Below are positions 1 to 64,000 of a DNA stretch of 64,000 nucleotides, one piece after another. The position numbers and the translations under genes are program-made. The notes beneath the pieces were generated by a model, which did no database searches, was not told the origin of the DNA, and saw only the letters and a list, made by a program, of their open reading frames with translations. Each line of letters starts with the position of its first letter. The first letter of the stretch is position 1. Source of the stretch: Ariolimax columbianus (lineage: Eukaryota; Mollusca; Gastropoda; Stylommatophora; Arionidae); NCBI GenBank assembly GCA_036924085.1, contig JAVGWX010000011.1:13697318-13761317 (forward strand). The letters are read 5' to 3'.

Positions 1-414
1 TGCTCGCCAGCAAATAACTTTGCCACCACAAAGACGATCCATTACGCCGATCATAAATAAAGCTTGCAGATTTGTTTTGACTGTCAGATCGGCGATCAAG
101 ACGAGTAAAGGACCCCACAGAGATGCTGTCAATCCTGTGCAATGACTCTGTGCTGCTTGCTAAACCAAAAATGCGTTTTGCGGTCCCAATGGTGTGAAGG
201 GAACCGACAAATCATCTACATGACTGCTACTTGTGCATGACTCCTCTAAAGTGGTGGGGTATTGCTAACAAAAAAAAAGCGCAACTGACCTATCCAAATA
301 TCCCCTCTGCTATACAGCGAGTGCCTCACAGGGAAGGACTTCCTACGAAGGACCCACAATAATCTTATACCATGGATAATGAGGAAGAGAGTAAAAGATC
401 TACACCAAGAAATC
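1..414. other. No feature recognised
   Basis: Mixed-composition DNA. I see no coding, RNA or repeat signal here on either strand. Confidence 0.4.
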
Positions 415-540
415 CTGATTCTGTGCCTATTGAAGAGGTCCTTTCTTGCCTATTGAAAAGGTCATGATTATGTGCCTTTTGAAGAGGTCCTGATTTCTTG
501 CCTATTGAAGAGGTCATGATTCTGTGCCTATTGAAGATTC
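415..540 (+). repeat. Minisatellite, about 28 bp x 4
   Basis: Four to five degenerate units built around TGCCTATTGAAGAGGTC, alternating with TGATTCTG or TGATTTCT endings. The short open frame that crosses it is a by-product. Confidence 0.75.
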
Positions 541-1600
541 TGCACAGTCACATACAAGTATCGAGAATGAATAATCTAGTGAGAGATCTGAAATTGCCGA
601 AAAATAAAACCAAACTTTTGGGGTCCAGACTGCAGCAATGGAATCTTATAGAAGAGACTGTCCATGTTTCGCGCTCGGTATAAAGATCTTCTTCCGTATT
701 TAACAAGAACATATAACTTCATTGATTGCGTTGATTTAGTAAGCCTGATGGCAGCGCTACACATAAACTACACAGATGCATTTTGAATAATGTTCATTGA
801 TTCTTCCAAGTTGAGCTTAACAGCTATGCGGCTATATAATGGTAAGAGTTTGCAATCTCTTCAAATCGGGTATGCAGCCCACATGAAATAATAAATGTAA
901 TCCAACACGAAACAGCTGTTACACACCATTAACTACGGCAGATATAAGTGACAGATTTATGGTGACCTGAAGGTCATTGCCATTTTCATGGAACTACAGC
1001 AAGGCTACACTAAGTGTTGCTATTTCTTCTCTATGTGGAACATCCTAGCCAGGACTTCTCACTACAAGAAAAATAATTAGCCCCCAACGAAAAACAAGTC
1101 TTTGAAATTACACATTTTGCCGTCATCTAGATTGTTTCCCTGCTTTATTCGGTGCTGTCAGTGACGAGCATGGCGAACGATTTCATTGGGCATTTTTACA
1201 CTCGAAAAAAAGGTACAATAAGAAATTGCATGCATCAATGTTAGCAGACTATTGTTGAACTCTTGTGGGAGATGCTCCAGAAACGCATTACAACTCTCAG
1301 CCAAAAGGACGGAACTGTGATTCATTTCCGCTATCAGCATTATAACATTTGCAATTGCGTAAAACTTGTTTTATAGATATTTTTAGTTTTTAATTAGAGC
1401 TAATCTGGTGTTTTAATGGCCATATTTATTGTCAGCAGCCCAGACAACATAAAGGTGACTCCATTCAATCTCAGATACACACAAAAATTCAAAATGTTGT
1501 TACCCATTGTTATGAAGCTAATGGTACCTCACGTCTCTCTTTGGATCTGCCACCTTGAGGTGTTTGGTTCAAATCCAGATTGTCTATTACTCCATTATCA
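541..1600. other. No feature recognised
   Basis: AT-rich, about 1 kb. The longest open frames are 60-90 codons with no family resemblance I can name. I see nothing I can annotate. Confidence 0.4.
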
Positions 1601-1876
1601 TTTCTATTGTCTGTGTATATTTTTAGTTCTCTTGTCTGTGTATATGTTTAGTTCTCTTGTCTGTGTATGTGTTTAGTTCTCTTGTCTGTGTATATGTTTA
1701 GTTCTCTTGTCTGTGTATATGTTTAGTTCTCTTGTCTGTGTATATGTTTAGTTCTCTTGTCTGTGTATATGTTTAGTTCTCTTGTCTGTGTATATGTTTA
1801 GTTCTCTTGTCTGTGTATATGTTTAGTTCTCTTGACTGTGTATATGTTTAGTTCTCTTGTCTGTGTATATGTTTAG
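1601..1876 (+). repeat. Minisatellite, 25 bp x 11
   Basis: Eleven nearly identical tandem units of TTCTCTTGTCTGTGTATATGTTTAG-type sequence. Only isolated substitutions separate the units, so the array is young or homogenised. Confidence 0.93.
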
Positions 1877-2678
1877 CGAGTGCTAATAATATATTTCTCT
1901 CTGCTATTGTTAATCTGCAGTCATCTCGTGACATATTCTTTACAGCGCGTGAACACATCTCGAGTTCTGACAACACGACCTACTTCACACACGGACATCT
2001 TCAAACTTCCAGTAAAGTCCTGACCTCATCTTCTTCCAAAATGAGCCCATTCCTTCTTCCTAGGTCCAATGCCTTCTTCTATCTACCTATCCAAGCAATT
2101 TTGTATTTTTATATGACTGAAATAAACTAGCTTCTTCCTCGTGGTGTTATTTATAACCCATTTTTCTTACACCTAGTTTTTACAAAATTTATTTATTTTA
2201 TTTTTTCTACGTCCAAGCTATTTTCAATGTCTTTCAATAACACTTCATTTCGAAACATGATATCTTTTCTGGAATGGTTTTATTTCATGTCCATGTCACG
2301 CCCCATGGATACCACATCTTCAAAGCAGTTGAATCTTCATCTTCTTTCTGGTGTCCTGTCACACACTTTCTATCTACAGTAGTTTCCGTGTAGAACTTGA
2401 TAACCTGTGCTATCGTTGACGCTAAGAAATCGTCAGTTTTCCAGCTGCTTTCCTAGATACTTTTCCTTCTCTGAGCTTTAACCAATCTGCCACTCAGTTC
2501 CTCACGTTTGTAAGAGTTGCTGTTGATGTGAAAGCACCGGGGATTAATTCTGTCTCACTTCAACTCACTGCAACAATTACATTTACCGTTTGGAAATCCG
2601 AATGATTATTGGCAGGGCCCGAAATGGGAGCAAGAATAGTCACTGTGTAAACTTACTAAGCTATCGTACGAAGTCACT
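1877..2678. other. No feature recognised
   Basis: Pyrimidine-leaning DNA with an AATAAA-like hexamer near 2,120. No gene can be supported. Confidence 0.35.
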
Positions 2679-2736
2679 ATGAAAAGTTGGGTACGGGACT
2701 GCCTGCCTCATTCTATAGTAACTCAAATTTACAAAA

Positions 2737-3080
2737 CCTATTACCAGTTGAACAGAAGAGAGCAAGTCGTGGTCTTCAGACTTCGCACTGGCCACAATAG
2801 ACTGAGGTACCGCCTATTCAACAAATTGAAGATAGGTGGTACCGACGAATGCCCGTGTGGTACCGAGAAAATGACCGCTGAGCATCTGCTGCAGAACTGC
2901 CCGACATACGAGGATCAGAGAGAGCAGATGTGGCCATCACCAGTGGAACCACAAGAGAAGCTCTATGGCAGTGTCGACAGCCTCAGGATGACCGCCGCTT
3001 TTTTCGAAAAAATAATGGTTACTGTCTGACTGCGTACGAAGAAGAAGAAGAAGAAGAAGAAGAAGAAGAAGAAGAAGAAG
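2737..3080 (+). mobile_element. LINE-N copy 1, 5'-truncated 3' end
   Basis: A 344-bp 3' fragment of the RNase H-bearing LINE that recurs in this window. It starts at the coding stretch YQLNRREQVVVFRLRTGHNR and includes the C-terminal zinc knuckle (C-x-C-x8-H-x4-C). It ends in CTGCGTACGAAGAAG and a (GAA)n tail. A perfect 12-bp direct repeat, AAATTTACAAAA, flanks it at 2,725-2,736 and 3,081-3,092. This is the signature of target-primed reverse transcription. The interrupted host sequence (about 2,640-3,470) is open in places, but I do not recognise it. Confidence 0.9.
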
Positions 3081-3092
3081 AAATTTACAAAA

Positions 3093-3470
3093 ACATCAAC
3101 AAATATGCACAACTCAACAAAGTGGAAAAATGCAGCTCAACCATCCAAGACACAAATGGATTATCTGTCAAGGGGCCAAATGACGCGATGCAGAGAAAGC
3201 CGCAGGAAATCGACATCGCTGCCTTGCATATTTTTTTATATGGGATTGCCTCTAGGTTTGAAGGTGCGTTCAGTGTACCTGGCTGCAAAGATTGCCCAAC
3301 TGGCAGCAAAAATGATAAACTACAGAATTGATAAAAAAAATATACAGGGTAAAGAGAACGTCCCAAATACATACAGAATATGAGGATACGTGAACAGAGC
3401 TGGAAAAGGAACATAAGAATGGCGTTAATGTCTGTCCGGCAACGCTGTTTGAAGTGAACACTCAACTAGA
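3093..3470. other. Unrecognised sequence right of the LINE-N insertion
   Basis: Continuation of the sequence split by the LINE-N insertion. Open frames of 90-130 codons overlap on both strands, but none matches a family I know. It could be an older unknown repeat or non-coding DNA. Confidence 0.3.
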
Positions 3471-3590
3471 ACACATTCTAGCAATAGCGAGATGAAGGTT
3501 TTTTAAGTTTCCTGAGCTGTGAGTTGGCAGTATCTATTGTATCCATTCCAGTTATGGATAAACTTGCAGGTTTCTCATGTCTGCTATCTC

Positions 3591-3950
3591 CACGTCCAAC
3601 ATTGGACATCCCATTTAGTGTATTTTCTCACTCGGTGGTCGAGAAGTCTCCACGTCCAACATTGAACATCCCATTAAGTGTATTTTCTCCCTCCGTGGCC
3701 GAGAAGTCTCCACGTCCAACATTGAACATCGCATTTAGTGTATGTTCTCCCTCGGTGGTGGAGAAGTCTCCACGTCTAACATTGAACATCACATTTAAGG
3801 TATATTCTCCCTCGGTGATGGAGAAGTCTCCACGTCTAACATTGAACATCACATTTAGTGTATATTCTATCTCCGTGGTGGAGAAGTCTCCACGTCTAAC
3901 ATTTAACATCTCATTTAGTGTATATTCTCCCTCTGTGGTCGAGGAGACTA
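3591..3950 (+). repeat. Minisatellite, 60 bp x 6
   Basis: Six 60-bp units, each beginning CACGTCYAACATTKRACATC, later units more diverged. The period is a multiple of three, so open frames run through on both strands and translate as 20-residue repeats. I regard those frames as artefacts of the repeat. Confidence 0.93.
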
Positions 3951-4744
3951 AACACGTCACTCGTTTCTGTCCATGCTTGGAGGGGCAACTCACATCAATC
4001 AATCAAAGCCCGTCGCTCCTCTCTGAACATAGGTCATTGACAACACCTCGACAGCATACACAGCCCTGTGCTGCTCTTTCTGCCTCTCTCCAGGTTTAAT
4101 CATGTAATCTTAGTTCTTTCTCACATTGTCTTCTTCATGTATTTTTGGGTCTACCTTTTTCACTTTATTCCCTCGAGGATTCCATATAAGAGCCTGTCTG
4201 GCTATTTTGGACGATTCTTTGCCGCAGCATATGTCCTATCCAGCCGCATTTCAACGCTAAATTTGCTGTTCCGGTGGTTGTTGTTCGCTCTTCTTCTATA
4301 GGTCTATTTTCCGCAAGGGAATTCACATACTCCTCCAAAATTATGTTTCGACGTCATCATAAAATGATCTCCAAAGAAGGCTTGGAGATCAAGAAGGGTA
4401 CCAACAAAGAAAGTTCAGACGTTCATAAAGAAATTCATCAGCAAAATAAATTTTGGGGTAGAAAGTGGGCAAGAAGATTGTTAGCGTTGACATGCGCAAT
4501 AGAATTAGGAAGATGGTAGTTATTTAGTAAATAAAGGGAAGGCTTTAGCGTTAAACAGGAAACTTTGCGTAAATGGGTGGATGACAGTAGCTGTTCTGGA
4601 ACCCAAAGGACACGATACTTAGAGAACTGTCAACGCACACGTGTCGAAGGGGACTTAGAGGGAGGCAGGGCAGATGATGCAGATGAGGGGAAAAAACAGA
4701 CATACTTCGCATGTGCTAGTTGAAGACCTTTACCATACAGGGAA
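3951..4744. other. No feature recognised
   Basis: About 800 bp with only short open frames. Nothing recognised on either strand. Confidence 0.35.
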
Positions 4745-4755
4745 CATATGATCAT

Positions 4756-5091
4756 GGGTCAAGATACTCAGAGGCGCATGAGCTGCAGTGATCAGCGACC
4801 CATAGACCTTTCTGCTCCTCCTCGCGGTGACCCTGAAAACAGGCTACAGCAGAGCAGACTTACTAAGGAGAAGCGATCGACGAGGGAACGCTAGTCCGGT
4901 ACTCAAAAAATGCTTGCTGAAGTCGGATGTGTTGGACCGAACGGTGCAAATAACGCAGTCAAGCTGTAAACTACGAAACAACACATTCCGCTCTCTGGAC
5001 TACATTCAGCTACTTAAGCCCTTTCGGGGCTTGGTAGCGGGAGATTGAGAACGAACGAAGCGAAGCCAAGCCAAGCCAAGCCAAGCCAAGC
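4756..5091 (+). mobile_element. SINE-B copy 1
   Basis: About 336 bp. The head is related to GCATGAGCTGCAGTGRTCAGC, followed by the shared core TTGCTGAAGTCGGATGTGTT. The 3' end is GGGAGATTGAGAACGAACGA. The tail here is (AAGCC)n instead of (GAA)n. An 11-bp direct repeat, CATATGATCAT, flanks it at 4,745-4,755 and 5,092-5,102. No clear tRNA head is visible, so the promoter source is unknown. Confidence 0.85.
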
Positions 5092-5244
5092 CATATGATC
5101 ATCATTGACTAATTGATTGATTAGTTTATTTATTATCAACCGACACTCTAAGTGGAATTAATGATTAGCTTATCCAACAATCGTTTGTCGTTTAAACCCT
5201 TCTCCACTTTTTATTTTTATTTTTTAGCTAGTCAGTTGTATTTG

Positions 5245-5650
5245 CCCTAATGCCGTTGAGCGTCAATGAGTCTCCCCTGTCCCAAGTGCGTTTCGTCGGT
5301 CGTTGTGAGTCTGTCCCTTTGCATACTTACTCCAATGTCGTATATCCACCTACCTCGCGGCCGCCCTGCTGCCAGATCTACCAGCGTTGTGTAGCCATCA
5401 GGAGAAGGTGACGAGAGTGCATTCTCAGGAGATGACTGAACCAGCGTATTTTGTTCATACAAATGTACTCTGCACAAGAAGTAATGCCAACCATACTTTG
5501 AATGTCTTCATTTCGCAGTCTATCTCTCCTGGTAACACCGATGACCTTCCTCAAACAATTAATTTCACACGTCGAAATTATTCTTTCACGCGCCTTGGAC
5601 ACTGCCGGTACCCCTGAGGTCGGGATATCAGCTATTTCAACCCACAAACC
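5245..5650 (-). mobile_element. LINE-Y copy 1, RT C-terminal remnant
   Basis: Minus-strand frames carry the C-terminal part of a LINE polyprotein after the RT palm: LRKVIGVTRRDRLRNEDIQ, then KIRWFSHLLRM, then a GRPRGRW-type basic motif. This order is typical of RTE/CR1-like non-LTR elements. Two frames are needed, so it is broken. The same sequence recurs at 18,695-18,945. Confidence 0.7.
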
Positions 5651-5772
5651 CCCATCCCATGATCTTCACCAAGGTTGAATGCCTTCCCACAAACCCCCAT
5701 CCCATGATCTTCACCAAGGTTGAATGCCTTCCATCAAATCCCAGCGTATGATCTTCACCAAGGTTCAATATC
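5641..5772 (+). repeat. Tandem repeat, 45 bp x 2.9
   Basis: Two near-perfect units of CCCACAAACCCCCATCCCAT plus ATCTTCACCAAGGTTGAATG, and a third diverged unit. Confidence 0.85.
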
Positions 5773-5984
5773 TTGTTATAAAACCCAAAAATTTCAACTG
5801 ACTAACCTTGATTTATAGCAAGTTAATATGACTGTAATTTATACATCTTTTTTTTTTTAATTCTCAGCTAACAGATGTAAGCGTCATATTTTTCTCTTCA
5901 ACGATTCTTATGTTTTCTTGATATTATCGTGCATGCGCTTAGTCTTTCAGTTTTTTCTAGAATGTGTTGATGTAAATGTGGAAA

Positions 5985-6895
5985 AGGGGCATTGCTATAT
6001 GCATATTCCACATCGTGCAATGTAGAAAATAATATCGATCTTCTTTCTCTAGGGACAACCTCTGTGGCATCACCCAGTCAGACAGAGAATGGCATTCGTT
6101 TCGTACTCCTGTTTTCACAACAAAAGTCTGGTCGTGATGTTTTGTATAAAGACTTTTATGAATTGAACGAAATATCTAGCAATTTCAGAGCGGAAGCAGA
6201 GACACTGAGGGCTGCAGTAGAAGCAGTGCTGACAGGCAAAAGAAATGAAAGTCATATAGTCCTGTTTACAGATGCCCTGGCCGTAGTCACAGCACTAAAA
6301 AGCCAGAAAAATACTGAACTTAATGACTTAAGAGCAGTACTCTGTCAACTATGCCAGCAGTCCGCACCAAAAAGAGTAGTGGTACAGTGGGTTCCATCCC
6401 ACTGTAACATCCAAGGCAACGAGGAGGCAGACAGACTGGCAAAAGAAGGTGCAAGACTACCACAACCAGATCCTAGTGTGACATACAAAGAGTCAAAAAG
6501 GCTTATTAGAGCTAGATACATGACCAAATGGGAAACGGAACATACTGGCTACACAAAAAACGATGCCTATTACCAGTTGAACAGAAGAGAGCAGGTCGTG
6601 GTCTTCAGACTCCGCACTGGCCACAATAGACTGAGGTACCACCTATTCAATAAATTGAAGATATGTGGCACTGACGAATGCACGTGCGGTACCGGGAAAA
6701 TGACCGCTGAACATTTGCTGCAAAACTGCCCGAGATACGAGGATCAGAGAAAGCAGATGTGGCCATCACCAGTGGCAACACTAGACAAGCTGTATGGCAG
6801 TGTCGACAGCCTCAGGATGACCGCTGATTTTTTCGAGAAAAAAAATGTTGACATCTGACAGCGTACGAAGAAGAAGAAGAAGAAGAAGAAGAACG
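5985..6895 (+). mobile_element. LINE-N copy 2, 3' 0.9 kb
   Basis: 5'-truncated copy of LINE-N. It holds the RNase H domain, the C-terminal zinc knuckle and the 3' end CTGACAGCGTACGAAGAAG with a (GAA)n tail. I could not find a convincing target-site duplication: the left edge is vague. Confidence 0.85.
5992..6858 (+). CDS. LINE-N C-terminal ORF: RNase H plus CCHC knuckle (truncated)
   Basis: An open frame of 288 codons, the best preserved coding piece in the window. Residues about 70-150 look like a type I RNase H: SSNFRAEAETLRAA (second acidic site), VLFTDALAVV (third acidic site), then VQWVPSHCNIQGNEEADRLA (His and final Asp). The usual first motif (YTDGS-like) is missing or degenerate, so activity is doubtful. 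Residues about 195-265 carry RREQVVVFRLRTGHNRLRYH and a zinc knuckle, CTCGTGKMTAEHLLQNC. This layout is known for I/Nimb-type and related LINEs, where RNase H removes the RNA template during integration. The N-terminal endonuclease and RT are absent. The start codon is arbitrary because the element is 5'-truncated. Confidence 0.8.
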   Translation: MLYAYSTSCNVENNIDLLSLGTTSVASPSQTENGIRFVLLFSQQKSGRDVLYKDFYELNEISSNFRAEAETLRAAVEAVLTGKRNESHIVLFTDALAVVTALKSQKNTELNDLRAVLCQLCQQSAPKRVVVQWVPSHCNIQGNEEADRLAKEGARLPQPDPSVTYKESKRLIRARYMTKWETEHTGYTKNDAYYQLNRREQVVVFRLRTGHNRLRYHLFNKLKICGTDECTCGTGKMTAEHLLQNCPRYEDQRKQMWPSPVATLDKLYGSVDSLRMTADFFEKKNVDI

Positions 6896-7405
6896 AAATG
6901 TCTAGGGATACCAAAGACTGTCCCTGTGTGTGCTATGGAAGACCTTTTTAGCATCAACATTCTGAGCACTGTTCTATTTTGTTTGTGGATACAAGTTTAG
7001 GTCTGTGCATCCTCTGTTTCTTATGAACCTTGTTTGTTTTTTCCTCTATGTTTTATGGAAGATAGTTCATATTCTCTTAATGAGTCTGTCTAGTTGATCC
7101 GAGGAAAAAGTAAGTCTTCTTCAGATATTACAGTCTATAAAGTCCTCTTTTATGGATAATTTCACAGTCGTTTCTTTGCTAAAGTTATTTCTGTCTGACA
7201 TATTTGTGCGAATATTGCTTGGAATACATATGCTGCTAATTCAAGGTCTGTTTTAAAATGTTCCGCCTTCAAATTGAAATGGCCTGGGGCATTTCCATCA
7301 TTCAGCTCTTTGTTAGCCGCCATAATTCATTCCCTTCGAAGAATGTCTGTGTTTATATCTTGATCTGTCTCGGCCTAAGGATCCAGGAATGTTAAGCTGT
7401 GTATC
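6896..7405. other. No feature recognised
   Basis: About 500 bp of T-rich DNA, without coding or repeat signals that I can name. Confidence 0.35.
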
Positions 7406-7407
7406 TA

Positions 7408-7840
7408 ATAATAATAATAATAATAATAGCTGTCCATCGTTGTCGATGAGGACCGCCGACATCATCCTTGTCACAGATTTCCCTGTTGGGTGTGGGTGCG
7501 CATGTGGCTGAACAGGCCAATGCGAGCACGAAAATATCTGCTACATATCGGGCACACGAGGTTTGTAGAAGGGGATGGTGTTCCCGCTGCTCGGGATTTC
7601 CGCGTCTCTCGTCTGTTCTGGGCTTTCACAACACGGTCATCTTCACCGGCAGCTACACCCGATTAGACTGCGCTTCTCCAGTCAGATCTGTTTTGCGCAA
7701 GACATTCCCAGGTGTCGATGTCTATCTGGCAACTTTTTAGTGAGTCCTTCAGACCGTCTTTAAAACGTTTCTTTGGGCGCCCCCTCTCGCGCCATCCCTC
7801 TCTCAGCTCGCCGTAGAGAAGCTTCTTTGGGAGCTGTGTA
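7408..7840 (-). mobile_element. LINE-Z copy 1, C-terminal remnant with C2H2 finger
   Basis: The minus strand encodes the end of a LINE protein: KKLLYGELREG, RGRPKKRFKD, LKSCQIDIDTWE, then a C2H2 finger CPICSRYFRARIGLFSHMRTH split by a frameshift or stop. It ends in an (ATT)n tail, seen on the plus strand as (TAA)n at 7,408-7,428. The domain order matches the intact frame at 18,924-19,700. The finger is the C-terminal nucleic-acid-binding module seen in a group of non-LTR elements. Confidence 0.75.
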
Positions 7841-8055
7841 TCTAGTAGATTCTTACTACCTGTTTTTGTAAAATATTATGCTTGTCATTCTTCTTCCTTT
7901 AACGTTGTGATAATGAGATATAATGGTTTTTCTTTTACTAATCTAACGTTACTCACAATTCACTGTTCGACAACTGTGACTTTTGGTATCTGTGTTATGT
8001 TCATTTCTAAGTGCTGTTCCTTTTGCCTGTAAAGGTATTTAAGAGTATTCTTTGT
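7841..8055. other. No feature recognised
   Basis: Short T-rich gap between two LINE 3' ends. Confidence 0.35.
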
Positions 8056-8470
8056 TTGCTCTCATCATCATAATCATCATCAAGTGCCGTCTCTGCATCG
8101 GAGGTTGACGGTAATGGATCTCCAGATGCCTCTGTCCCGTGCTAGGTTGGTACACTCAGTCAAACTGTGTACCGACCACATCTTGATGTTGTCTGTCCAT
8201 CTGTACCTCTGCCGCCATATATATCTCTTTTGCTATTCGCTCCAATATAACTTACCGCAGACTGTCATGTCGCTTACCATGACCAAAGTATTTTACTTTA
8301 TCTGATTTTTATTTCCTTCAAAAGTATTGTATTCACCTTAAGCTGTTCCAGAACCTCACTATTTGTTTTCCTATCTTGCCAAGAAACTCTTTCAAGTCTT
8401 CTGAATACCCATATTTCACAAGCTTCAATACTCTTCACCAATGTATTGTTCTGGTCCAGGTTTATACTTT
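8056..8470 (-). mobile_element. LINE C-terminal remnant with (ATG)n-type tail
   Basis: On the minus strand, broken frames read WVFRRLERVSWQDRKTNSEV, then a GRGTDGQTT-like stretch equivalent to the usual RGRQRRRW-DNI motif, then LARDRGIW. This is the end of the RT C-terminal region of a LINE. The 3' end runs into GATGATGATTATGATG. Several stops and frameshifts show it is dead. Confidence 0.65.
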
Positions 8471-8704
8471 ATACAATAGCGGAGCGTATTATTTGCTTGT
8501 TCAGCAGCCTATACAGTTTCCTGCTACTTTAGATAAACAGTCTGAATCACATGGAAAACCCCCTTTAACGTCACATTCCAAGGCCGAGTAAATAACAGAA
8601 CTGATATTGTGCCAAGATTTATAATCAATATATTATCCACGCAGAGAAATAAAACAAATTCACCGTACAAAACACAACACATCACTGTTGTGAGTGATCT
8701 TTTC

Positions 8705-8785
8705 ACACGACTTTATGTCATTTTTAGGGCGCACGCAACAGTAAACTTACTCACTGTGGGCACCCAACAACAACAACAACAGCTG
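8705..8785 (+). mobile_element. Family D 3' fragment with (ACA)n tail
   Basis: About 80 bp that matches the right end of family D at 30,500-30,585. The shared parts are TCATTTTTAGGGCGCACGCA, then AGTAAACTTACTCACTGTGG and an (CAA)n run. It looks like a strongly 5'-truncated copy, which suggests that family D is a tailed retroposon. Confidence 0.55.
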
Positions 8786-8959
8786 CTGTATCTCCCCACT
8801 ACGCTGCATGTATTCTCTTTCCTATTTGCCATTAAAGTGTCCCGTTACTAAGATCAGATCATATCTGGCAACTATTTCCCTTCCCCACGCGCATGTTGAA
8901 TTCCCCCTACACTTATCCTACCCGTGTCACGTGTTCCAGTTTGCCAGTGTACTACAGTG

Positions 8960-9037
8960 ACGTTTGTAAATCTCCGGAAATCAAACGAAGGAAACAGGAA
9001 AACGAGCTTAGACACCCGATGTTTGGCTATCAGGAAC
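8960..9037 (+). mobile_element. LINE-X copy 1, left part
   Basis: The plus strand codes for RRKQENELRHPMFGYQE. The same coding stretch occurs at 24,690-24,740 and, on the minus strand, at about 34,140-34,190. The element continues at 12,566-12,996, interrupted by the family R insertion. Confidence 0.7.
9024..9037 (+). repeat. Target-site duplication, left copy
   Basis: TGGCTATCAGGAAC, repeated perfectly at 12,566-12,579. It brackets the 3.5 kb family R insertion. On the LINE-X reading frame it lies within GYQE. Confidence 0.9.
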
Positions 9038-9420
9038 TTCTTCTTCTTCTTCATCGTACGCTGTTTACAGCGATATTTACGTTGCACTGATTTAATTTGT
9101 TAGCCAGTGGCTCAGTGCATCCGATTTCAACAGGCGTTTCTGTAGGGTTGCCCTCCTTAGCCTTTGGCTGTCCCCAGCCTGACTGCAAGGCAGCAGTTGT
9201 TTTTGGTCCGAGTTGTCTCTCTTGGGAAGTTGTCTTGCAGGACTATCGAGTCTTCCCTACTCGTGTCTATAGCGTTTGGCAATGATATGATGGACTATGT
9301 ACTAGTTTGTACTATCCCGGAAGAGATGCAGTCCAGTGTGACTTTTTCCCAGGATCGTCACGTCCTGCCAGAAACGTAGCATATGCATATGAGTGAGGTA
9401 TCTTTTTGCTCGCTTTATTT
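9038..9420 (-). mobile_element. Family R body, shared core and (GAA)n tail
   Basis: The last 380 bp of family R, the part kept in all three copies. In element orientation: GATACCTCACTCATATGCAT, CATCTCTTCCGGGATAGTAC, CAGCCAAAGGCTAAGGAGGG, then GTTGAAATCGGATGCACTGA and CAGTGCAACGTAAATATCGC. It ends GCGTACGATGAAGAAG. The middle section matches SINE-A (CACTGGGCC...CAGTGCAACG) and the upstream GGCTAAGGAG stretch matches SINE-B. Confidence 0.85.
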
Positions 9421-9659
9421 TCTCGGCTCATCTGCTGTGATGGTACGCCTAGCATTCCCCGCCACCCGGGAGCTTGTCACCATAGGACAGGAGGTGCAAT
9501 GTCCGCTGGACTGCATCTCTTCTGCGTCCATTGGAATGACTGATAGCAGACATATGCAAAGAGCGAGGAAGGAGTGCATTTTACCAGGTGCATTCCTGCG
9601 GCTCGATCGGGCCGGGACACAAGCCCCAGCCATGTCGTAGCCTCCCATCGCAGCGGTGC

Positions 9660-9770
9660 TGAGATTTTGGGCGGGATTCTGGCTTAGAGGCGTTCGGCCG
9701 TAATCCCTCAGATGTTAGCTTATCAGCCAAGCACGTGGACCAAATGTCAGCGACCTGTGATTCCTCTCGA
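9660..9770 (-). pseudogene. 28S rRNA 3'-domain fragment, distal copy
   Basis: In element orientation it reads CGAGAGGAATCACAGG, ACATTTGGTCCACGTGCTTG, GCTGATAAGC, then GGGATTACGGCCGAACGCCT and CTAAGCCAGAATCCCGCC. This is the well-known end of domain VI of large-subunit rRNA, including the stretch after the sarcin-ricin loop region. It lacks part of the gene before GAGAGG and carries small deletions. Confidence 0.85.
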
Positions 9771-9849
9771 AATAGTGCATTTGACCAGGTGACAAGCCTA
9801 GTCTTGCACGGAGATGTTGTCCGCCTAGGGAGCGGACATATCTCAAGGT

Positions 9850-10330
9850 CAAGGTTTAAGTCTCAGCAGTTCGATGTGAGGTAGCTGATCTACTGCTTAG
9901 GGCACCCGACCGAGAACTAAGTCTTCTACAAATGATGTCATTCCTCATCGCCGTATGGGGTGAATATCGAGCAGCTTCCCGCCCGCTTTAATCAGCGGAC
10001 GGCAGAGACCTCATTCTGCGGCTTGAGCGTGGCCCCCAGGACCCCACCATGTCGAAGCCTCCCTTTGCATTCGTGCTGGGCTGCTTTTGGGCGGGATTTT
10101 TGGCTTAGAGGCGTTCGGCCGCAATCCCTCACCTCGCACCGTTGGCTTATCCGCCTAGTACGTGAACCAAATGTCTGCGGCTCCTCTCGGGCTTAGCAGG
10201 ATTACCATAGCAAAGCCCTGTCATTAGTAGGGTAAAACTGACCTGTCTTCAGAGGGTCTATTTCCAGCACCCGTTCAATATTAGCCAGACCGTATCAATA
10301 GAGGGCTTTTAGTTTGTCAATGGCCAAGTT
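9850..10330 (-). pseudogene. 28S rRNA 3'-domain fragment, proximal copy
   Basis: In element orientation: AATATTGAACGGGTGCTGG, TAGACCCTCTGAAGACAGGT, CAGTTTTACCCTACTAATGA, GCTATGGTAATCCTGCT, CCGAACGCCTCTAAGCC. Further on comes AGAAGACTTAGTTCTCGGTC followed by AGCAGTAGATCAGCTACCTC, which matches the very 3' end of 28S. Several indels, including loss of part of the GAAGCTACCATCTG stretch, mark it as non-functional. Confidence 0.85.
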
Positions 10331-10474
10331 TCTGGAACCTGCGATTTCTGCAGGGTGAAGACCAGATTACCGTAGCAGGCGCTCTTTCATTTTGGGGTTT
10401 GGAGACTGAACTGTCTTCCGTGGGTCTAATACCAGCACATGTTCACTATTAAACCCTACGAAGGTTCTCTCTTT

Positions 10475-10560
10475 TTGACAGTCATTCTACAGTATTGGCG
10501 TGTTAGGTTATTTAAGCCTCAGGCTCCACTCCTGATAGTGCTCTTCCGTCAATTCCTTTA
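10475..10560 (-). pseudogene. Second 18S rRNA scrap inside family R
   Basis: In element orientation: TAAAGGAATTGACGGAAG, CAGGAGTGGAGCCTGAGGCT, then TAACACGCCAATACTG. It repeats 18S sequence already present at about 10,660-10,757, with more substitutions. Both copies lack the same roughly 19-nt stretch after CAACACG, so they share a deleted ancestor. Confidence 0.8.
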
Positions 10561-10689
10561 TCAGAGCACTGGATGCAGACGAACCGAGCCACAGGGGGCA
10601 TAGCCCCAGATTTCTGAGGGTCTAAATCCAGCACCAGTTCCATATTTGACCCCAGAAAAGTGATCTCGGCATGTCAATCATTTCAGTGT

Positions 10690-10716
10690 TGGCCGTGTTG
10701 AGTCAAATTAAGCCGC

Positions 10717-10765
<49 letters not shown>

Positions 10766-11933
10766 TTTGCAACCATACGTCCCCCGGAACCCAAACACTT
10801 TGGTTTCCCGGAAGCTGCCCGCAGAGTCATCGAAGCAACTCCTGCGGATCGCTAGTCGGCATCGTTTATGGTCAGAACTACGACGGTATCTGATCGTCTT
10901 CGCGCCTCTGACTTTCGTTCTTGATTAATGAAAACATTCTTGACAAATGCTTTCGCAGTAGCTCGTCTTGCGGCGATCCAAGAATTTCACCTCTAACGCC
11001 GCAATACGAATGCCCCCGTTTGTCCCTGTTAATCATTACCTCCAGTTCCGAAAACAAACAAAATAGAACCGAGGTCCTATTCCTATATTCCATGCACCAT
11101 TATTCAGGCAGCCGAGGCCTGCTTTGAACACTCTAATTTTTTTCAAAGTAAACGCGCCGGCCACCCAGGACGCTCAGCTAAGAGCACCCGTGGGAGAAAG
11201 CCGGCAGACGGTAGGGCAGGAGACAACGGGCAGTGAACCGGCGAGAGCCGGACCGCCCGCCTGCGCCTGAGATCCAACTACGAGCTTTTTAACTGCAACA
11301 ACTTTAATATACGCTATTGGAGCTGGAATTACCGCGGCTGCTGGCACCAGACTTGCCCTCCAATAAATCCTCGTTAAAGGGTTTAAAGTGTACTCATTCC
11401 AATTACGGGGCCTCGAAAGAGTCCCGTATTGTTATTTTTCGTCACTAGCTCCCCGTGCCGGGAGTGGGTAAGTTGCGCGCCTGCTGCCTTCCTTGGATGT
11501 GGTAGCCGTTTCTCATGCTCCCTCTCCGGAATCGAACCCTGATTCCCCGTTACCCGTTACAAACATGGTAGGCATGTCACGTACCATCGACATTTGATAG
11601 GGCAGACATTTGAAAGATGCGTCGCCGGCACATGAGGCCATGCGATCAGCAAAAAGTTATTCAGAGTCACCAGTGGGGACGCCGCAACCCCGCGAGGGGA
11701 AACGACGATTGGTTTTGAACTAATAAAAGCGCTCTTTCTGCGACGGTCGGAGCTTGGTAAGCATGTATTAGCTCTAGAATTGCCACAGTTATCCAAGTAG
11801 GATCGTGTCATCTAAGGAACCTCGACTGATTTAATGAGCCATTCGCGGTTTCACCGTGAGACAGTGTGAACTTAGACATGCATGGCTTAACCTTTGAGAC
11901 AAGCATATGACTACTGGCAGGATCAACCAGATA
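10690..11933 (-). rRNA. Partial 18S rRNA, 5' two thirds (about 1,240 nt)
   Basis: Minus-strand small-subunit rRNA from its first bases (ATCTGGTTGATCCTGCCAG, 5' end near 11,933) through the universal GTGCCAGCAGCCGCGGTAAT near 11,325. It runs on past TTAAAGGAATTGACGG (near 10,750) to GACTCAACACGG, where it stops. A complete animal 18S is about 1.8 kb, so the last third is missing. The piece looks well conserved, far better than the neighbouring 28S scraps, which suggests recent capture or copying. It sits inside the family R insertion and is not linked to ITS or 5.8S, so it is not a working rDNA unit. The V1-V4 sequence resembles heterobranch gastropods (recalled, not searched). Confidence 0.93.
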
Positions 11934-12565
11934 TCTGTCGGAGACGCACGTACAGCACACACCGGTCGGCGGAGGAAGGGTGTGTAAAAAGCCTCCCTGA
12001 GACGGCCGCAGGGACCGACTGACGGGACGGACGGACGGTTGTTCCACCCGTCCCTCACTCCGTCGACCTAGGACCGCCTGACAGGGGCCTCCCACACGCA
12101 CCAGACGACCGACCGACCGGGCTCGCTAGAGGAGAGATGGCAGCGCTCTGTGCAGAACGGATCCCAACGACCTCGGCGATGAATTTCACTGGGACTAGAG
12201 ACAATTTGGCCTGCCGGCCTGCCCTTCTCCGTAGGAGAACGCATGGCTTCGAGGCAACGATTCCTGCTTTCCATTTGCCGGTCACAAGCTCTTTGCGAGA
12301 GTCGGACCACCAGCGAGACGTACTGTCGAGCTCTGCTATAAGCCTTAGATAAATCACCACGGACGGACCACGTTTCCTTATACGGGCCAGACGAGCGCAC
12401 CTCGGTTGAGGAGCCGCTACAACAAACCGCACCCAATTCGCTCTACGGGGAAAGGCAGGCGAGCGTTTTCCGCAAGCCCGCGCTATCGCTCCGCCTGGCG
12501 GGCCTGAGATCGCTTTACGAACACTGGTTGAAATTGAGTCGCTGCGGCGAGACAACTACCCCAGA
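11934..12565 (-). other. 5' ETS-like sequence upstream of the 18S
   Basis: 632 bp directly before the 18S start on the minus strand, GC-rich and without similarity I can name. Its position makes it the 5' external transcribed spacer of a pre-rRNA. It starts exactly at the target-site duplication (TCTGGGGTAGTTGTCTCGCC in element orientation). If the insertion is full-length, this would be near the Pol I start site; that is inference. The long open frames here are artefacts. Confidence 0.65.
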
Positions 12566-12579
12566 TGGCTATCAGGAAC
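12566..12579 (+). repeat. Target-site duplication, right copy
   Basis: TGGCTATCAGGAAC, identical to 9,024-9,037. It is followed by ACGCCACAAGAC, which continues the LINE-X coding stretch. Confidence 0.9.
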
Positions 12580-12996
12580 ACGCCACAAGACTTAAATGAA
12601 GACACATTTTTTTAAAATCGACAGAGACCATCCAGACAAGCCCGGAAGGTCGAGGCATGGAGAGGTGGCGCGAAACAATGCAGGATCCATGGATAGAGCT
12701 CAAGGAAGAGGCTGCGCCTGGACACCACCTGCCCTATGCTGTATGGAAAGGAATGAACAGACTTCCAACTTGTGTGTCAAGGTGCAGAGTGAACTTGAAG
12801 AAATGGGGATACTCAGATGTCGACACATATGAATGCGGCACAGTTCAGGACCAAGATCTTCTGACGTCCTGCCCCAGCCTCCTTGAAACCTGTGACATGA
12901 ACGACATGATGGAGACGAACGACAAGGCAGTTCAAGTTGCTGAATACTGGACGGATGCCGTGTGACATGGTGTTTGGACACGGAAAGTAAGTAAGT
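12580..12996 (+). mobile_element. LINE-X copy 1, right part: C-terminal ORF and (AAGT)n tail
   Basis: Continuation of LINE-X after the family R insertion. An open frame at 12,657-12,965 codes for MERWRETMQDPWIELKEE, GHHLPYAVWKGMNRLPTC and a knuckle-like CGTVQDQDLLTSCP (normally C-x-C...H...C; one Cys and the His are changed). It ends AEYWTDAV and a stop. The 3' end is GGTGTTTGGACACGGAAAG with an (AAGT)n tail. Related copies lie at 25,200-25,565 (+) and 33,735-34,200 (-). It is the C-terminal part of a non-LTR retrotransposon polyprotein of undetermined clade. Confidence 0.78.
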
Positions 12997-13164
12997 AAAT
13001 CTCCCTCGAAGGGTCACTCTATTCATTCCATCCTTGATCGGTGTCCCATTCAGCAATGATGTTACCATTCTTGTCGTTTGACCACGCATTTGCTTTCTTC
13101 TAGAGTAGAATATTGTTTTTCTTGCTGCTGTTGTCTCCTTCTTGCAAATCTACTCTTTCTTATT

Positions 13165-13514
13165 GGCTTGGCTTGGCTTCGTTCGTTCTCAATCTCTCGC
13201 TACCAAACCCTAAAAGGGCTTAAGTGGCAGAATGTAGTCCAGAGAACGAATGCGTTGTGTCGTAGTTTACATCTTGACTGCGATATTTGCACTATTCGGT
13301 CCAACACATCCGACTTCAGCAAGCCTTTTTTATGTACCGGGTTAGCATTCCCTCTTCGAACCCTTCTCCTTAGCCAGTCTGCCCTGTTGCAGCCTGTTAT
13401 CCAGGATCACCGCGTGGAGGTGTAGAAAGGTTTTGGCAGCTCTGGTTCGCTGGCCCTGACGCTAGCAGTCAGCTATGGGTCGCTGACTGCTGCAGCTCAT
13501 GCGCTGCTCAGCAT
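13165..13514 (-). mobile_element. SINE-B copy 2
   Basis: Minus-strand, about 350 bp, nearly full length. The tail is (AAGCC)n-like, seen as GGCTTGGCTTGGCTTCG. A perfect 12-bp direct repeat, CTCTTTCTTATT, flanks it at 13,153-13,164 and 13,515-13,526. Confidence 0.88.
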
Positions 13515-13526
13515 CTCTTTCTTATT

Positions 13527-13838
13527 GAAAAGGTCGGTAAACAACAGCTTAGCATTTCGTATGTGATCTGTTCTAATTTAACTGCCTCCTTCATCGTCCT
13601 TTCGTTCCAATTTCCAATTCTTATTTCTTGTTTCCTGCTCAGAAAATCAGTAATCAAACAAGTTGCCCCCCTATCGTCTGCCTCCATTGACAGTTATGGG
13701 AACTTCTTACCTCCGATACTTATTTCATAGTAAATTTATTTTGTCACTGTTTCAAGAGCAACGATGCTGGATTTTGTTTGTATGGACAAAGCAGTCTGTG
13801 CTGTGTGAAGACTCATTAGACGTGTGTTTTGTGTATTG
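13527..13838. other. No feature recognised
   Basis: About 300 bp between SINE-B and the 27-bp arrays. Nothing recognised. Confidence 0.35.
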
Positions 13839-13839
13839 A

Positions 13840-14140
13840 GAGGTTTCAGTTAAACTCAATACACGAGATGTTTCCGTTAAACTCAATACACGACAGGTTA
13901 TAGTTAAACTCAATACATGACAGGTTTCAGTTAAACTCAATACACGAGAGGTTTTAGTTAAACTCAATACACGACATGCGTCAGTTAAACTCAATACACG
14001 ACAGGCGTCAGTTAAAATCAATACACGACAGGCGTCAGTTAAACTCAATACACGACAGGCGTCAGTTAAACTCAATACACGACAGGCGTCAGTTAAACTC
14101 AATACACGACAGGCGTCAGTTAAACTCAATACACGAAAGG
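13840..14140 (+). repeat. Minisatellite, 27 bp x 11 (left arm)
   Basis: Units of AAACTCAATACACGACAGGC plus GTCAGTT. The first units read CGAGAGGTTTTAGTT, closer to the right-hand array. The reverse strand is open and reads SLTDACRVL repeats, an artefact of the 27-bp period. Confidence 0.92.
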
Positions 14141-14149
14141 TTTCTTATA

Positions 14150-14555
14150 CTATCTCCTATATTGAGCTTTTCTCCAACCTCGCCTGCATTGTTTTTCTCC
14201 AACCTCTCATATATTGAGCTTTTCTCCAACCTCTCATGTATTGAGTATTTCTCTAACCTCGCCTGCATTGTTTTTCTCCAACCTCTCATGTATTGAGTAT
14301 TTCTCTAACCTCGCCTGCATTGTTTTTCTCCAACCTCTCATGTATTGAGTATTTCTCCAACCTCTCATGTATTGAATTTTTCTCCAACCTCGCCTGCATT
14401 GAGTTCTTCTGGAACCTCTCGTGTATTGTTTTTCTACGACGTCTAGCGTTTTGTTTTTCCTATAACGCCAAGTGTATTGTTTTTCTACAACATCTCGTGT
14501 ATTGCATTTCTCCAACATCTCGTGTATTGAGTTCCTCCTCAACCTCCCGTTTTGA
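14150..14555 (-). repeat. Minisatellite, 27 bp x 15 (right arm, inverted)
   Basis: Units of TTCTCCAACCTCTCATGTAT plus TGAGTAT. Reversed they read ATACTCAATACATGAGAGG, clearly related to the left array. The two arrays therefore face each other and could fold back. Confidence 0.9.
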
Positions 14556-14714
14556 GTGGAGAACACCCGCCGAGCTTATTTGTTAAACCGGATCATGCAC
14601 GATTAGACGGCTGCTATAAATTTCCAAAATCCAAGATTTGTAGAAACAGAGAAAACATATCTTTATGAACAACATTCAATATGAGTTCACAGGAGATAAA
14701 GGCACAGCCAGACA

Positions 14715-14719
14715 TAGAC

Positions 14720-14762
<43 letters not shown>

Positions 14763-14998
14763 GAGATAGAGGGAGAAAAAGGAGAGAGAGAGAGAGAGAG
14801 GGAAAGTCGATATATTAGAGACAGGAAAAGATTTTTAAAACGCCAAACTGGACAGAGAAAAAACGATTAAAATAAAATAAAATAGATAAAGAGAGCGTTA
14901 GAGAGAGAGAAAGAAAGAAAATGGCTCAATAAGAGAGAAAAAAAGTTATGAAAAAAAAACGAAATAAGAGAAAGAACTAAAAAAAGCTATATAAGAGT

Positions 14999-15064
<66 letters not shown>

Positions 15065-15280
15065 AAGAGTGCGTGTGTCTGAGGCTGGGGGGAAAGACGC
15101 AATAAGAGAGAATGACAGAGAGAGCGAAAGGATACGAAATTGGATTGGAAAAGAGAAGCAGATAAAAGCTAAACAAGAGAGTGAGAGAGGGAAAAAAGAC
15201 GAAATGAAGAGAGAAAGAAAAATGGGAATTAATTGAGGGATAAAGAGAGAGAGAGAGCGAGAAAGAAAGCGCTTTCTCAT
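14715..15280 (+). repeat. GA-rich microsatellite tract
   Basis: Long (GA)n runs at 14,722-14,760, 14,780-14,802 and 15,000-15,066, embedded in purine-rich DNA. The open frames on both strands are low-complexity artefacts. Confidence 0.9.
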
Positions 15281-15289
15281 CTAGAGTTC

Positions 15290-15944
15290 GTTATTCTCAC
15301 ATAATCATATCGTACTCTCTTGTCAAATTGGCCTCCCCGTCTGAAGTTTCTCTTATCTGCGTACAGTTCCTAGTTCACCTTTCTGTATTTATGAAGAGGC
15401 AGATGTTCCTGTGCAGGTCTCAGCTCTGGTATGCGTTGGATGTAGCCCAGAGAAGGGTTTCCTGCTTAGTGGGCTAGGTTCGAGCAGCGTAATACTCCGT
15501 TGCGTTAGGATAATCGCTTACAAAGGGTGGTTTACCGATGTGCGAGTCCATCTTAATAGTCTCAAACACTAGAGCCAAGTAAGCCCGCAGCCTGATAGGC
15601 GCACCCTGTGCTGCTCTAAACAAACCACCTAACCATGGCCGCTGTCATGCCATATCACAGTAGGTTGCCTCTTACGACATGCTCTCTGTGAGGCAGTGGT
15701 GCTATTCATGTCCTTTGTAATACACAAAGATCCTGGCAGAGCACTCGAGAAAGACTATCCATAAAATAGACTGGAATTGAAAATACTGTCATTATGTTGT
15801 CTTTGTGGAGTCGACATACCTGAGAACACCATACTGCTTTGTTTAACCCTTTGCACGAGAGCACATGCACGTGCGCTTGATTGTGTTTGCGTTATAGGAA
15901 TTGCATACAACGAACTGTTGGTAATCTCAAATTATAACGTTTTC
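15290..15944. other. No clear feature; possible old repeat
   Basis: Around 15,650-15,700 it reads TTGCCTCTTACGACATGC, a motif I associate loosely with dispersed molluscan repeats; a similar TCCTACGACATG occurs near 52,610. Not enough to name an element. Confidence 0.3.
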
Positions 15945-16165
15945 TGTTCTGCCTCGGTGTCGCAATGGTTAATGCACAGGCCACATTCTCGATAGATCTA
16001 GGTTCAATCCTGATTTGGTTCGGGATTTTGTATATCGTAAACGAAACTAGGGTCCACCCAGTTGCTACATTTGAGCACAAGAGCAAGTTTGAGAATGAAG
16101 GCCATCTGTGTGATGCTGGCCAAATCATCCTAAAAATAGGTATTCCCAATAAGTCACATTGGCTA
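15945..16165 (+). mobile_element. tRNA-derived SINE candidate
   Basis: The head GTCGCAATGGTTAATGC resembles a Pol III box A and AGGTTCAATCCTG a box B, with tRNA-like spacing. No tail or target duplication could be defined, and no other full copy is in the window. Confidence 0.5.
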
Positions 16166-16194
16166 GCTTGCAAGATCTAGAATTTAAAAAAAAA

Positions 16195-16490
16195 TTACTA
16201 TATATTCCTTGTATTTGCTTCTATCTCTTCTTGTTCTTCTCTTCTTCTTCCTCCCTTTTTCATTTATTTCAAATGTTGGCGTTAACTGAAATTCATCTTT
16301 TTCCTTTTGTCTTCTTCTTCTTCTTCTTGTTCCTCAATTATTTCAAATGTTGGCGTTAGCTGTATATCTTCTTCTTCTTCTTCTTCTTCTTCTTCTTCTT
16401 CTTCTTCTTCTTTGTCTTCATCTTCTTCTTCTTTTTCTTCTTCTTCATTATTATTATTATTATTATTATCATTATTATAATCATTATTAT
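16195..16490 (+). repeat. (CTT)n and (ATT)n microsatellite
   Basis: CTT-rich tract with a duplicated segment containing TTATTTCAAATGTTGGCGTT (16,262 and 16,336), then pure (CTT)n from about 16,372 and (ATT)n to 16,490. Confidence 0.9.
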
Positions 16491-16544
16491 TAGTCAGCCG
16501 TCTCTGACCGATTAGCTCTTGTGAGTTCTAGTTAATAGTTCTGT

Positions 16545-17100
16545 GGCTTTCCTTCCCCACCCCGGACAGAAACCAGAAATGTACTTGGCTCCTAGCCGAC
16601 CACACCGGGGATCGTGATACATTCGACTGTGTCCAATGTCGAGCTAAAACAATTCAGAGGAACCATGGCAGGCTTACCATCTCAACAACATAAAGACCTC
16701 GAGATAGTCTCGTGTCTTACCATCTCCAACAACACACAAGACCTCCAGAGAGTCTCGTGGCTTACCCTCCAACAACATACAAGGCCTCGAGTTAGTCTCG
16801 TGGCTTACCATCTCCACCAATATACAAGACCTCGATAGAGTCTCGTGTCCGTCAGTTCTATCGTGTTTTAGTTTAGTTTAACAATTTGGCGAAGGATACG
16901 TTTCTCAAAGTTCAATGGTCAATTGATTACATACGGCGAAGTGCTCGCCGAGCTGTTACCTGAGTTCTGGCCGGTATAGCACACCCGCCAATCCACGGGG
17001 GACTCAAGAAAATTTGCTAATCTGTCAGTTTTATAGTGTTTCAATTTTGCAATAGCTGATGGGACACGTTTGTCGTAGTGCAATACCGCTCTGTACGCAA
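16545..17100 (+). repeat. Family E left flank with 55-bp repeats
   Basis: Begins with AACCAGAAATGTACTTGGCT. It contains three to four 55-bp units (16,650-16,855) with TCTCGTGKCTTACCATCTCC, then TCTGTCAGTTTTATAGTGTT and TTTTGCAATAGCTGAT. Weakly similar blocks precede the other 31-bp satellite at 48,440-48,660, so flank and satellite may be one dispersed unit. Confidence 0.5.
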
Positions 17101-17835
17101 TCAGCTCATTGCAATGCCGAGATAGGCACTCTCAGCGCAGCTCAATGCAGAGTTGAATACCATTGAGGCAGCGCAATGCTGAGTTAAATACCATCAGCGC
17201 AGCCCAATGCAGAGTTGAATACCATCAGCGCAGTGCAATGCAGAGTTAAATACCATAATACCATCTAGACAGTGCAATACTGAGTTAAATACTTTCAGTG
17301 CAGTGCAAAACTGAGTTAAATACTCTCAGTGCAGTGCAATACTGAGTTAAATACTTTCAGTGCAGTGCAAAATTGAGTTAAATACTCTCAGTGCAGTGCA
17401 AAACTGAGTTAAATACTTTCAGTGCAGTGCAATACTGAGTTAAATACTATCAGTGCAGTGCAATACTGAGTTAAATACTTTAAGTGCAGTGCAAAACTGA
17501 GTTAAATACTCTCAGTGCAGTGCAATACTGAGTTAAATACTTTCAGTGCAGTGCAATACTGAGTTAAATACTCTCAGTGCAGTGCAATACTGAGTTAAAT
17601 ACTTTCAGTGCAGTGCAATACTGAGTTAAATACTATCAGTGCAGTGCAATACTGAGTTAAATACTTTAAGTGCAGTGCAAAACTGAGTTAAATACTCTCA
17701 GTGCAGTGCAATACTGAGTTAAATACTTTCAGTGCAGTGCAATACTGAGTTAAATACCATCAAGGCAGTGCAATACTGAGTTAAATACTCTCAGTGCAGT
17801 GCAATACTGAGTTAAATACTAGCAGCGCATTGCAT
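17100..17835 (+). repeat. 31-bp satellite x about 23, with 186-bp higher order
   Basis: Units of GCAATACTGAGTTAAATACT plus YTCAGTGCAGT. Variant units recur in the same order: the rare TTTAAGTGCAGTGCAAAACT form appears at about 17,479 and 17,665, exactly 186 bp (6 units) apart. Confidence 0.92.
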
Positions 17836-18694
17836 TAGCGTGCAATGCATATGTGACTGTTCTTTGTGCCATTTTTCGGTACATATGTTCTTATTATATA
17901 TCTTGTTTCATCAAATCTTGCAATGTCGTCAGTCTTAGGATTAGAGTTCAAGAGAAGGAAACAAAAACAGAGAGATAGAGAAAGAGAGAGAGAGAGAAAG
18001 AGAGAGCTAGAGTGTGTGTTAGTTGATGAATAAAAAAAAGTGGAAGAGAGGCTATGTGAATAATCCCTAAGGATTTCACGAAAATGCGAATTGATTAATA
18101 AGGTTGGAACGTTAGAATTAAACAAAGCTAAACAGGAGAAAACATTAAAGCATTGCACGAATAGCAAACAAAACAAGCACACACACCCGCGCGCACACAT
18201 ACACCCGAATTAGAACATTCAAATAAAATACATGAGCACTTCGAAAAATTTGTGTGAGCTAGGCGCAGAAGGAGAAAACGACCTTCAATAAAAAACATTG
18301 CTCTGGTATTCAGCGTAATTATGATGATAAGTGTAATTAAAGTGGCTAAGGGGTCCGAAATGTGAGCAAAGAACAGTAACACTGGAATCTTCCAAGCATG
18401 TCGTCATATGTGATTAATGAGGCAAGCTCCCTTATCCTGTAGAAACCAAATCTGCAAATATAGACAGGTTAGCGTTTGATGACTTCGTATCCGTTTTTTA
18501 AGACCTGTGCTCTTCGTAAGCTCAACATATTGAGATTGATGACGATTGATTGATGTAATTACATTTGCTCCCAAAAAAGGCAGCATCAACAATCGCAAAG
18601 ACAATTGTGTTGATGTACTCAAACAGCATGTATATCAGACAATAGACAAGGAAGGAAGCTCTCGACGTAGTTAGTTAGTTTTCTTTCCACTTGT
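17836..18694. other. No gene recognised; short GA tract
   Basis: Contains a (GA)n run at about 17,970-18,008. The remainder is AT-rich, with only short open frames. Confidence 0.35.
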
Positions 18695-18945
18695 GTCGTT
18701 TAGCGTCGTGGGGAGCTTGAGTCGTCTATCCTGCGCCTAGTGCGTTGTGTCGGTCAATGTGAGCCCTTGTCGTTGTACAATCACTCTAATGTCATATATC
18801 CACCTACCTCGTGGCCGTCCCCTTGCCCTGTAGCCAGATCTACCAGCATTGTAAGCCATCAGTGGAAGATTATGAGGGTGCATTCTCATGAGATGACCAA
18901 AACAACTTATTTTCTGCCTGGAAATGTATTCGGCACAAGATGTAG
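18695..18945 (-). mobile_element. LINE-Y copy 2, 3' remnant
   Basis: Matches 5,245-5,475 in the same orientation: CATATATCCACCTACCTCG, CCAGATCTACCAGC and GTGCATTCTCATGAGATGAC occur in both. On the minus strand it is the basic tail after the GRPRGRW motif. It abuts LINE-Z copy 2 in the opposite orientation. Confidence 0.7.
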
Positions 18946-19700
18946 TAAATCACTTTATGTACTTGGAGTCCTTAGTCATTAATAAACTATCCCAGGACCA
19001 AGAGATCAATACCAGGATAGGAAAGGCAGCAACAACAATGAGCAGATTAATAAAACGGGTCTGGGAGAACAAACAGCTCACTGTTAAAACAAAAACACTT
19101 GTTTTCCAGGCCTGTGTCCTCAGCACCCTTCTTTACGGAAGTGAGACATGGTCTACCTACATGCACCAGGAGAGGCGGTTAAAAAACTATCACATGAGGT
19201 ACCTGCGCAGAATCCTGGGCGTTGGGTGGCAAGACAAGATCACCAATTCAAAGGTGTTGGAGAGAAAAGGAACTCTCACAATTTTTTCTTTACCAAGTCA
19301 TCGAAGGCTGCGCTGGCTGGGACACATTCGGAGGATGGATGATGGCAGAATACCAAAATATCTTCTTTATGGGGAATTACAGTTGAGGAAGAGGTCTCGG
19401 GGCCGGCCACTACTTCGGTACAAGGATGTATGCAAGCAGGATATGAATGACGCAGGCATTGATTTGGAATCATTGGAACAGGACGCCATGGATCGTGTTA
19501 CATGGAGGGGCATGATTAAGCATGAAATACAGAAAAAAGAGATACTGATTGCTGATAGGCTAAGGGCTCAGAGTTTGAGAAGACACGCCACACCATGCCA
19601 TGCCGCAAACGGTCCTGACTTTCCTTGCACACACTGTAGGAGACGCGTCTCTGCCTGGATTGGTCTGACGAGTCACATTCGTTACCGTCATGGACTGTAG
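18924..19700 (+). CDS. LINE-Z copy 2: RT C-terminal region with C2H2 finger
   Basis: An open frame of 258 codons, of which the first 15 or so belong to neighbouring sequence. It carries the region after the RT palm: TKTLVFQACVLSTLLYGSET (the L-Y-G-S/C-E-T-W thumb motif), RYLRRILGVGWQDKITNSKV, RRLRWLGHIRRMDDGRIPK, LLYGELQLRKRSRGRP, then DLESLEQDAMDRVTW. It ends in a C2H2 finger, CTHCRRRVSAWIGLTSHIRYRH, and a stop. These are features of a widespread non-LTR retrotransposon polyprotein. Endonuclease and catalytic RT motifs are absent because of 5' truncation. The frame is unbroken, so the insertion is fairly recent. It shares its domain order with 7,408-7,840. Confidence 0.82.
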   Translation: MYSAQDVVNHFMYLESLVINKLSQDQEINTRIGKAATTMSRLIKRVWENKQLTVKTKTLVFQACVLSTLLYGSETWSTYMHQERRLKNYHMRYLRRILGVGWQDKITNSKVLERKGTLTIFSLPSHRRLRWLGHIRRMDDGRIPKYLLYGELQLRKRSRGRPLLRYKDVCKQDMNDAGIDLESLEQDAMDRVTWRGMIKHEIQKKEILIADRLRAQSLRRHATPCHAANGPDFPCTHCRRRVSAWIGLTSHIRYRHGL

Positions 19701-19849
19701 TTGCATACCTTTTCTAAGCACAATTACTATCGTCTGACAAGACGGAAAAAGCTAAAGGTAATGATGAGACAAGGAAGGCGAATAATGTACACCAAGTAAT
19801 CGAACCCCAGCCATCCATGCTAGGAATATGCCTATAGCTGAGACATAAG

Positions 19850-20172
19850 TTAGGGTACTTATCCTTCTGAACATATTGCAATACCTTTTTGGGTTATGTA
19901 AAGGTATGCAGTCTACCGAACATGTAAAAAGACTTGTTTGAGGATATAAAGGTATACAGCATACTAAACAAGAAAAATACATGTTTTTGGTATATAAGGG
20001 TATGCATCCTACTGAATATTGAAAAATACTTGTTCTATTATATAAGAGTATGCAGTCCACTGAACATATACAATTTTTTTTTTCGCTTCTATCTGAATGT
20101 AGCTTACTGGACAAATAAAATTACTTTTTTGGTAGATAACATATGCAGCCTATTGGTCAAATAAAATTACTT
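19850..20172 (+). repeat. Degenerate tandem repeat, about 46 bp (left half)
   Basis: Diverged units containing TATGCAGTCYACTGAACATR and GGTATATAAGGGTATGCA. The array continues at 20,395 after a LINE fragment. Confidence 0.7.
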
Positions 20173-20395
20173 TTTCTTAACTTAACTTAACGTATTTATA
20201 CTGGATTAGAAGACCATGCAGAGTCTGTATACAACCAGTTACATTTACATCACCTTGCTCTAAAAGCGATGCGCATCCAGTTTATTCTTAAATGCATTAA
20301 CTGTCCCTGTCCCCACTACCTCCTCTGGCAATGCATTCCAAGCAGACACCACTCTCTGACTAAAAAAATATGTCCTAATATGTTTTCGGTAGGTA
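20173..20395 (-). mobile_element. CR1/L2-like LINE 3' fragment
   Basis: On the minus strand it codes for a VVSAWNALPEEVVG-like stretch, the conserved WN-LP motif near the C-terminus of CR1/L2/Rex-type RT proteins. It matches the start of the larger copy at 29,463 and one at 47,985. It lies inside the 46-bp array and splits it. Confidence 0.75.
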
Positions 20396-20640
20396 ACTAC
20401 TATATGCAGCTTATTGGACAAATAAAATTACTTTTTTGGTACATAACTGAATGCAGCTTACTGGACAAATAAAATTACTTTCTCGGTAGATAACTGAATG
20501 CTGCTTACTAAATATGTAAAAAGACGTTTTGGCTACATAACTGAATGCTGCTTACTGGACAAATAAAATTATTTTTTTCGGGATATAACTGAATGCTGCC
20601 TTCTGAATATGTAAAAAGACATTTTGGATTATAAGAGTAT
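20395..20640 (+). repeat. Degenerate tandem repeat, about 46 bp (right half)
   Basis: Units of ACTGAATGCAGCTTACTGGA plus CAAATAAAATTACTTTTT, four to five copies. Confidence 0.75.
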
Positions 20641-21241
20641 TTATCCTAATGAATATCTAAAGTGACGTTATTTTGGGGTAAATAAATAAATTAGGACACT
20701 GAACATAAAATAACGTTATTTTCGTATATCATAGTAACCAGCCTACTTTACACACATAAGAACATCATTCCATTAGCAGCACCTCGTCTTTTCAGGACAA
20801 TCTTTTACACCTGCGAGATGTAAACCTTGCTGGATCCAGGTGATTATTTAGCCCTTTTATTCTAATGCAATGTCGTGTCACAACAATCTGCTTTTAAATA
20901 AGTACTATACAAACCAATGAAACTCTGTTTGTTGTGAATTAAGACACAAGTGCCGGGCAGCGGTTCGAATCCCCCGTAAGACATGTTGTTTAATTGTTGT
21001 GGGGTGACTTGCCAGACACTGTCAACACACGACGTGGCGACAGCAGTGGCGAAGCGCACTGAAAGCATCAGCCTGACAACCCGTCGTTTTACCCCAGCAG
21101 TGGAAATAATAAAAAACGAAAGACGGCTGGACAATAGGAAGCAACATTGTTGTTACAAATAAATAAACATGCAAATAAAAACACAAGCGCAAAACACTAT
21201 TCAACTGGGGAACAATGTTAGAAAGAAAGCGGGGCAAAATC
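20641..21241. other. No gene; one tRNA T-arm-like site
   Basis: GCAGCGGTTCGAATCCCCC (near 20,955) looks like a box B/T-arm, but I see no matching box A or cloverleaf. It may be a SINE relic. Confidence 0.3.
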
Positions 21242-21254
21242 AGATCTTAAAAAG

Positions 21255-21614
21255 GGGATCAAGATGCTGAGCAGCGCAAGAGCTGCAGTGGTCAGCGACC
21301 CATAGCTGACTGCTAGCGTCAGTGCCAGCGAACCAGAGCTGCCAAGACCCTTCTACACCTCCACGCAGTGATCCTGGATAACAGGCTGCAGCAGGGCAGA
21401 CTGGCTAAGGAGAAGGGATCAAAGAGGGAATGCTAACCCGGTACTCAAAAAATGCTTGCTGAAGTCGGATGGGTTGGACCGAAAGGTGCAAATATTGCAG
21501 CCAAGGTGTAAGCTATGACACAACGCATTCCGTTCTATGGACTACATTCTACTACTTAAGCCCTTTCAGTGTTTGGTAGTGGGAGATTGAGAACGAAGAA
21601 GAAGAAGAAGAAAA
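21255..21614 (+). mobile_element. SINE-B copy 3, full length
   Basis: 360 bp with the head GATCAAGATGCTGAGCAGCG, core TTGCTGAAGTCGGATG, end GGGAGATTGAGAACGAAGAA and a (GAA)n tail. Flanked by AGATCTTAAAAAG at 21,242-21,254 and AGATCTCAAAAAG at 21,615-21,627 (one mismatch in 13). Confidence 0.9.
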
Positions 21615-21819
21615 AGATCTCAAAAAGTACCCTCACATTTTTTAAATTGACTAAATTTGAAAACAAGTTAAAGGTCTTCCGGACACAAACATGCAAAACA
21701 GAAAACAAACAGACGGTGCAACATATTCTACAGGTCTGTAGGCTCATCGAGAAGAGCAGAGTGACAATTTGGCCCTCTCACAATTCAATTGCGAAACTAA
21801 GCTATGACAATGAGAGAAG

Positions 21820-22048
21820 GTTGGGAAGGATTGTCAGGGTAATGAGGGAATGTTGGGAAGGATTGTCAGGGTAATGAGGGAATGTTGGGAAGGATTGTCA
21901 GGGTAATGAGGGAAGGTTGGGAAGGATTGTCAGGATAATGAGGGACGGTTGGGAAGGATTGTCAGGGTAATGAGGGAAGGTTGGGAAAGATTGTCAGGGT
22001 AATGAGGGAAGGTTGGGAAGGAGTGTCAGGGTAATGAGGGAAGTACTT
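21820..22048 (+). repeat. Minisatellite, 32 bp x 7
   Basis: Tandem units of GGGAAGGATTGTCAGGGTAA plus TGAGGGAAKGTT. Confidence 0.92.
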
Positions 22049-22129
22049 GCTGTTGTTTTAGAGCAATCGACGACGAAGAAGGAGAAGAATATGATGGAAC
22101 AAACATACTAGTAAATAAACAGACATACA

Positions 22130-23950
22130 TGCTCACAGCCAATCAGATGCACAAAGAATCACACAGACACACTCTTAAGCTAATGGAGAGACACACTATC
22201 AAACAAACACACAGACACACTGGTAAACAAACACACATACACACTATTAAACAAACACACAGACACACTATTAAACAAACACACAGACACACTGGTAAAC
22301 AAACACACAGACACACTATTAAAAAAACACACAGACACACTATTAAACACAGAGACACTATTTAAAAAAACCCAGACACAATATAAAACAGAGAGACACT
22401 ATTAAACAAACACACAGAGACACTATTGAAAAAACACACAGACACACTATTAAACAAACACACAGACACACTATTAAACAAACACAGAGACACACTATTA
22501 AACAGAGAGACACTATTTAATCAGCACGCAGACACACTATTAAACAGAGAGACACTATTAAACAAATACGCATAAACACTATTAAACAAACACACAGACA
22601 AACTATTAAACAGAGAGACTATTTAACCAACACACAGGCACACAATTAAACAGAGAGACACTATTTAACCAACACGCAGACACACTATTAAACAGAGAGA
22701 CACTATTAAACAAACACACATAAACACTATTAAACAGAGAGACACTATTAAACAAACACACATAAACACTATTAAACAGACAGACACTCTTAAACCAACA
22801 CACAGACACACTATTAAACAGAGAGACACTATTAAACAAACACACATAAACACTATTAAACAAGCACACAGACACACTTTTAAACAGAGAGACACTATTA
22901 AATAAACACACAGGCACACTATTAAACAAACACAGACAAACTATTAAACAGAGAGACACTATTAAACAAGCACACATGCACACTATTAAACAAAGAGACA
23001 CTATTAAACAAACACACAGACAAACTATTAAACAGAAAGACACTATTTAACCAACACGCAGACACACTATTAAACAGAGAGACACTATTTAACCAACACA
23101 CAGACACACTATTAAACAGAGACACTATTAAACCACGCACAGACACTATTAAACAGATAGACACTATTAAACAAACACACATACAAACTATTAAACAGAG
23201 AGACACTATTTAACAAACACGCAGACACACTATAAAACAGAGAGACACTATATAACCAACACACAGACACACTATTAAACCACACACAGACACTATTAAA
23301 CAGGGAGACACTATTAAACAAACACACAGACAAACTATTACACAGAGAGACACTATTAAACCAAAACATAGACACACTATTAAACAAACACACAAACACA
23401 ATATTAAACAGAGAAACACTAATAAACCAACACACATACATACTATTAAACAGAGAGACACTATTTAACCAACACACAGACACTATTAAATAGAGAGACA
23501 CTATTTAACCAACACACATACACACTAGTAAACAGAGAGACACTATTTAACCAACACACATAGACACTATTAAACAGAGAGACACTATTAAACCAACACA
23601 CAGTTACACTATTAAACAGAGAGACACTATTTAACCAACACACATACACACTATTAAATAGAGAGACAGTATTTAACCAACACACATACACACTATTAAA
23701 CAGAGAGACACTATTAAACCAACACACATACACACTAGTAAACAGAGAGACACTATTTAACCAACACACATACACACTATTAAACAGAGAGACACTATTT
23801 AACCAACAGACAGTTACACTATTAAACAGAGAGACACTATTAAACCAACACACATACACACTAGTAAACAGAGAGACACTATTAAACCAACACACAGACA
23901 CACTATTAAACAGAGAGACACTATTTAACCAACACACATACACATGTTAA
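22130..23950 (+). repeat. 1.8 kb array of ACACACAGACACACTATTAAACA type
   Basis: A mosaic of two short modules: CAAACACACAGACACACTAT plus TAAA, and AACAGAGAGACACTATT. Spacing is irregular (about 22-50 bp). All long minus-strand frames here (VSLFNSV/CLCVCLIV repeats) are translations of it. Confidence 0.92.
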
Positions 23951-24664
23951 CAAGCTAGCAGCACAAACAAAGAGAAGCAAAAACAAACACACATACAGTC
24001 AATTAAGCGAACAGACACGCGTGTTCACAAGCAAGCAGCACAACAAGATGCATAAAGAAACAAACACACATTTAATAACATTAGAATGCAATTTAGCTAA
24101 AGTGGGAATAAAAATTGCAACTCTTAAAAGACCATCAAAACAACAACATGCTAAAAACACGATAATTTTAACATGGTGAAACTCAACTGGGGAAGACAAT
24201 TAATGATACGTGCAGGTTGACACACACGCAAATAGAAGCATTAACAATTTAAACATCTTCTTTGCCAGATTATTGTAGAAACACAGTTATTCACTGTGGT
24301 ATTCCTGTATCACATATTGTATATCGTTTCCAGATTTTTCTTTCATAATCAAAATGGATGTAGCATATTTGGCAGGATGTTTGTATTTGTGATTAGGGGA
24401 GTGTGTACATGCAGGAGTTGGAGAGTCTTTTAGTCTGATGATGATGAAGATTTCAATTGCCATCTCCAAAACTAAGGATGACTGCACTTGACTTCCAACA
24501 TTCTCTTCCTCGTTTCTTGATGTTAGAGACTTCGAGAGACTGATATTAGTCCCTCAATATCAATAAACGAGGCAGGTAGGATAGTGTCATGATGCGTGAA
24601 ACCCACCCCCGCTGCTAAAATATACCATACAATTGACATAGCCCCACCTACCGCTAAAAGAAGT
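23951..24664. other. No feature recognised
   Basis: About 700 bp of A-rich DNA. Nothing recognised. Confidence 0.35.
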
Positions 24665-24761
24665 GCGGCTTCTGAAATTTAATGAAAAAAAAAAGGAAAA
24701 CGATCCTAGTCACCCAATGTTTGGACACCTGGAGCAGATCACAAGACTCAAATCCAGGCAT
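24665..24761 (+). mobile_element. LINE-X copy 2, left part
   Basis: Codes for a KKKENDPSHPMFGHLEQITR stretch that matches the LINE-X left part at 8,960-9,037. Interrupted by LINE-N copy 3. Confidence 0.68.
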
Positions 24762-25187
24762 TATTACCAGTTGAACAGAAGAGAGCAGGTCATGGTCTTC
24801 AGACTCCGCACAGGCCACAACAGACTGAGATACCACCTATTCAATAAACTGAAGATAGGTGGCCCTGACGAATGCACCTGCGGTACAGGGAAAATGACCG
24901 CTGAACAAAATTGCCCGACATACGAGGACCAGAGAAAGCACATGTAGCCATCACCAGTGGCAACACTAGACAAGCTCTATGGCAGTGTCGACACCCTTAG
25001 GATGACAGCTGCTTTCTTCGAACAAATACAAGTTGACGTCTGACAGCGTATGAAGAAGAAGAAGAAGAAGAAGAAGAAGAAGAAGAAGAAAAAGAAGAAG
25101 AAGAAGAAGAAAAAGAAAAAGAAAAAGAAGAAGAGAAAGAGAAAGAGAAAGAGAAAGAGGGAGAGGGAGAGGGAGAATAAGAAAAAT
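24762..25187 (+). mobile_element. LINE-N copy 3, nested in LINE-X
   Basis: 426-bp 5'-truncated copy. The start YYQLNRREQV is the same start as in copy 1. The knuckle has lost its HLL segment (EQNCP instead of EHLLQNCP), and a stop follows. The 3' end is CTGACAGCGTATGAAGAAG with a long, decayed GAA/GAAA tail. A perfect 12-bp direct repeat, AAATCCAGGCAT, flanks it at 24,750-24,761 and 25,188-25,199. Confidence 0.9.
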
Positions 25188-25199
25188 AAATCCAGGCAT

Positions 25200-25565
25200 A
25201 GTTTCCTTTAATCGACAAAGCCACACAGTTAAGTCCTGAAAGTCGTCGCACTGAATTATGGCACGAAATGATACAAGACCCAGGGATCGAGCTTCAGGAG
25301 GAACCTGCTCCTGTACACCACTGACCCTACTTACTTTGAAAGACAGAAAGTAGACTTCGAAATGGTGTATCACGATGTAAGAAGAACATGAAGAGATTGG
25401 GGTCTCTCAGACGACGATACATGTGACTGCGGTGAGGTACAGGATCCAGGTTATCTGATGATTTGTCACAACCTTCCTTCCGAATGACAGGGCAATTCAT
25501 GTCACTGAACACTGGATGAACGCTATATAACGTGGTGCTTGGACAAGGAAAGCAAGTAAGTACTT
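25200..25565 (+). mobile_element. LINE-X copy 2, right part
   Basis: Broken frames related to 12,580-12,996: TGGCACGAAATGATACAAGA corresponds to the WRETMQD stretch, then CGATCGAGCTTCAGGAGG-like sequence, then GTGACTGCGGTGAGGTACAG for the knuckle. It ends GTGGTGCTTGGACAAGGAAA and AAGTAAGTA. Stops and frameshifts show decay. Confidence 0.72.
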
Positions 25566-25654
25566 GATGTTGCTTTGCCATGTAAAGACTTCTTTTTGCA
25601 TACCTGTTTTCCTTATTTCCCCCCAGTAACGTTTCCAGCATACTATCGTATCTA

Positions 25655-25790
25655 TTTAAGCTAGTTCAAGTATTCCCAGAATTACAAGTATTCTACGCAT
25701 TCCAAGTATTCAAAGAATTCCTAGTAATCTAAGTATTCCAAAAATTCCAAGAATTCAAGTAAGAATCTCAGAAATTTGAGTTGAAATATT
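25655..25790 (+). repeat. Short degenerate repeat, about 10-bp
   Basis: Repeated CCAAGAATTC / CAAGTATTCC words. Confidence 0.6.
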
Positions 25791-26455
25791 AGATTGATAA
25801 TATTAGGTGCGCAATTCGGTACGAACATTTATGTATCTCAAAGAGTTTAACCCTTTTATGTGACATTCGCAAAATCGATTAACTAAATAGTTGAAAACAG
25901 GAAATGTTGAATATTGAAGGCAAGGAGAAGTTATGCTGTCATCTGAGCATTTAAAAAGCCATCTAGGGCGCTGAAAACAGAATGGATCAATAATAACCTT
26001 CGAAGAGTGCTCTATTAAACACGCACAGATTAGTTGTGTTTTGTTTAATTCATCAAGCTTGCTGATATTACATTGACATTTCCAAGTACGTTTTATATTT
26101 GCATCTTTAGGGCTAAATACAGAATAAATATACGATTTTGGCGGTATAGAAAATCTTACTTTTAATATAAATACAACAGTGCTTTGAAATTTAGTTAATT
26201 ATGAAGTCGTTTGATAAATTTTTATATTCTCTATGAAATAAAATATCGTGAATATGTATTTTATTCTTGCTTCTGGAATTTAATTAATTTTTGAGGCAAA
26301 GAAAACAAACTGTTGACTTCTACTGCACGCGTATAACAAAAGTAGAACTGTTTGGGTGATCCAAGGAAAACCCCATGGCGGATAGACATATGATGGGACA
26401 TAAATCCTACAAAAACATGTATATCGTAGGATTTTTTTATTGCATGACAGCTCAC
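25791..26455. other. Unannotated; holds one dispersed 70-bp repeat
   Basis: 26,067-26,140 (ACATTGACATTTCCAAGTAC, GTTTTATATTTGCATCTTTA) recurs at 29,087-29,155 in the same orientation. The remainder shows nothing. Confidence 0.5.
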
Positions 26456-26600
26456 CCCCCCCCCCCCCCCCCTTCCCAGTGAACCCAGCTGTAAATCAGT
26501 ACCTGGCGAGATCAGTGGAAAATGTTGGAGCCGCGTTGCAAGCTGCGGAGTTCTTGCTGTTTCCTGCACTTTCAGTAATGAAAGGAACTGAGACCAGCTG
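26456..26600 (+). mobile_element. SINE body fragment with poly-C
   Basis: After a C18-20 run comes AGTGAACCCAGCTGTAAATC plus AGTACCTGGCGA. This CAGCTGTAAATgGGTACCTGG-type stretch is a body commonly found behind tRNA-like SINE heads, also visible at 34,850 and 43,170. No head is visible here. Confidence 0.4.
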
Positions 26601-26969
26601 AGAGCACCCTGGGGCAATGAAGTCGATTATATGAGTAATTTTGCATTTTTCAAACTGTCAGCTTGTCTTGTAAGACTTTTTTTTATTTCCAATCCTCAAT
26701 TAGATTAATATTCTTTGAGAAACTGAAGATGTGGATATTCAGAGGTAAATAGGGAGTGAGGTATCTAGTTAGGTCTTCGTAGAGTGAGAGGGCGGGCTGA
26801 TTATCGCGGCGCAGAGCGGTTCGTACAGAACAAAAGCTACTAGCGACCATGGAGATGAAAGTAGTGACTGCAGATCTGAGATGACTTTTCTGGACCTTTT
26901 TAACAGGGACAGTCATCGTTTCAGATTCCCATTCTTTGCTTCATAAGGTACAGAAGTGCTGGCAAAGAC
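26601..26969. other. No feature recognised
   Basis: Minus-strand open frame of 77 codons (26,683-26,916) without recognisable motif. Left unassigned. Confidence 0.3.
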
Positions 26970-27430
26970 ATGAGTGGATGGAAACTTGAAGCATCAAACC
27001 TGGAAGAGCTGGTATGGATCCACTACCCTTGTCATTCTGGGGTTGAGGGCAATGAAAGAGCTGACATCCTGGCTTCACAGGCAACAATTACAGGTAGATT
27101 AGACATGGAATAGCAGTGACATTTGTAAGTCTATCAATGATCACCTGTTGGATGGAAACATTGCAATAGATCAATCATCAATTACATTCTGCAGATATTT
27201 TACATCGAACGAGGTTCTAGCGGACTTGGGCGCAAGAAATGACGGAATAATAGTGTGCACAACCAACGAGCTGAAGAAACCATCATCATCAACATCCTTC
27301 GCCATTTATTGAAAAATTGAGCACCTACTGGCATGCCCGGAATTCTGTGAAGTAGACTCTTAGGAACAGAACAGACTTGAAAAGCTGAATGCGCATCAAG
27401 TGGACAGAAAACACAAAACAGCAGCATATC
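26970..27430 (+). mobile_element. LINE RNase H remnant
   Basis: Plus strand codes for LEELVWIHYPCHSGVEGNERAD, the His and last Asp motifs of a LINE RNase H (W-x-PGHxG-x-GNE-AD). The Pro-Gly of the loop is altered. A broken ERGSSGLGRK stretch follows. It differs from LINE-N and belongs to another element. Confidence 0.68.
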
Positions 27431-27559
27431 AGAAAGTCATTGAGAGGTTTAGCTGGAAAAGGTGAATAGCGCATAAAGTGAGCAGAAAACACAAAACAGC
27501 AACATATCAGAAGGTCATTGAGAAGTTTAGCTGCAAATTAAAACCATTGAACATATCAG

Positions 27560-27795
27560 TGCTGTTCATTCCATGACCTTCTAAGATCGTTGGGGCACCC
27601 CTGTTGACACCCCCACAACCCAACGCCGTCCCTCTCTGTCTGAGGTTGCTTTATGTACATCCTCGGGTCGTAGGTTAGTCCATTTATGGATGTTGTCTTC
27701 CCATTGTTTTTTTGGGCGCCGCTTCATCGTTTTCCTTGTACTGTGTCTTGTAGTATCGTATTTGCAAGACCTTTGGACCTCCAGACGTGACCATA
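27560..27795 (-). mobile_element. LINE C-terminal remnant
   Basis: Minus strand, in shifting frames: GHVWRSKGLANTILQDTVQG, KR-SGAQKKQWEDNI-type motif, DREGRRWVVGV. This is the usual end of a LINE RT protein (G-K-R-x-x-G-x-x-K-x-x-W-x-D-N-I). At least two frameshifts. Confidence 0.7.
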
Positions 27796-27825
27796 TCTAG
27801 TCAGCTACCGAATTTTGTCCAGATA

Positions 27826-28106
27826 TAACGTGAAACAAACACGAAATGTCCAGATTTGACGATAAGCATGACATGTCCAGATATAACGACAAACACAACA
27901 TGTCTAGATATAACGACAAACACAACATGTCTAGATATAACGACAAACACAGCTTGTCCAGATATAACGACAAACACAACATGTCTAGATATAACGACAA
28001 ACACAGCTTGTCCAGATATAACGACACACACAACATGTCTAGAAATAACGACACACACAACATGTCTAGAAATAACGACAAACACAACATGTCTAGATAT
28101 AAGTAA
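27826..28106 (+). repeat. Minisatellite, 27 bp x 10 (left block)
   Basis: Units of ACATGTCTAGATATAACGAC plus AAACACA. All three frames are open on parts of both strands because the period is a multiple of three. Confidence 0.92.
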
Positions 28107-28394
28107 AGGTAAAGTAAAGGCCGCCGTCCATCGCAGACGATGATGGCATAATTTATTTCCTGGAGCTATTTTTAGTAAAGATTAAATGCATTATTTCTTT
28201 TTATCCTCACTCTCTCGTCTCAAGCCGCCTGACCCCAGTGGAAAGTCATGGAACATACGACTAGGGGGAGACTACGAGATGCAGGGGACTCCGCCTCAAG
28301 CACCTGTGAAAAAGACGATGGAGTTCGAGGTCGAATCCACACCACCTGATCACGAGGCCGACGGCTTAACCACTTTGCAACGGAATCCTCAATG
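28107..28394 (-). mobile_element. SINE-C: tRNA-derived, inserted in the 27-bp array
   Basis: On the minus strand the head GCAAAGTGGTTAAGCCGTCG fits a Pol III box A and GTGTGGATTCGACCTCG a box B, with Leu/Ser-like spacing. The 3' end is AAAGGCGGCC-side CTTTACTTTACCTTTACTT, a (TTTAC)n tail. The element divides the minisatellite into two blocks. Confidence 0.65.
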
Positions 28395-28815
28395 TCCAAA
28401 TATGACGACAAACACAACATGTTCAGAAATGACGACAAACAAAGACAAGATGTCCGGATATAACGACAAACACAAAATGTCCAGATATAACGATAAAAAC
28501 AACATGTCTAAATATAACGACAAACAAACAACATGTCCGGATATAACGACAACACGAAATGTCCAGATATAACGACAACACGAAATGTCCTGATATAACG
28601 TCACACACAACATATCCAGATATAACGTCACACACAACATATCCAGATATAACGTCACACACAACATATCCAGATATAGTGACAACACAATATGTTCGGA
28701 TATAAGGACATACAAACACACCATATCGCGATATAACAACAAACACAACATGTCCAAATATAACAACAAACACAACATGTCCAAATATAACAAAAAACAC
28801 AACATGTCCATACAT
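28395..28815 (+). repeat. Minisatellite, 27 bp x 15 (right block)
   Basis: Same family as the left block, more diverged, with units such as ACATATCCAGATATAACGTC. Confidence 0.9.
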
Positions 28816-29462
28816 AACTTCAAACACAATCTTCTGAAGATAACTGATATTATCTGATGAACTAAAACAAAACAATACTGATCACATCTTCAAATAACAA
28901 ACACAATAATCTTGGCACATAAAGTAGCTGGACAAATATAATAATTGCTGTATGACTTTCATACCCCCGTTTCGTTCAAAGATAGCATCAAGAGAATTAG
29001 TTATTTTATCCTGTATTATATTTATATGAATTAAACATTTGACGTTCGCAAGATTTCCATTGACATTTCCAAGAAAACATAAAATGTGTACATTGACATT
29101 TCCAAGTACGTTTTTTATTTGCATCTTTAGCCCTCAAAAATGCAGTTTAAATATAAGGTTTTGTCGATCAGAGGAAGGCAAGTAATGGAGATATTTTAGG
29201 ATCATCAATATTAATTAAATGTCGATCTTCAACTTTAACAAACATGCCTAACAACGTCGCTAACAAATAAGCCTAAAACGTGGACCTATGAAGTCTATCT
29301 ACAAGAAGACTTAATATTTATATCTTGGATGTCTACAAAAAAGACCTACAAGCTTTATGTAACCGTATAACTCTCGAGACGTAAATAATCATTGCTTTTT
29401 TTCAAGCATGTCGTGAGAGACGACAATGAAGGTTGTGTGTGGCTCCGGCAAGATCACCTATT
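28816..29462. other. No gene; dispersed 70-bp repeat
   Basis: 29,087-29,155 repeats 26,067-26,140. From 29,220 to 29,350 there is a loose repeat of AACAAATAAGCCTAAAACGT type, also seen at 31,140-31,210. Confidence 0.45.
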
Positions 29463-30150
29463 ACTATAAAACCTAACTCACTAAACGTCTTTATACTGGC
29501 TAGGAAGACTTTGCAGAGTCTGTATACAATTAGTTTCATTTACATTTCCTTGCTCTAAAAGCTATGCGCATGCAATCTATTCTTAAATGTATTAATTGTC
29601 CCTGCCTCCAGTACTTCATGAGGCAATGCATTCTAAGGATTCACCACTGTCTATATATCTCCTAATAATATTTCCTAAATATTTCCTAATATCTAATCTG
29701 GACCTTTCTTTAATTAATTTGTAGCTATAGCCTCTGGTTCTTCTTGGAGGTAGTGGTATTTTTTTTTTAAACTTGTTATAATCTAATTTACCCTTTCGTT
29801 TGATTATCTTATAAACCTGTATTAGATCATCTGGAATTCTCCGTTTTAGACACTGTTGGCCGGTTTTTCTGAGTCTTTCCTCATTACTGTAATTTTGGAA
29901 TCCTACTATCAGCTCTGTCGATCTTTTTTTGTATCCTTTCTAGCATGTTTATATTTTCTCCAAGATAAGGACTTCACACATGTACACAGTACTCCAATCT
30001 AGGACTAACTAATGCTTTACACAGTTTGACTATCACTTCCTTGCTCCTAAGTTTTATTTGTTCTTGTTATCATACCTGGCATTGCATTTGCCTTTTTCAC
30101 TGCTATTTGGACTTGCTCACTCACTTTACCTGTATTATCGATTATAACCC
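29463..30150 (-). mobile_element. CR1/L2-like LINE, RT C-terminal 0.7 kb
   Basis: Minus strand, broken frames: VKKANAMPGMITRTNK, LEYCVHVWSPYLGENINMLE (the R-x-x-LEY-x-x-x-W-x-P motif), ERIQKKIDR, then a FKNRLHAHSF-like C-terminus. These are hallmarks of CR1/L2/Rex-type LINEs. Related 3' fragments at 20,173-20,395 and 47,985-48,430 point the same way. Confidence 0.78.
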
Positions 30151-30159
30151 ATAGGTGGG

Positions 30160-30590
30160 GAGGAAGACTAACGTCTGGTCAGGCAAAATATACTGATCAG
30201 ACATATTAGTCAGGGTCAGGCACAACATACTGATCAGACAAGTTAGTCGGGGTCAGGCAAAATATACTGATCAGACAAGTTAGTCAGGGTCAGGCAAAAT
30301 ATACTGGCCAAGACCATGACTTCGGCTTCCTTGTAGCTCTCTCTGAAATCGGGCTGTTTTCATGGCAGACTGGCTAACGAGGGGAGGGATCGACGCGATT
30401 CAATTAGTAGTAGCGACACGCAAATGAAGCCAAATACAGAACAACCGCCTGGAGAACCTGGTTCACCTTCATTTGCACGTTTGGGATGGAAGGAAAGCTA
30501 CTGTAACCCGTCACCTAATGTCTTTTTAGCGCACAAAAGAGTAACCTACTCAATGTGGACATTCAAAACAACAACAACATAACCCTTAGG
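30160..30590 (+). mobile_element. Family D copy 1, with 37-bp repeats and (ACA)n tail
   Basis: Starts with about four 37-bp units (30,175-30,315: TACTGATCAGACAAGTTAGT, CAGGGTCAGGCAAAATA). A unique body follows with TGGCTAACGAGGGGAGGGAT and CACGCAAATGAAGCCAAATA. It ends AATGTGGACATTCAAAACAA and (CAA)n. The reverse complement matches 59,365-59,810 and 62,499-62,700. No coding capacity. TGGCTAACGAGGGGAGGGATC resembles a SINE-B stretch. Confidence 0.7.
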
Positions 30591-30634
30591 TTATAGAAAC
30601 GGTACTAGAAATAACACCAAGCAAACTTTCATAA

Positions 30635-30962
30635 AACTCCATAAAGCTACATCAAATGCGGTATTCCACATTGATTCCACCAAATGCAGTTACACCTACA
30701 TTCTATCAAAAGCAGTGTTAAGCCTAGATTCCACAAAAAGCAGTGTTACACCTAGATTCCACCAAATGCAGTGTTGCACATTGATTCCACCAAATGCATT
30801 GTTACATCAAATTCCATCAAAAGCAGTGTTAAACCTATATTCTACAGAAAGCAGTGTTACACCTAGATTCCACTAAAATCAGTATTACACCTAGATTTCT
30901 CCAAACGCAGTGTTACACCATGATTTACCAAATGCAGTGTTAAACCTAGATTCTACCAAATG
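30635..30962 (+). repeat. Minisatellite, about 28 bp x 12
   Basis: Units of GATTCCACCAAATGCAGTGT plus TACACCTA, moderately diverged. Confidence 0.88.
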
Positions 30963-31215
30963 GTGAGACGAGAAAAGAATGTAGTTTAAAATATAGATAT
31001 GATTCGGACATTAACAAATGTGTCTAAAATATAGACATTTCATTTGTCTAAATTTTAGACTTTTGACATCAATCCAAAATGTTGACCTATGACATTAACA
31101 AATATGTCTAAAATGTGAACATACAAAATTAACCGAATTGAAACCTTTGATACTGACAGGTGAGCCTAGTATGTGCATGATCAATACTTGCAAATAAGCC
31201 TAAATTATGGACATG
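30963..31215 (+). repeat. Degenerate repeat of AAATGTCTAAAATATAGACAT
   Basis: Loose, partly palindromic units around GTCTAAAATRTAGACAT with variable spacing. Confidence 0.5.
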
Positions 31216-31334
31216 GGACATTGTGACATTGCAAAGTTTACAGCCTGTGCATGTTATGTCTAGTTACACAATCTCACTGCGCTGGAGGGCAGGGTCACTT
31301 GAAAACTACGAAACGAACATTTACATTTTCATGC

Positions 31335-31795
31335 GTTCGTTCGTTTTCTTAGAGGCTCCGTTCGTTTTCTTAGAGGATCTGTTCGTTTTCTTAGAGGCTC
31401 CGTTCGTTTTTCAGAGGCTCCGTTTGTTTTCTCAGAGGCTCCGTTCGTTTTCTCAGAGGCTCCGTTCGTTTTCTTTGAGGCTCCGTTCGTTTTCTTTGAG
31501 GCTCCGTTCGTTTTCTTAGAGGCTCCGTTCCTTTTCTTTGAGGCTCCGTTCGTTTTCTTAGAGGCTCTGTTCGTTTTTATTTAGGCCCCGTTCGTTTTCT
31601 TAGAAGCTCCGTTCGTTTTATTAGAGGCTCCGTTCGTTTTTATTTAGGCCCCGTTCGTTTTCTTAGAGGCTCCGTTCGTTTTCTTAGAGGCTCCGTTCGT
31701 TTTTATTTAGGCCCCGTTCGTTTTCTTATAGGCTCCGTTCGTTTTCTTTGAGGCTCCGTTCGTTTTCTCAGAGGCTCCGTTCGTTTTCTTAGAGT
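31335..31795 (+). repeat. Minisatellite, 21 bp x 22
   Basis: Units of TTCGTTTTCTTAGAGGCTCC plus G, with TTTATTTAGGCCCC variants repeating every few units. Confidence 0.93.
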
Positions 31796-31982
31796 CAAGC
31801 CCCTTACTTCTCAGCTATATCTGTAAACTACGAATGAAATCGGTTCAAATTGCAACAAGTGAAAATACGTACGATGTGCATGATGACGTCACTTATGGTG
31901 TAAACAGCACATACTAACCGTCAAGTTTGCAAAATTGTATTATCCTCCGACTCATAGTTTCCTCAGCAGACCGTTGAAAACA

Positions 31983-32215
31983 TGACGGACGTGAGAGTGA
32001 ATACATGCAGAGTTGATCAGTAAGCGGTGATTCGGTTTCTGAAGGGTGTTGACCAGTTGACATTCATCGCAGAATGCAAGCAATGTATGGCGGCAAAAGT
32101 ATGTCGAAAACAACAGTGAAGAACTGGACAACGATGTTTAAGAAGAGCGCGAGTTAAAGAAATATTATCTGAGACCAGGTCAGGCGCATATTGTTGCGTT
32201 AACACACGTCATTCT
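31983..32215 (+). pseudogene. mariner-type transposase N-terminal relic
   Basis: In shifted frames the plus strand codes for RVDQ-AVIRFLKG, DIHRRMQAMYGGKSMSKTTV, KNWTTMFKK and RPGQAHIVALTHVI. That order (helix-turn-helix followed by R-P-G-Q-A-H) is the N-terminal DNA-binding region of mariner transposases. Two or more frameshifts and stops break it. The catalytic D,D34D part and terminal inverted repeats are not seen. Confidence 0.68.
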
Positions 32216-32454
32216 TTAAACATCGTTGTTTGGTCTGGTTTTATTTGAACACGCCTCATATATAAATCATAAATGAATAAGGAAGCAACAAATAGTTCCA
32301 GTGAAATGAAAGTACAACAAAATCAGTTACGAGTGCAGTAAAACCGAATACCGATAAGAACTGGAGTCAGACAAAATCATGCCACCAATAAAGACCGCGT
32401 AAGGTTGAAAGATCGATTTACGTTTGTTACTGTTCTGTAAAATCAATGAATACG
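32216..32454. other. No feature recognised
   Basis: A-rich spacer between the mariner relic and a LINE remnant. Confidence 0.35.
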
Positions 32455-32715
32455 CTTAAGCGACCAGGCCCCGTCGCGTTGAATGACCACGTCCTTGACC
32501 ATGTCGGATGGCCGCGTTCAATGTGGCCTGCCGTTCTGTTGGGAAAGTGATGATCGGTTTTAGCCAGGTGTTGCGAGGGCGGCCCCGAGCACGTCTGCAG
32601 GTTGAGCACAGCCTCTTCCTGTCGTTCGTCCCCACAGCCAGTCGAAGCATCTCGTGGGCTGGGACTTCCAGGGAAAGGGAAAGAACGTCACCAAGGAGAA
32701 AGAAGTGACGGCGAT
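32455..32715 (-). mobile_element. LINE C-terminal remnant
   Basis: Minus strand open frame: MLRLAVGTNDRKRLCSTCRR, ARGRPRNTWLKPI, then an acidic-poor tail ending GLVA. The R-G-R-P-R-x-x-W motif marks the C-terminus of a LINE polyprotein. Short, and clade undetermined. Confidence 0.55.
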
Positions 32716-33064
32716 CAATCGTTTAGACACTGTTAATGGACACTAAACATATTCTAAGAACTACCCATTGTGCAACATACGTTTCCTGGCAGAAAATTCG
32801 ATGGTTGAGTCATTCCATTCAAATGCGGCATAATCAGGCTCGGCTGCAATAATATAATATAATATAAACATACAAGAAACGCTGACTACAGGGCACGAGG
32901 GAAACCGCACGGAAAATTGATATATGACATACGATTAATACATCAACAATTGGGGATACAGCCACCAAAGCAGCAAACTTAGCCCAAGACAGGTGGTGTG
33001 AGCTCCATTTGTTGGTCCAGGTACGAAACGAATGCCAGCTCGACTAAACTATTCTCAAACAGAG

Positions 33065-33215
33065 ATTGTAACTAACTAGGTAGGCAGGCAGCTAGGTAGG
33101 TAGGTAGTTGGTTAGTTAGCTAGTTGGTTGGTTAGTTCGTTTGTTGGTTCGCTAGTTCGTTGGTTCGTTCGTCCGTCCGTCCGTCTTTCAGTCAGTCAGT
33201 CAGTCTTCTTAAGCG
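33065..33215 (+). repeat. GGTTAGTT / GTTC simple repeat
   Basis: (GTAG)n then (GGTTAGTT)n, (GTTC)n and (GTCC)n, (AGTC)n. It lies at the 3' side of the next LINE fragment and may be its expanded tail. Confidence 0.8.
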
Positions 33216-33221
33216 ACAAGG

Positions 33222-33645
33222 GCCAATTGCACCAACATTCCCCGTGCGATGAGTTCCAGGCTGCATGCAATTAGGTTGACGTTTTTCCGATTTGACCTAA
33301 CCAGATCGCGTAGCCTGCCGCGCAAGCTGGAACGTTAGGCGGAGAAGGCTCTTTACCACACTGTCTATGGTCTGTTTTAAGAAATCTGGTCGTGTACATC
33401 CTTGGCATGGCGGGCTACATGTCCACATAGGACCAAACGGCGATAGATTAGATTGGCGATTGTGTACTAGAGGCGTGTCTGTCGGGTGACTTCGTGGTTT
33501 GCGACCCGATCAAAACAGGGCATCGCAAGAATTCGCATCTGGATGCGCGTGTGGAAGGCTTCAGTGCTATTCTGATCGTCGTGTAACATAGTCCAGGTTT
33601 CAGAACCGTGCAACAGGATGAGGACGAGACATAAATGTAAATATG
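33222..33645 (-). mobile_element. LINE RT C-terminal remnant
   Basis: Minus strand: LILLHGSETWTMLHDDQN (thumb motif), TRIQMRILAMPCFDRVANHE, RRLVLCGHVARHAKDV, LRGRLRDL-type basic motif and IACSLELIARG. Several stops. It is a dead LINE C-terminus, probably of a different family from LINE-Y and LINE-Z. Confidence 0.75.
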
Positions 33646-33734
33646 TAGCTTACTTTTCAGTTAAAGCCTTTGTTGGTTTGTGACTCAATGCAGGTTGTTC
33701 ATAGAGCCGGCTTCAAATCTACTTCTTTAACATT

Positions 33735-34200
33735 ACTTATTAACTCCCTTTGCACAGAGCCCTAGGTCAAATATAATATTTCAATTGTTCACTAACGTGG
33801 ATTGCCTTGTTATTCCCTTAAACACGTTATCCATATTTCAGGAGGTTTGGGCAGATCATTAGGGGGTCTGGGTCTTGTTTTTCTGCATAGTCGCATGTCT
33901 CATCATCCCTGAATTGCCACCTCTTTAAGTTCTTCCTACAGCATGATACACCAGTTCGGAATCTATTCATTTACTTCCACGTTGCGTAATGCAAGTGATG
34001 TCCTGGCACAAGCTCCACCATTAGCTCGATCTATGGGACCTGCATCAGTTCATTCCATTTTCCGAAGCGTCGTGTTCCGAGACTAATCTGTCGACACTGT
34101 GTTAACTGTAATAAACTTCGTCTAGATGTGAGTCTTGTGCAATGCATCTTGTGTCCAAACACAGTGTCTTGGGCTGTTTGCTTATTTCTCGTATTAAATT
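33735..34200 (-). mobile_element. LINE-X copy 3
   Basis: Minus strand, broken frames: VFGHKMHCTRL, then WNELMQVP-IELMVELVPGHH, HYATWK-MNRFRTGVSCCRK, NLKRWQFRDDETCDY and DPLMICPNLLK. These follow the LINE-X C-terminal ORF at 12,657-12,965 residue block by block. Uninterrupted by insertions, so it gives the native spacing between the left and right parts of LINE-X. Confidence 0.75.
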
Positions 34201-34734
34201 TCTAATACGACCATCATACCACTTCTTCGTGCTACCCATTCACAGCCTAGTAAACTAGAGCAATACACGTTTAGATAACACATCCTTTCAGTTCTACACA
34301 GTGAGGTATGCTTTGTATTAACTATATCCTTCACCATCTATATTACTAATTCCTTTAACTAATTTGTACCATTAAAGAATGTTCAACACGAAAATAGTGA
34401 CATATCTTATAACAATACAACAGACCATCTACCCAGTTTCTTCGCTCTACAATCAGTGTTCAACTACCGTGGATTCTAACACCATCTGGTTGACAGCCAT
34501 TGCTGTCGTACTGTAATTGTTTGAGCAAATCGATTTGTGTGTCGCTAATGATTTGAAGTGAGGAATATTTTGGGGAGCTGTGCGCTTTTTCCTATAAAAT
34601 TATATTGAACAAAGGTTCTATAAATAAAGTGGGTTTTTCTGAATGTTCGTAATGGGGATTGTAATACGACAATTTGATTTTACTTTTCCTGTTTAGTTCT
34701 GCTCGGTTAATATGTCTTTAGCTGTCAGTCTTCA
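34201..34734. other. No feature recognised
   Basis: About 530 bp of AT-rich DNA without recognisable content. Confidence 0.35.
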
Positions 34735-34940
34735 ACGATCCATACTTTGCAGGCGTCTTTCTAAATTCGACAGTCTGAATATCAGAGTGGTAGAGCTTTC
34801 GTTTCTTGTTACAGAGGAACCAGTTTCGATCCTCGTTATTGATACGTTCCAGTCGACCTAGCTGTGAATGGATCCTTGGTTTAGTGATAGGGAAGGAAAG
34901 ACATCGATGAAGGAAACCGTCCATCCCACTTCATTAAATA
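34735..34940 (+). mobile_element. SINE-D: tRNA-like head with common body
   Basis: CAGAGTGGTAGAGCTTTCG (box A) and CCAGTTTCGATCCTCGTT (box B) with tRNA-like spacing, then ACCTAGCTGTGAATGGATCC plus TTGGTTTAGTGATAGGGAAG. Similar head at 43,085-43,165, and in reverse at 45,365-45,450. Confidence 0.68.
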
Positions 34941-34967
34941 GCTGAGGACTAGTACAATAACACGTAG

Positions 34968-35278
34968 TTCTTGACAGTAATGTCTACACCTCGCCTACTT
35001 TCATCGATTAGTAATGTCTACACCTCGCCTACTTTCATCAATTAGTAATGTCTACACCTCGCCTACTTTCATCAATTAGTAATGTCTACACCTCGCCTAC
35101 TTTAAACAATTAGTAATGTCTACACCTCGCCTACTTTCATCAATTAGTAATGTCTACACCTAGCCTACTTTAAACAATTAGTAATGTCCACACCTCGCCT
35201 ACTTTCATCAATTAGTAATGTCTACACCTCGCCTACTTTCATCAATTAGTAATGTCTAGATCTAGCCTACTTTCATGA
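34968..35278 (+). repeat. Minisatellite, 34 bp x 9
   Basis: Units of AGTAATGTCTACACCTCGCC plus TACTTTCATCAATT. Related to the 34-bp array at 37,500-38,010. Confidence 0.93.
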
Positions 35279-35404
35279 GCATAAGTCAGCTCTGACGGCC
35301 TCCCTACGACCTATCAGATCTGTCTCCACGCTACAGAAGAACCCAGTAGATAAAGTACTATAGAGTAAGGTTATTCTTCTTAAAAACCTTACCAGTAACC
35401 CATC

Positions 35405-35685
35405 TGTACAAATGTGTCTCCTATTGGACATGATGCATGCACGTTTTGTGGTTGGAAAGGTCGCCTATTGGACATGATGAGTGCACCCTCTGTGGTTGGA
35501 AAGGTCGCCTATTGGACGTGATGCATGCACGCTCTGTGGTTGGAAAGGTCGCCTATTGGACATGATGCATGCACGTTTTGTGGTTGGAAAGGTCGCCTAT
35601 TGGACATGATGAGTGCACCCTCTGTGGTTGGAAAGGTCGCCTATTGGACATGATGCATGCACGTTTTGTGGTTGGAAAGGTCTCT
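35405..35685 (+). repeat. Minisatellite, 44 bp x 6 (left block)
   Basis: Units of GGACATGATGCATGCACGTT plus TTGTGGTTGGAAAGGTCGCC. The array resumes at 37,129-37,215, after the family R copy 2 insertion. Confidence 0.92.
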
Positions 35686-35784
35686 GTCCTAATGAAAGAG
35701 CGTCTGCTACGGTAATCTTGTTTTAACCCTACATAAATCGCAGGTTCCAGACACTTGATCATTGACTGACTAAAAAGCCCTCTA

Positions 35785-36275
35785 TTGATGCGTTGGGTCT
35801 AATAGTGAACGGGTGCTGGTATTAGACCCTCGGAAGACAGGTCAGTTTTACCCTACTAATGACAGGGCGTTGTTACGGTAGTTTTGCTCAACACGAGAGG
35901 AATCGCAAATCGCAGACATTTGGTCCACGTGCTAGGCTGATAAGCCAACGGCGCGAGGCTACCATAGGAGGGATTACGGCCGAACGCCTCTAAGCCGGAA
36001 TCCCGCCCTAAATCTCAGCACAACTGCGATGGGAGGCTACGAAAGGGTTAGGACCTGGGGCTCGTGTCCCAGCCCGACCCGGTAGAGCCGCAGAAAGAGG
36101 TCTCTGCCGTCCGCCGATCAAAGCGGGAAGGCAGCTGCTCGATATTCACCCCATACGACGTTGAGGTGTGAAACCACTAGTAGAAGACTTAGTTCTCGGT
36201 CGGGGTGTCGTAAGCAGTAGAGCAGCCACCTCACTGCGAACTGTTGAAACACAACCCTTGATCATGAGATATATC
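35785..36275 (+). pseudogene. 28S rRNA 3' end inside family R copy 2 (proximal)
   Basis: AATAGTGAACGGGTGCTGG, GACAGGTCAGTTTTACCCTA, ACGAGAGGAATCGC, ACATTTGGTCCACGTGCTAG, GGGATTACGGCCGAACGCCT. Then GACTTAGTTCTCGGTCGGGG, GCAGTAGAGCAGCCACCTCA and CTGTTGAAACACAACCC, which is the last part of 28S. Diverged at many universally conserved sites. Confidence 0.87.
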
Positions 36276-36334
36276 CGCACACCAGGCGAACAACATCTCC
36301 GTGCCATTACCAGGCTTGTCCCCTAGTTAAATGC

Positions 36335-36475
36335 ACTCCTTCGAGAGGGATCGCAGGTCGCTGACATTTGGTCCACGTGCTTGGCTGATAAGCCAATGGT
36401 GCGAAGCTACCACCTGAGAGATTACGGCCGAACGCCTCTAAGCCAGAATCCCGCCCTAAATCTCAGCACCGCTGT
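36335..36475 (+). pseudogene. 28S rRNA 3' fragment inside family R copy 2 (distal)
   Basis: CGAGAGGGATCGCAGG, ACATTTGGTCCACGTGCTTG, GCCAATGGTGCGAAGCTACC and GAACGCCTCTAAGCCAGAAT. It repeats the domain VI segment of the proximal copy; the same double arrangement exists in copy 1. Confidence 0.87.
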
Positions 36476-37128
36476 GATGGGAGGCCACGATATGGGTGGG
36501 ACCTGGGGCTCGCGTCTCAGCCTGGCCCGGTCGAGCCGCAGAAAGGCACCTGGCCAAATGCACTCCTGCCTCGCTCTTTACCTATGTCTGCTATCAGCCA
36601 TCGCAATAGACGCAGAAGAGATGCAGTCCAGCGGACATTGCACCTCTGCCCTATTGTGACAACGTCACAGGTGGCGGGGAATGCTAGGCATGCCATCAAT
36701 CAGATAAGCCGAGAAAATAAAGGGAGCAAAGAGATACCTCACTCACGTGCATATGCTACGTTTCTGGCAGGACGTGACGATCCTGAGACACAGTCACACT
36801 GGACTGCCTCTCTTCCGGGATAGTACAAACTAGTACGTAGTCCATCATATCATATCATTGCCAAACCCTATAGACACGAGTCGGGAAGACTCGTTAGTCC
36901 TGCAAGACAACTTCCCTAAGAGAGACAACTCTGACCAAAAACAATTGCTGCCTTGCAGATAGGCTGGGGACAGCCAAAGGCTAAGGAGGGCATCCGTACA
37001 GAAACGCCTGTTGAAATCGGATGCACTGAGCCACAGGCTTAACAAAATAAAACAGTGCAACGTAAATATCGCTGTAAACAGCGTACGATGAAGAAGAAGA
37101 AGAAGAAGAAGAAGAAGAAGAAGAAGAA

Positions 37129-37215
37129 GGAAAGGTCTCTTATTGGACATGATGCATGCATCCTCTGGTTGAAAAGATATCCTATTTAACATGATGAATG
37201 CACGCTTTGTGGTTG
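37129..37215 (+). repeat. Minisatellite, 44 bp (right block)
   Basis: Two diverged units continuing the array of 35,405-35,685. Confidence 0.85.
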
Positions 37216-37495
37216 AAAAGGAACCAGAAATGTACTACGCATCACTGGAGACGAGCAGACAAATTTCACCGCGTTCTTGTGTCTGAAATCCATCATAAAG
37301 GCACAGTGGCTCAGGACGTGACGATCGGCACAACCGAGCAGGCAATCGGTGGCGGTGAATGAGCAGAAGTAGCCCTATCTTGGCTACAGTATCTCGGTGC
37401 TAAGCTTAGTCGTTAACTTATGTCCCACATTGATGTGACAGTCTCGTTCTGTTTTCAGACTTTGGTGGATATAAAATCCACAGACATACCAGCAA
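37216..37495. other. No gene recognised
   Basis: Begins GGAACCAGAAATGTACTACG, weakly like the start of family E at 16,568. Nothing more can be said. Confidence 0.35.
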
Positions 37496-37499
37496 CAGG

Positions 37500-38010
37500 A
37501 TGCCAGCCTACTTTAATAAATCAGTAATGTCTACTTCGAGACTTCTTTCATAAATCAGTAATGTCTACTTCGAGACTACTTTCATAAATCAGTAATGTCT
37601 AATTTAATATCATTTTCATAAATTAGAAATGTCTACTTCAATGCATATTTCATAAATTAGTAATATCTTCTTTGAGACTACTTTAATAAATTAATAATGT
37701 CTACTTCGAGACTACTTTCATAAATAAATAATAGCCACTTCAAAGCTCCTTTCATAAATTAGAATATCTTTTTCTGGACTATTTCCATGTATCAGTAATG
37801 TTTATTTGTAGACTACTTTCATAAATTAGTAATGTCTACTTCCAAGCTACTTTCATAAACAAGTGTCTACTTCGAGACTACTTTCATGAATTAGTCATGT
37901 TTACTTCGAGACTATTATTATAAAATATAATGTCTGCTTCGAGGCTAATTTTATAAATTAGTAATATTTACTTTAAGACTACTTTAATACATTTTAGTAA
38001 TGTCTACTTT
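37500..38010 (+). repeat. Minisatellite, 34 bp x 15
   Basis: Units of AGTAATGTCTACTTCGAGAC plus TACTTTCATAAATC, diverging to the right. Same length and backbone (AGTAATGTCTAC...TACTTTCAT) as 34,968-35,278. Confidence 0.9.
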
Positions 38011-38044
38011 CCTACTCCATCCCTCTTTTGTTGCAAGTTTTCTC

Positions 38045-38700
38045 CTTTCCCTTTTATCACTGACAACCACTACAAATTCCTCTTTATGTTGCCAGTTTGC
38101 CTTTTGTCATTTTCTCGTCAACAACCCTCATCAATGCCACTTCATGTTGCCAGTTTCCATCTTCACACTCTCTTGTTAACAACCCGTACAAATTCCTCTC
38201 TATGTTGCCAGTTTCCATCTTCACACTCTCTTGTTAACAACCCCCACACATTCCTCTCTATGTTGCCAGTTTCCATCTTCACACTCTCTTGTTAACAACC
38301 CGTACAAATTCCTCTCTATGTTGCCAGTTTCCATCTTCAAACTCTCTTGTTAACAACCCCCACACATTCCTCTCTATGTTGCCAGTTTCCATCTTCACAC
38401 TCTCTTGTTAACAACCCCCACACATTCCTCTCTATGTTGCCAGTTTCCATCTTCACACTCTCTTGTTAACAACCCCCACACATTCCTCTCTATGTTGCCA
38501 GTTTCCATATTCACACTCTCTCTTTGACAACCCCCACACATTCCTCTCTATGTTGCCAGTTTCCATCTCCACACTCTCTCTTTGACAACCCCCACACATT
38601 CCTCTCTATCTTGCCAGTTCCCATCCCCACACTCTATCGTTGACAACCCCCACCCATTCCTCTCTATCTTGCCAGTTCCCATCTTCACTCTCGCTCTCTC
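38045..38700 (+). repeat. Minisatellite, 58 bp x 11
   Basis: Units of CAACCCCCACACATTCCTCT, CTATGTTGCCAGTTTCCATC and TTCACACTCTCTTGTTAA. Right end passes into a (TC)n run near 38,690-38,725. Confidence 0.93.
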
Positions 38701-38729
38701 TCTCTCTCTGTCTCTCTCTCTCTCTGACA

Positions 38730-39425
38730 ACCCCCACTCTATCCTCCCAGTCAACTCCAAGATCACGTGCCTATTTCATCTGATCAAATTACTCCCAGCC
38801 TCCACCTACTCCTCAAATCTCCTCCTCTAATCTGTAAACACATCAATTCGTTTCTCTCCGGTACATAATACCTTCCACAAAATTCCTCCCTCTCCCTCCA
38901 TCCTCATCTCTTCCTAGAGATCCCATTACGCATTGTGTCCTGAAAGTTTGATTCCTAACAATATTCTTCACGTCCGTTGTCGAGAGTATCATGTTGCAAA
39001 CAACAGTATCAGCAAACATTATTTACCTTAGCAACAACAACTACAAATTAGGATTGTCTGACATTTTTCGGTTATCTAAGACGTACACTCTTAAGAAGGG
39101 CTCTCATAAACATGAGACCGGCGGGCTATACGCGTCATTTCAACCTTCTTCTATGTGGTCCACAGAACGAGTGGCATCAAAATGTGGGATAAAAGATAAT
39201 AAAAGATTGCGAAGAAGGAAATTCTTCTTAGTCGTTCTGTTATCTTTTCGTTAACGTGTTATTATTTGTTTGGTTGCTGCTTTTATTTTCATCTCTATTC
39301 TCGTTATTATTCCTGCATTTATAGATGACGAGAGAAGTAGTTTAAAAAAAATTAGATTTGATTAACATATAACGTGCTCAAGTTAAAGGTTGGAGAAATG
39401 ATTGTATGACCAAAAATAATTGATA
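38730..39425. other. No feature recognised
   Basis: About 700 bp. An 87-codon open frame (38,991-39,254) shows no motif. Left unassigned. Confidence 0.35.
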
Positions 39426-39429
39426 AAAA

Positions 39430-41070
39430 TTGAAAGTAGTTGACAAGCAGAGAAATGAGGGAAGCTAAATTACGAAGGTGAGAAACTAGTGAAGCTAAAT
39501 TGATAAGCAGAGAAAGGAGAGATACTAAATTGACGGCGAGAAATGAGGGAAGCTAAATTCACAAGGAGAGAAGCTAAATTGACAAGGAGAAAAAAAAGAG
39601 AAGCTAAATTGACAAGGAGAGAAAAAAGAGAAGCTAAATTGACAAGGAGAGAAAAAAGAGAAGCTAAATTGACAAGGAGAGAAAAAAGAGAAGCTAAATT
39701 GACAAGGAGAGAAAAAAGAGAAAGTAGATTGACAAGGAGAGAAGCTAAATTGACAAGGAGAGAAGCTAAATTGACAAGGAGAGAAGCTAAATTGACAAGG
39801 AGAGAAAAAAGAGAAGCTAAATTGACAAGGAGAGAAAAAAGAAGCTAAATTGACAAGGAGAGAAAGAAGAGAAGCTAAATTTACAATGAGAGAAGCTAAA
39901 TTGACAAGCAGAGAAAAAAGAGAAGCTAAATTTACAAGCAGAGAAAGAAGAGAAGCTAAATTGACCAGGCGAGAAATGAGAAAAGCTAAATTGACCAGGC
40001 GAGAAATGAGGGAAGCTAAATTGACCAGGCGAGAAATGAGAGAAGCTAAATTGACTAGCAGAGAATGGAGATAAGCTAAATTGACCAGGCGAGAAATGAG
40101 AGAAACTAAATTGACCAGGCGAGAAATGAGAGAAGCTAAATTGACCAGGCGAGAAATGAGAGAAGCTAAATTGACCAGGAGAGAAATGAGAGAAGCTAAA
40201 TTGACCAGGCGAGAAATGAGGGAAGCTAAATTGACCAGGCGAGAAATGAGGGAAGCTAAATTGACCAGGCGAGAAATGAGAGAAGCTAAATTGACCAGGC
40301 GAGAAATGAGGGAAGCTAAATTGACCAGGCGAGAAATGAGAGAAGCTAAATTGACCAGGCGAGAAATGAGAGAAGCTAAATTCACCAGGCGAGAAATGAG
40401 GGAAGCTAAATTGACCAGGCGAGAAATGAGAGAAGCTAAATTGACCAGGCGAGAAATGAGAGAAGCTAAATTCACCAGGCGAGAAATGAGGGAAGCTAAA
40501 TTGACCAGGCGAGAAATGAGAGAAGCTAAATTGACTAGCAGAGAATGGAGATAAGCTAAATTGACCAGCAGAGAAACGAGTGAATTTAAATTAAAAAGCA
40601 GAGAAATGAGTGAAACTAAATTGGCAAAGAGAAAAGTCAGTGAAGCTAAAGTTACTATGCGAGAAATGAGGGAAGCTAAATTGACCAGGCGAGAAATGAA
40701 AGAAGCTAAATTGACTAACAGAGAAAGGAGTGGAATTAAATTAACAAAGAGGGTAATGAGTACAGTTTAATTGAGAAGGAGGGAAATGATTGAAGCTCAA
40801 TTAATAAAGACAGGAATGAGGAAAGCTAAATTGAGAAATAAAGAAATGAATAAAGCTTAATTGAGATGAAGATTAATGAGTGAATCTAAATTGACAAGGG
40901 AAGTAATGAGTGAAGCTAAATTGACAAGGGAAGTAACGAGTGAAGCTAAATTGACAAGGGAAGTAATGAGTGAAGCTAAATTGACAAGGGAGGTAATGAT
41001 TGAAGCTAAATTGACAAGGGAAGTAATGAGTGAAGCTAAATTGACAAGGAAAGTAATGAGAGATGCTGAA
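39430..41070 (+). repeat. Minisatellite, 30 bp x about 54 (1.6 kb)
   Basis: Units of GAGAAGCTAAATTGACCAGG plus CGAGAAATGA. Sub-blocks differ: GACAAGGAGAGAAAAAAGA on the left, GACCAGGCGAGAAATGA in the middle (most uniform), GACAAGGGAAGTAATGAGT on the right. The 316-codon minus frame and the plus frames (REAKLTRREM repeats) come from the 30-bp period; I do not regard them as genes. Confidence 0.93.
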
Positions 41071-41229
41071 ATGATCAAAATAAATTATTACAAGTTGGCT
41101 TGGAGAGACAATGAACAAACATGGAGGGAATAGAAATTAATGGAGAAAAACTGGCAATCAGATAAGTGATCTAAGTGTGATTGATAATTAGAGGATGAAT
41201 AACGTTAGGTTACAAGGAACAAATGTGGA

Positions 41230-41433
41230 ATGTTTCTTCGCCCTCTTTCGCCTCATTTCTTTAATCTCCATGGTGCTGTGCGAAGCACTATGGTTTTTAT
41301 TTTACGCCCGTCGGTCCAGTGTATCCGACTACAGCATGCATTTTATGAAAGGGTCTGCTTCCTCCTGTATTTTCTAAGGGTTTGCTTCCCCTGGGTCACG
41401 GCCGGTACAGTGATAGGGATTGAACCCAGCACC
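41230..41433 (-). mobile_element. SINE-A copy 5, 3' part (split)
   Basis: Minus strand from box B (GGGTTCAATCCC) through the core (CTGTAGTCGGATACACTGG) to the 3' end. The rest of the head lies at 41,882-41,945, beyond a LINE-N insertion. Confidence 0.82.
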
Positions 41434-41881
41434 AGAAGGTGCAAGACTACTACAAACAGATACTAGTATGACGTACGAAGAGTCAAAACGGCTTATCAAA
41501 GCCAGATACATGACCAAATGGGAAACCGAACATACTGGTTACACCAAAAACGATGCCTATTTCCAGTTGAACCGAAGAGAGCAGGTCGTCGTCTTCAGAC
41601 TTCGCACTGGCCACTAATAGACTGAGGTACCACCTATTCAACAAATTGAAGATAGGTGGTACCGACGAATGCCCGTGCGGTACTGGTAAAATGACCGCTG
41701 AACATCTGCTGCAGAACTGCCCGACATACGAGGATCAGAGAGAGCAGATGTGGCCATCACCAGTGGAACTGCAAGACAAGCTCTATGGCAGTGGCGACAG
41801 CCTCAGGATGACCGCCGCTTTTTTCGAAAAAATAATGGTTACTGTCTGACTGCGTACGCAGAAGAAGAAGAAGAAGAAGAA
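41434..41881 (+). mobile_element. LINE-N copy 4, nested in SINE-A
   Basis: 448-bp 5'-truncated copy starting just after the RNase H AKEG motif (EGARL). It has QLNRREQVVVFRLRTGH, a stop, then the knuckle CPCGTGKMTAEHLLQNC and the (GAA)n tail. A perfect 12-bp direct repeat, GAACCCAGCACC (itself SINE-A sequence), flanks it at 41,422-41,433 and 41,882-41,893. Confidence 0.92.
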
Positions 41882-41945
41882 GAACCCAGCACCTTAGAGT
41901 TGTGAGCTGTGTCATTTAACCACAAGCCCACGCCGTCCCCCATAA
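41882..41945 (-). mobile_element. SINE-A copy 5, head (split)
   Basis: Minus strand GGACGGCGTGGGCTTGTGGT and tRNA-like head up to box B. Continues SINE-A from 41,230-41,433. Confidence 0.82.
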
Positions 41946-42428
41946 TAGAATATTTGACAAGGAGAGAAAGTTAATTACAATAAGAGAAATGTTTACAAAA
42001 AGAAAGAACAGAGAAATGATGAAGGGAAAAAACAATTAAATGAGGACAGTTGATAAGGTGGGAAGTAGAAAAAGGCATCAGTAGAAAAAAGAAAGAAAAT
42101 ACTTTCACAATGAGAAAATGAAAGAAATACGCTGAAGAGAAATCGAAGTGAGAATACTTGGCAGTGACAGAAAGAAATGGAGATTCGTTGATAAAGATAG
42201 AAAGGACTAGAGATATGTTGGTAATGAGAAAAAAAGAATTAAAATAAGTTTATCTGGAGAAAAGTGAAGTCGAATTTGTAGGCAGTGTGAGAACGGAATG
42301 GAAATAAGTTGATAAAGGTGGAAAATAATGGAGATAAAAAGAGAAAGAAATGGAGAAAAGTTGATAAGACGAGAATTCATGAAAAAGATTATAAAAAGAT
42401 AAAGGGGTAGAGATAGGTGGGTTTTTAG
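41946..42428 (+). repeat. Degenerate extension of the 30-bp array
   Basis: Loose units of GAGAAAGAAATGGAGATAAG plus TTGATAAGR. Probably decayed members of the array at 39,430-41,070. Confidence 0.55.
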
Positions 42429-42429
42429 T

Positions 42430-42565
42430 TGTTTTTTTTTTTTTTTTTTTTTTTTTTTGGTTTTATTTTGCGTTTGCCTTATTTCTCCAATCCCCAAAGG
42501 CGGTGTGCGTTGCACTGTGGTTTTTATTTTGCGCATGTCGGCCCAGTGCATCCGACTTCAGCATG
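42430..42565 (-). mobile_element. SINE-A copy 6, 3' fragment with poly-A
   Basis: Minus strand CTGAAGTCGGATGCACTGGG through CACACCGCCTTTGGGGATTG to a long A tail (T28 on the plus strand). 5'-truncated. Confidence 0.82.
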
Positions 42566-42569
42566 ACGA

Positions 42570-42965
42570 TATAGGTTAAGGATAGAAGGATGAAAATAAG
42601 GTGAGAAAGGGATGGGGATATGTTGGAAAGGAGAGAAAGGGATGGGTATATGTTGATAAGAAGAGAGAGGATTGGGGAAATGTTGATAAGAAGAAAAAGG
42701 ATAGAGATACGTTTATTAGGAAGGAAAGGAATGAAGATAATGTGATTAGGAAAGAAAGGATTTGAGATGTGTTGATAAGGCGAGATTTGAATGGAAAGTT
42801 GATGAGGCTATAAAGAAATGGAGATGCATTGGTGAGGAAAGAAATAAATGGAGATAATTGACAGGGAGATAAAAGAAATGCGAGTATATGACAACGAGGT
42901 AAAGAAATAGAGATACGTTCATAGGGAGAGTAAAGAATGGAGAATATTCTTTGTTGAGTTACGTC
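42570..42965 (+). repeat. Degenerate 30-bp type repeat
   Basis: Units of GAGAAAGGGATGGGGATATG plus TTGATAAG. Continues 41,946-42,428 on the other side of SINE-A copy 6. Confidence 0.55.
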
Positions 42966-43080
42966 TAAAGCCAGGAGGGGACTACATAGCCGAGAGGCAT
43001 TTAGCTTCTGTGAAAAACGGGCAACTGCACCATGAATTGACAGTTTGAACTTCAGAAAGGTTAGAGAAGAAGAGATTCAA
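42966..43080. other. No feature recognised
   Basis: Short unique spacer. Confidence 0.35.
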
Positions 43081-43084
43081 CATA

Positions 43085-43215
43085 AAGCAACCTCATTCTA
43101 TGAGGTTCTGGGTGGTAGAATGCTCCCTTCTTACGGTGAAGATACCTGGTTTGATCCTCGTTATCAAAATGCCTCAGTGGACTCAGTAGTAAGTGGGTAT
43201 CTGATTTACTATCAT
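43085..43215 (+). mobile_element. SINE-D copy, head and partial body
   Basis: CTGGGTGGTAGAATGCTCCC (box A), CCTGGTTTGATCCTCGTTAT (box B), then CAGTGGACTCAGTAGTAAGT plus GGGTATCTGA. Resembles 34,735-34,940. Confidence 0.62.
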
Positions 43216-43309
43216 CATCATCAGGTACCTTACATGTTGGTGTTGGCGATCCAAGACTTACATCTATTATTATCTCGTATGTCGTTTACCTACTCTCTTG
43301 TTGTTTTTC

Positions 43310-43480
43310 GTATTTGCCAATCTCTCAAGCTGTCCAACATCTTCTCTCTCTCTGCCTTCTTCTGTCTTTCAGGCTGTCCAACATCTTCTCTCTCTGCATT
43401 CCTCTGTCTCTCAGGCTGTCCATCATCTTCTCTCTCTGCCTTCCTCTGTCTTTCAGGCTGTCCAACATCGCTTCGATGTA
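43310..43480 (+). repeat. Tandem repeat, about 42 bp x 4
   Basis: Units of GCTGTCCAACATCTTCTCTC plus TCTGCCTTCCTCTGTCTTTCAG. Confidence 0.88.
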
Positions 43481-43489
43481 CTTTAAACT

Positions 43490-43895
43490 CTTAGTGGGTT
43501 TATTCTTTGCTTCAATGTCCTTAATATTATTAGTGGGCTTATTCTTTGCTTCAATGTCCTAAATATTATTAGTGGGCTTATTCTTTGCTTCAATGTCCTA
43601 AATATTATTAGTGGGCTTATTCTTTGCTTCAATGTTCTTAATATTATTAGTGGGCTTATTCTTTGCTTCAATGTCCTAAATATTATTAGTGGGCTTATTC
43701 TTTGCTTCAATGTCCTTAATATTATTAGTGGGCTTATTCTTTGCTTCTATGTGATTATTCTTTTCAGTGGGCCCTTTCTTTCTTACGATGGACTTAGTCT
43801 TTTCGGTGGGCTTATTCCTTGTGTCTCATGTGAGTAGGCTCCTCAATGAGTATGTACAGTACTCTCCGTCTGTTTTTCTCCCTGGATGCACTATC
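43490..43895 (+). repeat. Inverted-repeat arm 1, with 39-bp units
   Basis: Seven 39-bp units (TTAGTGGGCTTATTCTTTGC, TTCAATGTCCTTAATATTA), then unique sequence to about 43,895 (ATGGACTTAGTCTTTTCGGT, CTCAATGAGTATGTACAGTA). Its reverse complement occurs collinearly at 45,790-46,100. Confidence 0.85.
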
Positions 43896-44108
43896 TTTTT
43901 TTTCCTGATTTAAATATGCCTCATATTTTTTTTAATATATATATATTTTTTCGTTACATATCATCATCATATCATGTTTACCAAACATTGTGAAAATGCA
44001 ATGTAGTAAAGTGTACAACGATGATGAATGAAATGGAATGATTATGAAAGATGACCAAATATATACTGAATACCTTCGATTAAAGAGTACAATATTGAAT
44101 AGATAAAT

Positions 44109-44489
44109 AGCAAAGAGATACCTCACTCACATACATGCATATGCTACGTTTCTGGCAGAACGTGACGATCTTTAGACACAGTCACACTGGACTGCCTCTC
44201 TTCCGGGATAGTACAAACTAGTACGTAGTCCATCATATCATATCATTGCCAAACCCTATAGACACGAGTGGGGAAGACTCGTTAGTCCTGCAAGACAACT
44301 TCCCTAAGAGAGACAACTCTGACGAAAAACAACTGCTGCCTTGCAGATAGTCTGGGGCAAGCCAAAGGCTAAGGAGGGCATCCCTACAGAAACGCCTGTT
44401 GAAATCGGATGCACTGAGCCACAGGCTTAACAAAATGAAACAATGCAACGTAAATATCGCTGTAAACAGCGTACGATGAAGAAGAAGAA
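44109..44489 (+). mobile_element. Family R copy 3, 3' end only (381 bp)
   Basis: Starts at AGCAAAGAGATACCTCACTC and contains only the SINE-like body, core (GAAATCGGATGCACTGAGCC) and the end GCGTACGATGAAGAAG. A perfect 12-bp direct repeat, GAATAGATAAAT, flanks it at 44,097-44,108 and 44,490-44,501. No rRNA sequence is left in this copy. Confidence 0.9.
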
Positions 44490-44501
44490 GAATAGATAAA
44501 T

Positions 44502-45360
44502 GAAATGATTTGGGTCTTCCTTCTGTTGTGAGGCCCATCTGTGTTGACTTTCTTCCGTCTGGTCTTGGTGTTTCAGATTTGCACTGCTTTCACATATTTT
44601 TTCCTCGCAGCCAAGTATTCCAACTTGTGATCGATTTTCTGACTTTCGTGGGCCACTTGTAGATCCTCCGTTTCACCTGTGCCCTCCATCTATCGCAGAT
44701 AGTTAGGTGTTAAATGTGTGGTAGGCTCAGTAAAAGAATTTCAAATAAATAAATAAAAATGATGTAATATCAAATTTACATTTTATATAAATTTGATAAT
44801 TGAAAGCCTCTTAGATGACAACGCTGCAATTGATGATCACATTGTGCAACATGATAATTCGAGGAGCTAGCTGGTTGTACACACTCCTGCTTTGTCCTCC
44901 AAGTTGCCTCTCTCGTCAACCATGTTTGATGTCAAGGCTAGACCTAAATATATCCAAAAGAGAAACAATTGTAACAATAAAACAAAAGATACTAAATATA
45001 ATTACTTCCCTTTTCTCATTGTTGTGGCCCCGTTGGGGCATTTGTAAGACTCTGGGGTTAAAAGTAATTTGCCCCGCCAGTTGTCGAGTTGTGTGCACTT
45101 TAGGATTTTATTTCACCCGTGATTAAAATATAAACTAGGCCTTAGAGGGACACGAGCCTTATCAACGGACTGAGAAATAGGCGTTTGAACAAAAGCCTCA
45201 TGTACCGATCAATAGGTTTTACCTTGTACGTTAAGAGAAATTATATAAATAGCCAATAGCAAACACTGCCGTCGGAGATGTTCTAGCTAGCATGTTAGAT
45301 AATGTGATTATTTCCATTCCTTGTCTTAGCTCCCCTAACATTATCCCAGGCTTTCTGCTA
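44502..45360. other. No feature recognised
   Basis: Loop region of the inverted repeat. Open frames of 60-103 codons without recognisable motif. Confidence 0.35.
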
Positions 45361-45364
45361 GGTA

Positions 45365-45450
45365 TACTGAAACCTTCTGCTATTTGGATACGAACCAAGT
45401 ACCTTTATTTTGAGAACCACGCGCTCTTACCACAATGCAACTGACTCTTT
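45365..45450 (-). mobile_element. tRNA-like SINE head
   Basis: Minus strand TTGTGGTAAGAGCGCGTGG (box A) and TACTTGGTTCGTATCCAAA (box B). Probably SINE-D-like; the body downstream is unclear. Confidence 0.5.
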
Positions 45451-45789
45451 TAAAACACGGATGTAACTGAATTTTAGTTCGCCTTTGATCACTGAAGTTA
45501 GTTGAAGTCTTGGTCTGGCTTATGAGCCTTTCAAATTGTATCCGGGTGGCCCTTAAAAACATCACTTTTGGTCAATCGGCCCTCGGAATTGTTTGTGTTT
45601 TAGGACCTCTGTTCAAGAGTCGGTTACATGTTTCCTTGACAACGGATGCTTCTCGCCAGCCAGACAATGTTTTCAGGTCTCCGATTTCTCGTCTAACTAA
45701 CCTTTTCAAGTTCATATTTCGTGATGTACTTCAGTTAAATGGAGATTAGAGAGACGAATGACGAGTGTGGATGGCGGTGAGCAGAAATA

Positions 45790-46375
45790 GGGCCTCTAGG
45801 GAGAAAAGCAGACGGGGGAGTACTGTAGATACTCATTGAGAGGGTTTCTCCCATAAGACGCAAAGAATAACCCCACCGAAGACTAAGTCCATCGAAAGAA
45901 AGAAAAAGCCCACTGAGAAAAATAATCACATAGAAGCAAAGAATAAGCCCACTTAGAGTTTAAAGTAAATCGAAGCGATATATAAGACCACTAAGAATAT
46001 TAAGGACATAGAAGTAAAGAAAAAGCCCACTTAGAGTTTAAAGTAAATCAAAGTGGTGTATAAGCCCAGTAACAATATTAAGAAATCAAAGCAAAAAAAT
46101 AAGACCATTAAGAAGATTAAGAACATCGATGTCAAGAATAAGCCTACTTAGAATATTGAAGACATAGAAGCAAAGAGTAAGCCCACTGAGAAGACTAAAC
46201 CCATCGAAAACAAAGAAAAAGCCCATTAAGAAAACTAAGCACATTGAAGCCAATACCAAGCCTATTGAGAAAACTAAGACTATTAGAAGCGAACCATAAG
46301 CCCACTAACACGATAAGCCTATTGGAAACAAAGATAAAGCCCATTAAGAGTATAACGCAAATTAAAGTTTAGCAT
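45790..46375 (-). repeat. Inverted-repeat arm 2, with 39-bp-type units
   Basis: Reverse complement of arm 1: GGGAGAAAAGCAGACGG, AGTACTGTAGATACTCATTG, GACTAAGTCCATCGAAAGAA, TAATCACATAGAAGCAAAGA. Diverged units follow (GAATAAGCCCACTTAGA...). The array is longer and more decayed than arm 1. Confidence 0.82.
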
Positions 46376-46640
46376 TGGGGACGGCGTGGGCTAGTGGTTA
46401 AGTGACACGGCTCACTACCCGAAGCTGCTGGGTTCGATCCCCATTACAGCACCGGCCGTTACCCCGGGGAAGCAAACCCTTAGAAAATGCAGGAGGAAGC
46501 AGACCCTTACATAAAATGCATGCTGAAGTCAGATGCACTGGGCCGACGAGCGCAAAATAAAAACCACAGTGCAACGCACACCGCCTTGGGGAATCGAGAA
46601 ATAAGGCGAACGACAGAAAAAAAAGAAAAGAAAAGAAAAA
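46376..46640 (+). mobile_element. SINE-A copy 1, full length
   Basis: GGGGACGGCGTGGGCTAGTG head with box A (GGCTAGTGGTTAAGTG) and box B (GGGTTCGATCCCC). Then the CCGGCCGTTACCCCGGGGAA segment, the core GCTGAAGTCAGATGCACTGG, ACAGTGCAACGCACACCGCC and an A-rich (AAAAG)n tail. A Pol III transcribed tRNA-derived SINE by structure. Confidence 0.92.
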
Positions 46641-46900
46641 GGAAAAGAAGTAAAGCATAAGATCACTTAGAAGGCTCAGGCCTATGTAGAGAACTTTCTT
46701 CTTTTTTTTTTCTTTTACGTGTTTGCCTCACTTGTTTCTACTGGCAGGGGCGTGCCTATTCCACCCCAGACCGTAGTCAATTGGGCGATATTAAGACGCA
46801 TAAGCCAGAAGACTTAAGCCCATTGGAAGTAATGCGTATCCAACTAACAGGACTAAACATATCGGAAAGAAAGAAAATAAGCCCATTAAGATTGTTTTAG
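46641..46900 (+). repeat. Degenerate 39-bp-type repeat beyond SINE-A
   Basis: Scattered ATAAGCCCATTAAG and GACTTAAGCCCATTGGAAG words continue the arm 2 array. Confidence 0.5.
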
Positions 46901-46904
46901 AAAT

Positions 46905-47335
46905 GGAAAGGAAAGACACGAGAAGCAATGAGAATACCGAAAGGAATACTCACGTTGGAAGCATTAAAATACCGAGAGGAAAACTCACATTAGAAGCAAC
47001 GAGAATGCTGAGAGGAATACTCACTCACTTGAGAAGCAATGAGAATGCCGAGAGGAATACTCACATTGGAAGAAATGAAAATACAGAGAGGAAATCTCAC
47101 ATTGGAAGAAATGAAAATGCCGAGAGGAAAACTCACATTGGAAGAAATGAAAATGCCGAGAGGAAAACTCACATTGGAAGCAATGAAAATGCGGAGAGGA
47201 AAACTCACATTGGAAGCAATGAAAATGCGGAGAGGAAAACTCACATTGTAAGCAATGAGAATGCCGAGAGGAAAACTCACATTGGAAGCAATGAAAATGC
47301 CGAGAGGAATACTCACATTGGAAGCAAAGAATAGC
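46905..47335 (+). repeat. Minisatellite, 36 bp x 12
   Basis: Units of GAATGCCGAGAGGAAAACTC plus ACATTGGAAGCAATGA. A multiple of three, so it gives spurious frames on both strands. Confidence 0.93.
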
Positions 47336-47984
47336 TTCACTTGGGGGCCTGAGCGGGTGGTGGGGGAGGGGGGGGGAGGTTGGTACACGAAGACCGCTGC
47401 GTGGACTAACTACCACCACATGTCACGCCCTTTGAGCGAAGCGCCTGTCCAATGAGGTGACCACTCACCAGGCAAGTTAAGAATATAGGCACTGAGAAGA
47501 CGACACACAAAGGGGTTCAGAGAATAGTAGTAGTGGCACACCCCACTTGGCGAGTAATGAATCATCATTATGTGGCACATCGACTACCCTATATGACAAT
47601 AGTTCTCCATAACTCCCTATTCTGTCGCATATTCATTCTGTTTTTGTCTGATCTTCTACTCACGGTTGTTAATTGTCTTGCGTCATCACTCTTTGAAGTC
47701 TTTCGCCCTGTTGCCGTCCTGTGTTTTATTATCTTCTAATTGTGCATGTAGTTTTCGTTTGTTTCGTTCCCCCCTCACACTTTATCCTTTTATACATCCT
47801 TGTATCTTGTTAGTGGTAGGGAGGGAGGTGCAATTTATGTTGCTTGCTACTTGTAACGCCGTTTGTACATTTAATCTACGTTTATGTAGTATTTTTTTAA
47901 CACTCATTTGACCGTTTTCTTTGTTTTTCTATTAAACTTAAACTTGCTTTCTGGTATTACAGGGACGGGCGTCAGTTAGTTTTG
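47336..47984. other. No feature recognised
   Basis: About 650 bp, starting with a G-rich patch at 47,355-47,380. No gene or repeat recognised. Confidence 0.35.
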
Positions 47985-48430
47985 AATAACTTAACTCAAG
48001 TTCTTTATACTGGCTAAGAAATATCAGTAGATTTTGTGTACAATCAGTTTTTTCTATTTAACTTGAGCTAAAAATAACTATGTACATCCAATCTATTTTT
48101 GAATGTATTAACTGACCCGTGCGCCTCTATTTGATGTGGCAATGCATTACAAGCATTCACCGCTCTTTGACTAAAAAAATATTTCAGAATTTCTAATCTT
48201 AACCTTTCTTTGTCTAATTTGTAGCTGTGTCCTCTTGTTGTTGAAGTTCGATGTACTTTGAAAAAACTTGTAATAGTCTAATTTATCCGTTCCTTTGATT
48301 ATCTTATAAACATATATTGTCATCTCAAATTCTTCTCTTTTCTAGACACTTTCGGCTGGTTTGTCTGATTCTTTATCAGTTTTATTGCTCTTCTCTATAT
48401 CCTTTTCAGCATGTGTATATCCCCCCTGCG
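47985..48430 (-). mobile_element. CR1/L2-like LINE 3' fragment
   Basis: Matches 29,463-29,930 in the same orientation (CTTTATACTGGCTARGAA, AATGCATTACAAGCATTCAC, TAATTTGTAGCT). On the minus strand it is the C-terminal LINE region with many stops. Confidence 0.72.
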
Positions 48431-48439
48431 ATAAGGGGT

Positions 48440-48660
48440 TCTGTGACTTTACTTTCTATCTCGGGCAGTAGCCAGAATGTATCTGGTTCCTTTCAAACAA
48501 CATGGGAAGTGTGTTGCAGCCGATTGTGTGCAATGTTAAGTGACGAGTTAGCAGCTCAGAGAATCTATAGCGAGCTTGCCACGTTAACGAGCATTCGTCA
48601 CGTATCTATCAGTCCCACTACATTCCAGCTTTGCAATAAGACAGGAGATATCTCATAATA
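48440..48660 (+). repeat. Family E left flank, second locus
   Basis: Weak similarity to 16,545-17,100: GCCAGAATGTATCTGGTTCC, then TATCTATCAGTCCCACTACA and CAGCTTTGCAATAAGACAG, followed as there by a 31-bp satellite. Confidence 0.45.
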
Positions 48661-49220
48661 GTGTAATATTGAGTTGGTCACTTAACTCAGCGAAAAATGA
48701 AGTTAAACACAATGAGTTTAGTGCAATTTTGAGTTTGACACACTTAGCTCAATGCAGTACTGAGTTTGGCACACTTAACTCAGCGAAAAATGGAGTTGAA
48801 CACAATTAGTTTAGTGCAATATTGAGTTGGACACACTTAGTTTAGTGCAGCGCTGAGTTGGGCAAAATTAGCTCTGTGCTATATTGAGTTGGGCACACTT
48901 AGCTCAGTACAATGTTGAGTGGCCCACTCATCTTAGTACAATATTGAGTTGAGCACACTTAGCTCAGTGCAATGTTGAGTGGCCCACTCATCTTAGTACA
49001 ATATTGAGTTGAGCATACTTAACGTAGTGCAATATTGAGTTGGGCATACTTGGCTTACTGCAATTTTGAGTTAAGCACTATTAGCTCGCTGCAATGCGCA
49101 ATTGCGCACACTTAGCTCAGTGCCATATTGCGTTGGGCACAGTCATCTCAGTGCAAAGATCAGATACGGACACATAGCACAGTACAATGCTCAGGTACGC
49201 ACACTCAGCGCAGAACTTCT
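48660..49220 (+). repeat. 31-bp satellite x about 18, second locus
   Basis: Units of AGCTCAGTGCAATATTGAGT plus TGGGCACACTT, diverged. Same length and the same GCAATAYTGAGTT heart as 17,100-17,835. Confidence 0.88.
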
Positions 49221-49318
49221 ACCCAATTCATTTCGAAAATAATATGTGTCATTATCTCCCCATTGGCCACGCACAACTTACTCACTGGACTAACAGATTT
49301 TTAGGTCATATCTTTATA

Positions 49319-49680
49319 CGGGATCAATATGCTGAGCAGCGCATGAGCTGCAGTGGTCAGCGACCCATAGCTGACTGCTAGCGTCAGGGCCAGCGTACCA
49401 TTGCTGGCAAGACCCTTCTACACCTCCACGCGGTGATCCTGGATAACAGGTTGCAGCAGGGCAGACTGGCTAAGGAGAAGGGATCGAAGAGGGAATGATA
49501 ACCCGGTAATAAAAAAATGCTTGCTGAAGTCGGATGTGTTGGACCGAAAGGTGCAAATATCGCAGTCAAGCTGTAAACTACAACACAACGCATTCCGTTC
49601 TCTGGACTACATTCTATTACTTACACTTTCAGGGTTTGGTAGTGGGAGATTGAGAACGAACGAAGAAGGAGAAGAAGAAG
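49319..49680 (+). mobile_element. SINE-B copy 4, full length
   Basis: 362 bp, head GGGATCAATATGCTGAGCAG, core TTGCTGAAGTCGGATGTGTT, end GAGATTGAGAACGAACGAAG and a GAA-rich tail. A perfect 11-bp direct repeat, ATATCTTTATA, flanks it at 49,308-49,318 and 49,681-49,691. Confidence 0.92.
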
Positions 49681-49691
49681 ATATCTTTATA

Positions 49692-51634
49692 GAAAATATG
49701 CAGTTTACACGACAAAGCTGTACTCTTTTGGCACTTGCCCTTAAGCAGCTGAATGCATCTTGCTGATCTTCTCAATATTTACAGAAAAATGGAGAGGCAT
49801 ATGGCAAATGAGCAGTATGGTTGTGTCAGGAGCTGTGAGCTGACTTCTGCCTTTATTAGAGTCGTTAGTCTGAATGCCAGATGCCGAACAAGGAATAAGG
49901 AGAGATAAACTCGCTATTAATGTACAATGGTGTGTATATATTCTTTATAATATTATGGTCAGTGATTTGTGTACGCATATCATTTAGAACGACGCAGAAA
50001 CTTCCTCCACCACTCGCCACTTCCCCAGCCTCGTGATATCAATAGTCAGTGGCTCTATCCGCTCACGCCTCGTCATGACGATAGCACCGCCATCTTCCCC
50101 GCCCTTACATTGAAATCTCTCTTCCACACGAGATCACACGAGATCACGAACGACAACACCCAGTCGCGAGGACACACGTCTGTGTGAGTCGATTGCAAAA
50201 GAGAGAGGAAGATAACAAGAGGGGAGAAAACGCCGAAGAAATAATCAAGAACAACAGAGTTTGAGTCTATGTTGTCACCTGAAAAATTGTGGTATTTTTC
50301 TACGACGTTTGTTGTGGTAAATTGTTGATGGCGTCAGACTTATTTGTAGGAATCAATACAGGCCTGTCTTTTGTGTCGGAAAATTAAATTGCTTTTATTT
50401 TCTTGATTGGAGATTAATGTGTCTTTGTGTTATTCGGTTCATGGACTTCAGACTTCGCATGAAGAGAAGTAATGTTTTGTTGAAGTGTGTCGACTGCACA
50501 AGAGAAACATTTCTTTAGCATCACTCGCTCCAAGATTAATAGTAAACTTATCGGAATGTAGATAGATACCTTGTGACAGAATGCTAAGTTTGGGAGAAAA
50601 GTAACGTATGATTATTTGTGAATATTAATTATATTATTACAAGAGAGAAAATTTAGGTAGGCGGTAAAATTTATGAGGTAAATTTGAAGTTATTTTGTTG
50701 TTGAGATAAACTATACAACGATGATAGAACGTGAAACAAGTCACAGTTTATGAGGAAATTGGGTGTGGTTATTAGACAGCATGTCGATGTTACCGGAACC
50801 CGAATAGAGAGTAAGGAATAGTAACACTGTAACTTGTCAGAAATCGTATGAGATGACTAAAGAGGGCTAGCAACCTCATCATGCAGAGTCAATGCAGGGC
50901 ACGACAAACAATCCCGACGCCAGGTCGCATTGCGCGTAGATATGTTTCCTGGAGCGGCCTAACATCTCTGGACCAGACTCGCATTTACTCATACAATGTT
51001 CCCCGTCGCTGTAACCTTTTCTCATCCAGTTATGCGCTGCAATATCTCGTATACAGCTTCTAGATCCTAAACGAACATGTCACAATCCCACGCCCCCTTC
51101 CTCTGCTCTATAGACCATACAGAAAAGAAAAAAAGACACCAAGATTCAACAGTAGAAGGTAAATGACTAAAATAGGACCGCATTTAATGAGCACAAATTG
51201 TAGATTGCAGAAACAGGAAAACGATTCATAAGTTTAGGAAAATAGCTTTTGGTTATTAGAGGAATAAACTGTATGGCCTGACATAGACCGTCACGTTTAT
51301 GAGGGAAATATATGTGATTATCTGAGAGCTTATGATAGTGATACCGTTTTGGACTGTGTAGTTGGTTTAGTTTCCGCGTTGATAAAGCCAGGGGCACACA
51401 CAGGTAAGGAAGTGTTACATAATTCTCTGTTCTTGTCCTTATTTGTTCTTTCTCTGATCGCCTATTTGATGTTTGCTTCTGGGATGTTTACGCCGCTAGT
51501 ATGAGTTACCTCGCTGAGCTTGACCGTTGTTTGGGGCTCCTTAGGTCCGTGCAGTTGGCTAATGGTGTCGTATCGTTAGGATAGTGGACCTTCCTTACCT
51601 GGCCATACAGGTGAATACAGGTGTCTGCTGAATG
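49692..51634. other. No gene recognised; possible LINE finger near 50,930
   Basis: Nearly 2 kb of low-repeat DNA. At 50,900-50,995 the plus strand reads PGRIARRYVSWSGLTSLDQT, faintly like the C2H2-ended LINE-Z C-terminus, but the zinc ligands are lost. I see nothing else. Confidence 0.3.
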
Positions 51635-52545
51635 TATTTTCTTTTGCCTGGTGTATATGTTTTCTGTTGTCTGGTGTATATGTTTTCTGTTGTTAGGCGT
51701 ATGTGTTTTCTGTTGCCATGTGTATATGTTTTCTGTTGTCTGGTGTATATGTTTTCTGTTGTCTGGTGTATATGTTTTCTGTTGTCTGGTGTATATGTTT
51801 TCTGTTGTCTGGTGTATATGTTTTCTGTTGTCTGGTGATTATGTTTTCTGTTGTCTGGTGTATGTGTTTTCTGTTGTATGGTGATTATGTTTTCTGTTGT
51901 CTGGTGTATGTGTTTTCTGTTGTCAGGTGTATGTGCTTTCTGTTGTCAGGTATATGTGTTTTCTGATGTCTGGTGATTATGTTTTCACTTGTCTGGTGTA
52001 TGTGTTTTCTGTTGTCAGGTGTATTTGTCTTCTGTTGTCAGGTGTATGTGTTTTCTGTTGTTAGGCGTATGTGTTTTCTGTTGGCAGGTGCATATGTTTT
52101 CTGTTGTCTGGTATCTTTTGTTCGGATGTTCAATGTATGTGTTTTCTATTGTTCAGTATGTATGTTTTATGTTGTCTGGTGTATATGTTGTATCCTGCAT
52201 ATGTATTCTGTTGTCTGGTGTATGTTTTCTGTTGTCTGGTGTATATGTTTTCTGTTGTCGGGTATATATTTTTTCTGTTATCTGGTGTATATGTATATAT
52301 GTTTTATGTTGTATATCCTTTCTGTTGTCTGGTGTATATGTTGTTTGGTGTATATGTCGTCTCGTATATATGTTTTTTTCTATTCTGTGGTGCATATGTT
52401 GTGTGATTTATATGTTTTCTGCTGTCTTGTACACATGTTTTCTAGTGCACACGTTTTCTGTTGTCTAGTGTTATCTTCTTTCTCTTCTTAAATCCGGTAT
52501 TTATGTTTTCTGTTGTTTTGTGCATATGTTGTCTGGTGTTTGGTA
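51635..52545 (+). repeat. Minisatellite, 23 bp x about 38 (0.9 kb)
   Basis: Units of TATATGTTTTCTGTTGTCTG plus GTG. Left half uniform, right half diverged. Three units equal 69 bp, so all frames stay open and give Cys-rich, membrane-like fake proteins. Confidence 0.93.
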
Positions 52546-52860
52546 CATATGCCTCCATATGCTAACAGGATGGGGTTGCAACCTCATGTCCTGCCTTCCT
52601 TTGTCGTTTCCTACGACATGTTTGTCATGTTACAACGTTACTTTTCCTTGTACTTCTTTGGAAACACTGCAACACGATGTGGATTCAAACAATACTTCAC
52701 TGTAAATAATAAGCTTATTATCCACACAAAACATCTGAAGAAAAACATAACCTAACAGAGAAATGTATAACAAACAAATCGTGTGTAGATACGAGGAAAT
52801 CACTTTAAGGATAGCGTTATGCTGATTCGATCACTTTGTGTGGAATTGTCTCCGTGTTTA
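52546..52860. other. No feature recognised
   Basis: Contains CTCATGTCCTGCC...TCCTACGACATG near 52,585-52,620, a short motif shared loosely with 15,640-15,690. Confidence 0.3.
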
Positions 52861-52864
52861 GTCT

Positions 52865-53690
52865 TTTGAATGCTTCATAACGTCAGATGGAAGATACAAT
52901 TATGCAATAAAATGTAGAGTAGCCCAGTCAAAATCAGCCTTCCAAGACATGAAGGGAATCTTGTGAAAGAAAACCTTTTCAGTATTAACAACGGAAACAT
53001 ATTCCAATAATTTCCCAGCAGAAGCATAGGGACTGAATGCCGCAGCTGAGCTTGTAATCCAAGATAAAGATATCCAACAAGAAAACATAGTATGTCTGAC
53101 TGATGCCGCGTCAGTATTAGCAGCGCTAAAACAACACAAAGATGCAGATGTCGAGTAATGTATGTCTTCCTGACACAGCTCTCAGCAGAACATCCAAGGT
53201 TGGTCATACAGTGGATCCCATCCCACTGCAATATTGAAGGCAATGAAGCTGTAGACAAACTAGCAAAGAGTGGAGGAGCATCCCCACAAACAGACCTGAG
53301 TATCACATATAATGAGGCCAAGGCCACAATTAAAGCCAACCAGAGTAAAATGGCCTGATCTACTTCCAAAAAGAAGACAGCTTCTTTAACTTAACTAGAG
53401 AAGAGCAAGTCATCATCTTCGTACTGAGAACTGGGCATAACAGACTCACGAGTCATCTTTACAGCAAAATGAAGATTCCGACAGCTCACAGGTACCCATG
53501 TGGGGAGCATATCATGACCGTGGAACACATCCTGCAAAGCTGCATGCTCAAGCAGGAAAAGAGAAAACAATACTGGCCTCGCGAGACAGATATGAGACAA
53601 AAGCTGTATGGAGATAAAACACCCTTACAAACAACGGTGTCCTTTGTAAGAGAAACCGAGACCTTGATCTGAGGATGAACGAAGAAGAAA
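52865..53690 (+). mobile_element. LINE-N2: second RNase H LINE, 3' 0.8 kb
   Basis: Broken frames in LINE-N order: NNFPAEA, ENIVCLTDAASVLAALKQHK, RLVIQWIPSHCNIEGNEAVD, SITYNEAKATIK, EEQVIIFVLRTGHNRLTSH, and a knuckle YPCGEHIMTVEHILQSCM. The C-terminus is QTTVSFVRETETLI. It ends GAGGATGAACGAAGAAGAAA. Stops and frameshifts between the RNase H and knuckle parts show decay. Nucleotide similarity to LINE-N is low, so it is a separate family. Its end (GAACGAAGAAG) resembles that of SINE-B. Confidence 0.8.
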
Positions 53691-53769
53691 AAAAAAGAAA
53701 ACAATAAAAAATTGTTTCGCTGGAACTGAGAAAAAAAATTACTTGGATGCTGCTTGCAACCAGAACTGA

Positions 53770-54125
53770 CGTTTGGCAGTGAATCGTGGACAATTGCAAG
53801 CAAGTGGCTTAATCTTTAGAAGAATGCTTTACAGAAGAATGCTGCATATCTATGGACTGAAAAGGAGACTAAGGGTACACTACTCGAGGAGGCACAAACA
53901 GAACTCATTGGAAAGATCAGAACAAGGCAGTCATCCTTCCCGGGCATGTTATGAAAGAGTCAACATGGAGCACGTTGTGACAACGGGAAATGTAGCAGGA
54001 AAGAGAGACAGAGGAAGGCAGAGAGAGAAGATGTTGGACAGCTTTAGAGAATTGCACGGGCGACAATCAACAGGAGTGTTGGTAATCGCCAACGAAAACC
54101 GACAAGACACTTGATGATGATGATG
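53770..54125 (+). mobile_element. LINE C-terminal remnant with (GAT)n tail
   Basis: TTTGGCAGTGAATCGTGGAC (FGSESW thumb motif) near 53,770, then VTTGNVAGKRDRGRQREKML and DSFRELHGRQSTG in an open frame, ending in GATGATGATG. This is the C-terminus of an RTE-like LINE with a microsatellite tail. Confidence 0.7.
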
Positions 54126-54182
54126 CTTAATATCTGTGTCTTCCTTAAAGAAAGTAGTAACAGCTTTCCTTCCACAACATTT

Positions 54183-54776
54183 GGCTTAGCTTGACTTGGC
54201 TTCTTTCGTTCTCAATCTCCCATTAATAAACCATGAAAGGGCTTAAGTAGCAAAATGTAGTCCAGAGAAGGGAATGCGTTGTGTCGTAGTTTACAGCTTG
54301 GCTGCGATATTTGCACCTTTCGGTCCAACACATCCGACTTCAGCAAGCATTTTTTGAGTACCGGGTTAGCATTCCCTCTTCGGTCCCTTCTCCTTAGCCA
54401 GTCTGCCCTGCCGCAGTCTGTAATCCAGGATCGCCGCGTGGAGGTGTAGAAGGGTCTTGGCAGCTATGGTTTGCTGACCCTGACGCTAGCAGTCAGCTAT
54501 GGGTTGCTGACCCTGACGCTAGTAGTCAGCTATGGGTTGCTGACCCTGACGCTAGCAGTCAGCTATGGGTTGCTGACCCTGACGCTAGCAGTCAGCTATG
54601 GGTTGCTGACCCTGACGCTAGCAGTCAGCTATGGGTTGCTGACCCTGACGCTAGCAGTCAGCTATGGGTTGCTGACCCTGACGCTAGCAGTCAGCTGTGG
54701 CTCGCTGGTCCTGACGCTAGCAGTCAGCTATGGGTTGCTGACCACTGCAGCTTATGCGCTGCTCAGCATCTTGATC
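54183..54776 (-). mobile_element. SINE-B copy 5, enlarged by an internal 33-bp array
   Basis: Minus-strand SINE-B with tail TTGGCTTAGCTTGACTTGGC (AAGCC-like), core and head. Between head and body a 33-bp piece is amplified. Direct repeats CCTTCCACAACATTT (54,168-54,182) and CCTTCCACAACTTTT (54,777-54,791) flank it, with one mismatch. Confidence 0.88.
54475..54745 (-). repeat. 33-bp array x 8 inside SINE-B
   Basis: Units of GCTGACCCTGACGCTAGCAG plus TCAGCTATGGGTT. Other SINE-B copies carry one unit, so the array arose inside this copy or its source. Confidence 0.93.
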
Positions 54777-54791
54777 CCTTCCACAACTTTT

Positions 54792-55484
54792 GATGATGGT
54801 TCTTGTCTTTGTATAGTTCCATTAGCTGTGCAACTTTCCTTTCGAACAAAACTGAACATTTCTGTCGAATGAGAACTGTGCGGAGAACATGTCAAAATAG
54901 ACATTAAAATTGTTATGTCATCTGAAAAGAACACAATTTAGTTAATAATTATCGCACCACAAGAAGATCTGGCTACACAATCGGTGGCATATGGATTGAG
55001 GACATAACACAAATTCGAAAACAACATGGCCTTGAAACATGCGACTGAACTCTTGACAAAAATAAGCAAATTAGGCTTAAGAGCACGAGTGATCAGAAAT
55101 GTCAAGTCATGCTAGTAACTTAGACCACTGTTCCTCCGGATCTAATTTTAACAGATACAATCGATATCCACCAACTTTCGAGTATCCTCGATACCAAAAT
55201 ATAATCAGTTAGTCGGGTATAAACATTGCTTCCTTCGATTGTATTTGTTCAACTGTGCCAAGGGTGAGGTTTGGAACGTGAGTTTCTCTATGACGAAAGA
55301 AATTGGCTGCGCCGTCTGTATAATGTCCTCCTAACTGAGAGAGGCATGGTTCAAAACAAGGACGAGGTTATTTGTTGTATTTGTAATTTCGGACTGAAAT
55401 AAAAACGTAAGAACTGTGTGATTGTTCAAACTTGACTTCCCTTCATCAGTGTCTCACTGTTATTTATTATAATGTGACTTGACC
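54792..55484. other. No feature recognised
   Basis: About 700 bp. GCATGGTTCAAAACAAGG near 55,345 is only vaguely box B-like. Nothing supported. Confidence 0.35.
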
Positions 55485-55755
55485 ATTTCGTTCGTTCTCA
55501 AACTCGCGCTACCAAGTCCTGGAAAAGGCTTAAGTAGCAGAATGGAGTCCAGAGAACGGAATGCGTTATGTCGTAGTTTACAGCTTGACTGCAATTTTTA
55601 CATCTTTCAGTACGACACATTCGACTTCGGCAAGCATTTTTGAGTACCGGGCTAGCCTTCCCTCTTCGATCCCTTTTCCTTAGCCAGTCTGCTCTGTTGC
55701 AGTCTGTAATCTAGGATCACTGTATGGAGGTGTAGAAGTGTCTTGGCCGTACGGT
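55485..55755 (-). mobile_element. SINE-B copy 6, head missing
   Basis: Minus strand from the GGTGTAGAAG-side middle to the GAGAACGAACGAAATGG end. Diverged from the other copies, without a GAA tail, therefore older. Confidence 0.8.
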
Positions 55756-56505
55756 TGGTTACCTATACCTTTCGTAAGTGTAGAAGCGATCGTAACGAGA
55801 ACAACCTACCGTGTTTCCCATACCGGATACGTCGGGATTCGTGCCCAGTGCTATGGTATTGTGAAACGAGCGTTTAACCCGTAGTCCACGCTGTATCCGT
55901 AACATGATTACATTCAGCTTAGACACAGATTCACCCACTGATCAAATACGCCCTAATTTAACCAAAAGAACTACGATATGGGGTGGAAAGATCGTTTTTT
56001 CGCCAAAAGAATCTAGAGAGACAAACATTTAATCAAACACAATTCATATATTGTTTTTTGTCCACTATTCCTGCCTGCATCGTATACTACTGTTGTTGGA
56101 GATAAAGGAAGTTCAGTCCATGCGTTCTTATCGTCCGCAAGAATTAGTGACAAATTCCCTTCCTAGTTAGATTACCTTGCCTACCTGTGCAGAGACAGGT
56201 GCCAAATTCAAGAGGAAGAACCGAGTTATGTGTTAATAACATCTTATTACGATGAGCAAGTTCAGCAGAAAATAAAACATGTCATTCTGATATGTCAGGA
56301 GCATGTCATTATATCATGTCAGGGGCAAGTTAAATGTTTAAATGTACATTGATTGATACATTAAATCTGATTTCTCTCGGTGTGTCTCTGCCGATCTTTG
56401 TAATTCTCATATTTTCTTTCCTGTGCCTCTCTTTTCGATTGTAAAGTCTTACACTAAAATAAAAAACACATCTCCAACTTTCCTGCGAATGATTGTGTAA
56501 TATAA
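55756..56505. other. No feature recognised
   Basis: 750 bp of AT-rich DNA, nothing recognised. Confidence 0.35.
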
Positions 56506-56508
56506 TCC

Positions 56509-56591
56509 TCTAGTCTGTGCCTCAAACCCATTCTGCCTGACTGTTCTTCTCTAGTCTGTGCCTCAAACCCATTCTGCCTGACTGTTCTTCC
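56509..56591 (+). repeat. Tandem duplication, 41 bp x 2
   Basis: CTCTAGTCTGTGCCTCAAAC plus CCATTCTGCCTGACTGTTCTT occurs twice, perfectly. Confidence 0.93.
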
Positions 56592-56634
56592 AACTCGCTG
56601 CTGCTGTCTCAGTTCAGTTCAGTTCATCCCGTAA

Positions 56635-57430
56635 CCCTACAGGTCATTGGGGCACACATGAAGACATGAAAATCCCAAGCCAGCTCTCTCTCTCTGTCGC
56701 CGCCTGACGTATCTCACCGTGACGAAGGACTGACCACTCAGTGATGTTGTCAACCCATCTCTTCCTTGGACGTCTTCACCCTCTCTGTCCCGGTACGGAT
56801 CAAAAGAGTATCGAGTTGGGAATTCCGTTGGACCTCGCGACGTGCCCGCACCAGGCCATCTTTCGTCTTTTGATAGCTGTGAACAGATCTTCAAAAGGAC
56901 CAATAGCGTCTTCAACTCTCTGACGAATGTCTACGTTCGTGACACGATCCTTATATGTAACATTTAGGAGTTTTCTATAGCACCGCATTTCCATTGCACG
57001 TATTCTGCCTTGGATATCTGCTGTAATGGTCTAGGTCTCGCAGGCATACATAAATATTGACAGCACCAAAGAGCGCAGTAGTCTGACTTTTATGCCGAGG
57101 GCGAGGCGCTTGTCTCGCCAAAGAGGTTGCAGCCTAGTCAGCGCCGCTGTTGTTTGTGCTATTCTGGCAATTACCTCTGGCTTCGAACCCTCTTCGCTGA
57201 TCAACGATCCAAGATATTTGAAACGTTTCACCACCTCAAGTACCTGCCCATTTGTCTCTATGGCAGATTGAAACCCTGCAACGTTATTGGTCATGAGTTT
57301 TGTTTTATCAGCATTTATTTCCATACCAAAACTCAGGGCCGTTCTATCCAATCTACCAATCAACTCCTGGAGTTCCCTCTCTGTGCCTGCCAATACATCA
57401 ATATCATCAGCAAAGCGGAAGTTTTGTCTA
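56635..57430 (-). mobile_element. LINE RT remnant: FADD motif to C-terminus
   Basis: Minus strand, mostly open. It begins with NFRFADDIDVLAG (catalytic F-A-D-D box), then GMEINADKTKLMTNN, VKRFKYLGSLISEEGSKPEV, LRSLVLSIFMYACET, a stop, then MEMRCYRKLLNVTYKDRVTN, MAWCGHVARSNG, and a GRRRPRKRW-like basic motif near 56,770. The order is RT palm, thumb and C-terminal domain of an RTE-like LINE. 5'-truncated just before the FADD box. Two or three lesions separate the frames, so it is a pseudo-element. Family different from LINE-X, -Y and -Z. Confidence 0.85.
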
Positions 57431-58134
57431 TTTCTTGCATATTATCAATCTAGCTGTTTCTTTCTCAACCGGTGTTCAACTGACACTCTCTATCTGTGTC
57501 TTTATTCTGTCTCTCTGGTTATGCCTCTTTCTCACTTTGAACTTCTGTCTTCTACTATATGTCTCTCCATTGCATGCACTGCGTGTTCTCCTGTCGCTCT
57601 CTAACGTTCTCTGTCTCCAATGCCTTCCCTATCTTCATTTATGTAATTATATTCGAATTTATCACTTCACTCAGTATCTCTCGCGAACTTTTATCTCTCT
57701 GTGTACCTCTGCCACTCTCCTGTTTTCCTCTCCATGTATTGCTAGTTCACTTCTTCTATCGCACTCACTCCCATTTCATCTCCCCGACTAAATTTTTTTC
57801 TCTTCTTTCTCTCTCTGTCTCTATCTATCTATCTCCCTCTCTCTCTCCAAGGTCATTTGGCTGTTATATATAAAAACTTAAATGTCATGTGAAACGAAAT
57901 AAGGATTTCTGATCGTAACTAGGACTGACATTTGACATATTATAAGCTGATCTCCCCCCTTTGACATTTATCACACCCAATCTTTAAGCTCTAGCTGGGA
58001 CACACCCACACTGATCAATAAGAGGGATATAGGATGTTTAATCTGTTAAGTTTGGCAGAAACTGCGTTTTTTTCCTCGGGCGATTGCTCGAAGTATTGGC
58101 AACTTCCTTGCCACGAAACTTATCTTTTTACGTT
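57431..58134. other. No gene; CT-rich
   Basis: Pyrimidine-rich stretch with TCTCTCT words (57,480-57,850), giving long spurious frames. Confidence 0.4.
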
Positions 58135-58368
58135 AGCCTTACTTTTCTAATCCCCAAAGGTGGTGTGCGTTGCACTGTTGTTCTTATTTTGCGCCTGTCG
58201 GCCCATTGTATCCTACTTCAGCATGCATTTTATGTAAGGGTCTGCTTCCTCCTGCATTTGCTAAGGGTTTGCTTCCCCGGGGTAACGGCCGGTGCTGTGA
58301 TGGGGATCGAACCCAGCACCTTCGGATTGTAAGCCGTGCCACTATACCACTAGCCCACGTAATCCCCA
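58135..58368 (-). mobile_element. SINE-A copy 4
   Basis: Minus strand, full length from GGGGATTACGTGGGCTAGTG (box A) and GGGTTCGATCCCC (box B) to CCTTTGGGGATTAGAAAAGT. Possible 9-bp direct repeats GAAACTTAT / GAAACCTAT flank it. Confidence 0.9.
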
Positions 58369-58579
58369 AGAAACCTATAACAGCCACATAAGTGGTGCTT
58401 GTAAGAGCCAACGCTATATAAAGGACATACTCTTTCTTTTACTACTCTTAAAGTGCTTGTTCTGTTAATCTATGCCTACATTTTTCCCTGGACAAGCAGG
58501 GTTGCAAATAAAAGTATAATTATAAATCTAACACAAATATCGTACAATGTAACTAAGGAAGGTTGAGTGACCTCATTAT
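58369..58579. other. No feature recognised
   Basis: Short unique spacer. Confidence 0.35.
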
Positions 58580-58660
58580 GTAATGTATAAATTATAGCCA
58601 CAAACATCAACAAATATGGACAAATCAGTTGATGTGTTTCTGGCTATAATTTCTACATAC
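58580..58660. repeat. Hairpin, about 32-bp arms
   Basis: GTAATGTATAAATTATAGCC... (58,580-58,611) and its near reverse complement ending ...GGCTATAATTTCTACATAC (58,628-58,660), with a 16-nt loop. Could be a tiny foldback element or an RNA hairpin. Confidence 0.8.
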
Positions 58661-58804
58661 AAATATATACAAATCCTCCTGTCGTACTGAATTTTTCCCA
58701 TTGCTGGGGTAGTCGAAGGGTTTTGAAGACTGAGGACTACAGACCGCTTCGCCACTGGATGTCGCCACGTGATGTGCTGGCTATGTTTATTTATTTCATC
58801 CTAA

Positions 58805-58916
58805 ACAAATGTGGACCAATATATATACATATATATATATATATATACAAATATGGAAAAATATATATTTATACAAACATGGGCAAATAAATATATATAT
58901 ATATACCCAACTATGG

Positions 58917-58967
<51 letters not shown>

Positions 58968-59010
58968 TATATGTATATATATATATATATATACATATAT
59001 ATATACACCA
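58805..59010. repeat. (TA)n microsatellite with ACAAATATGGA spacers
   Basis: TATATA runs interrupted by CAAATATGGACAAATATAT-type words. Confidence 0.93.
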
Positions 59011-59027
59011 ATATGGAGAAATCGGAG

Positions 59028-59262
59028 TGAACGGCGTGGGCTAGTGGTTAAGTAACACGGCTCACAAGCAGAAGGAGCTGGGTTCGATCCCCCTCACAGC
59101 ACCTGCCGTTACCCCGGGGAAGCAAGCCCTTAGAAAATGCAGAAGGAAGCAGACCCTTTCATTAAAGGTATGCTGAAGTCGGATGCAATGGGCCGATAGG
59201 CGCAAAAGAAAAACCACAGTGTAACTCACACCGCCTTGGGGAATAGAGAAATAAGGCGAAAG
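59028..59262 (+). mobile_element. SINE-A copy 2
   Basis: ACGGCGTGGGCTAGTGGTTA head, GGGTTCGATCCCC box B, core GCTGAAGTCGGATGCAATGG, end CCTTGGGGAATAGAGAAATA. Imperfect flanking repeats ATGGAGAAATCGG / ATGGACAAATCAG. Confidence 0.9.
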
Positions 59263-59364
59263 AACAAAAAAATGGACAAATCAGTATTGAAGTAAAAAAA
59301 TTCAACTCAAACATGCAAGGCAGAAGCAGGTCTTCTGCTAAACAGGGTAGGATTTGCTGTTGAA

Positions 59365-59810
59365 TGTCCATAATGGGTTGGTTTACTCTTCTGTGGGTCC
59401 TGAATAAAACGTTAAGTGATGGGCTGTAGTAGCTTTCATCACATCTCGAGTTTGCTGGAGGAAAAGGATCGGGGTCCTCCAGGCGATTGTGCTATGCTTG
59501 GCTTCATCTGCGTGTCGTTCACTACTACGGTGATCACGTCCATTCACCAGCTAGTCAGACTACTAAGAAGAGCAGCCTGTTATCTGGGAGATATGCGTGG
59601 AAGTGAGGAAGTGATGTCGGGTTCTTGGCCAGTATAATTTTTCTGACTCTGACTAACATGTCCGATCAGTATGTTTTACCGGAACTTACTAATGTATCGT
59701 ATCAATATATTTTACCAGACCTTGACTAACATATCCTAACAGTATGTTTTACCTCACCTTACTAACTTTGTCAGATCAGTATGTTTTACTTGACTCTAAC
59801 TAATATGTCC
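59365..59810 (-). mobile_element. Family D copy 2, body and left part of the 37-bp array
   Basis: Reverse complement of 30,175-30,580: AATGTCCATAATGGGTTGG, TCCTCCAGGCGATTGTGC, TGGCTTCATCTGCGTGTCG, TTCTTGGCCAGTATAATTTT, then 37-bp units (ACTAACATGTCCGATCAGTA, TGTTTTACC). Interrupted by a LINE-N insertion at 59,811. Confidence 0.75.
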
Positions 59811-60004
59811 TTCTTCTTCTTCTTCTTATTCTTCTTCTTCTTCTTCTTCTCCTTCTTCTTCGTACGCTGTCAGACGTCAACCTGTATTTTTTCGAAGAAA
59901 GCAGCGGTCATCCTGAGGCTGTCGACACTGCCATAGAGCTTATCTAGTGTTGCAACTGGTGATGGCCACATGTGGTTTCTCTGGTCCTCGTATATCGGGC
60001 AATT

Positions 60005-60304
60005 TTACAGCAGATATTCAGCGGCCATTTTCCCTGTACCACAAGTGCATTCGTCAGTGCCACCTATCTTCAGTTTATTGAATAGGTGGTACTTCAGTCT
60101 GTTGTGGCTTGTGCGGAGTCTGAAGACCACGGCCATCTCTCTTCTGTTCAACTGGTAAAAGGCATCATTTTTTGTGTAGCCAGTATGTTCTGTTTCCCAT
60201 TTGGCCATGTATCTGGCCCTAATAAGCCTTTTGGACTCTTCGTAGGTCACACTAGAATCTGGTTGTGGTAGTCGTACACCTTCTTTTGCCAGTCTTTTTT
60301 CCAA
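60005..60304 (-). pseudogene. LINE-N copy 5 C-terminal frame (after RNase H deletion)
   Basis: RLAKEGVRLPQPDSSVTYEE, KWETEHTGYTKNDAFYQLNR, VVFRLRTSHNRLKYHLFNKL and the knuckle CTCGTGKMAAEYLL, in which the His ligand is replaced by Tyr. Homologous to residues about 147-245 of the frame at 5,992-6,858. Confidence 0.8.
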
Positions 60305-60504
60305 TGCCTGGTATATTTTCTACCACCTCCGGAATGATATGCTGGTTCCAGGTGGGTTTGCGTACAGTAGGGATGGTCTTTGGTATTGTTACGGTGTTCA
60401 TAGGGTCTTCGCTTATCTTTGCTTTGGCTATTTCTGCAAAGTTTCTCCGCTTTAGTTTCCCATTTCCAAATCTATTTAGTCTTTGATGCACTGAGTTTCT
60501 CTGC

Positions 60505-61182
60505 TTACTGCTGGGCTCTGCAGTCTCTTCTGTCGGTCATGGATTGCAGATTTGTAATCTTTTCCAGTTCTGCAATTGGCGATGACTTCATGCCTCCTGT
60601 TATAACTCTCATGGCTTGGTTTTGAAGTTTGCTAATGTTATCAAAGTTCTCTTTTGCTGCTGTTGTCCATGCCGAAATGCCATACTCGAGAACTGGTCTA
60701 ACTCTTCCAGTGTACAGTTTCTTTAGTATACTTTCGTCTGCTCCCCAGCTTGCGCCAGCAACTTTCCTCATGATTGCCATTCTTTGTCTGGTTCTCATTC
60801 TGTTTCTCTCGATCTGACTTTTCCATGTCATGCGCCGATCAAATGTGACTCCCAGGTAGTTTGGGTTAGCGTTTTGCCGCAGATATTTGCCGTTAAGACT
60901 TGTTTTGGTGTTCTGTGGTTTATTTGAAAGCGAGAATATCGTACATGTTGTTTTTTCCTCGTTTATTTGGACCAACCATGAGTTCGCCCACTCCTCCAAC
61001 GATGTTAGGACCTGCTGCATCCGATTGTTTGCTACGGTGACATTTTTTTCAGAGGTCCACATAACCAGATCGTCTGCAAACATAGAGCTGTGGACTCTTC
61101 TTGGTATATTCTCTGTGATGTTGTTTATATACACCAGGAAAAGTGTGGGTGACAATCCCTCCTTGGGGTACTCCCTGGTCAA
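60505..61182 (-). CDS. LINE-N copy 5 reverse transcriptase fragment
   Basis: Minus-strand open frame of 225 codons. EGLSPTLFLVYINNI is the remains of the G-V-P-Q-G-x-x-L-S-P-x-L-F motif (motif B), with the start of the motif frameshifted. MFADDLVMWT is the catalytic A-D-D box (motif C). LEEWANSWLVQINEEKT and NPNYLGVTFDRRMTWKSQIE follow (motifs D/E and the YLG-x-x-x-D motif), then RPVLEYGISAWTTA (thumb) and NQAMRVITGGMKSSP. These are typical of I/Nimb/Jockey-type LINEs. Motif A (VDLERAFDKVW) lies upstream in another frame at 61,281-61,493, so at least one frameshift separates the catalytic Asp residues. Confidence 0.83.
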   Translation of the reverse strand: MTREYPKEGLSPTLFLVYINNITENIPRRVHSSMFADDLVMWTSEKNVTVANNRMQQVLTSLEEWANSWLVQINEEKTTCTIFSLSNKPQNTKTSLNGKYLRQNANPNYLGVTFDRRMTWKSQIERNRMRTRQRMAIMRKVAGASWGADESILKKLYTGRVRPVLEYGISAWTTAAKENFDNISKLQNQAMRVITGGMKSSPIAELEKITNLQSMTDRRDCRAQQ

Positions 61183-61280
61183 GTGTCACCTTTTTGCTCA
61201 TCTGCCCCCATTGTACTTGAACTCTGGCTGTTCTGTTTTCAAGGTAGTGGCTGATCCATCTCTACATTTTTCCAGATACT

Positions 61281-61493
61281 TCACTTCTTCGTAGCATGAC
61301 TTTTAAGTCCCTCTTTCCACACCTTGTCAAATGCCCTCTCTAGATCCACCCAAACCGCTACTGTATGTTTTTTCTCTTGGTAAGCATCCTCTATTTCCTG
61401 TGCTATGAGAGTGATCTGATCCTCAGTGGATCTGTGTTGTCTAAATCCTGCTTGCTGTGGGATTAATATATGTGTTTTTCTTCCAGGTGCCAC
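61281..61493 (-). pseudogene. LINE-N copy 5 RT motif A fragment
   Basis: QAGFRQHRSTEDQITLIAQE is RT motif 2 to 0/1 region (G-F-R-x-x-R-S-T-x-D) and VAVWVDLERAFDKVW is motif A with the first catalytic Asp. The frame ends before motif B. Confidence 0.8.
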
Positions 61494-61776
61494 TTCAGTC
61501 TGGTGTTTATCATACGCTCCATCAGTTTGCCTCCACAGCTAAGTAGACTGATGGGCCTGTATCCCTTTGGATCTGTTCTATCTTTTTCTTTCTTTGGTAC
61601 TGGTATAAGTACAGCGTCTTTCCATGCCTGCGGTGCAATTCCCCTTTTCCAGCTTTGGTTCAGGGCTGATAGTAACTTCCTCTTTGCTGTTTGGCCCAGC
61701 CCATCAGCATTTCGTTTGTTACCCCATCTTTTCCAGGCGATTTCTTTTTCTATAACGTTCTCATGGCCTCATCCAT

Positions 61777-62205
61777 TTAAATCATTGTTAGTTTTGCCAT
61801 CATGTGCTCCTCTTGTGCCATCTTGATTTTGTCGTGCCTCTTTTGTTCTTCACTAATGTTTGTATGCCTGTCTGTAAGGACATGAATGTGGTTTGCTCTG
61901 GCATAATGTTCTATAAAGGCGTTTGCTGCTTTTTTTCCGGTGATCATATTGTCGCCCTGCTTGATGGTAATTTGTTCATTTGATGGTGTTTCGTCATTCA
62001 TGGCTCTGGCTAAATTCAATAGTTTATTCCCTTCTTTGCCTAAAATGAGGCTTTCTGTTTTGTTTTTCCAACTGTCTCTTGTTATTTGGTTAAGTGTTCT
62101 TTTGTATTTCGCAGTGATGGCCTTAAGGGCGATATTGGCTTCCATAGATTGCTCTATCTCTGTCATGTTCCTAGCCTTTGAGACTTTATCCTCCGCTTTC
62201 TGCAA
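61777..62205 (-). pseudogene. LINE-N copy 5 linker between endonuclease and RT
   Basis: 142 open codons, Lys/Glu rich: NQITRDSWKNKTESLILGKE, KAANAFIEHYARANHIHVLT. The FIEHYA stretch corresponds to the F-x-x-x-Y/F-x motif often seen before LINE RT domains. Confidence 0.68.
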
Positions 62206-62311
62206 TTCAAGATTCCAATATGGCTTGTAGTTTTTCCTTGCCCCTCTTGGGATGGTTTGCTTGCAGTATTGCTTTGCTTAGGCTTTCCACCATAGGTTTC
62301 ATATTGTTATT

Positions 62312-62498
62312 TCATGTGTTGATGGTTTCACACAATCCATCTATCAGCATTGCAAATCTGTCCCAGTCGGCTTGTCTATAGTTCCAACGTGGCAGCGGTT
62401 TTATTTCTTGGCGGCCTACTTCCATATCAATTTCTAGCCTAATTGGCCTGTGGTCGCTACCTGCCAATTGGTCGCGCACCTGACGATCTATTTTGTGG
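62312..62498 (-). pseudogene. LINE-N copy 5 endonuclease C-terminus
   Basis: LAGSDHRPIRLEIDMEVG carries the S-D-H catalytic motif (motif IX) of AP-type LINE endonucleases; then LPRWNYRQADWDRFAMLID, the N-W-x-x-A-D-W-x-x-F motif that follows. The element is truncated just upstream. Confidence 0.82.
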
Positions 62499-62705
62499 AC
62501 TAACATGTCCGACCAGTATGTTTTACCTCACCCTACTATCTTTGTGCAATCAGTATGTTTCACCTGACTCTAACTAACATGTCCTATCAGTATGTTTTAC
62601 CTGACTCTTACTAACATGTCCTATCAGTATGTTTCACCTGACTCTAACTAACATGTCCAATCAGTATGTTTCACCTGACCAGACATTAGTCTTCCACGTC
62701 GTTCA
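62499..62705 (-). repeat. Family D 37-bp array, right part
   Basis: About five units of ACTAACATGTCCTATCAGTA plus TGTTTTACCTGACTCTT, ending GACCAGACATTAGTCTTCC. That end matches the reverse complement of the left edge of family D copy 1 (near 30,165). Continuous with 59,640-59,810 but for the LINE-N insertion. Confidence 0.88.
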
Positions 62706-63060
62706 TGTCGTCATACACATGCGTATTACCTGTTCTCACCAATCCCAACTTCCAGATTGTCTAGCTGGACCTTTTGGTGTAATATACTAAACGCGAAGGT
62801 TTTTTAGGTGGCTGCAGAAATTGTAAATGACAAAATCGATATCCTGGGACTGGCTAAAACAAGGTGGAAAGGAAGTTAAGGGGATCAAATTGAACAGAGG
62901 GAAAGTGATGTTGTCCTTAGAGCAGACCATAGAAGGTTCAGACTGAAAGTATGGCCTAGAGGTATCAACTGATGCACTCAATGCACTTATATAATGCGAG
63001 GCAGTACGACATATATCAAATACTAGTTACTCCAAAATTGCTAAAAAGAAGATGAAAATG
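62706..63060. other. No feature recognised
   Basis: A short frame around 62,800-62,900 (IVNDKIDILGLAKTRWKGS) resembles the start of LINE endonucleases (L-x-I-x-G-L-x-E-x-R-W). Too short to assign. Confidence 0.35.
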
Positions 63061-63074
63061 AACATTATTCAATG

Positions 63075-63432
63075 GGGACTACGAGGGCTAGTGGTTAAAT
63101 ATGGGGACGGCGTGGGCTAGTGATTAAATATGGGGATGGCGTGGGCTAGTGGTTAAATGACACGGCTCCCAACCAGAAGGTACTGGGTTCAATCCCCATA
63201 ACAGCACCGGCCGTTACCCCGGGGAAGCAAACCCTTAGAAAATGCAGGAGAAAGCAGACCCTTACATAAAATGCATGCTGAAGTCGGATGCACTGGGCCG
63301 ACAGGCGCAAAATAAAAACCACAGTGCAACGCACACCACCTTGGGGATTAGAGAGATAAGGCGAATGCACACAAAAAATCACACAAAAAACACACAAAAA
63401 ACACACACAAAACACACCAAAAACACACCAAA
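63075..63432 (+). mobile_element. SINE-A copy 3 with triplicated head
   Basis: Three 28-29 bp head units (GGGCTAGTGGTTAAATAT type) precede a full SINE-A with box B (GGTTCAATCCCC), core GCTGAAGTCGGATGCACTGG and a (CACACAAAAAA)n tail. Flanked by AACATTATTCAATG (63,061-63,074) and AACATTACTCAATG (63,433-63,446), one mismatch in 14. Confidence 0.9.
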
Positions 63433-63446
63433 AACATTACTCAATG

Positions 63447-64000
63447 ATAAGAACGATCAGTGGTCTCGAGGTAAGGTGTCCCCTTCTGGGTAGTGAGATC
63501 GGACTCTCAGATCCCTGATATAAAAATCCCTTGGCAGTTAAAAATCGAAAGAGTAGGCCTAACGGCCGATGCGCGGCTACAATTTAAAACTTCTAGTTTT
63601 AAAATCTATCAAAATGATGTGTACTTTCCCTAAGGTTTAATAGGCCGCGGGACGTTTAAAATACTTAATAGGGAAAGTGTTCGTCTACCTGGCAACAGAC
63701 ATTACCATGCCTGTTTGAATACCAGAATTCCAAGAATTCCACGTGTAAGATGTACAAGTTTGTAGAAAAGCAGACATGACATCTTCCCCTCTCCCACCCC
63801 CCCCCCCCCCCCCCCCACCCCCCATCCATCTTCTAATAGCCAACATATATATGTAATTTTAAAGATGCACACGCAATTGTTAACAGCATATAACCACATA
63901 TACGTTTGATATGGAATTTCACCGAGACAAGGATACATCTACATTCACGACAAGAAATAAAAAGGATTAGTTTCAACAGCCAGAGGAAAGAGAAGATTTA
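63447..64000. other. No gene; poly-C tract
   Basis: GGTCTCGAGGTAAGGTGTCC near 63,460 might be a decayed Pol III box A, but no box B follows. A C-rich run lies at 63,793-63,826. Nothing else seen. Confidence 0.35.

Follow-up and report, generated by a model that had tools for sequence, protein, structure and literature searches.

A block of rRNA-derived sequence lies at 9024-12579 of the window (the whole 64,000-nucleotide stretch of the Ariolimax columbianus genome analysed here), and it raises the question of what kind of element it is and how it came by its rRNA. The block is real and reads on the minus strand: it opens with 5'ETS and 18S nt 1-1241, continues through degenerate pieces of 18S and 28S into a core, and ends in a (GAA)n tail. 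The initial annotation had reported a 14-bp target duplication around it, and TGGCTATCAGGAAC is indeed present at 9024..9037, on the element's 3' side, and at 12566..12579, on its 5' side, with 14/14 letters repeated. The ETS and the 18S and 28S pieces described there were confirmed by Rfam or by matches to the genome's own rDNA, and the (GAA)n tail is present.

Structure of the block and its relatives in the window

The leader of the block has two parts, both on the minus strand. The first (11934..12565) is 5'ETS from the putative transcription start; its 632 nt match the rDNA upstream of 18S, from L051 position 870 to the 18S start, and its 5' terminus, (A)TCTGGGGTAGTTG, is found at 4,043 sites in the assembly. 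The second (10693..11933) is 18S nt 1-1241, ending ...CTCAACACGG. Rfam SSU_rRNA_eukarya matches 10785-11930 on the minus strand (926 bits, model 4-1116), and against the genome's own rDNA the 18S match extends to 10693, with element nt 1-1873 corresponding to L051:870-2743 at 97.8% identity; the junction 40-mer marks the same end.

The remaining parts are also on the minus strand. Next to the leader is a sub-repeat region (10416..10692), recognised by its repeats and by a second 18S piece (10512-10560). The 18S/28S sub-repeats lie within 10416-10756 and are common to the block and the LINE up to 10416; the short pieces at 10612-10646 and 10416-10450 are presumably 28S-like. A degenerate 28S 3' end (domain VI) follows in two copies, one at 9838..10219 (LSU_rRNA_eukarya, 60 bits, model 3005-3399) and one at 9593..9769, which is 76% identical to 10012-10179. 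In the non-rRNA core (9065..9592), element nt 3036-3491 are 83% identical to the corresponding part of the LINE 5'UTR. The 3' terminus, CAGCGTACGATGAAG(GAA)n at 9038..9064, is 92-96% identical to four further places in the window, each of which is the 3' end of a LINE fragment. There is no ORF of at least 200 aa within the block. A scan with 4,227 Rfam families up to E = 1 found SSU and LSU rRNA and one SmY match, which we judged to be chance (19.9 bits against a threshold of 39).

The window contains two other copies, both on the plus strand. The copy at 35686..37128 is 5'-truncated and lacks ETS and 18S (84% over 1,420 aligned columns); its duplication, GGAAAGGTCTCT, is at 35674-35685 and 37129-37140. 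The copy at 44109..44489 consists of core and tail only (90% over 384 aligned columns) and has the duplication GAATAGATAAAT at 44097-44108 and 44490-44501. LINEs of the same family are represented by an RNase H end at 5992..6858 (plus strand), an ORF with 89% identity to the LINE L052 over 700 nt and the shared 3' terminus at 6858-6884, and by a broken copy at 59852..62494 (minus strand) with three matching pieces at 81-84% to L052. The block had been described as an insertion into a LINE whose reading frame resumes after it. When the flanks are joined as an empty site, the frame toward the LINE-like coding stretch on the right runs into a stop some six codons past the junction, and therefore the frame resumes farther downstream but not directly past the junction.

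A dispersed LINE family with an ETS-18S leader

The genome-wide search for copies that had been called for revealed a repeated family. The 40-mer across the junction of 18S and body occurs at 5,953 sites (up to 3 mismatches; control 0) in the 2.29-Gb assembly, whose named protein relatives are from gastropods, which rules out a one-off recent fusion of young 18S beside old 28S parts. This junction recurs at thousands of places, with differing flanks where they were read, which makes an assembly error very unlikely. The rDNA promoter and the (A)TCTGGGGTAGTTG start occur together at only 121 sites. Scans of viral contigs with two element patterns gave no match. The genome contained no match to a 32-mer of 18S sequence and 43 matches to its 18-mer core.

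Fifteen near-full-length copies with 93-100% identity, including the one in the window, were drawn from 40 scored loci among 8,270 first-look candidates. Eleven of the 15 are flanked directly by duplications of 12-17 bp, each copy by a different one (with one mismatch in L003). In L007 and L008 the duplications, of 9 and 12 bp, lie outside an additional rRNA piece, 190 nt of 18S in L007 and 255 nt, 28S according to Rfam, in L008. L013 has a tandem target and an imperfect duplication, and the 5'-truncated L014 was left out of this assessment. In all, separate duplications, each at a different site, surround 13 of the 15 copies. These duplications, the 3'-end tail and the frequent 5' truncation are hallmarks of LINE insertion, and the duplications around near-full-length copies bear out the earlier proposal that a single RNA was inserted by LINE-type machinery.

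The same ETS-18S leader is carried by L052, a LINE with the target-site duplication ATATTCTCATA, which also has the sub-repeats, 28S part and core of the block. Its Pfam matches PF14529, PF03372 and PF00075 (EN, RNase H) are above the cut-off; RVT_1 (E 3e-4) is below it because the RT is partly deleted. Many relatives have the full set of EN, RT and RNase H domains, and a stop-free frame of at least 1,304 aa was found in 14 of 62 scored loci; L090, the only copy with such a frame whose upstream was read, is truncated at LINE nt 2169 and lacks the leader. No leader column is diagnostic between the ORF-less and LINE forms (16 and 13 copies, L019 left out).

The family has the features of non-LTR retrotransposons with an APE-type endonuclease and RNase H, and the block has those of a SIDE-like internally deleted LINE, keeping both LINE ends and lacking the ORF. 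It differs from SINEs, which are short and headed by a Pol III promoter (tRNA, 7SL, 5S), in being 3.5 kb long with rRNA as its only Rfam content, and from rRNA pseudogenes or orphan rDNA in that 11 of 15 copies have foreign flanks with duplications. By its sequence, the block belongs, as a form without an ORF, to a LINE family with EN, RT, RNase H and the same leader; the view in the initial annotation that it is an independent rRNA retroelement is not supported. The shared 5' terminus, the 18S/LINE junction, the duplications around single insertions and the leader-bearing LINE are all present in the assembly.

A LINE in an rDNA unit and the probable origin of the leader

On contig C67, as assembled, an rDNA unit with an intact promoter passes from 18S into a LINE at the same nucleotide. 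Its promoter region (L074) is 99.9% identical to L051, its 18S is broken by a LINE body at the family's usual junction base (L053, L073), and at least 1,050 codons of the LINE frame are free of stops. The body is 99.2% identical to L028, 99.0% to L030 and 96.8% to L029, and 88.7-95.1% to the remaining ten of the 13 dispersed LINE copies. L028, L029 and L030 are also the only copies (3 of 13 dispersed LINEs; 3 of 30 overall) whose ETS falls outside CAATCATT or its 1-2-letter variants, and the chance that the C67 body would be closest to exactly these three is 1/286. In a tree, L030, L028 and the C67 resident grouped together with a support of 0.998. Because leader and body are linked, the co-segregation of the two shows a single lineage, whose direction is suggested by two ETS haplotypes that share nearly one body. 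The C67 unit, L051 and L052 are not all alike at 15 columns of the ETS and 18S; the unit matches L051 at 10 of these and L052 at 4, and at the last it matches neither, and therefore exchange between LINE and rDNA is possible. The unit is 6,404 bp longer than standard, and the LINE body was expected to add about 5,510. A standard unit with a LINE inserted at 18S nt 1241 and a 12-bp duplication fits neither the pattern nor the unit length. A passage from LINE tail through duplication to downstream 18S had no true case at the two sites searched, where the one match per site was an ordinary 18S variant.

Among 27 chromosomal loci with the 18S 3'-end 18-mer, 25 have LINE sequence downstream, and five cross from a single 18S base (L051:3299) into the LINE at five different positions. 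The LINE target motif is enriched 11-15 nt ahead of 9 junction sites (3.37 versus 0.49, P=0.0004), with P values of 0.12-0.93 in eight control windows; the test used 16 sites (that of L015 left out) and 9 junctions, with the rDNA side within the readable reference. With the null limited to the ascertained stretch, P was 0.025 (7 sites). The L046-49 junction does not fit the motif, and the 28S junction of L008 fits it weakly (fraction 0.157). The majority leader differs from the rDNA L051 in 22 columns, every one in the ETS, and the commonest ETS haplotype of the copies is absent from the three rDNA units read.

We consider it probable that the block is an ORF-less member of the LINE family, whose ETS-18S leader arose, and keeps being renewed, through co-transcripts of rDNA-resident LINEs that are retroposed elsewhere. 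LINE copies would lodge inside rDNA units, where C67-like residents would be the source of the leader, and would be transcribed from the pre-rRNA start, presumably by RNA polymerase I; the shared 5' terminus is consistent with such a Pol I start. Co-transcripts of ETS, 18S and LINE would then be retroposed to other sites, with the first ~1.9 kb of pre-rRNA as leader. The LINE may have arrived at 18S nt 1241 through a nick that it made itself, at a target cut between TTT and GACTCAACACGG. Resident insertions would carry 18S duplications (GACTCAACACGG; GATCGCTTGGAG), and full-length LINE RNA would begin at ATCTGGGG. The ORF-less form is predicted to be trans-mobilised by the enzyme of its full-length relatives, and the LINE proteins would have to be translated from a Pol I RNA.

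A template jump is an unlikely but serious alternative. The LINE enzyme would have switched to nuclear pre-rRNA and run to its 5' end, and the chimera would have become a master, with its promoter in the captured ETS. L007 and L008, in each of which one duplication surrounds both a complete element and an attached rRNA piece, could equally be explained in this way, and mammalian LINE-1 copies with 28S pieces (n=18) are put down to RNA ligation or template switching in PMC13174262. That neither of the two sites searched yielded a resident 3' junction also favours a jump, and the commonest haplotype missing from the sampled rDNA fits LINE-borne masters. However, a jump predicts neither an open-frame LINE at the same base of a promoter-bearing rDNA unit nor the kinship of the C67 body with just the copies that have rDNA-like ETS, and it also does not predict the nick motif at the junctions or the five joins at one 18S base.

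The other two readings are far less probable. An independent, SINE-like rRNA-derived retroelement, with an origin unrelated to the LINE 5' end, would suit a multicopy, mostly rRNA-derived element of 3.5 kb without a long ORF, but L052, with its leader, sub-repeats, 28S part and core, already largely refutes it; moreover, the terminus is found in LINE fragments, and the leader columns do not separate the two forms. We regard it as highly improbable. Segmental duplication of degenerate rDNA fragments might be suspected from L046-L049, which share one junction on C13, and from two C17 loci that score alike, but this reading, like an assembly artefact, is already refuted by the independent insertion sites of 13 of 15 near-full-length copies and by the thousands of junction and 5'-terminus sites, and its probability is negligible.

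It is an evenly balanced question whether rDNA acts as a launch pad for LINE copies lodged in 18S genes, with every dispersed daughter keeping the first 1.9 kb and the heritable ETS barcode of the launching unit, concerted evolution renewing the leader, and the ORF-less form as a parasite. If so, the multigene array and the dispersed retrotransposon would form one evolving system, and resident LINEs would exploit the cell's strongest promoter. The ETS alleles of a copy would identify the rDNA unit that launched it, and germ-line rDNA expression could be read from the genome. The reading also bears on the possible translation of uncapped Pol I RNA. Furthermore, ETS-18S at thousands of non-rDNA sites may distort estimates of rDNA copy number, and surveys that rely on 18S, in animals of this kind.

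Comparison with known systems

A LINE family with an ETS-18S leader was not found among the matches listed in the open PMC literature, a weak indication that none has been described. Like the present family, SINE28 and further SINEs derived from rRNA are rRNA sequence amplified by a LINE, but they are short and 28S-headed and are not known to form the leader of an autonomous LINE. The mechanism proposed here would join elements that are specific to rDNA sites and shelter within rRNA genes with dispersed LINEs, which need their own promoter. R elements (R2, R1, and R8 of hydra in 18S, the last cited in PMC5035012) are LINEs in rRNA genes that are read as co-transcripts; on C67, too, a LINE body lies inside an 18S gene. 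Each R element goes back to a single rDNA site, and a 5' ribozyme frees the RNA of Drosophila R2 (PMC3414825). In contrast, the present family has one resident unit, seen at its 5' join, and thousands of copies outside promoter-bearing rDNA units, which retain the pre-rRNA start and most of 18S. The SIDEs of Drosophila, internally deleted R2 and R2/R1 elements, are likewise ORF-less, have LINE 5' and 3' ends and are presumably moved in trans, but they lie in the 28S gene and begin with the R2 ribozyme (PMC3414825), whereas the block is dispersed and begins with ETS-18S.

In mammalian LINE-1/28S chimeras, rRNA is also joined to the LINE 5' end in one insertion, mostly in sense; 18 events with a median of 269 nt of 28S are described in PMC13174262, whereas here a single 1.9-kb leader is fixed and its 5' terminus recurs at 4,043 sites. 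LINE 5' transduction or host promoter co-option, as in RAP1GDS1-L1, similarly carries an upstream host transcript from a host promoter; that case, also from PMC13174262, involves a gene promoter and two insertions of the chimera, while the present one involves the pre-rRNA start and thousands. R2 families of ray-finned fish likewise have rRNA within the LINE's own untranslated region, but there it is a 28S-derived 3'UTR tied to a target-site shift (PMC5035012), and here it is at the 5' end.

The block and its copies

As the initial annotation had claimed, comparison of sequences placed the block (window 9038-12565, minus strand), an rRNA-headed element with no ORF, between two duplicates of TGGCTATCAGGAAC; its further claim, that the frame of the LINE around the block continues beyond it, was not confirmed near the junction. 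On the minus strand the block begins at 12565 with 632 nt matching the 5'ETS of this genome's rDNA, and 18S nt 1-1241 follow down to 10693. The body opens with sub-repeats (10416-10692) that include short pieces of 18S and of 28S-like sequence. Next are two 28S 3' ends, both degenerate (10219-9838 and 9769-9593), and, in the 3' part, a core and then a (GAA)n tail, all on the same strand. The core carries a perfect 17-nt inverted repeat (9320-9336 and 9506-9522, arms 169 nt apart). Two other copies in the window (35686-37128 and 44109-44489) are 5'-truncated and have their own duplications. Elsewhere in the window, a minisatellite (39525-40475, minus strand) reads as a repeat ORF of 316 aa (NLASLISRLV...), and a 258-aa ORF (18924-19700) by eye resembles the 3' portion of a different gene for reverse transcriptase.

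The proposal of a repeated family held in the 2.29-Gb assembly (401 contigs), where 40 loci were scored (8,270 first-look candidates) and 15 near-full-length block copies were found (93-100%, L001, the block itself, included). Duplications of 12-17 bp lie directly at the element ends in 11 of the 15 (L001-L006, L009-L012, and L015; one mismatch in L003). The duplication of L007, GATCTGGAC, encloses an extra 5' piece of 190 nt of 18S, and that of L008, GGAAGACATATA, encloses an extra 5' 255 nt within a stretch called 28S by Rfam (126 bits). L013 is in a tandem repeat and its duplication is imperfect, and the 5'-truncated L014 was left out of this scoring. Copies retaining the 5' end have one terminus in common, (A)TCTGGGGTAGTTGTCTCGC, from which small deviations occur (L006).

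Genome pattern counts tolerated at most 3 mismatches, and the reversed patterns used as controls gave 0. There were 5,953 sites for a 40-mer across the 18S-body junction, 4,043 for the 5'-terminal 42-mer, 1,461 for a body marker of the ORF-less form, and 121 for a 35-mer of rDNA promoter and start. By the second and last of these counts, about 3,900 5' ends lack a recognisable rDNA promoter. Among the promoter-and-start matches listed, 99 of 100 were on short contigs, mostly at the ~12.2-kb spacing of rDNA arrays. On contig C1, an exact 5' end among the matches listed could be paired with 24 of the 100 exact junctions listed (for 20 of the 24 it lies 1,830-1,880 bp upstream) and with 9 of the 31 body markers listed; the pairing used 70 of 100 listed 5' ends. 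In one LINE copy (L088, G000:C13:24608600-24611600) the 5' end is 14 nt farther upstream than usual, and a piece of rDNA promoter is retained.

A LINE with the same leader

Loci L016-L030 have the first ~2,150 nt in common with the block and diverge beyond, except for L019 and L020, which have the block's body type. The L016 locus, read at 9.9 kb as L052, contains a whole LINE in the order leader, sub-repeats, 28S part, core, and a coding part whose domains are EN, a partly deleted RT, and RNase H. Its GAA tail is short, and its duplication measures 11 bp. At 14 of 62 scored loci a stop-free frame extends over 1,304 aa or more. The only one of the 14 read upstream, L090, has no leader, being cut off at LINE nt 2169. 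This 5'-truncated copy (G000:C22), with its 1,304-aa frame open, lies within sequence much like LINE-X, which flanks the window's block. At C1:47444363 (open frame of 1,156 aa), an exact 18S-body junction is 1,551 bp upstream. Among the best 120 of 199 ORF relatives, all those with an organism name are gastropod (Arion vulgaris at 59% identity, Littorina saxatilis, Elysia, Batillaria, and Bradybaena), which marks the host as snail-like.

The block consists of the LINE leader and 5'UTR joined directly to the terminal ~27 nt of the LINE, a terminus that also ends LINE fragments in the window. Since block and LINE are 76-83% alike past nt 2,150 while their leaders have no column diagnostic between the two forms (16 versus 13 copies), we read them as two old bodies with one young leader in common. 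A third body lineage is represented by L039 and L040, whose LINE body is only 76-80% similar to either of the two main ones. By membership the family is a LINE. Insertion at one rDNA site was tested for and not found, and thus the family lies outside the rDNA-specific group; its working is likely to be R-element-like.

Leader variants and a LINE resident in rDNA

Between the majority letters of 30 copies and the rDNA reference unit (L051), 22 of 1,874 leader columns differ. All 22 are ETS columns, and the 18S has no such difference; one column corresponds to the first base, which was trimmed, and several represent one shifted stretch. The 18S of single copies diverges from the group majority by 0.16-1.53%. 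At eight ETS sites, 21 of the 30 copies have CAATCATT and five deviate from it at one or two positions (L014 is too short for this haplotype). Only L028, L029, and L030 depart from the common pattern, with CATGTACA, CATGTGCT, and TGTGTGCA, respectively, and the last is identical to L051. Six rDNA units (G000:C86:11806-62048, C236:60614) carry CGCCGCAG, unlike L051, and those on C86 are spaced ~12.55 kb versus ~12.28 kb for their neighbours.

Array contig C67 contains one unit with a normal promoter (L074, 99.9% to L051) whose 18S runs into a LINE body at the same base as in dispersed copies (L053, L073), and the frame of this resident is open for at least 1,050 codons. At 15 ETS/18S columns where the unit, L051, and L052 disagree, the unit agrees with L051 in 10 (including 612 and 615), with L052 in four, and with neither in one. 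The resident body is closest to L028 (99.2%), L030 (99.0%), and L029 (96.8%), and is 88.7-95.1% identical to the other ten dispersed copies of LINE body type (two compared over part of their length). The nearest copies are the same three with departing ETS, a coincidence with a chance of 1/286 (3 of 13 copies), and tree support for grouping L030, L028, and the resident is 0.998. Because leader and body are linked, this co-occurrence shows one lineage. We infer that the direction was from rDNA outward to the dispersed copies, mainly on the ground that L028 and L030 are almost identical in body yet differ in ETS haplotype; a resident element in units of different haplotype would give this combination.

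Template jumping as a possible alternative, rRNA captures, and known systems

Template jumping with LINE-borne masters would be the alternative to the probable launching of LINE copies in rDNA from the pre-rRNA start. It keeps about a quarter of the probability because searches at two main sites found no tail-duplication-18S junction, the C67 unit is ~0.9 kb longer than simple insertion predicts, and the commonest ETS haplotype was absent from three rDNA units read. However, six promoter-bearing units have the first two alleles of that haplotype. In the pattern of their junctions, other rRNA captures fit what would be expected from LINE insertion into rDNA rather than from a jump onto rRNA. 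An 18-mer of the 18S 3' end has 43 exact matches, of which 27 are chromosomal; short contigs, for the most part rDNA arrays, account for the other 16. All 27 chromosomal loci were read in part and 25 have LINE sequence downstream; L036 does not, and L043 has only a second 18S piece. The 5' end was sought in 10 captures: six begin at the usual start (L033, L035, L036, L042, L043, and L045), L037 begins ~8 nt inside it, and three had no 5' end within the stretch fetched. In L035, L039, L040, L091, and L096, 18S is left at one base (after ...GATCGCTTGGAG) and the LINE is entered at five different positions. A target motif with T at -2 and a purine at +1 was derived from 16 insertion sites. Nine junction sites within the readable rDNA reference show an enrichment of this motif 11-15 nt before their rDNA side (P=0.0004); eight control windows gave no enrichment (P 0.12-0.93), and when the null covers just the ascertained stretch, seven sites give P=0.025.

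On C67, C190, C50, and C86 the promoters are irregularly spaced, with what looks like an additional 3.1 to 7.4 kb, and this suggests further insertions in rDNA units. A lone rDNA-like unit (L063 and L075, G000:C12:62836558-62842500) has a promoter, ETS, and ~365 nt of 18S at 89%, which passes into a 28S 3' part (1,117 bits), with a LINE 3' end downstream. It may be an old rDNA unit that became fused and is related to the parts derived from 28S.

An ETS-18S leader on a dispersed LINE family was not seen among the matches listed in the literature searched. R elements and SIDEs would resemble the family described here in their life in rDNA and co-transcription (PMC3414825), LINE-1/28S chimeras resemble it in the fusion of rRNA and LINE (PMC13174262), and fish R2 with a 28S-derived 3'UTR likewise has rRNA as part of a LINE (PMC5035012).
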